Positions 1 to 43,778 of a DNA stretch of 43,778 nt are shown here, piece after piece; position 1 is the stretch's first letter, and every line of letters starts with the position of its first letter. Below the pieces are notes generated by a model. That model ran no database searches. It was not told where the DNA came from and saw nothing but the letters and a program-made list of their open reading frames with translations. Source of the DNA: an archaeon. GTDB taxonomy: Archaea; Nanobdellota; Nanobdellia; Woesearchaeales; GW2011-AR9. Location of the stretch: the NCBI GenBank assembly GCA_018696395.1, contig JABHQR010000008.1, positions 1-43,778 on the forward strand, written 5' to 3'. Made by a program: the position numbers and the translations under genes.

Positions 1-189
1 GAAGAACCTGCAGAAGAAGCTCCAGTTGAAGAACCTGCTCAGGAAGAACAACCTGTAGAAGAAGCTCCAGTTGAAGAACCTGCTCAGGAAGAACAACCTG
101 TAGAAGAAGCTCCAGTTGAAGAACCTGCTCAGGAAGAACAACCTGTAGAAGAAGCTCCAGTTGAAGAAACTGAAGAAAAAACTGAATGA
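1..189 (+). CDS. C-terminal end of an acidic, Glu/Pro/Val-rich repeat protein (partial)
   Basis: The window opens inside a reading frame that stops with TGA at 187-189. The visible 62 residues consist almost only of Glu, Pro, Val, Ala and Gln. A 15-residue unit (EEPAQEEQPVEEAPV) occurs three times in a row, preceded by a shortened unit and followed by a Glu/Thr-rich end (EETEEKTE). Such a tail is expected to be disordered and strongly acidic. It resembles the low-complexity tails some archaeal proteins carry behind a folded domain, but the folded part lies upstream and cannot be seen, so no function is given. Confidence 0.8.
   Translation, partial: EEPAEEAPVEEPAQEEQPVEEAPVEEPAQEEQPVEEAPVEEPAQEEQPVEEAPVEETEEKTE
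28..162 (+). repeat. Three perfect 45-bp tandem repeats inside a coding region
   Basis: Positions 28-72, 73-117 and 118-162 are identical 45-base units, each coding for 15 residues. A 27-base partial unit (1-27) precedes them. Because the copies are identical at DNA level, not only in protein, they were copied recently or are kept the same by recombination. The unit length is a multiple of three, so changes in copy number keep the frame. Confidence 0.95.
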
Positions 190-402
190 TTTTTCAGTCT
201 TATTTTTTTTAATTTATTTATTTTTCTAACTTATTAAACCTATTAATACCACTTATTATTGATGATTTAAGTATATTCTCCTTCTCTTTTAATCTATTGT
301 AACTGACCTAATCCAATTAAAATAATCTCACTAAAGTAATTAAACTAAAATAATCCATTCAGTAAATAAATTATTATAAACTTAAAATATTCTTTACTTA
401 AA

Positions 403-1200
403 ATGTTAAACTTATTTAAGAAAAGATTTTTTCAAAAGAAAAAAATCAAATCTAAGAAGAATGTTGAAATACAATTAAAAAAATTATTTCTTATAAAAAA
501 AACATATAAAAAGTATAATATTAACCTTGAAAAAGTTATTGATAATTATCATGACCCTAAATTTTACCGAAAAATCCTTTTTAGTAAACATTATTGGACT
601 TTAGAAGAAGATAATAAACTTAAAAGAATATTAACTGGAATAAAACCTCATCGCAATTTTAGAAATAATAAACAATATGCAGCTAACATAATCTTAAACT
701 GGTTAATTGAAGACTTGATTTACATTATTTTAAAAAGAAAAAAAGTTAATGTGGTTAGGTCTGGATCAGATAAAGAAAGAAAATTGTTCATTGGTAAAAA
801 TGTTGAAGCTGAGTGTGATTTGAAAATTATTCCAAGGAATAAAAATAATAAAAATATATTTATTGAAGTTATTGCTAATTATCCAACTAAATCTGGATTT
901 GCATCTTTTTGGGAAGAGAAAGGATTTCTAGATTTAAAAGATAAAAAATTTCATAAACTTCTGGACCATCATATACAAGGTAATTTAATTTTAATTCTTG
1001 GTATGGTTGTGGCTAAAAATCAGTTTTTTTTAATGAGGGTTGATAACAATCTTAAAATTAAAAACAAAAGTTCTGAACAAAATTTTGGTGGAAAAGAGAC
1101 AGTATTAATAGATTTTGAAGAAGGAAAACCTTTGCTAAAGGGGTTGAATACTCTTAGCATAAGGTCTTTTGTAAAACCAATTAAGAAGAAAAAAAAGTGA
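403..1200 (+). CDS. Hypothetical protein, possible PD-(D/E)XK nuclease-like fold
   Basis: A 265-residue, lysine-rich protein that I do not recognise by name. Both termini are very basic. The middle (about residues 100-165) has a helix with E103, then an acidic strand (EAECD, D139), then a strand reading FIEVIANY with E155. This order recalls the restriction-endonuclease-like core (E, then D, then E-x-K), but the expected lysine after E155 is not visible, so the match is weak. The start at 403 follows an AT-rich stretch (about 365-400) with TATA-like sequences. It is convergent with the exonuclease III gene. A nucleic-acid-binding role would fit the charge; this is inference. Confidence 0.6.
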   Translation: MLNLFKKRFFQKKKIKSKKNVEIQLKKLFLIKKTYKKYNINLEKVIDNYHDPKFYRKILFSKHYWTLEEDNKLKRILTGIKPHRNFRNNKQYAANIILNWLIEDLIYIILKRKKVNVVRSGSDKERKLFIGKNVEAECDLKIIPRNKNNKNIFIEVIANYPTKSGFASFWEEKGFLDLKDKKFHKLLDHHIQGNLILILGMVVAKNQFFLMRVDNNLKIKNKSSEQNFGGKETVLIDFEEGKPLLKGLNTLSIRSFVKPIKKKKK

Positions 1201-1236
1201 TTTTATTTTAATCATATTAATTATCTGTTCCCTAAT

Positions 1237-2022
1237 TCAAACTTCAATTTCTAATCCCACTGGGCAATGGTCTGATCCCAGAACCTCATTCAGAATGATT
1301 GCTTCTTTCAAATTATTTTTTAATATTTTTGAAATACAGAAATAATCTATTCGCCATCCAATATTTTTAGTTCTGGCATGGAACATATAAGACCACCAAG
1401 TGTATTTCATCTCTTCTGGGTGCAAATATCTAAATGTATCGATAAATCCAGCTTCCAGTATTTTATCAAATCTTTCTCTCTCCTGGTCAGTAAAACCTGC
1501 ATTACCTGGTTTTGATTTTGTAGTTTTATTAGTTTGTGGGTTTTTAAGGTCAATTTCTTGGTGAGCTACATTTAGGTCACCACAAATAATTACTGGTTTA
1601 TTCTTTTCAAGCTGTTTAACGAATTTTAAGAATTCTGGGTCCCATGTTTTGTGCCTATATTCTAATCTGGCAAGTCCTCGTTTAGAATTAGGTGTATAAA
1701 CATTAACTAAGAAGAATTTATTAAACTCTAATGTAATCATTCTCCCTTCTTTATCTAAATCTTCAATGCCAATCCCATACTTTGTATTTAATGGTCTGAT
1801 TTTTGAAAATATTGCTGTACCTGAATAACCTTTTTTTTCAGCAGAATTCCAGTAATGGTGTTCATAATCGTCTAACATCTTATCAACTTGACCTGGATGG
1901 GCTTTAGTTTCTTGAATACAAATTATGTCTGGGTCATATTTTGTTACAAAATCTAGAAACCCTTTTTTTAATACTGCCCTTATGCCATTAACGTTCCATG
2001 AAATTATATTTAATTTTGTCAT
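1237..2022 (-). CDS. xth: Exodeoxyribonuclease III / AP endonuclease
   Basis: A 261-residue protein of the exonuclease-endonuclease-phosphatase fold. It matches ExoIII from end to end: the start LNIISWNVNGIRA (Asn ligand), the IQETK strand (metal-binding Glu), NVYTPNS, the catalytic GDLNVAH, and the C-terminal GSDHCPVGLEI with the Asp-His pair. The length is normal for the family. It should cut DNA 5' of abasic sites in base excision repair and may trim 3' ends. The start codon directly follows the stop codon of the upstream gene (2023-2739), so the two are very likely cotranscribed and translationally coupled. Confidence 0.93.
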   Translation of the reverse strand: MTKLNIISWNVNGIRAVLKKGFLDFVTKYDPDIICIQETKAHPGQVDKMLDDYEHHYWNSAEKKGYSGTAIFSKIRPLNTKYGIGIEDLDKEGRMITLEFNKFFLVNVYTPNSKRGLARLEYRHKTWDPEFLKFVKQLEKNKPVIICGDLNVAHQEIDLKNPQTNKTTKSKPGNAGFTDQERERFDKILEAGFIDTFRYLHPEEMKYTWWSYMFHARTKNIGWRIDYFCISKILKNNLKEAIILNEVLGSDHCPVGLEIEV

Positions 2023-2739
2023 TTAACTCCTCTTTTCAAATTCAACTATAAAAATATGTTTGAATAATCTTTCTCTGTATCTATTGGCCCAACATCTTAA
2101 GTAATGTTCGTCAGCAAGATTATTATAAATTCTTTTTTGGTTATATACTTTACTGAGTATTGGTTCTTTTTCTTTCCAATATCCACTTACATCTGATTCA
2201 ATTCTAAATCTTTCAGATAATTCTAATTCTTTTTGAATATCTCTTAAATCTTTTTTTAATTCATTTATTGAGTTATGAAATTTTGTATATAATAAGTTTG
2301 TTGTCCATGGTGAATATTCTCTTTTAATATGGCATTTAGGAATTTTACCTTTTTTGTAATCCAATCTTAAATTGACCATTTTTTCTGGACAATCTAATCT
2401 ATCAACTAAATTTAACATATTAATTGGTTTGTCTTGGTGGTTTTCTTGAATTGCATTTCCTTGAAATGCAGAAATTAAATAACTATTATCTAGTTTTATT
2501 TTTTTTTCACTTGGTAAAGTTTTTTGTTCATCAAAATCTTCTTTAATCATATGGCAAATGTCTAAAAGGTAATCTAACTTAATTTCATCTAAATTTCCTA
2601 ATTTAACAGTTCTATTATAAATACTTGATAATGAGAGCTTAATTTCTTTACCATTGCATGTTGGAATCATGTAAAACGGATTGACTAGTTCTAATGCATC
2701 AATAATAATTTTGTTGGGTTCACTTGTTGTGATTGTCAT
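2023..2739 (-). CDS. Hypothetical protein coupled to exonuclease III
   Basis: A 238-residue protein that I do not recognise. It has no signal peptide or membrane segment. About residues 150-185 are rich in Lys, Glu and Leu (NELKKDLRDIQKELELSERF) and probably form a coiled coil. The end is basic (RYRERLFKHIFIVEFEKRS). Its stop codon touches the start codon of the ExoIII gene, which suggests a shared mRNA and possibly a role near DNA repair, though the protein gives no independent sign of this. Confidence 0.7.
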   Translation of the reverse strand: MTITTSEPNKIIIDALELVNPFYMIPTCNGKEIKLSLSSIYNRTVKLGNLDEIKLDYLLDICHMIKEDFDEQKTLPSEKKIKLDNSYLISAFQGNAIQENHQDKPINMLNLVDRLDCPEKMVNLRLDYKKGKIPKCHIKREYSPWTTNLLYTKFHNSINELKKDLRDIQKELELSERFRIESDVSGYWKEKEPILSKVYNQKRIYNNLADEHYLRCWANRYRERLFKHIFIVEFEKRS

Positions 2740-2803
2740 CTTTAAGGTTACGTGAATCTGTGGTATAAAAAGATTTCTTTGCTAAACGATAACTAATTAA
2801 ATC

Positions 2804-3511
2804 TTAAATCTCAAATTTCCTAAAGAATAACAAGTTCTTATGATTAATACTAAATTTACTTTCATTGATTTTATTCTTAATACACACCATTTTTTCTCCT
2901 TTGAACAAGAACTCTTTTTCTAATTCTAAACTTAATCTGCCACTAAAATTATTATACTTATCTTCAAGATAATTGTTTTCTACTAAGAGGATGATGTAAG
3001 CTCCATGTTTGATTTTATTTTTAAGTTCAGTTAAGATTTTTACAATCAATTTTGTGGGGTTAAGATCATATTCATAATCAGTTCGGTTCATTTCTTTGCT
3101 CAACTTTTGCAAACTCTTCCAATTAGGCAAAAATGTGACAATTAACTCAATTTTAGGTAATTTATATTGTTGCCAAATATAATCAAAATCTTTTAATTTA
3201 TTTTTTAGCAATAAATGTTTGGAATTTTGTTTACAACCATAATTACTTAATTGTAATTGACTTTCTAATTTTTTAATTTTTTCATTAACTTCAAAATATG
3301 AATTAGAATCTTCAGTCATGGAAATGCCATTACGTTTGGTTTCATGGCAGGCAAATAATGTTTCTCCTAAATTTAAAAAAGGATCAAAAATAATATTCCC
3401 CTCTTCACTAAACTGTTTAATTAATTCCTTTTTTAATTTTATTTTAGATTGAGAATTAAAATTATCTAAAATTAACCAAGATGATCTAATGATTTCTAAT
3501 TTTGGTTGCAT
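2804..3511 (-). CDS. Divergent N4/N6-type DNA methyltransferase-like protein with altered catalytic motifs
   Basis: A 235-residue protein related to the N6-adenine/N4-cytosine methylase fold. Residues 41-51 read IFDPFLNLGET, aligning with the family's AdoMet-binding DPFxGxGTT but with Asn in place of the first loop glycine. About residue 120 reads ELIVTFLPNW, in the place of the catalytic [D/S]PPY motif (usually DLIVTSPPYW), with the SPPY element changed. KHGAYIILLVENNY later matches the strand that follows in such enzymes. The overall layout is kept while key positions are lost, so the protein may bind AdoMet or nucleic acid without the usual catalysis, or act on another substrate. No restriction enzyme gene is beside it. 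Confidence 0.6.
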   Translation of the reverse strand: MQPKLEIIRSSWLILDNFNSQSKIKLKKELIKQFSEEGNIIFDPFLNLGETLFACHETKRNGISMTEDSNSYFEVNEKIKKLESQLQLSNYGCKQNSKHLLLKNKLKDFDYIWQQYKLPKIELIVTFLPNWKSLQKLSKEMNRTDYEYDLNPTKLIVKILTELKNKIKHGAYIILLVENNYLEDKYNNFSGRLSLELEKEFLFKGEKMVCIKNKINESKFSINHKNLLFFRKFEI

Positions 3512-3592
3512 AATATTAAGAATAATCTTGAAATATAAAAATACTTTTGAACAGAATAATCTATTTTAGAAAGAATATTATGTTGTAATTTG

Positions 3593-4441
3593 CTATTTTT
3601 TAGGTAAGAATTCTTCCACATTCTTGAAATGTGTTTTAACAAATTCTTCAAATTTAAAATCTCTTTCTTTTAATTCTTCCAAGCCCCATTTAACGTGGGT
3701 ACTACCTTTTGGAACTGGAAAACCTGCTTTTTTACTAAGGTAATTAATTTGTTCTAATGCTGTAGCTCTAGCAAGTATTGATGCTGCTGCAACTTCAATA
3801 AATTTATGTTCTGCTTTTATTTCTCTAATGTCCCCTACTTTACATCCAGGGAATTTATCTACTATGTGTGTCCCAGGTAAAAGAAATTTTCCCACTTGTT
3901 TGTGCATGTCATTTAAAACTTTTGAACTGCCATACATTTTAACTTTATGGTTATATTCTTCTGGTGTTAAATTAACAATCTCACAACTGCACATTTTTTT
4001 GATCTCTTGTGCCATTCTTAAAATCTCTTTATCTCTCAAAATTTTACTATCTGCAACACCTAACTCTTTTAGTTTAACTCTTAACTCTTCATCTGCTTTA
4101 ACTCCAGCAACAACCATCCCACCAAAAGTGTCCCCTTTCAAAGATTCATCACTACCAATGACCCACCCTAACTCTTTTCTAAATTCAATCTTTTTAATTT
4201 TTTTACCAATTCTAACTGATTCCAATTTGTGTGATAATTCTTCTATTTTATCTTCATTACCTTGGATGAGGAGTTTTCCTGAGGTGTATAAAATCAACAT
4301 AATTCTTCTATTATTAACACCTTTGAAATATCTGATATCTTCATAAACTGTTTTAGGTTCTAATGGTGTGAACTTATTTTTTTTAAGAAATGCTAATAAC
4401 TGTTCTTTATCCACCTCTTTAAACACTACCATATTTAACAA
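3593..4441 (-). CDS. rnhC: Ribonuclease HIII
   Basis: A 282-residue RNase H type 2 enzyme that cuts the RNA strand of RNA-DNA hybrids. About residues 1-85 look like the TBP-like substrate-binding domain typical of RNase HIII (note LYTSGKLLIQG). The catalytic domain begins with GWVIGSDES (D98, E99), then IVDKFPG (D195) and KAEHKFIEVAAASILAR, where E211 stands at the position that is Asp in RNase HII but Glu in RNase HIII. The DEDE set plus the N-terminal domain favour HIII over HII. The usual glycine loop after DE is changed to SLKG. A second Met at residue 4 is an alternative start. RNase HIII is mainly bacterial and uncommon in archaea. Confidence 0.88.
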   Translation of the reverse strand: MLNMVVFKEVDKEQLLAFLKKNKFTPLEPKTVYEDIRYFKGVNNRRIMLILYTSGKLLIQGNEDKIEELSHKLESVRIGKKIKKIEFRKELGWVIGSDESLKGDTFGGMVVAGVKADEELRVKLKELGVADSKILRDKEILRMAQEIKKMCSCEIVNLTPEEYNHKVKMYGSSKVLNDMHKQVGKFLLPGTHIVDKFPGCKVGDIREIKAEHKFIEVAAASILARATALEQINYLSKKAGFPVPKGSTHVKWGLEELKERDFKFEEFVKTHFKNVEEFLPKK

Positions 4442-4472
4442 GAATGAAAATGGTTAATTTAAATGTTTCTGA

Positions 4473-5723
4473 TTAATATCTTCTTCTTTTTTTATTAGGG
4501 GGTCTTCTTCCCCCTTTTCGATCTTTCTTTTTTCTTAATTTTAATTTAAGAGTAATATATTCTTTATTGGCTTTATCAAAATGTTTTTTTGAAATTAAAT
4601 TAGGATTTTGATCATAGAATTCAAAATATTTATCATAGAACCTTCTAGCTTTTTTTGCGTAAGTTAAATTATCTGTTTCAAAAAATAATATTTTTGAAAT
4701 ATCTGCCGCAATACCATAACAAATTGTAATGTTGGATTGATCATTAATATCAAGCAATTCCTTTGCTCTTAAAATTTCATCTAATGACCTTTCAAGATTT
4801 TCTCTTTCTTTTGTTTTATAAAATAATATCAATGACGCTTTTCCTGCTAATAATATTGCATCTGATGATTTTTTATGATCTTCAAATAATTGTGAATTGT
4901 GGGCTCTGATATATGCTTCATGTTGTTTGATTACTGGGGTAGGATCTTCTTTATCAAGAAAACTAAGTTCCATTAAGGATTTTCCTAAAAACATGTTTAA
5001 TGAGAAAAACAGGTCTGGATTTTGTTCATTGCAAATTTCTAATGCTTCATTATAACTTTCAATTGAATCTTGTAAAAAACCAACTTCATCAAATATTTTA
5101 TAAGCTTCAAATTCTGCTCTTGCTCTTAAATTTAAAGCATGTGCATGGGATTCATCAAGTTTATCACTTATGTCTATGTATGTGGTTGAAGTTTCAATAA
5201 TTCTTTCTAACCATTTAGGGTCTTTTGAAGTTTTATATGCTTTCCAAGATAAAGAAGTCATATAACTACATGATTTTATTGAATAATTTTCATCAACTTC
5301 TAAACATATCTTGGCTGAATCTAAATATAGGTCGTATGAGTTTAATGCATAACTAATGTTTTTTGTACGTTCAAATAATATGCAATTTATTGATCCTGCA
5401 TGCCCTAGAAAATGTCCTTCCATTACAGTATATCTTACTGGATTCCCCTTTTCTTTGATTATTTCTTTTTCAACCTTTTTTCTAGATATTTCAGAACCTT
5501 GATAATTGAATTGTATTAATTTTTCAAGTTGTGGTGTTGTGAAATAGTCTGGATCTTCAACAGCTAAATGGGTCCCAACTTTTGTTAATGCTTTAACATA
5601 AAAAATATCTCTATCTTCTACTGAATCTATTGTGTCTAAATAATTTGTTAGCAATACTCTACAATCTTGGTTATGTATCAACTCATCATAATTTGTTGAC
5701 ATTAATGTTTCAAAATCCATCAA
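4473..5723 (-). CDS. TPR-like helical-repeat protein with basic tail
   Basis: A 416-residue soluble protein made of repeated pairs of amphipathic helices (for example SIESYNEALEICNEQNPDLFFSL and SLDEILRAKELLDINDQSNI), a pattern like tetratricopeptide repeats, which are protein-binding scaffolds. The last 20 residues are strongly basic (RKKKDRKGGRRPPNKKRRRY), suggesting nucleic-acid or membrane contact. The start follows a TATA-like TTTATATAAAAC (about 5733-5751 on the minus strand) and a GGAG element. No enzyme motif is visible and no partner can be named from the neighbours. Confidence 0.75.
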   Translation of the reverse strand: MMDFETLMSTNYDELIHNQDCRVLLTNYLDTIDSVEDRDIFYVKALTKVGTHLAVEDPDYFTTPQLEKLIQFNYQGSEISRKKVEKEIIKEKGNPVRYTVMEGHFLGHAGSINCILFERTKNISYALNSYDLYLDSAKICLEVDENYSIKSCSYMTSLSWKAYKTSKDPKWLERIIETSTTYIDISDKLDESHAHALNLRARAEFEAYKIFDEVGFLQDSIESYNEALEICNEQNPDLFFSLNMFLGKSLMELSFLDKEDPTPVIKQHEAYIRAHNSQLFEDHKKSSDAILLAGKASLILFYKTKERENLERSLDEILRAKELLDINDQSNITICYGIAADISKILFFETDNLTYAKKARRFYDKYFEFYDQNPNLISKKHFDKANKEYITLKLKLRKKKDRKGGRRPPNKKRRRY

Positions 5724-5866
5724 TTAAACTCCAAAGTATATGTTTTATATAAATCTTATCTGTGTTAACTACTTTCAAATGGGTTCTAATCACTATTTAA
5801 ATCAAAGCATAAAATTTAAAAATAGGTGTCCATCTTAGCTTATTCATAGGTGTTAATTACAATTAT

Positions 5867-5994
5867 ATGGGTGAGTTAAAATAAATAAACAAAACTTTGA
5901 TTGTCCGCATTGTAAATATAAATTTGTCAGTTTTTTATTTTCTGGGTTAAAGGGAATATATTGTCCTTATTGCCATAATAGGATTTCTGTATAA
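5867..5994 (+). pseudogene. Frameshifted zinc-ribbon mini-gene
   Basis: This lies in a 340-base gap (5724-6063) that otherwise shows only AT-rich DNA. ATG at 5867 opens MGELK and then meets TAA at 5882-5884. One frame over, 5875-5994 encodes KINKQNFDCPHCKYKFV, then about ten residues and YCPYCHNRISV followed by TAA. This is a clear four-cysteine zinc ribbon (CPHC and CPYC) without a normal start codon. Adding one A to the A4 run at 5878-5881 joins the two into a 42-residue protein. A TATA-like AATTTAAAAATAGG lies about 50 bases upstream. It could be a sequencing or assembly error, a fresh mutation, or a natural frameshift. Confidence 0.7.
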
Positions 5995-6063
5995 TCATTT
6001 TTAAATTATTGTTAACCAGAATAAATTAGATAATAATTTAAATAGGAAGATTTTCTTTAAGTT

Positions 6064-6540
6064 ATGTCAATTTTATTAGAATTAATTATTTTAACCTTTT
6101 TACCTTTTTTAGAATTGAGGGCTTCAATTCCTTATGGGATATTTGCTTCTAACATTCATTGGTTTTGGATATTTGTAATTTGTTGTTTAACAAACATCAT
6201 TTTATCATTTTTTGTGTATGCTTTTGTGAATTATGTTATGAAATTGTTCTTAAAAGTTAAGTTTATTAACAAGATTTATGAAAAAATTGTTGAAAGATCA
6301 CAAAGAAAAGTTAAACCTTATGTGGATAAGTATGGGACAATAGGGTTAGCTATTTTTATTGGAATTCCTTTGCCTGGATCTGGTGTTTATACTGGTGGAT
6401 TAGGGGCTTACTTACTTGGCTTCAAATTTAAGGATTATATTATTGCGTCAATCATTGGTGTATTAATTGCAGGAACTATAGTTACTTTAGTTTCTGTGAC
6501 TGGGAGTGAAGCATTATATTTTATGCTTAAAGTTATTTAG
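6064..6540 (+). CDS. Small multidrug-export-like membrane protein (PF06695 / COG2426 type)
   Basis: A 158-residue protein with about four hydrophobic segments. It has the marks of the family named putative small multidrug export protein: LELRASIPYGIF near the N-terminus and the glycine-rich IPLPGSGVYTGGLGAYLLG in the middle, between helices. The family name comes from weak early evidence and the true substrate is unknown. The ATG at 6064 is preceded by TTTAAATAGG (about 6038-6047), roughly the TATA spacing for a leaderless message. It stands alone on the plus strand. Confidence 0.8.
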   Translation: MSILLELIILTFLPFLELRASIPYGIFASNIHWFWIFVICCLTNIILSFFVYAFVNYVMKLFLKVKFINKIYEKIVERSQRKVKPYVDKYGTIGLAIFIGIPLPGSGVYTGGLGAYLLGFKFKDYIIASIIGVLIAGTIVTLVSVTGSEALYFMLKVI

Positions 6541-6580
6541 AAAAAATTTATTTTTTACTTTTCTTTCTTAATTTATTAAA

Positions 6581-6934
6581 TTATTTACATTCTGCAATTA
6601 TTCCATCAATTTTAAATGTTCCAATACCATAATCATTCATGGTAACATCGTAAATATGGTTTGCTTGACACAATTCTTGAATGTCAGAAATTATTTTTCT
6701 TACACTTTCATACTTATGGTCTATGTAACTAGGTGTTTGAACTATTAATGGTGTTTCACATTGTTTATTGTAATTAATGAAAATTCTCTGTTCTGGTTCT
6801 AAATTGATTGCTTCACCGAACCAGCTTGTTCCATGCTCATGAGAACTAACTTTTTTTAACCCTAAATCTAATGCTATCTTTTCAATAGAATCAATTCTTT
6901 CTTCCGGGCATTTGTCAAAGCAATAATATGTCAT
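6581..6934 (-). CDS. Hypothetical protein (117 aa)
   Basis: A small soluble protein that I do not recognise. It begins MTYYCFDKCPEER, with two cysteines five residues apart, and has C79 further on in VQTPSYIDH's vicinity and two more near the end (ELCQANH, IAECK). The mixed alpha/beta pattern has no membrane segment or signal peptide. It is convergent with the upstream export-like gene and divergent from the HD-domain gene at 7052, so it is its own transcription unit. No function is proposed. Confidence 0.6.
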   Translation of the reverse strand: MTYYCFDKCPEERIDSIEKIALDLGLKKVSSHEHGTSWFGEAINLEPEQRIFINYNKQCETPLIVQTPSYIDHKYESVRKIISDIQELCQANHIYDVTMNDYGIGTFKIDGIIAECK

Positions 6935-7051
6935 GAATTAGGGTTTGCTTATGGTTTATTTATAAAACTAACTGTTTACTGACTTTTTAAGAATGTTTAC
7001 AATAATATTAATTACAATAAAATTATAAATTAATGTTAACTATTTTTATTT

Positions 7052-7603
7052 ATGATAACTAAAATCCAACAACATGTTAAAGAATTATGTGAAATTGATC
7101 AAAAGTATGGTATGCGGGCTTACAACACTCATTTCTTAAGTACAGTTAAGTATGCTAAGATTTTAGCAGAAAAGTTAGGTGGTGATATTGAAATTGTAGA
7201 AATTGCTGCTTGGTTACACGATGTGGCAAGTATTAAGGGTGAATATCAAGAACATCACATTAAAGGGGCAGAGTATGCTGAGAAATATTTGAAAGGGCAA
7301 TTCAATTACTCTCAAGAAAAGATTGATCAAGTTAAACATTGTATTTATGCTCACCGAGGAAGTAAAGATATTAAGAGGGAAACAGTTGAAGCTGAATGTG
7401 TGGCTAGTGCAGATGCCATGTCACATTTTGATGATATTGCTGCTATGTTTGGATTAGCTTACATTGGCCATAAAATTATTGACACTGAAGAAGCTAAACA
7501 GTTTGTAAAATCTAAACTGCAACGTTCTTGGAACAAACTAATACCTGAAGCTAAAGAAATAATCAAAGATCAATATGATGCAGCTATGTTATTATTGGAT
7601 TAG
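7052..7603 (+). CDS. HD-domain phosphohydrolase
   Basis: A 183-residue HD-superfamily protein. The metal-binding set is visible: H27 (AYNTHFLSTVKYA), the H56-D57 pair (AAWLHDVAS), histidines in YQEHHIKGAEYA, H104 region (CIYAHRG) and an Asp in VASADAMSHFDD. Such proteins remove phosphate from nucleotides or related metabolites with a divalent metal. The length fits small stand-alone HD hydrolases. The substrate cannot be read from sequence. The start at 7052 follows AT-rich DNA with possible TATA elements near 7018-7030. Confidence 0.85.
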   Translation: MITKIQQHVKELCEIDQKYGMRAYNTHFLSTVKYAKILAEKLGGDIEIVEIAAWLHDVASIKGEYQEHHIKGAEYAEKYLKGQFNYSQEKIDQVKHCIYAHRGSKDIKRETVEAECVASADAMSHFDDIAAMFGLAYIGHKIIDTEEAKQFVKSKLQRSWNKLIPEAKEIIKDQYDAAMLLLD

Positions 7604-7707
7604 GTTTTGTTTTATTTTTATTGTTTAACATGAAATCTCTCCGGTTTTTTAGTAATAACAAATTAAATAGTAAATCTTAAAAAGTTTTGAATAACTTTTA
7701 ATTTATA

Positions 7708-8211
7708 ATGAAACCTGCAATATTTTTTATAAGCGGAACAAGTGGTTCTGGAAAAAGTACTCTTGTGGAATTGTTAAAAAAAAAATTGCTTATTGTGAAA
7801 GTTTATGATCTTGATGAAGAAGGTGTACCTGAAGGTGCTGATGAAAATTGGCGAAGGATGAAAACTAATTATTGGTTAGAAAAAGCAGTAAATTATTTTT
7901 CCAAAGGTAAATCCACTATCATTTGTGGTGTCATTGTTCCAGAAGAAGTTAAAAATTGCCCTAATTATAGTAATTTACTTAATGTAAATTATGGGTTTAT
8001 TCGTATTGATGAAACTGAAATTAGGAGAAGGCTGAATCTTAGAGATTGGAGTTCTGAACAAGTTGAAGGTAATGTGATTTGGGCACAACATTTAGAAAGA
8101 TATGTAAAGGCTGAAAAAAATCATTTAATTGTTGATGGTGTGAAAAATAGTCCTACTGAATTAGCTGAAAAATTTACAGAATGGATTAAGAAAGAGATTG
8201 AATCTTTTTGA
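7708..8211 (+). CDS. P-loop nucleotide kinase-like protein
   Basis: A 167-residue P-loop protein starting MKPAIFFISGTSGSGKSTLV; the Walker A loop is at residues 10-17. YDLDEEGVPEG may act as the Walker B-like acidic strand, and IRIDETEIRRRL plus ERYVKAEKNHLIVDG resemble the LID and last strand of small kinases in the adenylate/gluconate/shikimate kinase group. It probably phosphorylates a small molecule; the substrate is unknown. It stands alone on the plus strand, in front of the convergent HTH regulator. Confidence 0.75.
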   Translation: MKPAIFFISGTSGSGKSTLVELLKKKLLIVKVYDLDEEGVPEGADENWRRMKTNYWLEKAVNYFSKGKSTIICGVIVPEEVKNCPNYSNLLNVNYGFIRIDETEIRRRLNLRDWSSEQVEGNVIWAQHLERYVKAEKNHLIVDGVKNSPTELAEKFTEWIKKEIESF

Positions 8212-8248
8212 TTTATAAAATTGAGCATCAACTATTAAAAGAAATAAC

Positions 8249-8644
8249 TTATCCTAATTTTTCATCAACTTCTTTTGCTACTTTCATTAATTCAGACATT
8301 GCAGAATCTAAGTCTTTTCGAATACTAGATATTACTCTTTCTAAGTTTCTTTCTCTTAGAATGTAACCGCCTTGTTCACGAATAACAATCCCTGAATTCA
8401 TCAAGTTATTAAGGTGGTGAACTACTGTTCCTCTAGTTAATTTTAATCTATCAGCAATTTCATCTGAAGAAATTATTTGGTTACTTTTAGCTTTCTTCAA
8501 TAATACAATAAATATTCTAAAACAACTACTATTCTTATCCCTTAAACTAAATAATCCTAAAGAATTTCCAATCCACTGAAGTTCTTGGTTGATATTTTCT
8601 TTTGGGGTTCTTCGAATCTTAAGAATTGTAACTCGCCTTATCAT
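8249..8644 (-). CDS. Winged-helix transcription regulator, candidate heat-shock regulator
   Basis: With start ATG at 8642-8644 the protein has 131 residues. The open frame runs on upstream to 8809, but that part overlaps a structured plus-strand RNA. A minus-strand TATA (TTTAAAAATAG, 8668-8678) lies about 26 bases in front of 8644, so a leaderless start here is much more likely. Residues about 50-95 form an ArsR-like winged helix (SSDEIADRLKLTRGTVVHHLNNLMNSG then the wing IREQGGYIL), followed by a long helix that may dimerise. It is divergent from the grpE-dnaK region, as expected for a regulator of the chaperone genes; that function is inferred from position. Confidence 0.8.
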   Translation of the reverse strand: MIRRVTILKIRRTPKENINQELQWIGNSLGLFSLRDKNSSCFRIFIVLLKKAKSNQIISSDEIADRLKLTRGTVVHHLNNLMNSGIVIREQGGYILRERNLERVISSIRKDLDSAMSELMKVAKEVDEKLG

Positions 8645-8667
8645 TGTAAGGTATTGATAAGTTGAAT

Positions 8668-8701
8668 CTATTTTTAAACTTTTTCCAAAAACTTTATATA
8701 G
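8668..8701. promoter_or_regulatory. Back-to-back archaeal promoters between the HTH regulator and the heat-shock leader
   Basis: On the minus strand, TTTAAAAATAG (complement of 8668-8678) is a TATA box about 26 bases from the regulator start at 8644. On the plus strand, CCAAAAACTTTATATAG (8685-8701) is a strong BRE-TATA element, predicting a start near 8721-8727. The first 16 bases of the latter are identical to the adk promoter at 27626-27641. The two boxes lie within 34 bases, so one bound protein could control both. Confidence 0.75.
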
Positions 8702-8720
8702 TAAATGTATTTTAAGTAGT

Positions 8721-8839
8721 CTCTGTTGGCTTAAGCTCAACGAAACAAATGGCAAATAAAACGATCGATCCTTCATCCGCTTAGTGTTCCCTTGTTGAAC
8801 TCTTAACAAATTTTGGCAAGGGGGCGCTAACTCTTTTTT
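8721..8839 (+). ncRNA. Structured leader or small RNA upstream of grpE
   Basis: This stretch is richer in G and C than its surroundings and follows a strong plus-strand promoter. A 14-bp stem forms between 8781-8794 and 8817-8830 with a 22-base loop. Three of the pairs are G-U in the plus-strand RNA and would be A-C mismatches on the other strand, so the plus strand is the one folded. A shorter hairpin (GTTGG/CTCAAC arms) lies near 8725-8741. CTCTTTTTT at 8831-8839 could end the RNA. It is either a small RNA of about 119 bases or the 5' leader of grpE. I see no tRNA-like, C/D-box or 5S signature. Ends are approximate. Confidence 0.6.
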
Positions 8840-8885
8840 AATAATGTAGTAGTGGATATGTAGGTGAAATGAGTGAGAAAAAACA

Positions 8886-9380
8886 ATGACTAAAGAAAAT
8901 GAAGAAATTAGTTCAGATGATGTTAATATTGAAATTAAAGATCCTTTAACTGAAGTTACTGAACTATTACAAAGAACACAAGCTAATTTTGAAAATTATC
9001 GAAAACAAACTGAGAAACGAGTTGAAGAAATTAGAAAAATGGCAAGTAAAGATGTTATTTTACAAGTCTTACCTGTATTAGACAATTTTGAACTTGCTCT
9101 TAAAAATTCTGAAAAAAATGAAGAGTTCATGAAAGGAATTGAACTAATTTATTCTCAACTAGTTTCGGTTTTAGAAAATAATGGTGTGAAAATTATCAAT
9201 ACAGATAAAAATTTTGATCCATTTTATCATGAAGCTTTAATGAAAGTTGATTCGGATTTATCAGAGAATAAAATTATTGAAGAATTTCAAAAAGGTTATA
9301 TTTTGAATGATAAAGTAATTCGACATAGTAAGGTAAAAGTTAGTTCTGGTAAAAAACCAAAATGTAAAGAATGTAAATGA
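8886..9380 (+). CDS. grpE: GrpE, nucleotide exchange factor of DnaK
   Basis: A 164-residue GrpE. After a short acidic N-terminus, residues about 20-60 form the long dimer helix (LLQRTQANFENYRKQTEKRVEE). Next come the four-helix region with VLPVLDNFELAL and the C-terminal beta domain with FDPFYHEALMKV and a GYILNDKVIRHSKVKV end, both characteristic of the family. It speeds ADP release from DnaK. It is 64 bases upstream of dnaK on the same strand. A six-codon reading frame (MSEKKQ, 8869-8889) overlaps its start codon as ATGA and might couple translation. The protein type is bacterial, as is usual for archaeal GrpE-DnaK-DnaJ sets. Confidence 0.95.
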   Translation: MTKENEEISSDDVNIEIKDPLTEVTELLQRTQANFENYRKQTEKRVEEIRKMASKDVILQVLPVLDNFELALKNSEKNEEFMKGIELIYSQLVSVLENNGVKIINTDKNFDPFYHEALMKVDSDLSENKIIEEFQKGYILNDKVIRHSKVKVSSGKKPKCKECK

Positions 9381-9444
9381 AAGTTAAACTTAACAAAACA
9401 ACATAATAAAAAATAAAATAATAATTAAATGAGGAAAAATAAAA

Positions 9445-11331
9445 ATGACAAATGAAAATAATAAAGGAATTACTGGTGCAACTATCGGTATTGATTTAGG
9501 TACCACTTTCTCTGCAATGTCTGTTCTAGAAGGGGGAAAACCTACTATTGTAACAAATGCAGAAGGTACAAGAACTACTCCTAGTGTTGTACATATTAAA
9601 GATGAAGAAATTATTGTAGGTCAAATTGCTAGGAACCAAGCAATTGTTGATCCTCACCACACTATCAGGTCCATTAAAAGAAAAATGGGATCTAATGAAA
9701 AAGTTGAATCAGATGGTAAAGATTATGGTCCAGAACAGATCTCTGCAATGGTATTACAAAAACTTAAACGTGATGCCGAAGCTTATCTTGGTCAACCGGT
9801 AAAGAATGCGGTGATTACAGTTCCAGCTTATTTTAATGATTCACAAAGACAAGCTACTAAAGCTGCTGGTGAAATTGCAGGTCTTAACGTGTTAAGAATT
9901 ATCAACGAACCTACTGCAGCTGCATTAGCTTATGGTTTAGATAAACAAGAAAAAGAACATACCATTTTAGTTTTTGATTTTGGTGGTGGAACTTTTGATG
10001 TATCTGTATTAGAATTAGGTGATGGGATTTTTGAAGTTAAATCTACTAATGGTGATAATATGTTGGGTGGAGATGATGTTGACGAAATAATCATGAATTG
10101 GTTAATTGATAATTTCAAAAAATCAACTGGTATTAATCTTAACAATGATGCAACTGCAACTCAAAGATTAAAAGAAGCAGCAGAAAAGGCTAAAATTGAA
10201 TTATCTACTAAAACTAAAGTTGAAATTAGTATACCTTTCATTACTGCGGACCAAAATGGACCTAAACATATTAAGGAAGAATTAACCAGGGCTAAATTTG
10301 AAGAATTAATTTCTGATATTTTGAAAAGGTTAGAAATTCCAACTTTGAATGCAATTAAAGATGCTAATTTAAGTAGTGGTCAATTGGACAAAATTATTTT
10401 TGTTGGGGGATCTACAAGAATTCCTTCAGTAGAAGCTTTAGTTAAAAAAATTACTGGCAAAGAAGGGGACAAATCAGTTAATCCTGATGAAGCTGTAGCT
10501 TTAGGTGCAGCGGTTCAAGCAGGAGTGATTTCTGGTGATGTTCGAGATGTTTTATTACTTGATGTAACTCCATTAAGTTTAGGTATTGAAACCTTAGGTG
10601 GAGTATTTACTAAACTGATTGATAGAAATACAACTATCCCCACTAAAAAATCTCAAATATTTAGTACTGCAGCAGATAATCAACCAGCAGTGACTATCAG
10701 AATTGCTCAAGGTGAAAGATCAATGTTTGCAGGTAACAAATTATTGGGTCAGTTTGATTTAGTTGGTATACCGCCTGCACCAAGGGGAATTCCACAAGTT
10801 GAAGTTACTTTTGATATTGATGCTAACGGTATTGTTAATGTTGGAGCTAAAGATTTAGGTACTGGTAAAGAACAGAAAATACAAATCACTGGTTCAACAA
10901 CTCTTAGTAGTGAAGAAATTGAAAAAATGAAAGAAGAAGCTAAGAAAAATGAAGCTGAAGATTCTAAAAAGAAAGCTAAGATTGAGGCTGACAATAATGC
11001 TGAATCTGTTATTTATCAAACTAAAAAAGTAATGGAAGAGCATAAAGATAAAGTTGATGAAGCTACTAAAAAAGCGATTGATGAGAAGATTAAGGAATTA
11101 GAAGAAGCTAAAGAAAAATCTGAACCAGAAGAAATTAATCAGAAAATCGAAGAACTTAACAAGAAAGTTTCTGAAATCGGTGCTAAAATTTATCAGGAAG
11201 CTGCAGCTGCTCAACAAGCAAAAGATGAAGCAGGAGCTCAACCTGGTGCTGAATCTTCAGAAGGTGTTAAGCCAGAAAGTAAATCTGATGAAAAGGTAGT
11301 TGATGCAGAGTTTGAAGAAAAGAAAGATTAA
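9445..11331 (+). CDS. dnaK: DnaK (Hsp70) chaperone
   Basis: A complete 628-residue Hsp70. The ATPase domain shows [56 protein letters not shown] and [14 protein letters not shown]. The linker [16 protein letters not shown] leads to the peptide-binding domain and a helical lid ending in a Gly/Ala/Glu-rich stretch and KVVDAEFEE, the bacterial-type end. It binds exposed hydrophobic segments of unfolded proteins in an ATP cycle with DnaJ and GrpE. A GAGG element 11 bases before the ATG may serve as ribosome binding site. A T-rich terminator follows directly. The gene probably came into archaea from bacteria, as known for the family. Confidence 0.97.
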
Positions 11332-11347
11332 TTTTTTCTTTCTTTTT
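11332..11347 (+). terminator. T-rich terminator after dnaK
   Basis: TTTTTTCTTTCTTTTT directly after the dnaK stop codon is the oligo-T type at which archaeal polymerase ends transcription. The next gene at 11429 may therefore have its own promoter. Confidence 0.6.
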
Positions 11348-11428
11348 AATTATTAATCTATTGTGTTATAATGTTAGATCAATACCATAAGTCAACAAAC
11401 TAATAAACTTCAATTAATTATATTAATC

Positions 11429-12853
11429 ATGATAACTACAAACAAAGAAGTGTTTTACTGGGGACCAATTTTAGGTAAATTTTATTACATGTCAGAATTT
11501 ATTAAATCTTGTAGTCAAGAACTTTCTAAAAAATTTCCTGGTGAAAGATGGCCTGAAACTTTAATATTAAATAAAGGAAATAAATTTGTTTGGATGAATC
11601 AGTTAGAAGATCTGCAAGTTAAAGGTCAAGATGTTTTCTTAAAATATATGCTTGATGAAAGTAAAAGAAAAAAATATTATCTTGATTGGAAAAATGATTT
11701 GCCTGTTTTGTTAAATTTTCAATGTAAAATTGATGAGTTCAATTTATCTGACATTAGTGATAATGAATTGAAAAATATTTGGAACAAATTTTATGATTTA
11801 ACAATTAAGTTTTGGGTTAATGTAATATTCCCTGAACTTGCAAATTATGGCTCTGAAAAATATTTCAAGGAGAAATTATCTCATTACATTTTAAAAGAAG
11901 ATGATTTGCGGACTGCAATGGAAATTTTAACTACTCCTAAAAGATCATCATTTTTTGAAAAAGAGGAGGTTGAACTGTTAGGAACTTATGATTTTAAAAA
12001 ACATCAAGAAAAATATTTTTGGTTACAAAATAGTTATTTTGGATCTAAAATCTGTTCTATTGATTTTTTTAAGGAAAGAAAGAAAAATTTAAATGTTAAT
12101 CTTAAAACTGAAATTGAACAAAGGATTTTCTTAACAAGGGAGAATAAAACAAAAATAATTGAGACATATAATCTTCCAAAAAAAATAATTAATATCTCTA
12201 ACGCTATAAGTGAATGTATTGAATGGCAAGATGAAAGGAAAGGACACTTATTATTAAACATACATTATAAAGATATATTACTTAACGAAGTAGCAAGGAG
12301 ATTTGATTATGATAAAAAATATTTGACAAACTTTGCTTTCTTTGAGATCTCAAAATTATTTGAAGGTGTTGATTTAAAACAAGAAGCCGAATTAAGAAAA
12401 GAATGTATGGGTATTCATTTTACAGATGAAATTAATGTTTTAAATAATAAAGAAGCTTTAGAATTTTGGGAAGAGTTTGTTGATAAAGAAGTTAAAGAAC
12501 ATCTTTCAGAATTTAAAGGTACTATTGCTAGTAAAGGGCCTAATCAGATTACAAAGGGGAAAGTAAGAGTTATCCTTGACCCTTTTAATATCAAACATTT
12601 TAATCAAGGAGAAATTTTAGTAACAAGTATGACTAGTCCTGAATTTGTTTTTATTATGAAAAAAGCGTCAGCTATAATTACTGACACTGGTGGTCTTACT
12701 TGTCATGCTGCAATTCTTAGCAGAGAGATGAAAGTTCCTTGTATTGTTGGGACAAAAATTGCAACTCAAGTCTTAAAAGATGGGGATTTAATTGAGGTTG
12801 ATACTCGGAAAGGGACAGTTAAAAAAAATAATGTATTAAATCAATTAATCTAA
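11429..12853 (+). CDS. PEP-utilizing-enzyme mobile-domain protein with unknown N-terminal region
   Basis: A 474-residue protein. The last 100 residues or so are the swivelling phosphohistidine domain of PEP synthase/PPDK-type enzymes: EILVTSMTSPEFVFIMKKASAIITD, then TGGLTCHAAILSRE with the phospho-acceptor His at residue 426, then KVPCIVGT and DGDLIEVD. The first 370 residues match neither the ATP-grasp domain nor the PEP-binding barrel and are Lys/Phe/Asn-rich, probably helical. The protein thus has the phosphate-carrying arm without the usual catalytic partners; related reduced forms occur in other archaea. It lies between dnaK and dnaJ and only 9 bases ahead of an HD-domain hydrolase, so the two likely act together. 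Confidence 0.75.
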   Translation: MITTNKEVFYWGPILGKFYYMSEFIKSCSQELSKKFPGERWPETLILNKGNKFVWMNQLEDLQVKGQDVFLKYMLDESKRKKYYLDWKNDLPVLLNFQCKIDEFNLSDISDNELKNIWNKFYDLTIKFWVNVIFPELANYGSEKYFKEKLSHYILKEDDLRTAMEILTTPKRSSFFEKEEVELLGTYDFKKHQEKYFWLQNSYFGSKICSIDFFKERKKNLNVNLKTEIEQRIFLTRENKTKIIETYNLPKKIINISNAISECIEWQDERKGHLLLNIHYKDILLNEVARRFDYDKKYLTNFAFFEISKLFEGVDLKQEAELRKECMGIHFTDEINVLNNKEALEFWEEFVDKEVKEHLSEFKGTIASKGPNQITKGKVRVILDPFNIKHFNQGEILVTSMTSPEFVFIMKKASAIITDTGGLTCHAAILSREMKVPCIVGTKIATQVLKDGDLIEVDTRKGTVKKNNVLNQLI

Positions 12854-12862
12854 TAAAATAAA

Positions 12863-13513
12863 ATGACACCTGATAAAATTAAATTGCCAAATGTTGAACA
12901 ATTTTATTATAAATTTAAACTTCCAAGTAATCTTAAGAACCATATTCAAAAAGTTACTGAAGTGGCTGTGTTCTTAGCAAGTAAGATTAATGAATATAAA
13001 AAGAAGAATAAAGATTTTGAATTATACAATGTTGAATTAGTTCGTGTTGCAGCAGCTTTACATGATATTGGAAAACCATTACATTTCAAATATTTTGATA
13101 ATGTAACTAAAAAAGAACATATCAATTTTGAAGAAAATTTCTCTGAACGAGAATTGTTAGAACATTGGTTTGATTTAATGCCAGAATTTAAAGAAGCAGA
13201 ACATGAACTTACTGGTGCGAATATGTTAAAAGAATTTCCTGAAGTTGCAGAAATTGTGGCTAACCATACTCCAAGACAAATCCTTAAAGAAAATTTGAAC
13301 AAAGAGACCATTTTAGTGAACTATGCTGATAAACGGGTTGAAGGGGATAAAATAGTTACTTTGGATAAACGATTTAATTGTTTAATGAGAAGATATCCTG
13401 AACACATAAGTAACTTTAAAAGAACCTTGATTAAATATGAAGAAGTTGAAGGGAAGATTTTTAATGAAATTGACTTTCAAGCAGAAAGATTAGAACAAGA
13501 GATGAATAAATAA
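12863..13513 (+). CDS. HD-domain hydrolase
   Basis: A 216-residue HD-superfamily protein. H27 (LKNHIQKVTEVAVFLA), the HD pair at residues 67-68 (AAALHDIGKPLHF), EHELTGANML and VANHTPRQIL give the metal ligands, and NYADKRVEGDKIVTLDKRF holds the last Asp region. The layout resembles bacterial and archaeal HDIG-type proteins that act on nucleotides, dinucleotides or RNA ends. It starts 9 bases after the PEP-mobile-domain gene and ends 40 bases before dnaJ, so it sits in the heat-shock gene run. Its substrate is unknown. Confidence 0.82.
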   Translation: MTPDKIKLPNVEQFYYKFKLPSNLKNHIQKVTEVAVFLASKINEYKKKNKDFELYNVELVRVAAALHDIGKPLHFKYFDNVTKKEHINFEENFSERELLEHWFDLMPEFKEAEHELTGANMLKEFPEVAEIVANHTPRQILKENLNKETILVNYADKRVEGDKIVTLDKRFNCLMRRYPEHISNFKRTLIKYEEVEGKIFNEIDFQAERLEQEMNK

Positions 13514-13552
13514 TTATTAAACAAAATTATATTAATAATTTTAAAAACAAAA

Positions 13553-14680
13553 ATGGCAAATAAAGATTATTACAAAACATTGGAAGTTGATAAGAATGCA
13601 ACTAAAAGTGATGTTAAAAAAGCGTTTAAGAAAAAAGCTATGAAATATCATCCAGATAGAGCTCCGGAAGATAAAAAAGTTGAATATGAAGAAAAATTTA
13701 AAGAAATCAATGAAGCAGCTTCAGTGTTAGGTGATGATAAGAAACGTCAGCAGTATGATCAGTTCGGTAGTGCATCTTTTAATAGTGCTGGTGGTGCCCC
13801 TGGTGGTCATCAAGGGTTTGATTTCTCAGATATAATGTCACAATTTAGGTCAGGTTCATTTGGAGATTTTGATGATATTTTTGATTCTTTGTTTGGTGGT
13901 AATGGTGGATCTAGAAGAAATGCTAGGGCAAGAAGAGGTAACAATCTTGCTTATGAAATAGAAATTAGTTTAGAAGAAGCATCTACTGGTATTAAGAAAA
14001 CTTTAGATTTGAATAAATTAGAAAATTGTTCAGATTGTCAAGGTAAAGGCGCGACTGAGTTTAAATCTTGTCACCATTGTAATGGTTCTGGTTATGTGCG
14101 TAAAACTCAAAGAACACCTTTTGGCCTATTTCAACAAACTGCTCCCTGTCCATATTGTCACGGTAAAGGGGAACTTCCACAGGATTCTTGTGATGGTTGC
14201 AATGGGGAAGGTTTAGTAAGGAAAAGGAAAAAAATTGAAGTTAAGATTCCAGGTGGAGTTGAAAATGGAATGAAACTAAGAGTCCCTAACGAGGGTGAAG
14301 CTGGTATGAATAGCGGGCCTAATGGTGACCTTTATGTTATCGTTTATGTTAAAGAACACAAATATTTTGAAAGGTCAAGTCAAGATTTAAAAATTACTGT
14401 GCCAATCAGTTTTACAACTGCTACACTTGGTGGTGAGATAGAAGTTCCTACAATTACTGGTAAAGCAAAATTAAAAATACCTTCTGGTACTCAATCTGAA
14501 ACTGTATTTAAAATGAGGGACAAAGGTTTACCTTTCTTACGTTTTTCCGGTACCGGGGATCAGTTAGTTAAGGTAAGAATTGAAGTTCCGAAAAAATTAA
14601 CTAAAAAACAGAAAGAACTTATTGAAAAATTAGGGGAAAAAGAACCTAGTAAAAGTTTCTTTAAGAAAGTATTTGGATGA
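13553..14680 (+). CDS. dnaJ: DnaJ (Hsp40) co-chaperone
   Basis: A 375-residue type I DnaJ. The J domain covers residues 4-70, with the HPD triad at 33-35 (KYHPDRAPED). A Gly/Phe-rich stretch follows (GGAPGGHQGFDFSD). Four zinc-finger repeats are complete: CSDCQGKG, CHHCNGSG, CPYCHGKG and CDGCNGEG. The C-terminal client-binding domains contain VKIPGGVENGMKLRV and GGEIEVPTI. It delivers unfolded proteins to DnaK and stimulates its ATPase. It closes a co-directional run grpE-dnaK-PEP mobile-HD-dnaJ. Confidence 0.96.
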   Translation: MANKDYYKTLEVDKNATKSDVKKAFKKKAMKYHPDRAPEDKKVEYEEKFKEINEAASVLGDDKKRQQYDQFGSASFNSAGGAPGGHQGFDFSDIMSQFRSGSFGDFDDIFDSLFGGNGGSRRNARARRGNNLAYEIEISLEEASTGIKKTLDLNKLENCSDCQGKGATEFKSCHHCNGSGYVRKTQRTPFGLFQQTAPCPYCHGKGELPQDSCDGCNGEGLVRKRKKIEVKIPGGVENGMKLRVPNEGEAGMNSGPNGDLYVIVYVKEHKYFERSSQDLKITVPISFTTATLGGEIEVPTITGKAKLKIPSGTQSETVFKMRDKGLPFLRFSGTGDQLVKVRIEVPKKLTKKQKELIEKLGEKEPSKSFFKKVFG

Positions 14681-14708
14681 ACAAATTTATTTTTTACTTT
14701 AAATTTTT

Positions 14709-15335
14709 TTAACTTAACTTATAACCTAACTCTAAAACAAATTCTGGTTCTTTAGAAAAATATTCTTTCAATGCTTTTTTTCCTCTGTTAATTCTAGCTG
14801 TAACATTTGGTATTGATAAACTCAATTCTTCAGAAATTTCTTTGTATGTTAACCCTTCCCAGAACCTTAACTTTAAAACGTCCCTATAACTCTTATTAAT
14901 ATTTGACATTGCTTCTTCTATCTTATCTGTAAGTTCAATTTGGTGGGTTTCTTTTTCGGGGTTATTGGTTGATAAATCAGCATAACCTAAAAATTCGTAA
15001 ACTTGGACATTTTCAATAGACTCATGGTCTCTAATCTGATTATACCTTAACATATTATATGCTGTATTTCTAGTAACTCTCTTGTACCATGCATTAAAAT
15101 TACCCCTTTGATATTTTTGAATATCGTCAACTAATTTAATGACCATCTCTAATTCTAAATCTTCAACATCTTCTTCTTTCTTAAGAATTTTAAAACCTAT
15201 TTTTCTAATGTCATTCCTGTGTTTTAAATATAACAATGCTACAGCTTCTAGGTCTCCTTTTTTAGCATAATCAACGAGTTCATTATCTGTCTTAGTGATA
15301 TCAACAAGGTAAGAGATATTGGTTTGTTTAACCAT
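14709..15335 (-). CDS. ECF-type sigma-70-like factor
   Basis: A 208-residue protein with both parts of a bacterial ECF sigma factor. Region 2 is at about residues 18-103: EEDVEDLELEMVIKLV, then GNFNAWYKRVTRNTAYNMLRY, matching the family pattern DAEDLVQEVFL and FxAWLYRIARNxAxDxLR. Region 4 is at about 137-195: IEEAMSNINKSYRDVLKLRF, then the helix-turn-helix TYKEISEELSLSIPNVTARI and NRGKKALKEYF. The length fits an ECF factor. Its own promoter is archaeal (TATA near 15352-15366, leaderless start). Archaeal transcription uses TBP/TFB, so such a gene is unexpected; it might be a repurposed DNA-binding protein. Confidence 0.85.
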   Translation of the reverse strand: MVKQTNISYLVDITKTDNELVDYAKKGDLEAVALLYLKHRNDIRKIGFKILKKEEDVEDLELEMVIKLVDDIQKYQRGNFNAWYKRVTRNTAYNMLRYNQIRDHESIENVQVYEFLGYADLSTNNPEKETHQIELTDKIEEAMSNINKSYRDVLKLRFWEGLTYKEISEELSLSIPNVTARINRGKKALKEYFSKEPEFVLELGYKLS

Positions 15336-15344
15336 TTACAAATA

Positions 15345-15419
15345 GGATGTTATTGAAATATAAAAACTTTACTTGATATATCACGGATTTTTTCAATATC
15401 TCTACATAACCTTATATAC
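15345..15419. promoter_or_regulatory. Divergent promoters of the sigma-like gene and the CxxC protein gene
   Basis: The minus-strand box AGTTTTTATATTTC (complement of about 15351-15368) lies some 25 bases from the sigma-like start at 15335. The plus-strand box CCTTATATAC (about 15410-15419) lies 26 bases from ATG 15442. Between them, TGATATATCA (15374-15383) is a 10-base perfect palindrome that could bind a regulator of either gene. Confidence 0.6.
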
Positions 15420-15441
15420 AAGACCATTTTTTAAGATGTTC

Positions 15442-15819
15442 ATGGCAAAATTTGAAAGTTCAAGGGAAAGAAAAAGTAGAAGTCCTAGGAGAGAGGGTTC
15501 TTCTAGAAGGGATGATTCTGGTAAAAGATCATTTGGTGGTCGTCCAAGGGAAGGGGGCAGAAGGTATTCAACTGAAGAATCTAAGCGTAATAGTAGGAAT
15601 AGAAGGGATTTTGATATGACCTCAGTTACTTGTTCTGCATGTGGCGATAAATGTGAAGTTCCATTCAAACCTACATCATCTAAACCAGTGTATTGTAGTG
15701 AATGTTTTTCTAAAAATGGACCTGCTAAAGAAAAATCAAGTAAGAATTCAAGTAAAGATTTCGAAATAATTAATGATAAACTTGACAAGATTATAGAAGC
15801 TTTACGGATTAAATCTTAG
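15442..15819 (+). CDS. Arg/Ser-rich protein with CxxC...CxxC zinc ribbon (DPANN/CPR-type)
   Basis: With start ATG 15442 the protein has 125 residues (MAKFESSRERKSRSPRR...). The frame is open further upstream, but the TATA box at 15410-15419 puts the transcript start at about 15440, so the upstream residues are not expected to be made; ATG 15436 is the only close rival. Residues about 1-60 are rich in Arg, Ser and Gly, likely disordered and RNA-binding. A zinc ribbon follows: VTCSACGDKCEVPFKPTSSK then VYCSECF. The ribbon family is common in DPANN archaea and small-genome bacteria with unknown function. The end is a short helix. Confidence 0.85.
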   Translation: MAKFESSRERKSRSPRREGSSRRDDSGKRSFGGRPREGGRRYSTEESKRNSRNRRDFDMTSVTCSACGDKCEVPFKPTSSKPVYCSECFSKNGPAKEKSSKNSSKDFEIINDKLDKIIEALRIKS

Positions 15820-15863
15820 AAAATATTACTTTTTTCTTATTTTTATAAATTCATCTTTTCGTT

Positions 15864-15904
15864 ACTTTTATATATCCTAAAACATACACATACTATTAGA
15901 GGTG
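15864..15904 (+). promoter_or_regulatory. Promoter and Shine-Dalgarno site of prs
   Basis: ACTTTTATATATCC (15864-15877) is the TATA box. AGAGGTG (15898-15904) is a clear Shine-Dalgarno sequence five bases before ATG 15910. Most neighbouring genes look leaderless, so a ribosome binding site here stands out and fixes the start. Confidence 0.75.
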
Positions 15905-15909
15905 TAATT

Positions 15910-16812
15910 ATGATAATCACAACTGTTGGCAATTCTGAACTCCTAGCTAAGAAAATGGCTCTTTCCTTAAAATGTAAATTTAGATTAATTAAAGTTGACA
16001 ATTTTCCAGATAAGGAATTATATTTACAATTTCAAATTAAAAAAAATGAACTTAAAGGTAAAAAAGTTATTATTGTGGGATCTTTCCAACCAGATCCTAA
16101 CTTTTCTTTACTTAAATTAATTCTTGCAGCTGAAACTGCAAAACAGTTAGGTGCAAAAAAAGTTGTTTTAATTGCACCTTATTTAGGTTTTATGAGACAA
16201 GATAAAATGTTTAATTATGGTGAAGCTGTTACTAACAAAATAATGTCAAAATTAATAAATAATTCTTTTGATAAAATTGTGACTGTTGATACTCATATCC
16301 ATAGAATTAAGTTAATGAAAGATATTTTCAAAATTTCTGCAAAAAATCTTACTGCAAATCATACTATCTCTGAATTTATCAAAAGTAAATTTAAAAATAA
16401 AGTTAAACAAAATAATATTGCAATTATAGGTCCTGATTGGGAGTCATATCAATGGGCGGAAGTTATTGCTAAGCAAGTAGGTTGTGATGTGACTGTGTTT
16501 AAGAAAACAAGGTTTAGTTCTCGGAAAGTTAGGGAGAAAATGATTAAACCTATCGAAATAAAGGGCAAAGACATTATAATTGTTGATGATATTATCTCTA
16601 CTGGTCACACTATTATTGAAGCTACAAAGAAAGTAAAAAAATTGGGGGCAAAATCAGTTACTACTATTTGTGTTCATGGTTTATTTGTCGAAGGAGCAAT
16701 TAGTAAAATTAAAAAATCTGGTGTGAAAGAAATCATTACAACAAATTCTATACAAAGAAAAGAAAGTAAAATTGATCTGTGTAAACTGTTGTGTGAAGAA
16801 ATAAAAAAATAA
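15910..16812 (+). CDS. prs: Ribose-phosphate pyrophosphokinase (PRPP synthetase)
   Basis: A 300-residue PRPP synthetase, which transfers pyrophosphate from ATP to ribose-5-phosphate. Visible marks are FPDKELYLQF, PYLGFMRQDKMFNYGEA (ATP site, residues 90-106), VDTHIHR (126-132) and the PRPP-binding loop IIIVDDIISTGHTI (222-235). The length fits the family. PRPP feeds nucleotide, His and Trp synthesis. Here it may also feed the UbiA-like phosphoribosyltransferase of the glycan locus 9.7 kb downstream. It ends one base before the convergent gene at 16814. Confidence 0.93.
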   Translation: MIITTVGNSELLAKKMALSLKCKFRLIKVDNFPDKELYLQFQIKKNELKGKKVIIVGSFQPDPNFSLLKLILAAETAKQLGAKKVVLIAPYLGFMRQDKMFNYGEAVTNKIMSKLINNSFDKIVTVDTHIHRIKLMKDIFKISAKNLTANHTISEFIKSKFKNKVKQNNIAIIGPDWESYQWAEVIAKQVGCDVTVFKKTRFSSRKVREKMIKPIEIKGKDIIIVDDIISTGHTIIEATKKVKKLGAKSVTTICVHGLFVEGAISKIKKSGVKEIITTNSIQRKESKIDLCKLLCEEIKK

Positions 16813-16813
16813 A

Positions 16814-17362
16814 TTATTCTCTGTATGGGCTAGACCACATTCTTTTACCACATGCAAACATTTCGTATGTGTTCTCAGAGTAGCAACCTTCTAATGGTCC
16901 ATAAATAATTAGGTTTTTGTCCCATGGCCAGGCTTTAGTTATCTTAATGTATATAACCCCTTGATAATGTCCTGTCTGTGCATTTGCTGGTGGGTCCATA
17001 ATTAAAGTAAATTCCTTTGTTTCATTAATATCTAATAAAGTTCCTGTTGGTGGGTCAATATCTAACCAATGTGATACTCCTGTATGGTTTTCAACACTAA
17101 CAAAAAATTGAACTTTTTCTTTAAAAGTATCATTATTATATAATCTAATTGTTCTCATCGAAGAAGCTCCTAATGCGGTGAATGTTCCAAAATGCATTTT
17201 GTCAGGATCTAAGTTAAAACCCATGCCTTTATCCACTAGGTTAAAATCAAATTCAATTGTAAATTCATCTTTAACAGTAAAATGGTCAGTAACATAATAA
17301 CTGACAAATCCAATGCTTATTAATATTATAATCATTAATGGAATAAATGTGTTAAGTTTCAT
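16814..17362 (-). CDS. Membrane-anchored extracellular beta-sandwich protein
   Basis: A 182-residue protein with one N-terminal membrane segment (about residues 6-25, FIPLMIIILISIGFVSYYV) and a predicted outside domain. DPDKMHFGTFTALGASSMRT, then RTIRLYNN, and NAQTGHYQGVIYIKI give the strand and turn pattern of Ig-like sandwich domains found in many archaeal surface proteins (an NxT glycosylation sequon, NHT, is present). The last 30 residues hold two cysteines (EGCYSEN, MFACGKR) that could pair. The specific role is unknown. Confidence 0.7.
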   Translation of the reverse strand: MKLNTFIPLMIIILISIGFVSYYVTDHFTVKDEFTIEFDFNLVDKGMGFNLDPDKMHFGTFTALGASSMRTIRLYNNDTFKEKVQFFVSVENHTGVSHWLDIDPPTGTLLDINETKEFTLIMDPPANAQTGHYQGVIYIKITKAWPWDKNLIIYGPLEGCYSENTYEMFACGKRMWSSPYRE

Positions 17363-17475
17363 ACACTAAACAACATTGGTTTATTTTAAATCCTTTTTGC
17401 TATTCAAAGATATGTTTTCTAGAATAATGTATCATCAGTTGAACTATTTGTGATTAAATATTTAAGATGTATTAA

Positions 17476-18177
17476 TTAGACCTCTTCAATACCTAATCCT
17501 ATTATCTTAAAATCAATTCTGTTCCCAGCAGGTAAATATCTGTGTTTTCTAAGCATTAATGATCTCTCTTGTGTTTGACCATTAGGGTGATTATCTTTTC
17601 TTAATAATTCTATCAAACATTTACTTCCATATTTCAATAAATCTCCTCCCACCATTTTGACTTTATCTTTTTCAGCAAAGTCAGCATAAACTTGATTTGT
17701 TATTAAAACTGGGATAGATTTACTTCTGGAAATTTCAACTAAAGAAGCTATTTGTCTTGCCAATGAAGAATTAGTTTCAAATACTGCTTCAGCTTTACCT
17801 AATTCTAATCTGTATAACATTGAAATAGAATCAACAACAATTAATCCAACATCAACTTCTTTACTTACTATTTCTTTTAATCCTTCAAAGATTTCTTGTT
17901 GTTCTTTAAAGTTCAATGGTTGAAAAAATATAATCTGATCAAGAACATATTGCCAATTATTACTTAATTGTTTGATTCTTTCAACAGCAATCCCTCCCTC
18001 AGTATCAATTATGATGACTTTCTTGCCAGATTCAGCAATCCTCACAGCAGCTAATAAACAAAGATTAGTTTTACCTGAACCTGAAGGACCATAAATTGTA
18101 GTAACCACATTTTTTTCATATCCTCCATCTAAATGATTATCAAAGAACTTAGCGCCAGTAGATATCTTTTCACCCAT
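17476..18177 (-). CDS. radB: RadB, archaeal RecA/RadA paralogue
   Basis: A 233-residue RecA-core protein without the N-terminal helix-hairpin-helix domain of RadA, as is typical of RadB. It begins ISTGAKFFDNHLDGGYE, then the Walker A loop YGPSGSGKTN (29-38), VIIIDTEGG, the Walker B strand VGLIVVDSISMLYRLEL, and VLITNQVYADF. The length is normal. RadB is an accessory recombination protein in archaea that binds RadA or DNA with weak ATPase activity. It is divergent from the glycan locus. Confidence 0.92.
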   Translation of the reverse strand: MGEKISTGAKFFDNHLDGGYEKNVVTTIYGPSGSGKTNLCLLAAVRIAESGKKVIIIDTEGGIAVERIKQLSNNWQYVLDQIIFFQPLNFKEQQEIFEGLKEIVSKEVDVGLIVVDSISMLYRLELGKAEAVFETNSSLARQIASLVEISRSKSIPVLITNQVYADFAEKDKVKMVGGDLLKYGSKCLIELLRKDNHPNGQTQERSLMLRKHRYLPAGNRIDFKIIGLGIEEV

Positions 18178-18380
18178 ATATTTTGACTATGTGCAGTTGT
18201 TTTAAAGTTTTTCTGGTGTCTAGGGTTCAAATGAGAAGATTTAATTTGTAAAATGAACTAAATAATATCAGTAAATGTATATAATAAGATATATATACTT
18301 TAATTATATCCTTTTAATTAAAAAATGAAGGTCTATTATACCCCATATCTTTAAAAAAATGCCTGGCTTTGAGATGAAAG

Positions 18381-19910
18381 ATGTTATCACGTAAGAAAAT
18401 TTTATTAATTGTAATCTTATTTTTAGCTTTAGCTGTACGTTTATTTCTTGCTTTTAACACTCCAAATCTAACTTATGAATCATATTATCATTTAAGACAT
18501 ACAGAAAATATTATGGAAAATTTTTTACCTTCATTTGAAGATGATCTTTCTTATGGTGGTAGATATTTGAAATTTTTACCTTTTTTCCATTATTTTTCAG
18601 CAGCTTTAATGTTTATAATACCTTTATCTAATGAGATTGCGGCCAAGATAATTAATAACTTGTTATTTGTATTAATTGGGTTAGTAGTATATTTTACCGC
18701 TAAAAGAATTACTAAAAATGAAAATGCTGCTTTGTTTTCAACTTTAATAGCGGTTCTTTTACCAGTAAGTTATTTAACAAACTATTTTGGCCCTTTACCT
18801 TTGACCTTGTTACTATTTTTCTTATCAATGTTTTTCTTTATTAATTTTAATTCAATCTCTAAAAGAAAAGAAATGTATTGGTTTTTGATAACTTTATTTT
18901 TATTATTTTTAACCAGTTCACTTGCTGGCTTGTTAATTTTGGGGATTTTATTTTATGTTTTATTAAGTAAAATAGAAGAGAAAAGGTTAGGTACTGGTGA
19001 TTTAGAGTTAGGAATTTCAAGTTTATTGTTTTTCTTATGGTGGGAATTTATATTTTTCAAAGAAACTTTGTTAAGTTCAGGAATTAGTTTTATTTGGCAA
19101 AATATACCCTCTCAATTAATTAGTCAATATTATCCCGAATTTAACATAATCCAAACATTAATTTTAGTTGGTTTTATTCCTTTCATAGCTGGCCTTTACT
19201 TAATTTATAATTCATTATTTAAAGAAAGGAATAGGAGTATTTTATTAATCATCTGTGTAGCAATAATTAATGGTATTTTGGCCTGGTTCGAATTAATCCC
19301 TTTCTTAACAACAATGTCTTTTTTAGGGATAATATTAGCAATTTTGTTTGCTCCTTTTTATCAATCATTACTAGAATTTTATAACAAAACTAAAGTAAGT
19401 AATATTGAAGTTAAAGCTAAAAAAATCAAAAAGTTTGTTAAGTTTAACAATTATCTTAATTTAACGCTTAGCATTGTTTTGATAATTAGTTTATTAATTC
19501 CAGCTGTTATGTTTGCTTATGGCCAAGAAATTCCTTCTTCTGCAGAAGTTGAAACATTTCAATGGTTAAAAGAAAATTCTGCAGAAGGATCAGTTATATT
19601 TGGTAATGTTGAAGAGGGTAATCTAATATCTTATTACTCTGAAAGAAAAAATATTATGGATTTAGAATTTGGTATGGTTGAAGATGTTGAACAAAGGGTA
19701 GAAGATTTAAAATCATTGTACATTACTAATTTTCAAACTTTGGCAATAGGGATTGCGAATGATTATAGTGTTGATTATTTGGTACTTACCAACAGTGCAA
19801 GGGAAGAATATGATATTGATAATTTTAATTATTTAAGTGCTGGTTGTTTTGAATTATTATATAATAATGAAGAAAATAAAGTTTACAAATCAAAATGTAC
19901 TTTAAGTTAA
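18381..19910 (+). CDS. STT3/AglB-like GT-C membrane glycosyltransferase
   Basis: A 509-residue protein with some ten membrane helices up to about residue 385 and an outside C-terminal domain. After the first helix, YESYYHLRHTENI resembles the first-loop DPYYHLRxxE motif of oligosaccharyltransferases (STT3/AglB), with Glu replacing Asp. DDLSYGGRYLKFLPFFHYF also fits. In the C-terminal part, FQWLKENSAEGSVIFGNVEE and ISYYSERKNIMDLEF match the region around the OST WWDYG motif, but WWDYG itself is absent. It may transfer a sugar from a lipid carrier to protein or lipid rather than act as a standard OST. It is the first gene of a seven-gene plus-strand run. Confidence 0.75.
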   Translation: MLSRKKILLIVILFLALAVRLFLAFNTPNLTYESYYHLRHTENIMENFLPSFEDDLSYGGRYLKFLPFFHYFSAALMFIIPLSNEIAAKIINNLLFVLIGLVVYFTAKRITKNENAALFSTLIAVLLPVSYLTNYFGPLPLTLLLFFLSMFFFINFNSISKRKEMYWFLITLFLLFLTSSLAGLLILGILFYVLLSKIEEKRLGTGDLELGISSLLFFLWWEFIFFKETLLSSGISFIWQNIPSQLISQYYPEFNIIQTLILVGFIPFIAGLYLIYNSLFKERNRSILLIICVAIINGILAWFELIPFLTTMSFLGIILAILFAPFYQSLLEFYNKTKVSNIEVKAKKIKKFVKFNNYLNLTLSIVLIISLLIPAVMFAYGQEIPSSAEVETFQWLKENSAEGSVIFGNVEEGNLISYYSERKNIMDLEFGMVEDVEQRVEDLKSLYITNFQTLAIGIANDYSVDYLVLTNSAREEYDIDNFNYLSAGCFELLYNNEENKVYKSKCTLS

Positions 19911-19936
19911 ATTAAGTACACATTTAATGAAATAAA

Positions 19937-21670
19937 ATGAATAAAAATAAAGATAAAAATGATTTGAAAAAAGTATCTAATGTTAAAAAAGATAATCATA
20001 TCAGTAGTAGTAATTTGAAAAGTAACATCACTAAATCTTTAAAATATGATTGGGTTGTGTTAATGCTGATTGCATTAATTTTGTTATCTAGCGTTTTTAT
20101 CGTTAGAAATTATTCTGGTAATCCTTTACTTTACCAAGCAGAATCTTATAGCCATTTTAGTGCTGTTAAATCATATACTAATTTAGATATTCATTTTTGG
20201 GAACTTAATCCTTTAGAGATGGGGGTTTATTTGTTAAGTTTACTTGTTAATGTAAGTTTAATCAGGAATTATATTTTTCTTTTGAGTCCTTTGTTAGCGT
20301 TAGGTTCAATATTATTATTTATGAAATTTGTAGAAAATTTAAAATTAGATCGGTTTAAATCATTTATCTTTATCTTTATCTTAATTTTAACCCCCTCATT
20401 CACATTAAATTTTAGTACTTTAAGTAATTATTCTATAATTATTTTTTTAGCAAGTTTGGGGTTGTGTTTGTTATCATTAAAAAATATTTTTTGGAAGTAT
20501 TTATCAATAATTCCATTTTGTATCATTACTTTATTTGAAGGGTTGTCTACTTTCTTAATGTTAGGAGTTTTGATAGCATATTATTTTCAGTCAAACCTTT
20601 TTCCTATCATTAGAAGTAAGTTAAAAAATGATCAAAGAAATATTCGGAAGGATACTAACACTAAAAGTAATAAAATTAATAAAAATAGTCAAATTGATAA
20701 AAAATCAAATCAGGACGGAACTGTTAAAAATAAAAACCCTACTTTTTTGTCAAAAATAGTTGATGAATTGATCAGTTTTGAAGTAACTAAATTAATCATT
20801 TTTTTATTGTTGATACTTTTATTTGCTAACAAACTTTTCTTAGGAACTAATTGGGTTACTGAAAGTTTTATTTCTGATCTGTTTTTTAGTAATTTTATTT
20901 CTGATTTGGGGGCATTTTCTGGAATAAGTATTTTTGTTTTATTCTTAGCATTATTGGGTTTGTTCAGTTCATGGAAACAGAAAGGTTCTTTAATTGGATA
21001 TGTCGGTTTGACAATCTCTTTAATTAGTTATTACTTTAATAATAATGCTATTATTTTTATTGGTTTAATCATGGCATATTTTGCATCTGATTTTATTCAA
21101 TGGGTTATTGATAGGAAATGGTCACTTAATGAAGCTAAAAATTTCACATTATTACTTATATTTTTGGGATTATTATTCTCTTCAGTATCTTATGTGGAGA
21201 GATTAAGTGATTACTCACCTTACCAAGAAAATTTGGATACCATTTCTTGGTTGGAAGACTATTTTTCTAATGAAAATAATTTAACTGAAAATTCATTAGA
21301 TTATGAAACTAATGGGGTTGTTCTTCTTTCCTCACCAGAAAATTCACAATATATCTCTGCATTAAGTAGTTTTTCAACTTTTCCTGATATCTCTGATTTA
21401 GAAAATCATGACCTTGATCTTTGGCATAAAGTTAATATGCAGTTGGAACGAGATTCTTACATTGAAGGTAAAGAAGTTTTTTCATTAACATATCCCTCAG
21501 TGCTATTCCCCTTACTTGAAGAATATAATGTGAAATATATTTATGTGGATCCACAACTTAGGGTTGAATTTTATAATAAGAAAGGTTTACTTTTTGCGTT
21601 AAGAAACGAAAGGTTTAAATTAATTCATTCTCAGAATGAACATGAGATCTGGGAATTTAAAAATGAGTAA
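19937..21670 (+). CDS. Second STT3/AglB-like GT-C membrane protein
   Basis: A 577-residue protein, probably a divergent paralogue of the preceding gene product, which ends 26 bases upstream. An N-terminal basic, disordered stretch of about 30 residues leads into the first helix. The first loop then reads LYQAESYSHFSAVK, echoing the ESYYHLR motif of its neighbour. A Lys/Asn-rich insertion (about residues 232-275) splits the membrane part. The outside C-terminal domain (about 425-577) contains a region like that of the neighbour (VVLLSSPENSQYISAL, EYNVKYIYVDPQ) and again no WWDYG. It may form a complex with the first protein. Confidence 0.68.
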   Translation: MNKNKDKNDLKKVSNVKKDNHISSSNLKSNITKSLKYDWVVLMLIALILLSSVFIVRNYSGNPLLYQAESYSHFSAVKSYTNLDIHFWELNPLEMGVYLLSLLVNVSLIRNYIFLLSPLLALGSILLFMKFVENLKLDRFKSFIFIFILILTPSFTLNFSTLSNYSIIIFLASLGLCLLSLKNIFWKYLSIIPFCIITLFEGLSTFLMLGVLIAYYFQSNLFPIIRSKLKNDQRNIRKDTNTKSNKINKNSQIDKKSNQDGTVKNKNPTFLSKIVDELISFEVTKLIIFLLLILLFANKLFLGTNWVTESFISDLFFSNFISDLGAFSGISIFVLFLALLGLFSSWKQKGSLIGYVGLTISLISYYFNNNAIIFIGLIMAYFASDFIQWVIDRKWSLNEAKNFTLLLIFLGLLFSSVSYVERLSDYSPYQENLDTISWLEDYFSNENNLTENSLDYETNGVVLLSSPENSQYISALSSFSTFPDISDLENHDLDLWHKVNMQLERDSYIEGKEVFSLTYPSVLFPLLEEYNVKYIYVDPQLRVEFYNKKGLLFALRNERFKLIHSQNEHEIWEFKNE

Positions 21671-21736
21671 AAGTAAATAATCTGTATAAATAATCTGTCA
21701 TATTAAAAAGGTGGTTAAATCAAACGAGGATTTTAG

Positions 21737-23008
21737 ATGAATTTAATTGGAAACATAATCTTGTGGGTAGTGTACTTTATTTCATTATATTTTTCAATAT
21801 TCTTAGTATTAGTTTATTTTGATAATAGGGACAAAATCAAGAGTGAATCATCTAGTTTAATTCCTAAAAAAATACCAGTAGTTTCAATACTTATTCCTGC
21901 TTATAATGAAGAAAAAACAATTATTGGAACTATGGAATCAGTTATGAACATTAATTATCCTAAAAATAAACTTGATGTTATTGTCATTAATGATGGATCT
22001 AGTGATGGCACTGGGATTCAAGCTGAGAAATTTATTGAAGAACATAACCTTTCACATTTCAAACTAATTTCTCATGATAATATAGGGAAAGCAAATTCCA
22101 TGAACAAGGCATTAAAATTAGCTAAAGGGGAATTTTTTACTTGTTTAGATGCAGATTCGTTTGTAGAACCTGATACTTTAAGAAAAATGTTATCTTTTTT
22201 CTATAACCAAGATGACCCTCAACTTGCAATAGTAACTCCTGCAATGAAAGTTTTTAAACCAAAAAATGTTTTACAAAAAATTCAATGGATAGAATATTTA
22301 GTAATGATTTTTGTAGGACGGTTAAGTAGCCATTTAGACTCATTATATGTTGCTCCTGGCCCTTTTTCAATGTATCGAACTGATATCATTAGAAAAGTTG
22401 GCGGATTTGACAATTCTACTTTAACTGAAGATCAAGAAATTGCTTACCGGATGCAAAAATATAATTATCGTATCAAACAATGTTTTGATGCTTATGTTTA
22501 TACGGTTAGCCCGCATGAACTGGTACCTTTTTACAAACAAAGAAGAAGATGGTACCTTGGAAGTATTTCGTGTGCTTACAAATATAAAAATATGATTGCT
22601 AACAAGAAATATGGTGATTTTGGAATTATTCAAATGATTAAAAATGTTATTGGATATTTTTTAGCTTTAGTAGGTATTGGTTTTGCAGGATACTTTTTAC
22701 TTTATCCATTTGTATTAAAAATTAAAAATATTTGGATGATCAATTTTGATTTTTTAACTTTATTTAAAGATTATACTCTCCTTTTTGATCCTCTATTCCT
22801 TGACATTCCTAAAGTGATTGTTTTTGGTGCACTGTTCTTAACATCAGCATTCTTTTTCTATAAGGCACATCAAAATGCTAAAGAGAATGTTAATGCGATT
22901 GGTTATTTACCTATTGTACCTTATTTTGCGTTTTATTACTTATTGAAAGGGATGATCTTAATTGTTTCCTTGTACGAGTTTGGCAGAGGCAAGAAGATTA
23001 AGTGGTGA
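21737..23008 (+). CDS. Membrane GT2 glycosyltransferase (processive-synthase type)
   Basis: A 423-residue enzyme: one N-terminal helix, a GT-A catalytic domain and three or four C-terminal helices. The family 2 motifs are complete: VSILIPAYNEEKT, VINDGSSDGT (D86), LDADS (138-141), TEDQE (230-234, catalytic Asp) and QRRRW (268-272). The Q-x-x-R-W motif is typical of cellulose, hyaluronan and poly-GlcNAc synthases, which extend a glycan and pass it through the membrane. It may instead load one sugar on a lipid carrier. GAGG lies about 8 bases before the ATG. It belongs to the glycan locus. Confidence 0.88.
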   Translation: MNLIGNIILWVVYFISLYFSIFLVLVYFDNRDKIKSESSSLIPKKIPVVSILIPAYNEEKTIIGTMESVMNINYPKNKLDVIVINDGSSDGTGIQAEKFIEEHNLSHFKLISHDNIGKANSMNKALKLAKGEFFTCLDADSFVEPDTLRKMLSFFYNQDDPQLAIVTPAMKVFKPKNVLQKIQWIEYLVMIFVGRLSSHLDSLYVAPGPFSMYRTDIIRKVGGFDNSTLTEDQEIAYRMQKYNYRIKQCFDAYVYTVSPHELVPFYKQRRRWYLGSISCAYKYKNMIANKKYGDFGIIQMIKNVIGYFLALVGIGFAGYFLLYPFVLKIKNIWMINFDFLTLFKDYTLLFDPLFLDIPKVIVFGALFLTSAFFFYKAHQNAKENVNAIGYLPIVPYFAFYYLLKGMILIVSLYEFGRGKKIKW

Positions 23009-23120
23009 TAAAGAATTGGACATTTTTCTTTTATCATTGACTCTAAAATATACTCTCCACTATAACATTCTCCCCTAGAAACGAATCTTTTAAAAAGAAT
23101 TAACTCTGCGAAAGAAGAAT

Positions 23121-23885
23121 ATGGAAAAACAAAGTTCTAGATTTAGGGAAATTAGTAAAGGTAAATACATCATGGCAGGTGTTTTGACTTTCCTGATTTT
23201 TTCATTAGGGTTAACTATGGGTATAATTTTAGAAGAGATGAGATATAATGAAGCTCAAGAAATTAATGAAGAACAAGATGTAAGTTATTTAAGTTTACAA
23301 TTACAATATCTGATGTTAACTTCTTTTGAGGATCAAAGTAACTGTCCTGTCTTGTTAACTACATTACAAGATTCTATCGATGAATTGTCCGGTTCATTAT
23401 CAAAAATAATTGATTATGAAAAAGAAAATTCAATCTCTTCTGATGATTATTTATTAATTTCAAGAAGGTATACTTTAGACAATTTAAGATATTGGTTAAT
23501 GGCAGAAAAAGCAAAAGAAAGTTGTCAATTAGATATGGTTAGTATTTTATATTTTTATTCTGACGATTGTCCTTCATGCCCTAATCAAGGTACTATTCTA
23601 AGTTATTTCAAAAAATTAATGGGTGATCAATTATTAGTATTTCCTATAAATCTTGATCTTCGAGAAGATGAAGCGATGATTGAAGTAATGATGTCTTTAT
23701 ATAACGTAACAAAGTTTCCTACTATTATTGTAGAAGGGGATAAATATGAAGGGGTAATTAAGAAAAATGATTTACAAGAAATTATTTGTTCCAATCTTGA
23801 AAGTTCAGATGCTTGTGAAATTCAGTTAGAAGATTTAGAACAATTAAATGTTTCAGAACAAAATGAATCAGAATCTAGTTCGTAA
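23121..23885 (+). CDS. Membrane-anchored thioredoxin-like protein in the glycan locus
   Basis: A 254-residue protein. Residues about 17-37 are a membrane segment. A helical stalk with C75 and C135 follows, then a thioredoxin-fold domain: ILYFYSDDCPSCPN with the CPSC redox pair at 150-153, and VTKFPTIIV with the cis-proline at 200. Two more cysteines lie near the end (IICSNLES, ACEIQ). The domain should face outside the cell. In eukaryotes the OST subunits Ost3/Ost6 are membrane thioredoxin-fold proteins, so the place beside two OST-like genes is suggestive; direct homology is not shown. TTTTAAAAAG at about 23088-23097 may be its promoter. Confidence 0.8.
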   Translation: MEKQSSRFREISKGKYIMAGVLTFLIFSLGLTMGIILEEMRYNEAQEINEEQDVSYLSLQLQYLMLTSFEDQSNCPVLLTTLQDSIDELSGSLSKIIDYEKENSISSDDYLLISRRYTLDNLRYWLMAEKAKESCQLDMVSILYFYSDDCPSCPNQGTILSYFKKLMGDQLLVFPINLDLREDEAMIEVMMSLYNVTKFPTIIVEGDKYEGVIKKNDLQEIICSNLESSDACEIQLEDLEQLNVSEQNESESSS

Positions 23886-23907
23886 TAAAGAGGATAATCT
23901 AAATAAA

Positions 23908-25458
23908 ATGTCTAATAATGTTAAGACCAGTACTTTTATTAATTTTATTTTGAAAGAAAAAAGTTTAATTCTAATTTTAATATTAGCATTAATAGTTCGA
24001 ATATCTCATTTATTAAAAAATTTTCCTTTATGGTGGGATTCTTATGTTTACATTGGTATGGCCAAATATATTTACAGTTTAGGTCAAATTGGCTTGTGGG
24101 AATCGTTGAGACCACTTGTTTGGCCAGTAATATTAGGTTTTTTCTGGAAACTAAACTTTCCTTTACTTTTAACAATTAAAGTATTTGATGTCATATTTTC
24201 ATTAATTTCAATTATCCTAGTTTACAAAATCTGTGAAAAATATTTTAGTAAAATCACTGCTGATTTAGCATCATTAATATTTGCTATAACACCTCTTTAC
24301 ACTGTATTTGTAGGTTTGGCATTAACTGAACCTTTATCTTTATGTTTTGCAACATTAGCGTTATATTTTTTCTTGGATAAAAGTAAAAAATATCATTTAT
24401 ACTTTACTGGTTTATTTATTGGACTTGCATTTTTAACAAAATATCCTCTTGGAATACTTTTACCTGCATTTATTATTACCCAATTATTGAGTTCTGATTA
24501 TAATATAAATAATGTTCATGAGAAGTTTTTTAGTAAAAATAATCTTTATAACAAGATAAAACAAATCACCAAATTAACTTTATCTTTTATAATCACTATT
24601 GCCCCTTACTTAATATTAAATCAAATATTATATTCTAATATGTTAGAACCTTTCATTAAAGGAACAAGTATCATGAATACTCAAACTTGGCTTTATTCTG
24701 GGGATGTTTGGTTTTATTTTACTGAATTTATTCATGCTAATAAATTGTTTTTATTTATTTACTTTGCTTTATTAATTTTCATTTTTAAGAAACAATGGAA
24801 AGATGAGAAATATTTGATTATGGTGATCAGTTCCGCTATGATTATTGCTTACTTCTCTTTTTCAGTGGCAAGAAAAGAAGTTAGATACATGACTTTGGCA
24901 TTACCTTTTTTATCCATTTTAATTGCAGACATTGTTTATTTAGCTTATTCATATTTATCAAAATTTAGAAAAGCGATTATTAGGCCTCAAGCATTATTAT
25001 TTATTTTTACAGTTTTAATTATTTTAACTCAATTAGATGTTGCTAATAATTTAGTTTATGATCATGATTCTAGTCCTATAATTGATAATGATAATTTTGA
25101 TGGTGTTGAAGAAGTTATTGCATTAATGCAAGAAGAAAATAGGGGTGTTGGTGTATTTGCTTCCAATCCAGCATTAATGTTATGTCTAGATAAAAGAATG
25201 ATCCCTACAAGTAATATGTATGAGGCTTCTCAGATTTATTTATGGCAAGAAGAAAATTTTAATTATATCTACCTAGACAGTTGTGATTTCAGATGTCAAG
25301 ATACCGATTTTGAATGTATTAATTCCACTGAAGAATTTTATAATCTTGTAAAATTTAACAATGAATTAGTGTTTGAATCAAATAATGAACAAACTAGGCA
25401 TACTTCGACTTATGTGTATGATTATAACTGCACTATCCAAGTTTATAAGAAGTATTAA
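23908..25458 (+). CDS. PMT/ArnT-like GT-C glycosyltransferase
   Basis: Using ATG 23908 (MSNNVKTSTF..., 516 residues), 22 bases after the previous stop; the frame also has an ATG at 23848 inside the preceding gene, a less likely start. It is a dolichyl-phosphate-mannose-mannosyltransferase-like protein: about eleven helices, with WWDSYVYIGMAKYI in the first outside loop (catalytic Asp), RPLVWPVILGFFWKL, LTEPLSLCFATLALYFF and GLAFLTKYPLGILLP. The outside C-terminal tail has five or six cysteines. Such enzymes take a sugar from a lipid phosphate monosaccharide. It is well placed to use the product of the UbiA-like and PAP2 enzymes downstream. Confidence 0.83.
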   Translation: MSNNVKTSTFINFILKEKSLILILILALIVRISHLLKNFPLWWDSYVYIGMAKYIYSLGQIGLWESLRPLVWPVILGFFWKLNFPLLLTIKVFDVIFSLISIILVYKICEKYFSKITADLASLIFAITPLYTVFVGLALTEPLSLCFATLALYFFLDKSKKYHLYFTGLFIGLAFLTKYPLGILLPAFIITQLLSSDYNINNVHEKFFSKNNLYNKIKQITKLTLSFIITIAPYLILNQILYSNMLEPFIKGTSIMNTQTWLYSGDVWFYFTEFIHANKLFLFIYFALLIFIFKKQWKDEKYLIMVISSAMIIAYFSFSVARKEVRYMTLALPFLSILIADIVYLAYSYLSKFRKAIIRPQALLFIFTVLIILTQLDVANNLVYDHDSSPIIDNDNFDGVEEVIALMQEENRGVGVFASNPALMLCLDKRMIPTSNMYEASQIYLWQEENFNYIYLDSCDFRCQDTDFECINSTEEFYNLVKFNNELVFESNNEQTRHTSTYVYDYNCTIQVYKKY

Positions 25459-25590
25459 AATTTCAACTAAAAAATATGCTTCTTTTAGCATAACATTTTA
25501 ATATAACTATAATAAAGTATATTAAAATATATACTCATATAATTTAATTAAGTTTAAAAATATTGAAAAATTTAGGTAATAATTTAGAAA

Positions 25591-26469
25591 ATGATTGATA
25601 AATTAAAGGAATATATTAAATTAATTCGAGTCAGGCAGTGGTATAAGAATTTAGTTGTATTTTTAGCACTTATTTTTAGTTTTAAATTATTGTCTTCTGT
25701 TGATCTGATTAATGTTATTTTATCTTTTTTTGCAGTATCTTTTATGGCTTCTGCGTCTTATATCATTAATGATCTGAAAGATGTTGCTAAAGATAAATTA
25801 CATCCTGAGAAATGTAAAAGGCCATTAGCAAGTGGAAAAGTAAGCAAATTAGAAGGATTATTATTGTTTACACTAGTAATAACCTTATCATTAGCAATTG
25901 GGTCTCTTCTTGGAAATAATGTGTTGATATTATTGGGGTCATTTTTTGTATTGAACTTGTTATACACTTTTATGTTAAAGAAGATTATGTTTGCAGACAT
26001 ATTAGCAATTTCTTCTTTATTTGTATTGCGGGCAATTGTCGGAGCTTATGCAATCTCTTTGTCAATTTCTCCTTGGCTAATCTTATGTCCATTCTTTTTG
26101 GCATTATTTTTAGCAGTAGCAAAACGAAGATCTGACTTGATTTTACTTAAAAATAATCATGGTGAAGAACATATCAAAAGTAAAGGTATTTTAACTGGTT
26201 ATAATCTCAATATAACTAATTCTTTAATGAATATCTCTACTACTTTATTGATAATTTCTTATGCATTATACTGTTTTTTAAGTAATAAAGAAATATTGAT
26301 GTTTACTATCCCTTTTGCATTATTTGTGATATTTGATTATTATAAATTAGTATTAGAAAATTCAGAAATTGTAAGACAACCTGATAAAATAATTAAAAGT
26401 CCAAGTTTGTTAATTGGTTCATTATTATGGTTAGGTTTTACTGTTTTATTATTGTACTTGCATATTTAA
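25591..26469 (+). CDS. UbiA-family decaprenyl-phosphate phosphoribosyltransferase-like enzyme
   Basis: A 292-residue membrane enzyme with about eight helices. The motif N60-D61-x2-D64-x3-D68-x2-H71-P72-x-K74-x2-R77-P78 followed by LASG, and later MLKKIMFADILAISSLFVLR, ISPWLILCPFFLALFLAVAKRRSDL, are typical of the DPPRS branch (Rv3806c type), not of quinone or lipid-ether UbiA enzymes. That branch moves 5-phosphoribose from PRPP to a polyprenyl phosphate. AT-rich DNA before the gene (25459-25590) contains TATA-like stretches, so it may have its own promoter. A PAP2 phosphatase gene follows after 25 bases, as in the mycobacterial pair. Confidence 0.85.
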   Translation: MIDKLKEYIKLIRVRQWYKNLVVFLALIFSFKLLSSVDLINVILSFFAVSFMASASYIINDLKDVAKDKLHPEKCKRPLASGKVSKLEGLLLFTLVITLSLAIGSLLGNNVLILLGSFFVLNLLYTFMLKKIMFADILAISSLFVLRAIVGAYAISLSISPWLILCPFFLALFLAVAKRRSDLILLKNNHGEEHIKSKGILTGYNLNITNSLMNISTTLLIISYALYCFLSNKEILMFTIPFALFVIFDYYKLVLENSEIVRQPDKIIKSPSLLIGSLLWLGFTVLLLYLHI

Positions 26470-26494
26470 TGTAATTAAATGGGAACATATCAAA

Positions 26495-26962
26495 ATGAAA
26501 TTCATAAGAAAATTTATTCATCGTTTTGCACCATTAGTATTTGGTGAGGTTACTGCATTTGGTGGTTTTTTCTTTTATGGGCTTGTTCTTTTATTCACAT
26601 TAAGTATTGGTTTGTTTGATTTATTTATCTTATTATTATTTGGTTTTGTGGTTTCTGCATTGTTAACAATTCTGGTCAGAACATTTTATTTCAAAGAAAG
26701 GCCGAATAAGGTAGAATATTCTAATTATCTTGAAAAGATTGATTCTTCATCTTTCCCAAGTTTACATACTGGAAGAATATTTTATCTATCTTTTGTAATT
26801 AGTTACTTTTTCCAGAATACTTACTTGACTGCTTTGATGATTTTTTTAGCTGTGATTACTGCTTATTCCAGGGTATCTCTTAAGAGACATGATTATTATG
26901 ATTTGACTGGTGGATTTGTGTTAGCAATAGTTTGTTTTGGGTTAAGTTTAGTTATTTTTTAG
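26495..26962 (+). CDS. PAP2-type membrane phosphatase
   Basis: A 155-residue membrane protein with about five helices and the three phosphatase motifs of the PAP2 superfamily: FKERPNKVEY (Lys and Arg-Pro), SFPSLHTGR (the PSxHxG-type motif with the acid His) and SRVSLKRHDYYDLTGG (Arg, nucleophilic His, Asp). It removes phosphate from lipid-linked or membrane substrates. Coupled to the DPPRS-like gene, the likely substrate is lipid-P-ribose-5-phosphate, as proposed for Rv3807c; this is inference from context. It is the last gene of the glycan run and convergent with the MBF1-like gene. Confidence 0.87.
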   Translation: MKFIRKFIHRFAPLVFGEVTAFGGFFFYGLVLLFTLSIGLFDLFILLLFGFVVSALLTILVRTFYFKERPNKVEYSNYLEKIDSSSFPSLHTGRIFYLSFVISYFFQNTYLTALMIFLAVITAYSRVSLKRHDYYDLTGGFVLAIVCFGLSLVIF

Positions 26963-27025
26963 GGGTCTTTTTTCAAATTAAGTTAATAGAATTAATATTG
27001 TTAAATTGAAATATGCATTATCTCT

Positions 27026-27547
27026 TTATTTTTTTTTCCTAACTTTGATGAAATCACCTAATGTTAATCCATCAGAACTTTTCTTATTAGAAGTAAATTT
27101 TCTTAATTCATTATCTTTATCATCACTGTCTTCATTTTTGTTTTCAGAAGTATTATTTTTTACTAATTTCAATAATTTAACATGAAACATTCTTTCTAAT
27201 TGTCTAGCTGTACCAATTCTCATTTTAAGTGTGCCATTTTCCCATTTTTGTAATACACTTAATCTTTCATTAATGGAATTAGCAAAATCTTCTTGTTTCA
27301 TATCTTTGTCTTGTCTAATCTTTAGGATAATTTTATTATAGTCTGGAACCAACTCATATTCTGGCCCTTCTATCTTAACAGTTTTTCTTCTGAAATTTTG
27401 ATTTTTAGAATCTTTTGAAGAATAATAATTATTACTTTTGACAACTTCACCATACTTAGTACAATTACCACATACGTTTAATTCAGTACCTTCGACTTTA
27501 GCTCTTCTGAGCCTATCCTCTTTACCACACATCTCACATTTAGGCAT
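27026..27547 (-). CDS. MBF1-like zinc-ribbon HTH transcription factor
   Basis: A 173-residue protein built like archaeal multiprotein bridging factor 1. The N-terminal zinc ribbon reads CEMCGKEDRLRRAKVEG then VCGNCTKYG. A Lys/Ser-rich linker follows, then an Xre/Cro-type helix-turn-helix (about residues 72-120) with IRQDKDMKQEDFANSINERL and SVLQKWENGTLKM. The C-terminal third is charged and low complexity. MBF1 links regulators to TBP and in archaea also touches the ribosome. It is divergent from adk. Confidence 0.85.
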   Translation of the reverse strand: MPKCEMCGKEDRLRRAKVEGTELNVCGNCTKYGEVVKSNNYYSSKDSKNQNFRRKTVKIEGPEYELVPDYNKIILKIRQDKDMKQEDFANSINERLSVLQKWENGTLKMRIGTARQLERMFHVKLLKLVKNNTSENKNEDSDDKDNELRKFTSNKKSSDGLTLGDFIKVRKKK

Positions 27548-27623
27548 ATTCTATCTAAAAAAAGTACTTAATTATAAATGTTTTTCTTTTTGAGTGTATG
27601 TGTTTGTTAGTCATTAATTAGAT

Positions 27624-27678
27624 CCCCAAAAACTTTATATAATTGGTGAGTTGCATTTAATGCATTACATAGGGAGGT
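27624..27678 (+). promoter_or_regulatory. adk promoter, TGCATT palindrome and Shine-Dalgarno site
   Basis: CCCCAAAAACTTTATATAAT (27624-27643) is a strong BRE-TATA promoter; 16 of its bases are identical to the heat-shock leader promoter at 8685-8700. TGCATTTAATGCA (27652-27664) is a perfect 13-base inverted repeat around the expected transcript start. GGGAGGT (27672-27678) is a strong ribosome binding site eight bases before ATG 27686. Confidence 0.75.
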
Positions 27679-27685
27679 ATTTAAC

Positions 27686-28309
27686 ATGAAATTAATTTTA
27701 TTAGGTGCACCAGGCAGCGGAAAAGGTACTGTTTCTGAATGTTTAGTTAAAGAGTTTGATTTGAAACATGTTTCTCCAGGAGTTATTCTTAGAGAAGAGA
27801 TTAAGAAAGAAACTACTTTGGGTAAAGATATTAAGGCATTTGTTGAGAGAGGAGATTTAGTTCCTGACCAATTTGTTGTAGAAGTTGTTAAATTAGATAT
27901 TAATGGAAAAGATAATTATGTTTTAGATGGTTTTCCAAGGACAATTGTTCAAGCAGAATCTATTGAAGAAATAGGGGTTGACCATGTTATTGAACTGGAA
28001 GTTTCTGAAGATATTGTAATAGAAAGATTTTCTGGAAGAAGAGTTTGTCCGAAATGTAATGCTGGTTACCATATCAAATTCTTAAAACCGGAAGTTGAAG
28101 GTGTTTGTAACAAATGTCAAACTGAACTTATCCAAAGGAAAGATGACAATCCTGAAATTATTAAAGAAAGATTTAGGGTATACCATGAAAAAACTCAACC
28201 ATTGATTGATTACTATAAAAATAAAGGTATTTTAGTTTCTGTTGATGCATCACCTGTGCCGAAAGAAATGTGTGATAATGTTATTAGAGTAGTTAAGGAG
28301 TGGATTTAG
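27686..28309 (+). CDS. adk: Adenylate kinase, long zinc-LID form
   Basis: A 207-residue adenylate kinase: ATP plus AMP gives two ADP. It starts MKLILLGAPGSGKGTVSE (P-loop 7-14). YVLDGFPRTIVQAESIE is the AMP-site signature, and RFSGRRVCPKCNAGYHI then VCNKCQTE form a LID with four zinc-binding cysteines. RKDDNPEIIKERFRVYHE follows. This is the bacterial/eukaryotic AK family, not the trimeric archaeal AdkA type, so transfer is possible; many DPANN genomes have it. A T-rich terminator follows. Recycling of AMP links it to PRPP synthesis. Confidence 0.94.
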   Translation: MKLILLGAPGSGKGTVSECLVKEFDLKHVSPGVILREEIKKETTLGKDIKAFVERGDLVPDQFVVEVVKLDINGKDNYVLDGFPRTIVQAESIEEIGVDHVIELEVSEDIVIERFSGRRVCPKCNAGYHIKFLKPEVEGVCNKCQTELIQRKDDNPEIIKERFRVYHEKTQPLIDYYKNKGILVSVDASPVPKEMCDNVIRVVKEWI

Positions 28310-28324
28310 TTTTTTTCTTTTTTT
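28310..28324 (+). terminator. T-rich terminator after adk
   Basis: Fourteen T with one C directly follow the adk stop codon, the oligo-T type recognised by archaeal polymerase and by FttA-dependent termination, which is encoded next door. Confidence 0.65.
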
Positions 28325-28367
28325 AATTAATAATCTAATAAAACAAAAAATAAATAAAAAGAATAAC

Positions 28368-30257
28368 TTACTTTATCCTTACAGCTTCTAAATTCTTAGG
28401 TACAATTGTTTCAATCCTAAACTGTTTATGTATGGACGATGCTAAATCTAAACATCTTGATGCTTCACCATGCTGAATAATCACTTTTCTTGGAGTTGGA
28501 TTACATCTTTTAATATAATTCATCAACTGTCTCCTGTCAGAATGGTTAGTTATTTCTACTTTATGGACATCCATTTTTATGTTCATCATTTTTACTTTAC
28601 CATTCTCCATTACTTGTAGTTCGGTTTCACCATCTCTGATTCTATGGCCTAAACTACCTTTTGGTTGGTAACATGAAAAAATTAATGAATGTCTTTTATC
28701 TTCAGACAAATTTTTCAAATATTCTACTGAAGGTCCTCCTGCTAACATACCAGAAGTTGCTAAGATTAAACAAGATCCTTCTTCTAAAATGATCTGTTTT
28801 CTTTCTTTTTTAGATCCTACTCTTTTGAAAATTTCTGATAAAAAAGGATTATTTTCTTTAGCAAAAATTTGTTCACGAATATTTCTGTTCAAAAATTCTG
28901 GATAAGCTGTATGAATTGCAGTAATGTCCCATAACATTCCATCAAGATAAATTGGGGCGTTAGGTATTTTACCTTCACGTATTAAACGTTCCATGATAAC
29001 CATAACTTCCTGTGCTCTACCAGAACCTAATACTGGCATTAAAACTTTTCCACCACGTTCAAATGTGTCTTTTATTACCTTTATCATGTATTGGTCAGCT
29101 TCAGCTTCAGCCATCACATTAGATTTTCCACCATACGTTGATTCAATAATAATTGTTTCAACTCTTGGGAATTTTGTATTTGCTGGTTCTAAAACATTAG
29201 TTCTTCCATACTTCATATCTGCAGTATAAACTAAATTATGTAATCCATTACCTAAATTTAAATGGGCAATTGAACTTCCTAAAATGTGTCCTGAATTGTA
29301 AAATGTTAACCTTACGTCTGGTGTGATGTCAGTAACAGAATCCCAATTAAGAGGGATTGTATGTAGTACGAAGTTTTTTACATCTTCACTTGCAAAGATT
29401 GGATCATTACCTTCTCCTCTTTGGATTTTTATCATATCTAAATGTAATAATGCGGAAACATCTCTTGTAGGTGCAGTACAATATACTGGCCCTTTATACC
29501 CAAATTTGAACAAGTATGGTAATAATCCTGAATGATCAAGATGTGAATGTGATAAGATTACTGCATCAATTTCACTTATGTTAAATTCAGGGGAATCTAG
29601 GAATGGATATGCTTCAGGTCCATCAGTTGAAGGGTCAATACCACAATCTAATAAAATTCTTGATTCTGGTGTTTGTAATAAAATGCAAGATCTTCCTACT
29701 TGTCTTGCTGCTCCTAAAAATGATGCTCTAATCCATTCATGTTTTTTCTGTCTTAACCAACCGTCATAAATTCTGTGCCCTGTTCTTGCTAAGAACTTTT
29801 TTCTATAATCTGCATTATCATAAAGAACAGATCGGATACTTTCAATTAATTTTGATTTGATTGGTGGGACCCTTTTAATTACTGGTACCCAGAAAGTTTT
29901 TTCTTTAATTTTATTAAGGACTCCTCCTTGTTTACCAATAATTAATCCTGGTTTTTCAGCATGAATAATTATGATTGATCTTGGCGGGTCAAAAATAAAT
30001 TCTTGAGCTCCTGCTTCTTTTGGGATAATTTCTTTTAGGGTTTTTTCTGCTTCTTCCAAAGGCATACATATGGAGGGGTCTGGTCTTAACTCAATTCTTT
30101 TCTTGAATTCATTAACGAGATTTTTAATGTCTCCTTTATTATCCTTTAAATATTTCTTATCTTTAGTGTAAAGAACAATGTTAGCTGCTTCAAAAGTTGC
30201 TTCAGAAATAATGTTCTCGGGCAACTTTTTTAATATTTCTTTTAAGATATCTGCCAT
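28368..30257 (-). CDS. fttA: FttA/aCPSF1, KH-domain beta-CASP ribonuclease of transcription termination
   Basis: A 629-residue protein. Residues about 1-150 hold two KH-like RNA-binding regions (GLIIGKQGGVLNKIKE near 104). A metallo-beta-lactamase core follows with GAARQVGRSCILLQT and the zinc motif HSHLDH (237-242), then SGHILGSSIAHL. The beta-CASP part has ESTYGGKSN, VLMPVLGSGRAQE, ATSGMLAGGPSVEYL, and the last motif with VEITNHSDRRQL and IQHGEA. It is the archaeal relative of CPSF73 and cuts nascent RNA at U-rich ends to release polymerase. Complete and of normal length. It lies downstream of psmB. Confidence 0.95.
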   Translation of the reverse strand: MADILKEILKKLPENIISEATFEAANIVLYTKDKKYLKDNKGDIKNLVNEFKKRIELRPDPSICMPLEEAEKTLKEIIPKEAGAQEFIFDPPRSIIIIHAEKPGLIIGKQGGVLNKIKEKTFWVPVIKRVPPIKSKLIESIRSVLYDNADYRKKFLARTGHRIYDGWLRQKKHEWIRASFLGAARQVGRSCILLQTPESRILLDCGIDPSTDGPEAYPFLDSPEFNISEIDAVILSHSHLDHSGLLPYLFKFGYKGPVYCTAPTRDVSALLHLDMIKIQRGEGNDPIFASEDVKNFVLHTIPLNWDSVTDITPDVRLTFYNSGHILGSSIAHLNLGNGLHNLVYTADMKYGRTNVLEPANTKFPRVETIIIESTYGGKSNVMAEAEADQYMIKVIKDTFERGGKVLMPVLGSGRAQEVMVIMERLIREGKIPNAPIYLDGMLWDITAIHTAYPEFLNRNIREQIFAKENNPFLSEIFKRVGSKKERKQIILEEGSCLILATSGMLAGGPSVEYLKNLSEDKRHSLIFSCYQPKGSLGHRIRDGETELQVMENGKVKMMNIKMDVHKVEITNHSDRRQLMNYIKRCNPTPRKVIIQHGEASRCLDLASSIHKQFRIETIVPKNLEAVRIK

Positions 30258-30477
30258 TTTTATTACCTATTTTGTATATTTCAAATTTTTTAGAATTTTT
30301 TTCAATAACTTGGCTTTAAGCCAATGTTAACTTTTTATTATTTTAAACTATCAAATTCATAATTTTTATTTTTACCTCATTTATTAATTTCCACTAATAA
30401 CATAAATTTAACTTACAAAAACTAATTTTTTAATTTAATATAAAAAAAAATGTTAAAAGAAAGGTATTTCTTTTACC

Positions 30478-31107
30478 TTACAAGCTATAAACTAGCTCCT
30501 TTTTTAAAACTTTCTCAATTTTATGTTTATCTACCATTACAATGTCGATTCCATTACCTGATGCACTATCTCTTTGTAATGCTGCATTAACAGATTTAAT
30601 TGCTAAGTTGATTCCTTCTTTACTAGACATGTCCGGGTTCCAATGACTTTCTAAAACTCCATAAGCAAATACTGATCCTGAACCAGAAGATACGTAATCT
30701 GAAATTTCAGTAACACTTCCATCTGGAAATAAATCATATAAATGTACGCCTTGTTTATCTTTACCAGCTAATAAGAAATGTGCTACTGCTGGAAACATTG
30801 ACATTCTTCGTAATGTTGAATACAATAAACCACCTAACAGATTTGCTGCTTCTTTCATTGTAGCTTTTCTATTAGTCCTTACTTCTTTCAATTTTAATTC
30901 TGCTTTGATTAATTTTAAAAGTAACTGAGCTTCAGAAACTGAACCTGCAATTGTTGCTGCAACATCTTCTGTAATGATATGAACTTTTTTTGCTCTTTTA
31001 TCAACAATCATAGTTCCTGCTGTAGCCCTTGTATCTGCTGCTAGGATGACTGCATCTTTACAGACAATTCCCACAGTTGTTGTACCTGTTTTAAGCATAT
31101 TTTCCAT
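30478..31107 (-). CDS. psmB: 20S proteasome beta subunit
   Basis: A 209-residue beta subunit. The short propeptide MENMLKTG precedes TTTVGIVCKDAVILAADTRAT, so cleavage would expose catalytic Thr9, as in the Thermoplasma enzyme (TG before TTTVGI). The lysine in KRAKKVHIITEDVAATIAG and the SGSGSVFAYGVLE and RDSASGNGIDI motifs are typical. It forms the inner rings of the proteasome, with the alpha subunit encoded elsewhere. A GGTG element lies about 7 bases before the ATG. It is divergent from the hydrolase gene at 31237. Confidence 0.95.
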   Translation of the reverse strand: MENMLKTGTTTVGIVCKDAVILAADTRATAGTMIVDKRAKKVHIITEDVAATIAGSVSEAQLLLKLIKAELKLKEVRTNRKATMKEAANLLGGLLYSTLRRMSMFPAVAHFLLAGKDKQGVHLYDLFPDGSVTEISDYVSSGSGSVFAYGVLESHWNPDMSSKEGINLAIKSVNAALQRDSASGNGIDIVMVDKHKIEKVLKKELVYSL

Positions 31108-31209
31108 TATAACACCTTAAGAATCTTTATTGTACTAGAACTCTTACTATGTTTTTAAAGTTTTCTGTTTTGTATACTCAACTTTAACTTTAATTAACGA
31201 ATATTTCTT

Positions 31210-31225
31210 AAATATGGCCATATTT
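31210..31225. promoter_or_regulatory. 16-base perfect palindrome overlapping the promoter of the alpha/beta-hydrolase gene
   Basis: AAATATGGCCATATTT equals its own reverse complement and overlaps the TATA-like CTTAAATATGG about 25 bases before ATG 31237. A protein bound here would block promoter recognition, so it is a good operator candidate. Confidence 0.55.
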
Positions 31226-31236
31226 TGATTAGTTAA

Positions 31237-32004
31237 ATGGAAAAAGTAAATTATATCAATTCAAGGGGGTTAAATTTAGTTGGTAATCTTTATATTACTA
31301 ATCCTCATTCTAACTCTATAATTATCATGTGTCATGGTTTTACGGGAAATAAACATGAAATTGGTAGATTTGATATTGCTGCAACCAAATTTCATGATAA
31401 AGGATATAATGTTTTAAATTTCGATTTTAGTGGCTCTGGCGAGAGTGATGATGATACTTTGACTGTAGGTAAGCAAGTTGATGATTTAGAAAGTACAATC
31501 AAATATGTTCAAGATAAAGGGTATTCAAACATTGCTTTGTTAGGTTTAAGTTTAGGTGGTTTAGTTTCTTTGAAAGTTTATAATCCTAAAATTAAATCTT
31601 TAGTTTTATGGGCGCCTGTGACTGCAGCTCATAAGAATTATTGTAACAGATTTAATACAGAACAACTTCAAGAATTGAATGAATCTGGTTACATTACAAG
31701 AACAAGAACTAAAGGAGTAAGGAAAAAAATTTTAATTGATCCACAAATTATTAAAGATCGGGAAAATGTTGATCAAAAATATTTGTGTTCAAGAATTAAT
31801 TGTCCGGTATTAATAGTTCATGGTGATCAAGATGATAGAATCCCTTTACAAAATTCTATCGATGCTTTACAATATTTTCCTAAAAATTCTAGATTAGAAA
31901 TCATCTCTGGGGCGGACCATTTATTTTTTGATCAAGTGAACCAGTTTATTGATTTGTCAGTTGAGTGGTATAAACATTATTTTCCTATAAATTCTAGTAA
32001 TTAA
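31237..32004 (+). CDS. Alpha/beta-hydrolase (esterase/lipase-like)
   Basis: A 255-residue alpha/beta-hydrolase. IIIMCHGFTGNKHE gives the oxyanion-hole strand, NFDFSGSGESDDD follows, and ALLGLSLGGLVSL contains the nucleophile elbow with Ser105. VLIVHGDQDDRIPL supplies the acid Asp, and ISGADHLFFD the catalytic His. The triad is complete and the length fits small cytosolic esterases or acyl hydrolases; the substrate cannot be told. A perfect palindrome lies on its promoter. Confidence 0.87.
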   Translation: MEKVNYINSRGLNLVGNLYITNPHSNSIIIMCHGFTGNKHEIGRFDIAATKFHDKGYNVLNFDFSGSGESDDDTLTVGKQVDDLESTIKYVQDKGYSNIALLGLSLGGLVSLKVYNPKIKSLVLWAPVTAAHKNYCNRFNTEQLQELNESGYITRTRTKGVRKKILIDPQIIKDRENVDQKYLCSRINCPVLIVHGDQDDRIPLQNSIDALQYFPKNSRLEIISGADHLFFDQVNQFIDLSVEWYKHYFPINSSN

Positions 32005-32072
32005 TTCAATTTACTGCTAAAGGGGAGTGACCACTCATAAATTTAAAAATATGTTTAATTATTTTTAATTAA

Positions 32073-32759
32073 ATGGTTGATGAACTTGATTATAGAACTA
32101 ATTTAGAACTAATTGCTTTAGCTCATTCTCTTTACGAAAGAGACCGTAAGTTAGAAGAATTGATGGGTGCTAAACCTGAACATAAGTCTGGTTTTTTGAT
32201 ATCTGAAATTCAAAAAGTTTCAGATAAATATCATGAGTTAGCAAGGGCTAGGATGATGCCTTCTTTACAAGAAATTGGTGATGTTTTAGCTAGAAATAAT
32301 GTTGTTCTGGAATCACGTGCATTTAAAATGCATATTGAAGGTGTTTTAAATGAATATTGTGGTGAGTTAATTAAAGTTCTTGAACCTGATGTGAAAGATA
32401 AAAAGTTAGAAGTTAGGGATAAAAAAAGTACTTCTATGAATGATTATGTTATGGCAATTTATGAAATTAATAACCATCAAAGTTGGTTTAAAAGAAATAC
32501 TGAACGAGAATTAATCTCTTTGTCATATTATACTACTCCTAATCCCTATTGTAGATGGGGTAATCGGTTAAAGATGGATGTTATTGTTCATGATAATATC
32601 ACTTTTGCAAAAGTTGAAAATCAGATTAAAGTTCTTAATGGTGAATTAGCAGATAGAAAATATGTTGTCAGTGTTGAGGACATCCATTTTCGTGGTGTTG
32701 ATGTTAACTCTCCTAATAAAAGGAAAGGTTATGGGTCTTTTAATAAAAAAAGATTTTAA
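32073..32759 (+). CDS. Hypothetical protein (228 aa)
   Basis: A soluble protein that I do not recognise. The first 115 residues are helical and charged (LELIALAHSLYERDRKLEELMG, ISEIQKVSDKYHELARARMM). A more mixed second half follows, with SLSYYTTPNPYCRW, LKMDVIVHD and KVENQIKVLNGE, ending in a basic tail (SPNKRKGYGSFNKKRF). There is no membrane segment. It lies 68 bases after the hydrolase gene and may be transcribed with it. TATA-like TTTAAAAATATG near 32040-32051 would also allow its own leaderless start. Confidence 0.65.
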   Translation: MVDELDYRTNLELIALAHSLYERDRKLEELMGAKPEHKSGFLISEIQKVSDKYHELARARMMPSLQEIGDVLARNNVVLESRAFKMHIEGVLNEYCGELIKVLEPDVKDKKLEVRDKKSTSMNDYVMAIYEINNHQSWFKRNTERELISLSYYTTPNPYCRWGNRLKMDVIVHDNITFAKVENQIKVLNGELADRKYVVSVEDIHFRGVDVNSPNKRKGYGSFNKKRF

Positions 32760-32768
32760 GAAATTCTT

Positions 32769-33182
32769 TTAATTATTAGTAACGTCTTTTATTGTTCTTA
32801 GAATTGTTGTACACATACCTTTTTCAAATCTAAATCTTGGGAAATATTTTAATGCTGCACATAATGTATGATCTTGAATCCAATCCATTTTGTATAGCAT
32901 ATTCATTAAAGTTTGTTCTTTAACAACTGCAGTAACATCAGTTCTATTATCTTCAGGATTTTGATAAATATCCACAATCTCTCCTGTTTCAATTCGGTTG
33001 TCAGAAATGTATAAATCACTGTTACCAGTGTTGTCTAATACTTTGATTCCGATTTTAGAATAACCTAAAAATTTGACTACAGCCAAATAAGTGTGATTGC
33101 TGTTTAATGTATCAATAACTCTCTTTTTCCCAGGGCCTGACATGATTTCATCTATGGTGGAATATTTTCTAAATTGACTCAT
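32769..33182 (-). CDS. Hypothetical protein (137 aa)
   Basis: A small soluble protein that I do not recognise. The N-terminal part begins SQFRKYSTIDEIMSGPGKK. The middle (about 25-90) is beta-rich (TYLAVVKFLGYSKIGIKVLD, NRIETGEIVDIYQ), like a small barrel or OB/Sm-like domain, although no family motif is clear. The end holds two cysteines (LCAALKYF, GMCTTIL). It is convergent with the gene before it and divergent from the J-domain gene. Confidence 0.6.
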   Translation of the reverse strand: MSQFRKYSTIDEIMSGPGKKRVIDTLNSNHTYLAVVKFLGYSKIGIKVLDNTGNSDLYISDNRIETGEIVDIYQNPEDNRTDVTAVVKEQTLMNMLYKMDWIQDHTLCAALKYFPRFRFEKGMCTTILRTIKDVTNN

Positions 33183-33334
33183 TTTTTTATTACGTTTGAG
33201 TTTGATTTAAAAAAGTAATGGAAGAAAAGTTTAGTTGAATTTTTATAACTATCTGTTGTTGTTTTTTCTTTATAATCTAAAAAATTCATATTCTGTAGCA
33301 TATATTTATAAGTGGTTCACAGGTCTGAACATAC

Positions 33335-33862
33335 ATGATAATTAAAGGTCATGAATTTCCGGAATTTAAAGTACAAGGTTCTTCCTCTCGGAGAGCTATT
33401 CAATTTCGTAACGATATTTTTGCAAATTTGAAAAAAATAGGAGTACACGAAGATGATATTATGATTAAAATGGAAACTGTAGCAATAAAAAAAGTGCAAG
33501 CTGCAGTGTCATGGTATTTTGATAATCAACATCTATTTTTTAGTTATAATAAGTTCAATTTTGTAGGCAACTTATATGTTATCTCAAAAGTAATCAAGTT
33601 TGAGACTGATGCTTTACTTAATAATGAAAAAACTGCACAACAATTTACTGCTGATTTTGCTGAAGATGAAGATATCTTACAAGAACGTAAAGATGCTAGG
33701 AAACTTTTAGATGTGACTGATAATTGTTTAGATTTAGAAGAGATTAATAAGAAATACAAATTGTTAGCTAAAAAACATCATCCTGATAAGGGTGGTGATA
33801 CTGAAGATTTTAAAATTATTAATAATGCACACAAATTGTTAAAACGAGAATTATGTCCTTAG
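33335..33862 (+). CDS. Protein with C-terminal J domain
   Basis: A 175-residue protein in which the J domain is at the C-terminus instead of the N-terminus. From about 128 on it reads DLEEINKKYKLLAKKHHPDK then GGDTEDFKIINNAHKLL; the HPD triad begins at residue 149, with the HPDKGGD form seen in truncated J domains. Residues 1-125 form a mixed alpha/beta region with no known motif. It should recruit and stimulate an Hsp70 such as the DnaK encoded at 9445, with the N-terminal part choosing the client. TATATTTATAAG at 33301-33312 predicts a leaderless start. Its 3' end overlaps the convergent gene by 12 bases. Confidence 0.82.
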   Translation: MIIKGHEFPEFKVQGSSSRRAIQFRNDIFANLKKIGVHEDDIMIKMETVAIKKVQAAVSWYFDNQHLFFSYNKFNFVGNLYVISKVIKFETDALLNNEKTAQQFTADFAEDEDILQERKDARKLLDVTDNCLDLEEINKKYKLLAKKHHPDKGGDTEDFKIINNAHKLLKRELCP

Positions 33863-34174
33863 CCTTTGATTGTCTTTTTTTCTTTCTAATCCTGCTAATT
33901 TAAAATATTTTTCAATTTCTTGTTTTGGGTTTAACATATCATTAATATTGTGGTACCAACTTTTGATATAATCAATTGGTGATCCTCTTGTTTCTTGATA
34001 ATCTCTTAAATCTTGTACTAATCTATCTCTAAGTTGTGGTTCTCTAATTTCTCTATTTAGAAAGACCATATTTGCTGTTTTATCATCATTCATATAACAA
34101 AATAATCCTGTTGGGATCGCTATACTTAATGCTAATACTGATTTTGTATTATTAATTATATCTTCTAATTTCAT
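33851..34174 (-). CDS. Hypothetical small protein with one hydrophobic segment
   Basis: A 107-residue protein that I do not recognise. Residues about 12-27 (VLALSIAIPTGLFCYM) form a short hydrophobic segment, possibly a membrane anchor. The remainder is charged and helical (LRDRLVQDLRDYQETRG) with a basic end. Its last 12 bases overlap the end of the convergent J-domain gene. It is its own unit; no function is proposed. Confidence 0.55.
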   Translation of the reverse strand: MKLEDIINNTKSVLALSIAIPTGLFCYMNDDKTANMVFLNREIREPQLRDRLVQDLRDYQETRGSPIDYIKSWYHNINDMLNPKQEIEKYFKLAGLERKKDNQRLRT

Positions 34175-34315
34175 TTTAATGTGTTTTAATTTGAAAACAA
34201 CTATTTAATGGTTATCATTGAAATTATCAATTAATCCTAGTTAAAGATATTAAGGCACTAATCATTTTTCATTTTATGAACATTTTTATATACTTAAGTT
34301 TCTTTTATTATTATA

Positions 34316-35215
34316 ATGAAAAAATTTCCATTTATTAAAATTGAGGATAAAAATTATCCTACAGTAATTATGGGTGAAGACCATTTTACAGGGTGGTTTA
34401 AGAAATGTAAGAAGTATGGTTCTGAAGATGAAAGAGAAATTGCTTATAGGGCCGCTTTAAAATCTGCGTATTCTTTAGGGGTTAGAGGGTTCAGTATGTC
34501 TCCACATCCAACTTTAATTAAAGTCTTAAAAGAATTCAAAAATGAACATCCAAAAATTGTTTGCATTTCAAATCATCATTGGCATACAAATTATTATTTG
34601 GGTGATCAATCTTTGTGGTTAGGTGAAAATCTTGAAAGATTAGAATCATCAGAATCTTTTTATTATGATAAAAATCTGATTAAATGTAGTGATTGGTTTA
34701 AATGTACAAATTTAGAAAAAAGATTTTCTAAAGAAGAAATTAAATCTTTTAGGTTGGATGAAAAAGAGTATCAACAAAAATTAGATCAATTTAGTTTTTG
34801 TGATTTTTTTATAGTCGGAAATTTAGGACGAAGTGCTTTAATTAATCTTGGAAGAGATGATATTGTAAAGAAAGAAATTGAACTGGTTAGACAAAAAGGA
34901 CTTGTACCTATCGGGATGTGTGAAGGTGGTGGTTTGACACTTTCAAAGTATGAAAAAATGAATATTGCTGGAACATGGGTCTGGATAAATAGGCATGATT
35001 CTTGTCCGAATTTAGGTTATGCTCTGGAAATAATTAAGAAATCTAAAAAACCAATCACAGTATATAAAGTTTTTACAAGTCCTGATGGATTTAATTTAGA
35101 TAAATCATTATCTTTTATTAAAAAAATTAAACAGATAAAATCAATTGTTGTTGGTGTAGATAGTAAAGAACAAGCAGAAGAAACTTTTTCTAAGTTGCAT
35201 GAATATTGGAATTAA
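34316..35215 (+). CDS. TIM-barrel protein, possibly aldo/keto-reductase-like
   Basis: A 299-residue protein that I do not recognise with certainty. Alternating strands and helices suggest a TIM barrel: YPTVIMGEDHF, ALKSAYSLGVRGFSMSPH, IVCISNHHW, FFIVGNLG, LVPIGMCEGGG, KPITVYKVFTSPDGF and IKSIVVGVDSKEQAEETFS. The last stretch and the GVRGF-S-SP element resemble aldo/keto reductases, but the catalytic Tyr/Lys set is not clear and the CEGGG loop is unusual. TTTTATATACTTAAG (about 34284-34299) predicts a leaderless start at 34316. Confidence 0.65.
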   Translation: MKKFPFIKIEDKNYPTVIMGEDHFTGWFKKCKKYGSEDEREIAYRAALKSAYSLGVRGFSMSPHPTLIKVLKEFKNEHPKIVCISNHHWHTNYYLGDQSLWLGENLERLESSESFYYDKNLIKCSDWFKCTNLEKRFSKEEIKSFRLDEKEYQQKLDQFSFCDFFIVGNLGRSALINLGRDDIVKKEIELVRQKGLVPIGMCEGGGLTLSKYEKMNIAGTWVWINRHDSCPNLGYALEIIKKSKKPITVYKVFTSPDGFNLDKSLSFIKKIKQIKSIVVGVDSKEQAEETFSKLHEYWN

Positions 35216-35250
35216 ATAATTTGGTTTATTCTTGTAGGGGATCTTGTAAA

Positions 35251-35724
35251 TTAATTATTTCCATTATCATCGATGTATAATGGGTAAATTTTGTATAAAC
35301 TATCTAATTCTCCAGTTAAATTATAATGGTCAAATGGGTGATGATCAAAAACTAAACAATCAACGGGGAGGTTAAATCTTTTTCCTATTGCTTTTTCTAT
35401 CTTTCTTTGAACTTGTTCTGTTAATCTACTTTCTGTTTGAGCCATATGTACATAAATATCAACATCCCTTGGTTCTCCAAAATAAAATTTACTCAATTTA
35501 TGATTATTGAAAACAGATCCAAAAAGACCAATCCCTTTTACTTTATAATCTCCTTCATTGAGACCTAATTCTGTTACAATTGATTCGATTTCTTTTTTAA
35601 TCTCTGAATCATTAACTAACCTGTACTTTTTTTTGTCTTGGTCAGTATTACATACTTCCCACATATTATTTGGTCTGTTAGTTTCAAATAAAAAACTAAT
35701 CAATTTGTCTAATGGTCCTTTCAT
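35251..35724 (-). CDS. Nucleotidyltransferase-fold protein
   Basis: With start ATG 35722-35724 the protein has 157 residues (MKGPLDKLISF...). The frame is open to 35808, but the extra part is Ile/Lys-rich and unlike coding sequence. The polymerase-beta-type signature is present: GIGLFGSVFNNHKL (Gly69-Ser70), then GEPRDVDIYV (D87 and D89), and VDCLVF (D122) as the third acid. Such proteins add a nucleotide to a small molecule, protein or RNA, or serve as toxin-antitoxin partners (MNT type). The spacer between GS and DxD is longer than in MNT proteins. No HEPN partner is next to it. Confidence 0.72.
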   Translation of the reverse strand: MKGPLDKLISFLFETNRPNNMWEVCNTDQDKKKYRLVNDSEIKKEIESIVTELGLNEGDYKVKGIGLFGSVFNNHKLSKFYFGEPRDVDIYVHMAQTESRLTEQVQRKIEKAIGKRFNLPVDCLVFDHHPFDHYNLTGELDSLYKIYPLYIDDNGNN

Positions 35725-35922
35725 TTTTATTTCCGTAATTGTAATTTTGTTAATTAAAATTATTAGAAACAGGTCACATTTATAATGTTTGCTATTGGTT
35801 AGTGACAATGTGTGCCGGTATGTTTAATCCTAAACAATTTGTTGCTAGAATATTTTGGCTAGTTATTGGTCAGTTAAGATATGCTTATACTTAATTAAGA
35901 ATGGGTTATTTCTCTAGCAAAT

Positions 35923-36738
35923 TTATGTGGCTTGGAGTAATCTATCATAACCACCTTCTGTTTTGTTTAACCAATTAATTAGTAGCTTAGCTAAGAGTGT
36001 TAATATTATTCCTGTTGCAGGTAGGGGGAGAACTTTTCCAGTAATTGCAGCGGCTCCTATGACAACCCTATCTCTTAATTCTTTTTTTTCAATAAGTTTT
36101 GTAATTGTTTTCATTTCAGGTTCGCTTTTTTGTAAAAATAAAATGAATCTTTTAATTATCTCTTTCTCACTTAAAATTAGATTAAATAGTTTGTTAAGTT
36201 TTCTTTTAGAATTTGGAATCTTATAGCTTCTAATAAATTTATTAATTATTTTATCTTCAAGTTCTCTGGTTGCAAGTAATTTCACAAGTGTTTTTCGATT
36301 TGATCTAAAAAAATAATGGATTTTTCTCAAAGCAATATTTATTTCATCTTTTGAGTACAAAACTGGTAATAAAAGCAATGAAAAATATTTCGCTTTTGCA
36401 CGAATTTTATCTTTAAAGGACATATAAGTTTCTAATCCATATAACTCTTTATCAATAATGCTTATAATTACTTTAATAATCATATTTGAAGCAAGTGAAT
36501 ATTTTTCTAATTTTGTACTATGTTTAAGTAAATCTTCCCAACTTTCAGATCTCTTTAAATCAGTGGCACATTCAACTCTTTTAATATCATTTTTTTCAAG
36601 AACATTAATAAGTAAGTTTAGTGTTTTTTCTGTAAAACTCCCAACTTCTAACTTGGCCCCTATAATTTTTAAGTCATGTTCTGAAAGAGCTTCAGGAAAG
36701 TATAACTTTTTAATTTCTCTATTTGAAACTTGACTCAT
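35923..36738 (-). CDS. Hypothetical helical protein with C-terminal hydrophobic hairpin
   Basis: A 271-residue, Lys/Leu/Ile-rich, nearly all-helical protein that I do not recognise. No catalytic motif is seen. Residues about 228-262 (VVIGAAAITGKVLPLPATG then IILTLLAKLLINWL) look like one or two membrane-inserting helices separated by a Pro/Gly turn. The layout is faintly like helical ring proteins of the LETM1 kind, but nothing firm supports this. It is transcribed alone on the minus strand. Confidence 0.6.
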   Translation of the reverse strand: MSQVSNREIKKLYFPEALSEHDLKIIGAKLEVGSFTEKTLNLLINVLEKNDIKRVECATDLKRSESWEDLLKHSTKLEKYSLASNMIIKVIISIIDKELYGLETYMSFKDKIRAKAKYFSLLLLPVLYSKDEINIALRKIHYFFRSNRKTLVKLLATRELEDKIINKFIRSYKIPNSKRKLNKLFNLILSEKEIIKRFILFLQKSEPEMKTITKLIEKKELRDRVVIGAAAITGKVLPLPATGIILTLLAKLLINWLNKTEGGYDRLLQAT

Positions 36739-36840
36739 TTTTACATTCTATTTTTTTATTAATTATAAACATTACGTTATGTAACTCATACTTTTGGTTC
36801 AAATTATGAAGTTTTTATGAGAAATAGTACGTAAAATTTT

Positions 36841-37329
36841 TTAGTTCATTTCCAGTGGTAATATTCTCTCTCGTTTCATTTTTTCTGTTTTTTGATTTAC
36901 CGTCCTGAAATATGGTTTTTCTCTAAAATGTTTGTTTAATTCTTCACAATTTTCTATCAGGGAATATTCTAAAGTTTCATTTTGAAGAATTTGACCAGTT
37001 GCAACTAGTTTTTTTGCTTGTTCAATATCTGGATCTGTTTCGTAAATTATTGCTGTGATTTTACAACCTGCAAGTGTTAGGGCAGTAGTTCTGTGGCTAC
37101 CATCTAACATAAAATATTCTGCTTCGGGATTTAGGTTTTCAAATCTTTCAAATCTTTCAAGAAGAGTATCATCTAAATATTTTTTTACAACATCTTTTCT
37201 TATGACTGGAACAAAAGGTAATTCTTCTCCTAATTTACATTTAGTAAAATATTCATTTAGAATGCTATCATTATAAACAGGATAATCGTTTAAAGTTATG
37301 ATCTGGTTTGGAGTTAATTCTATTTCCAT
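36841..37329 (-). CDS. Stand-alone ParB/sulfiredoxin-fold protein
   Basis: A 162-residue protein. FVPVIRKDVV and EYFMLDGSHRTTALTLAG are the strand and DGxHR motif (D76 to R80) of the ParB/sulfiredoxin superfamily, whose members cut DNA, bind CTP, reduce sulfinates or phosphorylate free serine (SerK). There is no helix-turn-helix region, and no ParA gene beside it, so chromosome partitioning is unlikely. SerK-like or another small-molecule role is possible; the sequence does not decide. The last 15 residues are basic. Confidence 0.75.
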   Translation of the reverse strand: MEIELTPNQIITLNDYPVYNDSILNEYFTKCKLGEELPFVPVIRKDVVKKYLDDTLLERFERFENLNPEAEYFMLDGSHRTTALTLAGCKITAIIYETDPDIEQAKKLVATGQILQNETLEYSLIENCEELNKHFREKPYFRTVNQKTEKMKRERILPLEMN

Positions 37330-37407
37330 GCTGGTTTGAAGAAATTTGAAGTTTATAATTCTTTTGGTTATTTACTCTTAATCAGTAGTTATTTTGATTG
37401 TGCTGTT

Positions 37408-37878
37408 TTAAATAAAAAAATTACTTATCTTTTGTATGACTTTTCCCCTAAATTTTTCTGCTTGAATTTTGATATCTCCATTTTCGTACATTTCTAAGAC
37501 TCCTCTAACAGGGTCATTAAAATTTGACAATTTCATTAAATTCTGTTCTTCAACAGTTATGATATAATCTGCATCATTATAATGTCTTTCTTGAAAATCA
37601 GTAACTTTCCCATCCTTGACCATAAACCCGAACTGTAATGTTGTTTCATCTGATTTAACTAGGTTTATGTTAATATGTGGTTCACCTAGAAGAAACTGAA
37701 AAATTGCAGGCACTTCGCTTAAATCAATTTGGTCAAGATTATTCTTAAATGCTTCTGTATAATCTTCAGCCGTAGTACCAACTTCTGGGTTATAAATTAC
37801 AGTAATGCTGTCGTTAGAAGCTAAGATTGTAGTAGATAAAATGATCCCAATGAAAATTAATATTAAAATTTTCTTCAT
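37408..37878 (-). CDS. Secreted SCP2-like domain protein
   Basis: A 156-residue protein with a signal peptide (MKKILILIFIGIILSTTILA then SND). The mature part resembles the SCP-2 sterol-carrier fold: TLQFGFMVKDGKVTDF, DADYIITVEEQNLMKL, and DPVRGVLEMYENGDIKIQAE, matching the family run in which a threshold strand is followed by a short helix and GxLxIxGD-like strand. Such domains bind lipids or other hydrophobic ligands. It sits 65 bases downstream of a lipoprotein gene on the same strand, so both may act on the cell surface. Confidence 0.68.
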   Translation of the reverse strand: MKKILILIFIGIILSTTILASNDSITVIYNPEVGTTAEDYTEAFKNNLDQIDLSEVPAIFQFLLGEPHININLVKSDETTLQFGFMVKDGKVTDFQERHYNDADYIITVEEQNLMKLSNFNDPVRGVLEMYENGDIKIQAEKFRGKVIQKISNFFI

Positions 37879-37943
37879 AGCTAATGTTAGTTAGATATCA
37901 TATTTAATCTTTTTGGATAAATAATAAATTATTTGTAAAAAAA

Positions 37944-38297
37944 TCATGTGTTTTCTTCGATAAAACTTAACTCAACATTTTCTATATTTTCATCTTCTTG
38001 TAAAATACATTTCCATTTTATTTCAGTTCCTGTTGTTACATTAACAACCAAAATTGCATTGTTTCCAAAAGAATTTCCTACAATCAGATTTTCATAATCT
38101 TCTAATGCTGTTCTAGCATCTTCAACGCTCACTCCATCGATAAAACTGACCATGAGTTCACCTTCTATGTATTCTGCCCCATCCGCTATAAGATGTTTTT
38201 CCCATTCACCACAGTAACCAGTTGTGATATCTGTGCTGCAAGAAGTAAAAATAAACGAAAGAACTACAATTCCCAAAAATAGGATTTTTATTTTCAT
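37944..38297 (-). CDS. Small lipoprotein-like protein with fervidolysin-type prodomain fold
   Basis: A 117-residue protein. The N-terminus is a lipoprotein-like signal (ILFLGIVVLSFIFTSC, lipid-attachment Cys at about 20). The rest resembles the N-terminal prodomain of fervidolysin-like subtilases: EYIEGELMVSFIDGVSVEDA, ALEDYENLIVG and ILVVNVTTGTE, followed by a strand ending NVELSFIEENT. No protease domain follows, so it is a free-standing prodomain, possibly an inhibitor or chaperone of a surface protease. Cys28 and the Cys in KCILQ could form a disulfide. GTTTATATAAAC at 38316-38327 is its likely promoter. Confidence 0.65.
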   Translation of the reverse strand: MKIKILFLGIVVLSFIFTSCSTDITTGYCGEWEKHLIADGAEYIEGELMVSFIDGVSVEDARTALEDYENLIVGNSFGNNAILVVNVTTGTEIKWKCILQEDENIENVELSFIEENT

Positions 38298-38315
38298 AAT
38301 AATAATATCTGTTAT

Positions 38316-38327
38316 GTTTATATAAAC
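38316..38327. promoter_or_regulatory. Palindromic TATA element
   Basis: GTTTATATAAAC reads the same on both strands. It lies 19-30 bases before the lipoprotein start at 38297 (minus strand) and some 45-55 bases before the CYTH remnant at 38371 on the plus strand, so it could support transcription in both directions. Confidence 0.5.
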
Positions 38328-38370
38328 CTTATGATAACTTTAAATCAAGTGGGAGCTTTCATATCTTTCT

Positions 38371-38562
38371 ATGTTCCAATGCAAAATATTTATTAATGTT
38401 AAAGATTTAGGTAACTTTGTTGAGATTGAAGCAATTGATAAGGATGGTAAAATTGGAAAAGATAAATTACTTGAACAATGTCAATTTTTCTTAGATCTAT
38501 TTAAAATATCTCAAGAAAATTTGGTTTCAGTTTCTTATAGTGATTTATTGTTACAGAAATAA
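38371..38562 (+). pseudogene. C-terminal fragment of a CYTH-domain (CyaB-like) protein
   Basis: 63 residues that match only the last third of the class IV adenylate cyclase/CYTH family, whose members have about 170-190 residues. Family marks are VKDLGNFVEIEAID, DKLLEQCQFFLDLF and VSYSDLLL at the end. The in-frame sequence upstream stops at 38341-38343 (TAA) and adds no more family motifs, so the tunnel-forming N-terminal strands with the ExExK motif are missing. It is therefore probably a 5'-truncated remnant; the piece could still be expressed as a short protein. Confidence 0.7.
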
Positions 38563-38657
38563 ATTGTACTTCTTTTTTAATTATATCTGTCATGCAAGGA
38601 ATATTAATCTTGAACGATGAAACATTGATATTTTGAAGAATTAAGTTTTGGCAAAAG

Positions 38658-38673
38658 AAATATGCCCCCGCCG
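38658..38673 (-). repeat. tRNA-Glu 3'-end-like fragment (copy E)
   Basis: On the minus strand this reads CGGCGGGGGCATATTT, identical to the acceptor 3' strand, discriminator base and first flank bases of tRNA-Glu at 42055-42070. No other tRNA part is present. The gap 38563-38754 around it also holds a palindrome (TGCAT and ATGCA arms, 38719-38735). Confidence 0.65.
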
Positions 38674-38754
38674 TGCGTATATACTAAAATTCCGGGTCCC
38701 TTAACAATACTTCTGCACTGCATATATATAATGCATTGAACTATTTAATGGCTT

Positions 38755-39510
38755 CTATTCCTTAGCTTGTTTCCAAAGTAATGAAAAGAATGTTTTGTAA
38801 GTTTCTGCAAATAATCTATCTTTAATTAGCAAACCATATGGTTGCTTTCCGTAAGTTATCAAGAAAAAGTAATCGTTTAATACTCCGTATTCTGTACTGG
38901 TTTTTGCATCTAAATATCTTACTTCTGTCAATGGCATTTTTTTCCTAATTGGGCCCCACTTTTCATTGCCTTTGTTGATTAATATTTTTAATTTAACTTT
39001 ATCTTTGATTCTTTTTTTATGAACAATTTCTAAGAAAAATCCTTCTAACTTTTTGAATGATTCTTTAGGTGCAGACGCTATGAAATACTCATCACCTTTT
39101 TTCCAAGAGTTAACTATTTCTGTGTAAAGAGATTTTATACCTTTAATTCCTGAATAATACTTATAATCACTTAGTTTTGAAAGTTCGGTTGGTTTTATTT
39201 TTAATTTAGAAATAAAATCAAGTAACTGCTCTTTTTCTTTTTCTATTTTTTTTTCTTTTTCTTCAAATAAGTTTGATAATGTATCTGGATCAGATGCACG
39301 ATAAACTTTGATGTTGTTGACTATTTTAAAATTAACTAAACCTTTTTCTAATAAACTTTCTAAGATCATATAAATCTGTGAACTTGGGATTCTTGTTCTT
39401 TTACAAATCTTTCCTGTTTGACTTTCACCGTTCTGTTGGAGGTCTAAATAAGTTAAAGCTTCTCGGTCATTCAATCCTGCAGATTTAAGTGCTTCTAAAT
39501 TATTTATCAT
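38755..39510 (-). CDS. TrmB-family transcription regulator
   Basis: A 251-residue regulator of the TrmB family. The N-terminal winged helix reads ALKSAGLNDREALTYLDLQQ, SQTGKICKRTRIPSSQIYMIL and ESLLEKGLVNFKIVNNIKVYRA. A coiled coil (EKEKKIEKEKEQLLDFISKL) and a C-terminal effector-binding part follow (YYSGIKGIKSLYTEIVN). TrmB proteins usually control sugar or other transport and metabolism genes. A 25-base inverted repeat lies between its TATA box and start, a likely self-control site. It is divergent from a methyltransferase gene that may also be its target. Confidence 0.9.
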   Translation of the reverse strand: MINNLEALKSAGLNDREALTYLDLQQNGESQTGKICKRTRIPSSQIYMILESLLEKGLVNFKIVNNIKVYRASDPDTLSNLFEEKEKKIEKEKEQLLDFISKLKIKPTELSKLSDYKYYSGIKGIKSLYTEIVNSWKKGDEYFIASAPKESFKKLEGFFLEIVHKKRIKDKVKLKILINKGNEKWGPIRKKMPLTEVRYLDAKTSTEYGVLNDYFFLITYGKQPYGLLIKDRLFAETYKTFFSLLWKQAKE

Positions 39511-39512
39511 TG

Positions 39513-39551
39513 TTGCTACTAACTAGCTTAGTAGCAATTATTTATAAACAT
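39513..39551. promoter_or_regulatory. TrmB operator palindrome and shared TATA region
   Basis: TTGCTACTAA (39513-39522), a five-base centre and TTAGTAGCAA (39528-39537) form a perfect 10-bp inverted repeat right at the expected transcript start of the TrmB gene. The adjoining TTATTTATAAACA (39538-39550) can act as TATA box to the left (TrmB start 39510) and to the right (methyltransferase gene). Confidence 0.75.
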
Positions 39552-39597
39552 TTCTGTTGAAATTGTTCTTGGGTTGTTTTGGGCAGGAGGAAAATAA

Positions 39598-40278
39598 ATG
39601 AATATTGCCAGAACCGCACGTTTTCATGGATTGGAAATTAAAAAAAATGATGAATTTTATTATTCGATTGAAGAAAAAATTTTAGATAAGTACTTAAAAA
39701 AAGATGGTTATAGTGAGATGCCAAAATCTGAAGATTCATACGATTTTTCAACTGTTTGTACAGAGATTTTAAAGCTTTCATTTGATCGTATTTATATTGC
39801 AACAAAAGGAGAAATAAAAAATAAAAGATTTCTTTGTCTTGGTTGTGGCTCAACAGATTATAATACAAATCATATAAATTCTCGTTTAGCCTCATCTTAT
39901 TATAAAAAAGATCAATCTAATAGATTATTTAGGTCAACATTTGAACCTTGGATCCCTAGAATTTTACTTGAATGTGGTGCACAGGTAATTGGGGTGGATT
40001 ATGGGGGTTTACGTGGTGAAGAATTTGAACATTATTCTGTAAATTTACTTGAAAAAAATGTTCTTAATATGGTACAAGATGGTTCTGTAGATTATGTGCA
40101 TGTTGAAATGTTATGGAATTCACCATTATTAGAAGAACTTGTATGTCAGTCTCATGGGACTTCAAGGAATTCAGGCTACATTCTAAGAGAAAGGCTTCTT
40201 CCACAAATTGAATGTGTGTTAAAACCGACAGGGATATTCTTAGATTTTTCTCGTGGTGGTAGATTAACTTCTCTGTAG
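39598..40278 (+). CDS. Class I SAM-dependent methyltransferase-like protein
   Basis: A 226-residue protein. RFLCLGCGSTD (LGCGS 81-85) is the AdoMet-binding glycine motif, and AQVIGVDYGG (131-137) holds the acid that binds the ribose. An insertion of about 40 residues between the two (with FRSTFEPWIPRILLECG) is longer than usual. DGSVDYVHVEML stands at the motif IV place, and ECVLKPTGIFLDFSRGG ends the core. The substrate is unknown. A strong Shine-Dalgarno AGGAGG (39585-39590) lies seven bases before the ATG. It is divergent from the TrmB gene and near an integration-type locus, so it may be mobile. Confidence 0.75.
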   Translation: MNIARTARFHGLEIKKNDEFYYSIEEKILDKYLKKDGYSEMPKSEDSYDFSTVCTEILKLSFDRIYIATKGEIKNKRFLCLGCGSTDYNTNHINSRLASSYYKKDQSNRLFRSTFEPWIPRILLECGAQVIGVDYGGLRGEEFEHYSVNLLEKNVLNMVQDGSVDYVHVEMLWNSPLLEELVCQSHGTSRNSGYILRERLLPQIECVLKPTGIFLDFSRGGRLTSL

Positions 40279-40314
40279 CAATCCTATTGTTTTTGTTAAT
40301 GAATTTTATAATGG

Positions 40315-40333
40315 AATTATGTGCCCCTGCCGC
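40315..40333 (-). repeat. tRNA-Glu 3'-end-like fragment (copy D)
   Basis: On the minus strand: CGCGGCAGGGGCACATAAT. It keeps the acceptor-like core with one or two changes relative to tRNA-Glu and the following AT-rich bases. Confidence 0.5.
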
Positions 40334-40432
40334 GTATTAAAGCTTTAATTAGGTGAAGAGAATTGTCAAATGGGTACCTGAATTACAGCATCGAATCACA
40401 ACCTTTATTTTGGGCTTGGCACCGAGTTAAAG

Positions 40433-40449
40433 AATATATGCGCTCGCCG
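40433..40449 (-). repeat. tRNA-Glu 3'-end-like fragment (copy C)
   Basis: On the minus strand: CGGCGAGCGCATATATT, two changes from the tRNA-Glu acceptor end plus flank. It directly follows the 8-bp hairpin at 40452-40472. Confidence 0.5.
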
Positions 40450-40509
40450 ATCGCCTTCAGATTATGAAGGCGTATTACTGCAAATTCAGTTTTTTATAAG
40501 TAAAATAAA

Positions 40510-40545
40510 GGTAAAGAAATTTATAAGCTCTTCTATTTCTTTACC
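40510..40545. promoter_or_regulatory. Inverted repeat upstream of the HD gene
   Basis: GGTAAAGAAAT (40510-40520) and ATTTCTTTACC (40535-40545) are perfect 11-bp arms around a 14-base spacer. Lying 58 bases before ATG 40603, it could be an operator or an RNA hairpin ending leftover transcription. Confidence 0.5.
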
Positions 40546-40602
40546 ATTAATCCTTTTTCATCGACAGTTAAATATAAATAGGCGACAATTATATTTAATT
40601 AA

Positions 40603-41142
40603 ATGTTAGAAAAAGTAAAGCAATTTGTTGATAAATCTCTTGAAGGAAAGGGTAATGCTCATTATATAAGAACTATTTTTTGGATTAAAGAGCTTAATCC
40701 AGGAGCAGATGAAGCATTATTAATTGCAGCTTATTCTCATGATATTGAACGTATTCTTAGAAAAAAGGATAAAACCAAAACTAAAGAGTTTGACAAAGGG
40801 GAAATATTGGTTAAACACCAAGTTAAAGGTGGGGAAATTATGTTTGATTTTTTGGTTAAGAATGGTGCATCTAGATCAATGGCCAAACGAGTTCAGGATC
40901 TTATTTCCAAGCACGAGGTTGGAGGGACTGCAGATCAAAATTTATTGAAAGATGCAGATGCAATAAGTTTATTAGAGAATAATGCTGAAAAAGCAATACG
41001 TTTAGTTAAAGATCAAGATTTTCCAAAAGAAGAGGTCAAGAGAAAGTTTGATTTGACATATGATAAGATTACTTCTGAAAAAGCAAAACAAATTGCCAAA
41101 CAATTTTATGATAGAGCAATAAATATGTTGGAAGCTTGTTAA
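40603..41142 (+). CDS. HD-fold phosphohydrolase-like protein
   Basis: A 179-residue protein with an HD-type helical core. NAHYIRTIFWIKELNPGADE supplies H20, and LIAAYSHDIERI the H46-D47 pair. LISKHEVGG gives H104-E105, and LLKDADAISLLENN the last acids (D117, D119). The H-x2-R-x3-W and HDIER combination resembles small bacterial HD proteins of the DUF4202 kind; that link is tentative. The substrate is unknown. TTAAATATAAATAGG about 25 bases upstream predicts a near-leaderless start. Confidence 0.72.
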   Translation: MLEKVKQFVDKSLEGKGNAHYIRTIFWIKELNPGADEALLIAAYSHDIERILRKKDKTKTKEFDKGEILVKHQVKGGEIMFDFLVKNGASRSMAKRVQDLISKHEVGGTADQNLLKDADAISLLENNAEKAIRLVKDQDFPKEEVKRKFDLTYDKITSEKAKQIAKQFYDRAINMLEAC

Positions 41143-41208
41143 TATTGCTAGGCACTAAAACTCATTTGTAAAGAACACTTTCTAGGCGAAATTTTAAAAA
41201 TTTTTAAC

Positions 41209-41239
41209 GTTTCAGAAAGTGAAAAATATGCCCTCGCCG
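41209..41239 (-). repeat. tRNA-Glu 3'-end copy with flank (copy B)
   Basis: These 31 bases match 42040-42070 at 28 positions. The match covers the last 11 bases of the tRNA gene and 20 bases of its 3' flank. The rest of the tRNA is absent. A minus-strand TATA-like TTAAATATAAAT lies at 41272-41283, about 40 bases upstream of it. Confidence 0.75.
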
Positions 41240-41310
41240 AACTGCACAGAAAAATGTATGCATGTTCCAGATTTATATTTAACCCATTTTCTCGATGATG
41301 AATCTGTTTA

Positions 41311-41345
41311 TAATTTTTGTATATCCCTATGATATACAAAAATTA
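41311..41345. promoter_or_regulatory. Long inverted repeat, upstream operator or hairpin of the toxin-antitoxin pair
   Basis: TAATTTTTGTATATC (41311-41325) and GATATACAAAAATTA (41331-41345) are perfect 15-bp arms around CCTAT. The inner half-sites TATATC and GATATA return in the palindrome at 41370-41385, which suggests one protein binds both. Confidence 0.65.
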
Positions 41346-41369
41346 AACGAAAGGTTTAAATAATCTGGT

Positions 41370-41385
41370 TATATCAATTGATATA
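41370..41385. promoter_or_regulatory. 16-base perfect palindrome touching the antitoxin start codon
   Basis: TATATCAATTGATATA ends at the base before ATG 41386. The TATA box GGTTTAAATAATC (41353-41365) lies just upstream, so the palindrome covers the transcript start, an ideal place for self-repression by the encoded winged-helix protein. Confidence 0.72.
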
Positions 41386-41679
41386 ATGGCAGCAGAAGCA
41401 ATTGAGATGGAAACTGAGAATATATTAAGATACCCTCGCTTAGATACTGTTCTTATGGTTGAGGATTTTATTAAAAAACATGATGGTGAATTTAAGAAAA
41501 TTAAATTGTGGGAATCTTTACCTAAGAAAATGATGTATCAAACTTTTCAAGTGATAATAAATTATTTGCTCTACTCTCATAAAATTTCAATTGATTCTGA
41601 GGGAAAATTAGGTTGGGCTTACTATCCAACTAAAACAAGAGAGTATGCTGCAAGAACTGATTTAGGTAGAAGAAAATGA
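41386..41679 (+). CDS. Small winged-helix protein, antitoxin-like
   Basis: A 97-residue protein. LDTVLMVEDFIKKHDG, KKIKLWESLPKKMMY, QTFQVIINYLLYSHKISID and SEGKLGWAYYP give three helices and a wing, the layout of a compact winged-helix DNA-binding domain seen in archaeal genomes. Its stop overlaps the start of a RelE-like gene (shared bases 41676-41679), and two palindromes with common half-sites lie on its promoter. This is the usual arrangement of an antitoxin that represses its own operon; the role is inferred. Confidence 0.78.
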   Translation: MAAEAIEMETENILRYPRLDTVLMVEDFIKKHDGEFKKIKLWESLPKKMMYQTFQVIINYLLYSHKISIDSEGKLGWAYYPTKTREYAARTDLGRRK

Positions 41680-42011
41680 AACTTGAATCTACACTCAGGT
41701 TTGCAGATGATAAAATTAAAGAAGCATTTTACAAACTTGAAACTGGTGATGATCAAGAAAGAGAATTGTTTAAGTTAATTAACCAGGCGATGGATAATCT
41801 TGAGGAAAATGCTTTTTGTGGTATTCAAATACCAAAAAAGTTAATTCCAAAGGAATATTTACAAAAGTATGACGTGAAAAATATTTGGAAATATGATTTA
41901 CCACGCGGATGGAGATTAATTTATTCAATTCTTAATGAGGAGATAATTGTTGTTAGCTTAGTTCTTGAATGGTTTGATCATAAGAACTATGAACGAAGGT
42001 TTAAGTATTAA
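41676..42011 (+). CDS. RelE/ParE-superfamily toxin-like protein
   Basis: A 111-residue protein. Two N-terminal helices (DDKIKEAFYKLETGDDQERE and ELFKLINQAMDNLEE) precede the small beta-sheet: FCGIQIPKK, VKNIWKYDLPRGWRLIYSI and EEIIVVSLVLEWFDHKNYERRF. The WKYDLPRGWRLIY strand and the C-terminal DHKNYERRF, with His and Arg, resemble mRNA-cutting RelE/YoeB-type toxins. It overlaps the winged-helix gene by four bases, so both are cotranscribed and translationally coupled. Activity is not proven by sequence. Confidence 0.8.
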   Translation: MKLESTLRFADDKIKEAFYKLETGDDQERELFKLINQAMDNLEENAFCGIQIPKKLIPKEYLQKYDVKNIWKYDLPRGWRLIYSILNEEIIVVSLVLEWFDHKNYERRFKY

Positions 42012-42059
42012 TATTTTTCTTATTCTTTAAAATTTTATTGTTTTAGAAAGTTAAAAATA

Positions 42060-42134
42060 TGCCCCCGCCGGGATTCGAACCCGAGTCACCGCCTCGAAAG
42101 GGCGGTATGATAGTCCGGACTACACCACAGGGGC
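42060..42134 (-). tRNA. trnE: tRNA-Glu (anticodon TTC)
   Basis: A 75-base tRNA on the minus strand. The acceptor arms GCCCCTG and CGGGGGC pair over seven bases (one G-T), with discriminator A. The anticodon stem CCGCC/GGCGG encloses the loop CTTTCGA with anticodon TTC. The T-arm is TCGGG-TTCGAAT-CCCGG. CCA is not encoded and no intron is seen. ATATTTTT after the 3' end can serve as terminator. The TATA element TTTATTTATATATC at 42160-42173 lies at the right distance in reverse. Four partial copies of its 3' end lie within 3.4 kb on its 3' side. Confidence 0.95.
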
Positions 42135-42159
42135 AATATCAAACAATCTGTTTTTGCCT

Positions 42160-42173
42160 TTTATTTATATATC
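42160..42173. promoter_or_regulatory. Two-way TATA element between tRNA-Glu and a membrane protein gene
   Basis: TTTATTTATATATC lies about 26 bases from both the tRNA-Glu 5' end (minus strand) and ATG 42193 (plus strand), so it probably serves both. This fixes the downstream start at 42193 instead of 42154. Confidence 0.6.
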
Positions 42174-42192
42174 TTTCTGTAATTTTATTTTA

Positions 42193-42912
42193 ATGAAAAA
42201 CCTTTTATACCCTAAACTATTCTTTGCCACTATGAGGATATTTCACCCTAAACATGATAAAATTGATAAGTTTAATATTATCATTTCAAATTTAATCAGA
42301 GCATTAGTGATTATAGCTGCATTTGGGGCTATTTTAACACAGAGATGGTTCGTTTTTTTTATTTGCATTTTAGCGATACTTTTTACTTATCTTCCAGATT
42401 TAGTTAGGAAAAATTATGAGTTTTATATTCCACCTGAGTTTGAAATTATTATGGTGATTTTCATTTACTTCTCTTTAATTTTGGGTGAGGTTCATGGATA
42501 TTACGAAACTTTTTGGTGGTGGGACTCGTTCTTACATGCTGGTTCGGGTTTAGCATTAGGTGTAATTGGATTTTTATTATTGTTAATGCTTTATGATGAA
42601 AAGAAAATTAATGCTTCACCAATTATTTTAGTAATTTTTTCATTTTGTTTCGCTTTAGCGTTAGGTGGTTTATGGGAAATATTTGAATTTTCTATGGACC
42701 AACTAATCGGGTCAAACATGCAAAAGTCAGGTTTAGTTGATACTATGTGGGATTTGATTGTAGACGCTTTAGGGGCTTTTGTTGCTTCGGCCTTGGGTTG
42801 GTTATACCTTAAAGGTGGTCAGCCATGTTTTATCAATAGAATAGTTTACAAATTTGTAGTTAAGAATCCTAAATTATTTGGTAAATTAAAATTAAAAAGA
42901 ATGAAATGTTAA
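42193..42912 (+). CDS. Multi-span membrane protein, YjdF/DUF2238-like
   Basis: Starting at ATG 42193 (239 residues, MKNLLYPKLFF...), a leaderless start 26 bases after the TATA element. The frame is open to 42154 but would begin inside the promoter. The protein has six or so membrane helices. WWWDSFLHAGSGLALGVIGF, GGLWEIFEFSMDQLIG, and LVDTMWDLIVDALGAFVASA match the pattern of the YjdF/DUF2238 family (His in a helix, WE-F, D-x2-WD-x4-D), whose function is unknown. It ends six bases before the convergent spt5 gene. Confidence 0.75.
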   Translation: MKNLLYPKLFFATMRIFHPKHDKIDKFNIIISNLIRALVIIAAFGAILTQRWFVFFICILAILFTYLPDLVRKNYEFYIPPEFEIIMVIFIYFSLILGEVHGYYETFWWWDSFLHAGSGLALGVIGFLLLLMLYDEKKINASPIILVIFSFCFALALGGLWEIFEFSMDQLIGSNMQKSGLVDTMWDLIVDALGAFVASALGWLYLKGGQPCFINRIVYKFVVKNPKLFGKLKLKRMKC

Positions 42913-42917
42913 AAAAA

Positions 42918-43397
42918 TTAAAGTTTTAATTCATCGTCTTCTTCTTCTTCACTATCTCTTCGGATAACTTTAACTGCATCCATACTCACAGTAATTGGGA
43001 TTGGCACTGCAGCTTCTAGAAGTTCAACAACAATCTCTTCTTTAATTTTATTTACTCGAGTAACTTTCGCATTTTCACGCTTGAAAGGTCCTGAAATAAT
43101 TTCAACAATATCATTTTTTCTGACATTCATTTCAACTTTAACTTGTTCAAGCATATGCTCAATTTCTTGATAAGGGATTTCTTGAGGTAATAATCCTCTT
43201 GCGTAAGGTACTTTTTGTAACGCCATTTCTGCATCTCCTTTAGATGCGACTTCAACAAAAATATAACCACGCATACCATGCGGTCTGATCACTGAATAAA
43301 TCTCAATTTTATTTTCTCTAGCAAGTTTAGCGATCATGTAATCTACAACCTGATCTTCTCTGTTTGCAGCAGTTCTTACAGCATATATTTGACTCAT
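42918..43397 (-). CDS. spt5: Transcription elongation factor Spt5 (NusG-like)
   Basis: A 159-residue archaeal Spt5. The NGN domain covers residues about 1-85 (IYAVRTAANREDQVVDYM, GMRGYIFVEVASKGDAE, ALQKVPYARGLLP). The KOW domain covers about 90-135 (KNDIVEIISGPFKRENAKV, EEIVVELLEAAVPIPITV). A short acidic tail follows. It binds the polymerase clamp with Spt4 and raises processivity. It is seven bases downstream of secE, the order found in most archaea. Confidence 0.95.
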   Translation of the reverse strand: MSQIYAVRTAANREDQVVDYMIAKLARENKIEIYSVIRPHGMRGYIFVEVASKGDAEMALQKVPYARGLLPQEIPYQEIEHMLEQVKVEMNVRKNDIVEIISGPFKRENAKVTRVNKIKEEIVVELLEAAVPIPITVSMDAVKVIRRDSEEEEDDELKL

Positions 43398-43404
43398 TTT
43401 TTAT

Positions 43405-43599
43405 TTACCCTAGTAATAATTGTTTTAACATGAATATTACAAATCCAATGGAACCAATGATTGCAGCACCAATACCTGTAATCTTAGTAGTTGTCAAGTA
43501 TTCTTCTTTATTAGGTTTCCTAGTAATTTTTAATACTCTATAGGTTTCCTTCAAGAATTTCTTGATTTTCACCATTTTGGTTTGATGCACAGTTTCCAT
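43405..43599 (-). CDS. secE: SecE, protein translocase subunit (Sec61 gamma-like)
   Basis: A 64-residue protein: a basic amphipathic helix (KIKKFLKETYRVLKITRKPNKEEY), then one membrane helix (ITGIGAAIIGSIGFVIFMLKQLL), the standard SecE/Sss1 layout. A second Met at residue 9 (MVKIKKF) is an alternative start and would give a more usual length. With SecY it forms the membrane channel for secretion. It is followed by spt5. An insertion-sequence end lies only 43 bases in front of it and may affect its promoter. Confidence 0.92.
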   Translation of the reverse strand: METVHQTKMVKIKKFLKETYRVLKITRKPNKEEYLTTTKITGIGAAIIGSIGFVIFMLKQLLLG

Positions 43600-43642
43600 T
43601 TTTAAGCTAAAACAGGGGGTTTGTTTATAAAATTTTGCATTT

Positions 43643-43778
43643 TTAGGCGCTGTCCCAAAAGAGATTAGCTATGATCCACCGAATAACTTTAGCTAACTTT
43701 TCTAAGTTATAAGTTATTACTTTCCATCCAAATTCTCTTTTTTTCATATAAGGTATTTTACTTCTTAATCCTCTAAAC
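43643..43778 (-). mobile_element. 3' end of an insertion sequence with transposase C-terminus (cut by the window edge)
   Basis: On the minus strand the frame entering at the edge encodes 44 residues: FRGLRSKIPYMKKREFGWKV, ITYNLEKLAKVIRW, then IIANLFWDSA and TAA (43643-43645). The YNLEKLAK helix and basic character are like the C-terminus of DDE transposases of the IS5/IS1182 type. GGCGCTGTCCCAAAA (43646-43660) has the look of a terminal inverted repeat, with the end of the gene reaching into it. The other end of the element lies beyond the window. Family assignment is tentative. Confidence 0.7.

Follow-up and report, generated by a model that had tools for sequence, protein, structure and literature searches.

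A putative lipid-P-ribose module beside a glycosyltransferase cluster in a woesearchaeal genome

Three adjacent genes of a DPANN archaeon, which encode a GT-C glycosyltransferase (GTC3), a UbiA-family protein and a PAP2 phosphatase, probably form an archaeal module of the three-component type that would add a pentofuranose outside the cell (we put the probability at about 0.6). This reading draws on gene content, protein family, active-site residues, gene linkage, a sister genome that lacks the three genes, and the absence of prenyl synthases, from which we infer activity, sugar, acceptor, lipid flipping and lipid import. In the proposed mechanism, (i) the UbiA protein would move phosphoribose from PRPP onto a polyprenyl (or other isoprenoid) phosphate; (ii) PAP2 would take off the 5-phosphate at the cytoplasmic face; (iii) a carrier encoded outside the locus would flip the lipid-P-ribose; and (iv) GTC3 would pass the ribose to a glycan or glycoprotein of the cell surface, itself the product of the core cluster of GTC1, GTC2, GT2 and a thioredoxin-like protein. 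The lipid phosphate would probably be obtained from a partner cell, because no cis- or trans-prenyl synthase was detectable. The same lack speaks against the module, since such a genome supplies no obvious acceptor itself.

The window (i.e. the whole stretch of 43,778 nucleotides that was analysed) corresponds to contig C6 in a 98.9% complete genome of 1.38 Mb and 24 contigs. The nearest named relatives of this genome are Woesearchaeota, and the archaeon is tiny and probably host-dependent. Seven genes separated by short gaps occupy one strand at positions 18381–26962 (Table 1), and those named in the original prediction are where it placed them. Their order recurs in ∼12 other Woesearchaeota loci, with UbiA proteins 40–53% identical to that of the window, so it reflects more than chance. 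The mechanically assigned start of GTC3 overlaps the thioredoxin-like gene by 38 bases, and its true start may lie near 23911. Among the window ORFs near the cluster there is no candidate multi-TM carrier for a flippase of the MATE or SMR type. The PRPP synthetase gene upstream of the run, which the original prediction linked to the pathway, is real but is not a conserved neighbour: in the relatives that we examined it was not found next to the cluster, and it was rejected as a locus member.

Table 1. Predicted features of the cluster and of the upstream PRPP synthetase gene (window positions).
Feature	Position	Strand	Evidence
PRPP synthetase (housekeeping, substrate supply)	15910..16812	+	TIGR01251 225 bits (cut-off 113)
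GTC1, STT3-like GT-C, core cluster	18381..19910	+	PMT_2 28.2 bits; archaeo_STT3 8e-12
GTC2, GT-C-like membrane protein, core cluster	19937..21670	+	TIGR03662 1e-7 only
GT2, processive-type membrane glycosyltransferase, core cluster	21737..23008	+	PF00535 102 bits; PgaC_IcaA 166 bits
Membrane-anchored thioredoxin-like protein (CPSC), core-cluster marker	23121..23885	+	TIGR00411 3e-6
GTC3, GT-C glycosyltransferase, candidate pentosyltransferase	23848..25458	+	PMT_2 60.8 bits
UbiA-family DPPRS-like protein, predicted polyprenyl-phosphate phosphoribosyltransferase	25591..26469	+	NF008977 206 bits; 8j8j E=9e-28
PAP2 phosphatase, predicted lipid-P-ribose-5-P phosphatase	26495..26962	+	PF01569 49.6 bits, above cut-off

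Judged from its sequence, the UbiA protein is DPPRS-like in its predicted activity, and neither family scores, nor the nearest structure, nor the tree groups it with quinone or ether-lipid enzymes, the placement that the original prediction had named as evidence against itself. The protein scores 87 bits with the Pfam UbiA model. With NCBIfam models, it reaches 206 bits for decaprenyl-phosphate phosphoribosyltransferase (NF008977) versus 58 bits for the next best UbiA model (archaeal prenyltransferase) and 37 bits for GGGP geranylgeranyltransferase. Its score lies below the curated NF008977 cut-off of 234 bits, which appears narrow because no control genome, C. glutamicum included, has a match above it. 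The nearest solved structure is Rv3806c (8j8j, E = 9e-28), versus 9e-7 for DGGGP synthase. The motifs N60-D61, R77-P78 and KRRSDL (178–183) are present as claimed, and the first cytoplasmic loop conforms to the patterns NDxxDxxxD and HPxKxxRP (i.e. N60, D61, D64, D68, H71, P72, K74, R77 and P78). Twelve PRPP-contact residues have been described for M. tuberculosis Rv3806c, where K28 and Y70 bind the 5-phosphate (PMC10994848). Nine of them (R22, K28, Y70, N73, D77, K87, R90, Y138 and K143, Rv3806c numbering) are kept in the UbiA protein and, with few exceptions, in 40 relatives, while the three that are changed (Q135 to N, Y157 to F and K208 to G) are also variable among the relatives. Lys28 and Tyr70 are missing from E. 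coli UbiA, CyoE and MenA. In the UbiA tree, the DPPRS rows exclude the E. coli enzymes and three further UbiA enzymes of the order, and the bacterial enzymes form a clade with Rv3806c (98/89); two long-branched members of the order (L087 and L088) join near the excluded UbiA rows, and long branches limit the placement of the outgroup.

The PAP2 gene directly follows the UbiA gene, in agreement with the original prediction, and its motifs are intact (RxxxxxxRP, PSLH and SRxxxxxHxxxD), motif 1 having R where the pattern KxxxxxxRP/PSxH/SRxxxxxHxxxD has K. Eleven members of this family have all three motifs intact and share a distinctive E[RK]xDASSFPS stretch. Lys/Arg counts place the N-terminus and both active-site loops inside, a prediction to which the catalytic residues themselves contribute in part. 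Lipid-diphosphate phosphatases (i.e. PAP2-type UPP phosphatases) act outside, so inside-facing loops fit cytoplasmic dephosphorylation of lipid-P-ribose-5-P better. The protein also weakly matches undecaprenyl-diphosphate phosphatase models (40 bits). PAP2 adjoins DPPRS in many relatives and is not adjacent to it in five loci (L003, L009, L015, L019 and L040).

We then compared gene content across the order. The GTC1–GTC2–GT2–thioredoxin run belongs to the core of the order as a cluster, and DPPRS is an addition to it, because the thioredoxin marker is present in 125 of the 145 genomes, versus 31 for DPPRS (at least 138 bits). With a marker score of at least 170 bits, 53 genomes remain, 14 of which contain DPPRS. 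In the sister genus G117, the order is GTC1–GTC2–GT2–Trx–MBF–STT3, and exactly GTC3–UbiA–PAP2 is absent between Trx and MBF; in the sister genome G062, the run stops after Trx. The specific unit is therefore GTC3–UbiA–PAP2, in which PPPRS, phosphatase and GT-C are contiguous and are jointly absent in G117. The original prediction of a lipid-P-pentose pathway holds at its core, i.e. a DPPRS-type UbiA protein and a PAP2 phosphatase beside a GT-C gene in a DPANN archaeon, but was too broad in extent: the glycosyltransferase run as a whole was rejected as the pathway, since both sister genomes and most of the order have it but lack DPPRS, and only GTC3 tracks DPPRS.

DPPRS-adjacent proteins cluster in the GTC3 tree, where a 10-row clade including the window has a support of 100/99 and DPPRS linkage requires three label changes (as low in 2 of 500 shuffles), in a non-random sample of loci, most of whose UbiA proteins are closely related to that of the window. 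Where GTC3 adjoins DPPRS it carries WD[SAT], while most unlinked GTC3 proteins carry WDE; GTC3 relatives are also present without DPPRS. Clustering and motif make GTC3 the best candidate for the pentosyltransferase on sequence grounds. Alternatively, the UbiA protein could make lipid-P-ribose (or its 5-phosphate) for another use, e.g. a modified membrane lipid, and lie near the glycosyltransferase cluster since both concern membrane glycans. This would agree with two observations: many of the order's genomes have DPPRS away from the cluster, and the run does not depend on DPPRS. We consider it unlikely, because the GTC3 lineage tracks DPPRS, the three genes are lost together in G117, and GT-C, GT2 and DUF2304 genes recur beside DPPRS elsewhere.

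Among the three GT-C enzymes originally predicted, GTC1 and GTC3 are firm (both pass Pfam PMT_2), while GTC2 is only a likely or degenerate member. GTC2 has no Pfam match and only a weak match to TIGR03662, and it is possibly inactive or degenerate because the acidic residue in its first loop is not conserved. The acidic SY motif of GTC1, [DE]SYxHLR, is nearly conserved. The AF2 model of GTC3 (pLDDT 83) has a GT-C fold with Foldseek matches to ALG12, STT3, ArnT, AglB, AftB and AftA, which supports the use of a lipid-linked sugar by the modelled protein; the fold does not identify which sugar. The GT2 enzyme, also predicted, is indeed present and is of the PgaC/BcsA-like processive type with ∼4 TM helices and QRRRW. 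The membrane thioredoxin-like gene was missing from the original list; C150, P151 and C153 of its product are invariant in 12 relatives.

Lipid-linked ribose chemistry has so far been studied mainly in bacteria, e.g. the tuberculosis bacillus. The same lipid-P-ribose chemistry is proven there (PMC11127046, PMC10994848), and the closest parallel is provided by the three-component pentofuranose systems of Citrobacter youngae O1/O2 (Kelly et al. 2024, PMC11127046). In both, a UbiA-type PPPRS that makes, or here would make, lipid-P-ribose from PRPP is accompanied by a phosphatase and by a GT-C enzyme that works, or here would work, outside the cell. The phosphatase here is PAP2 rather than a fused HAD domain, and the window's locus is archaeal and contains no MATE flippase; GTC3 is compared with the Citrobacter GT-C, of family GT136, at the level of the GT-C fold. 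Similarities with the mycobacterial decaprenyl-P-arabinose pathway (Rv3806c, Rv3807c, DprE1/E2 and Emb/Aft) comprise the DPPRS active-site residues, a separate small phosphatase gene adjoining DPPRS and GT-C enzymes of the AftA/AftB fold class. In contrast to that pathway, the window's genome has neither DprE1 nor any detectable prenyl carrier synthesis of its own, and the locus has no flippase gene. For archaeal lipid-P-ribose, we found annotation only in the literature: the haloarchaeal HLASA_2010 is annotated as decaprenyl-phosphate phosphoribosyltransferase with no function proposed (PMC4866403). It is likewise an archaeal DPPRS-like protein, encoded near an NAD-dependent epimerase gene, but differs from the window in lineage and gene context. 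This kind of system is known from bacteria (PMC11127046), and what is new is the putative archaeal form, in which PAP2 replaces the HAD domain, the locus has no flippase and carrier synthesis is not detectable. It would extend lipid-P-pentose chemistry to DPANN archaea. The exopolysaccharide of Sulfolobus acidocaldarius is reported to contain 26% ribose, unchanged by RNase, with no known route (PMC9549778). The locus offers a concrete, testable enzyme set both for ribose in archaeal exopolysaccharide and for surface glycosylation by symbiotic DPANN archaea that do not make lipids.

We take ribose as the default sugar because no DprE1-type oxidase was found: consistent with the original prediction, a search for FAD_binding_4 domains across the window's genome was empty. 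The final sugar would differ if an unlinked epimerase (e.g. an SDR enzyme) turned lipid-P-ribose into lipid-P-xylose or lipid-P-arabinose ahead of the transfer step. Redox genes beside UbiA in relatives point in this direction (the genes around DPPRS in L083 encode an SDR epimerase, an FAD oxidoreductase and two EamA half-transporters, which recalls DprE1/E2 and an SMR flippase), as does the presence of DUF362 in 10 of the 31 DPPRS genomes. However, the window's genome contains neither FAD_binding_4 nor DUF362 and its cluster contains no epimerase, which makes such a conversion quite improbable here.

A conserved DUF362 orthologue occurs in 10 of the 145 genomes, all 10 of which are DPPRS-positive (P = 5e-8, uncorrected for phylogeny), and it usually adjoins DPPRS. 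This protein, so far unassigned, is thus a candidate, and possibly new, pathway component. Bacterial DPPRS loci with DUF362 exist as well (L025, L027, L031 and L033). Archaeal DUF362 rows are 61–76% identical to the first row, versus ∼45–50% for UbiA, and in L013 an intein-like insert splits the conserved motif between HLPTVK and THGHT. A PDB sequence search with DUF362 gave no match; its model resembles LarA-like enzymes with TM-scores of only 0.4–0.46, and DUF362 and LarA share a Pfam clan (PMC11770544). Despite this similar fold, a role as a nickel-pincer (LarA) epimerase is unlikely because LarC is present in only 2 of the 10 DUF362 genomes. DUF362 was also rejected as a replacement for PAP2, since both are adjacent in L006, L007, L008, L014, L020 and L052. 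A wider reading, possible but doubtful, is that a DPANN archaeon without prenyl synthesis makes lipid-P-ribose from its partner's carrier lipid and decorates its surface, and that DUF362 further modifies the lipid-P-pentose in relatives; given the general lack of LarC, the latter step would need chemistry other than that of the nickel pincer.

Searches of the window's 98.9%-complete genome gave no match to cis-prenyltransferase (PF01255) or trans-prenyl synthase (PF00348) and no second UbiA protein, while all 14 control genomes contain each of the three families. This suggests that the carrier lipid is probably imported. It is also possible that a prenyl synthase gene was lost in an assembly gap or is too divergent to match. 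Across the order, PF01255 is present in 119 and PF00348 in 63 of the 145 genomes, and both are absent in three of the 31 DPPRS genomes (G000, G084 and G123). Cis-prenyltransferase loss is not typical of DPPRS genomes, as 27 of the 31 have PF01255 (P = 0.6), but is specific to the lineage of G000, G062 and G117, the window's family, all of which lack it. Many members of this part of DPANN have incomplete lipid synthesis. Lipid exchange between Nanoarchaeum and its host is documented (PMC7414124). An ordinary prenyltransferase role for the UbiA protein (in ether lipid or quinone synthesis), with PAP2 as a carrier-recycling lipid-diphosphate phosphatase, is very improbable: the shared UbiA fold, the weak PAP2 matches noted above and its being the genome's only UbiA would allow this, but DPPRS is indicated by the family scores, by the nearest structure, by the PRPP contacts and by the tree, no prenyl-diphosphate synthase that could supply the substrate was found in the genome, and the PAP2 loops are predicted to face inside. 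The lack of prenyl synthases was not noticed in the original prediction. The window's genome also encodes STT3, which likewise depends on a lipid carrier.

Our results reveal that four genes at 18381-23885 of the window belong to a cluster that is core to the order: two for GT-C-type membrane proteins (GTC1 and GTC2), one for a processive-type GT2 and one for a thioredoxin-like protein. The cluster's marker is present in 125 of the 145 genomes surveyed. A membrane thioredoxin encoded among glycosyltransferase genes is reminiscent of OST3/OST6 in the oligosaccharyltransferase.

In several loci of relatives, the decaprenyl-phosphate phosphoribosyltransferase-like (DPPRS) gene is adjoined by a strongly conserved DUF362 gene (PF04015, LarA clan). 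Across the 145 genomes, its orthologue is confined to DPPRS-positive genomes (10/10), and LarC, a LarA cofactor-pathway protein, is missing from most DUF362-bearing genomes.

DUF362 genes in the compared loci
Feature	Locus and position	Strand
DUF362 gene with in-frame intein-like insert	L013:9447-12098	minus
DUF362 gene beside DPPRS	L007:6937-8010	
DUF362 gene beside DPPRS	L016:8879-9955	
DUF362 gene beside DPPRS	L044, L047, L048, L052, L059, L062, L065-L067	
DUF362 gene beside DPPRS, bacterial loci	L025, L027, L031, L033	

The insert in L013 interrupts the invariant DUF362 motif HLPTVK|THGHT at the point marked by the bar. Its position within the motif hints that HLPTVK|THGHT is the active site. 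DUF362 is similarly split in genome G084 (contig C16).

Other DPPRS loci differ in their neighbours. In L083 (4227-8864; genome G144), DPPRS is flanked by an SDR epimerase, an FAD oxidoreductase, two EamA half-transporters and a GT2; this set appears to be a distinct archaeal counterpart to the mycobacterial epimerases DprE1/E2 plus a flippase. In L002 (6397-10449) and L005, a GT1/epimerase_2-like protein lies on one side of DPPRS and a type I phosphodiesterase (PF01663) on the other, the latter possibly an alternative phosphatase for lipid-P-ribose-5-P, the predicted DPPRS product.

An STT3/PpiC-type gene lies near the glycosyltransferase cluster in several Woesearchaeota. In L003 (9490-12867), a single 1125-aa protein joins an STT3 oligosaccharyltransferase and a PpiC-type prolyl isomerase domain, with related genes in L011, L019, L024 and L074. 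L081 (11036-12292; genome G050, same order) carries a serpin gene (406 bits) near the cluster.
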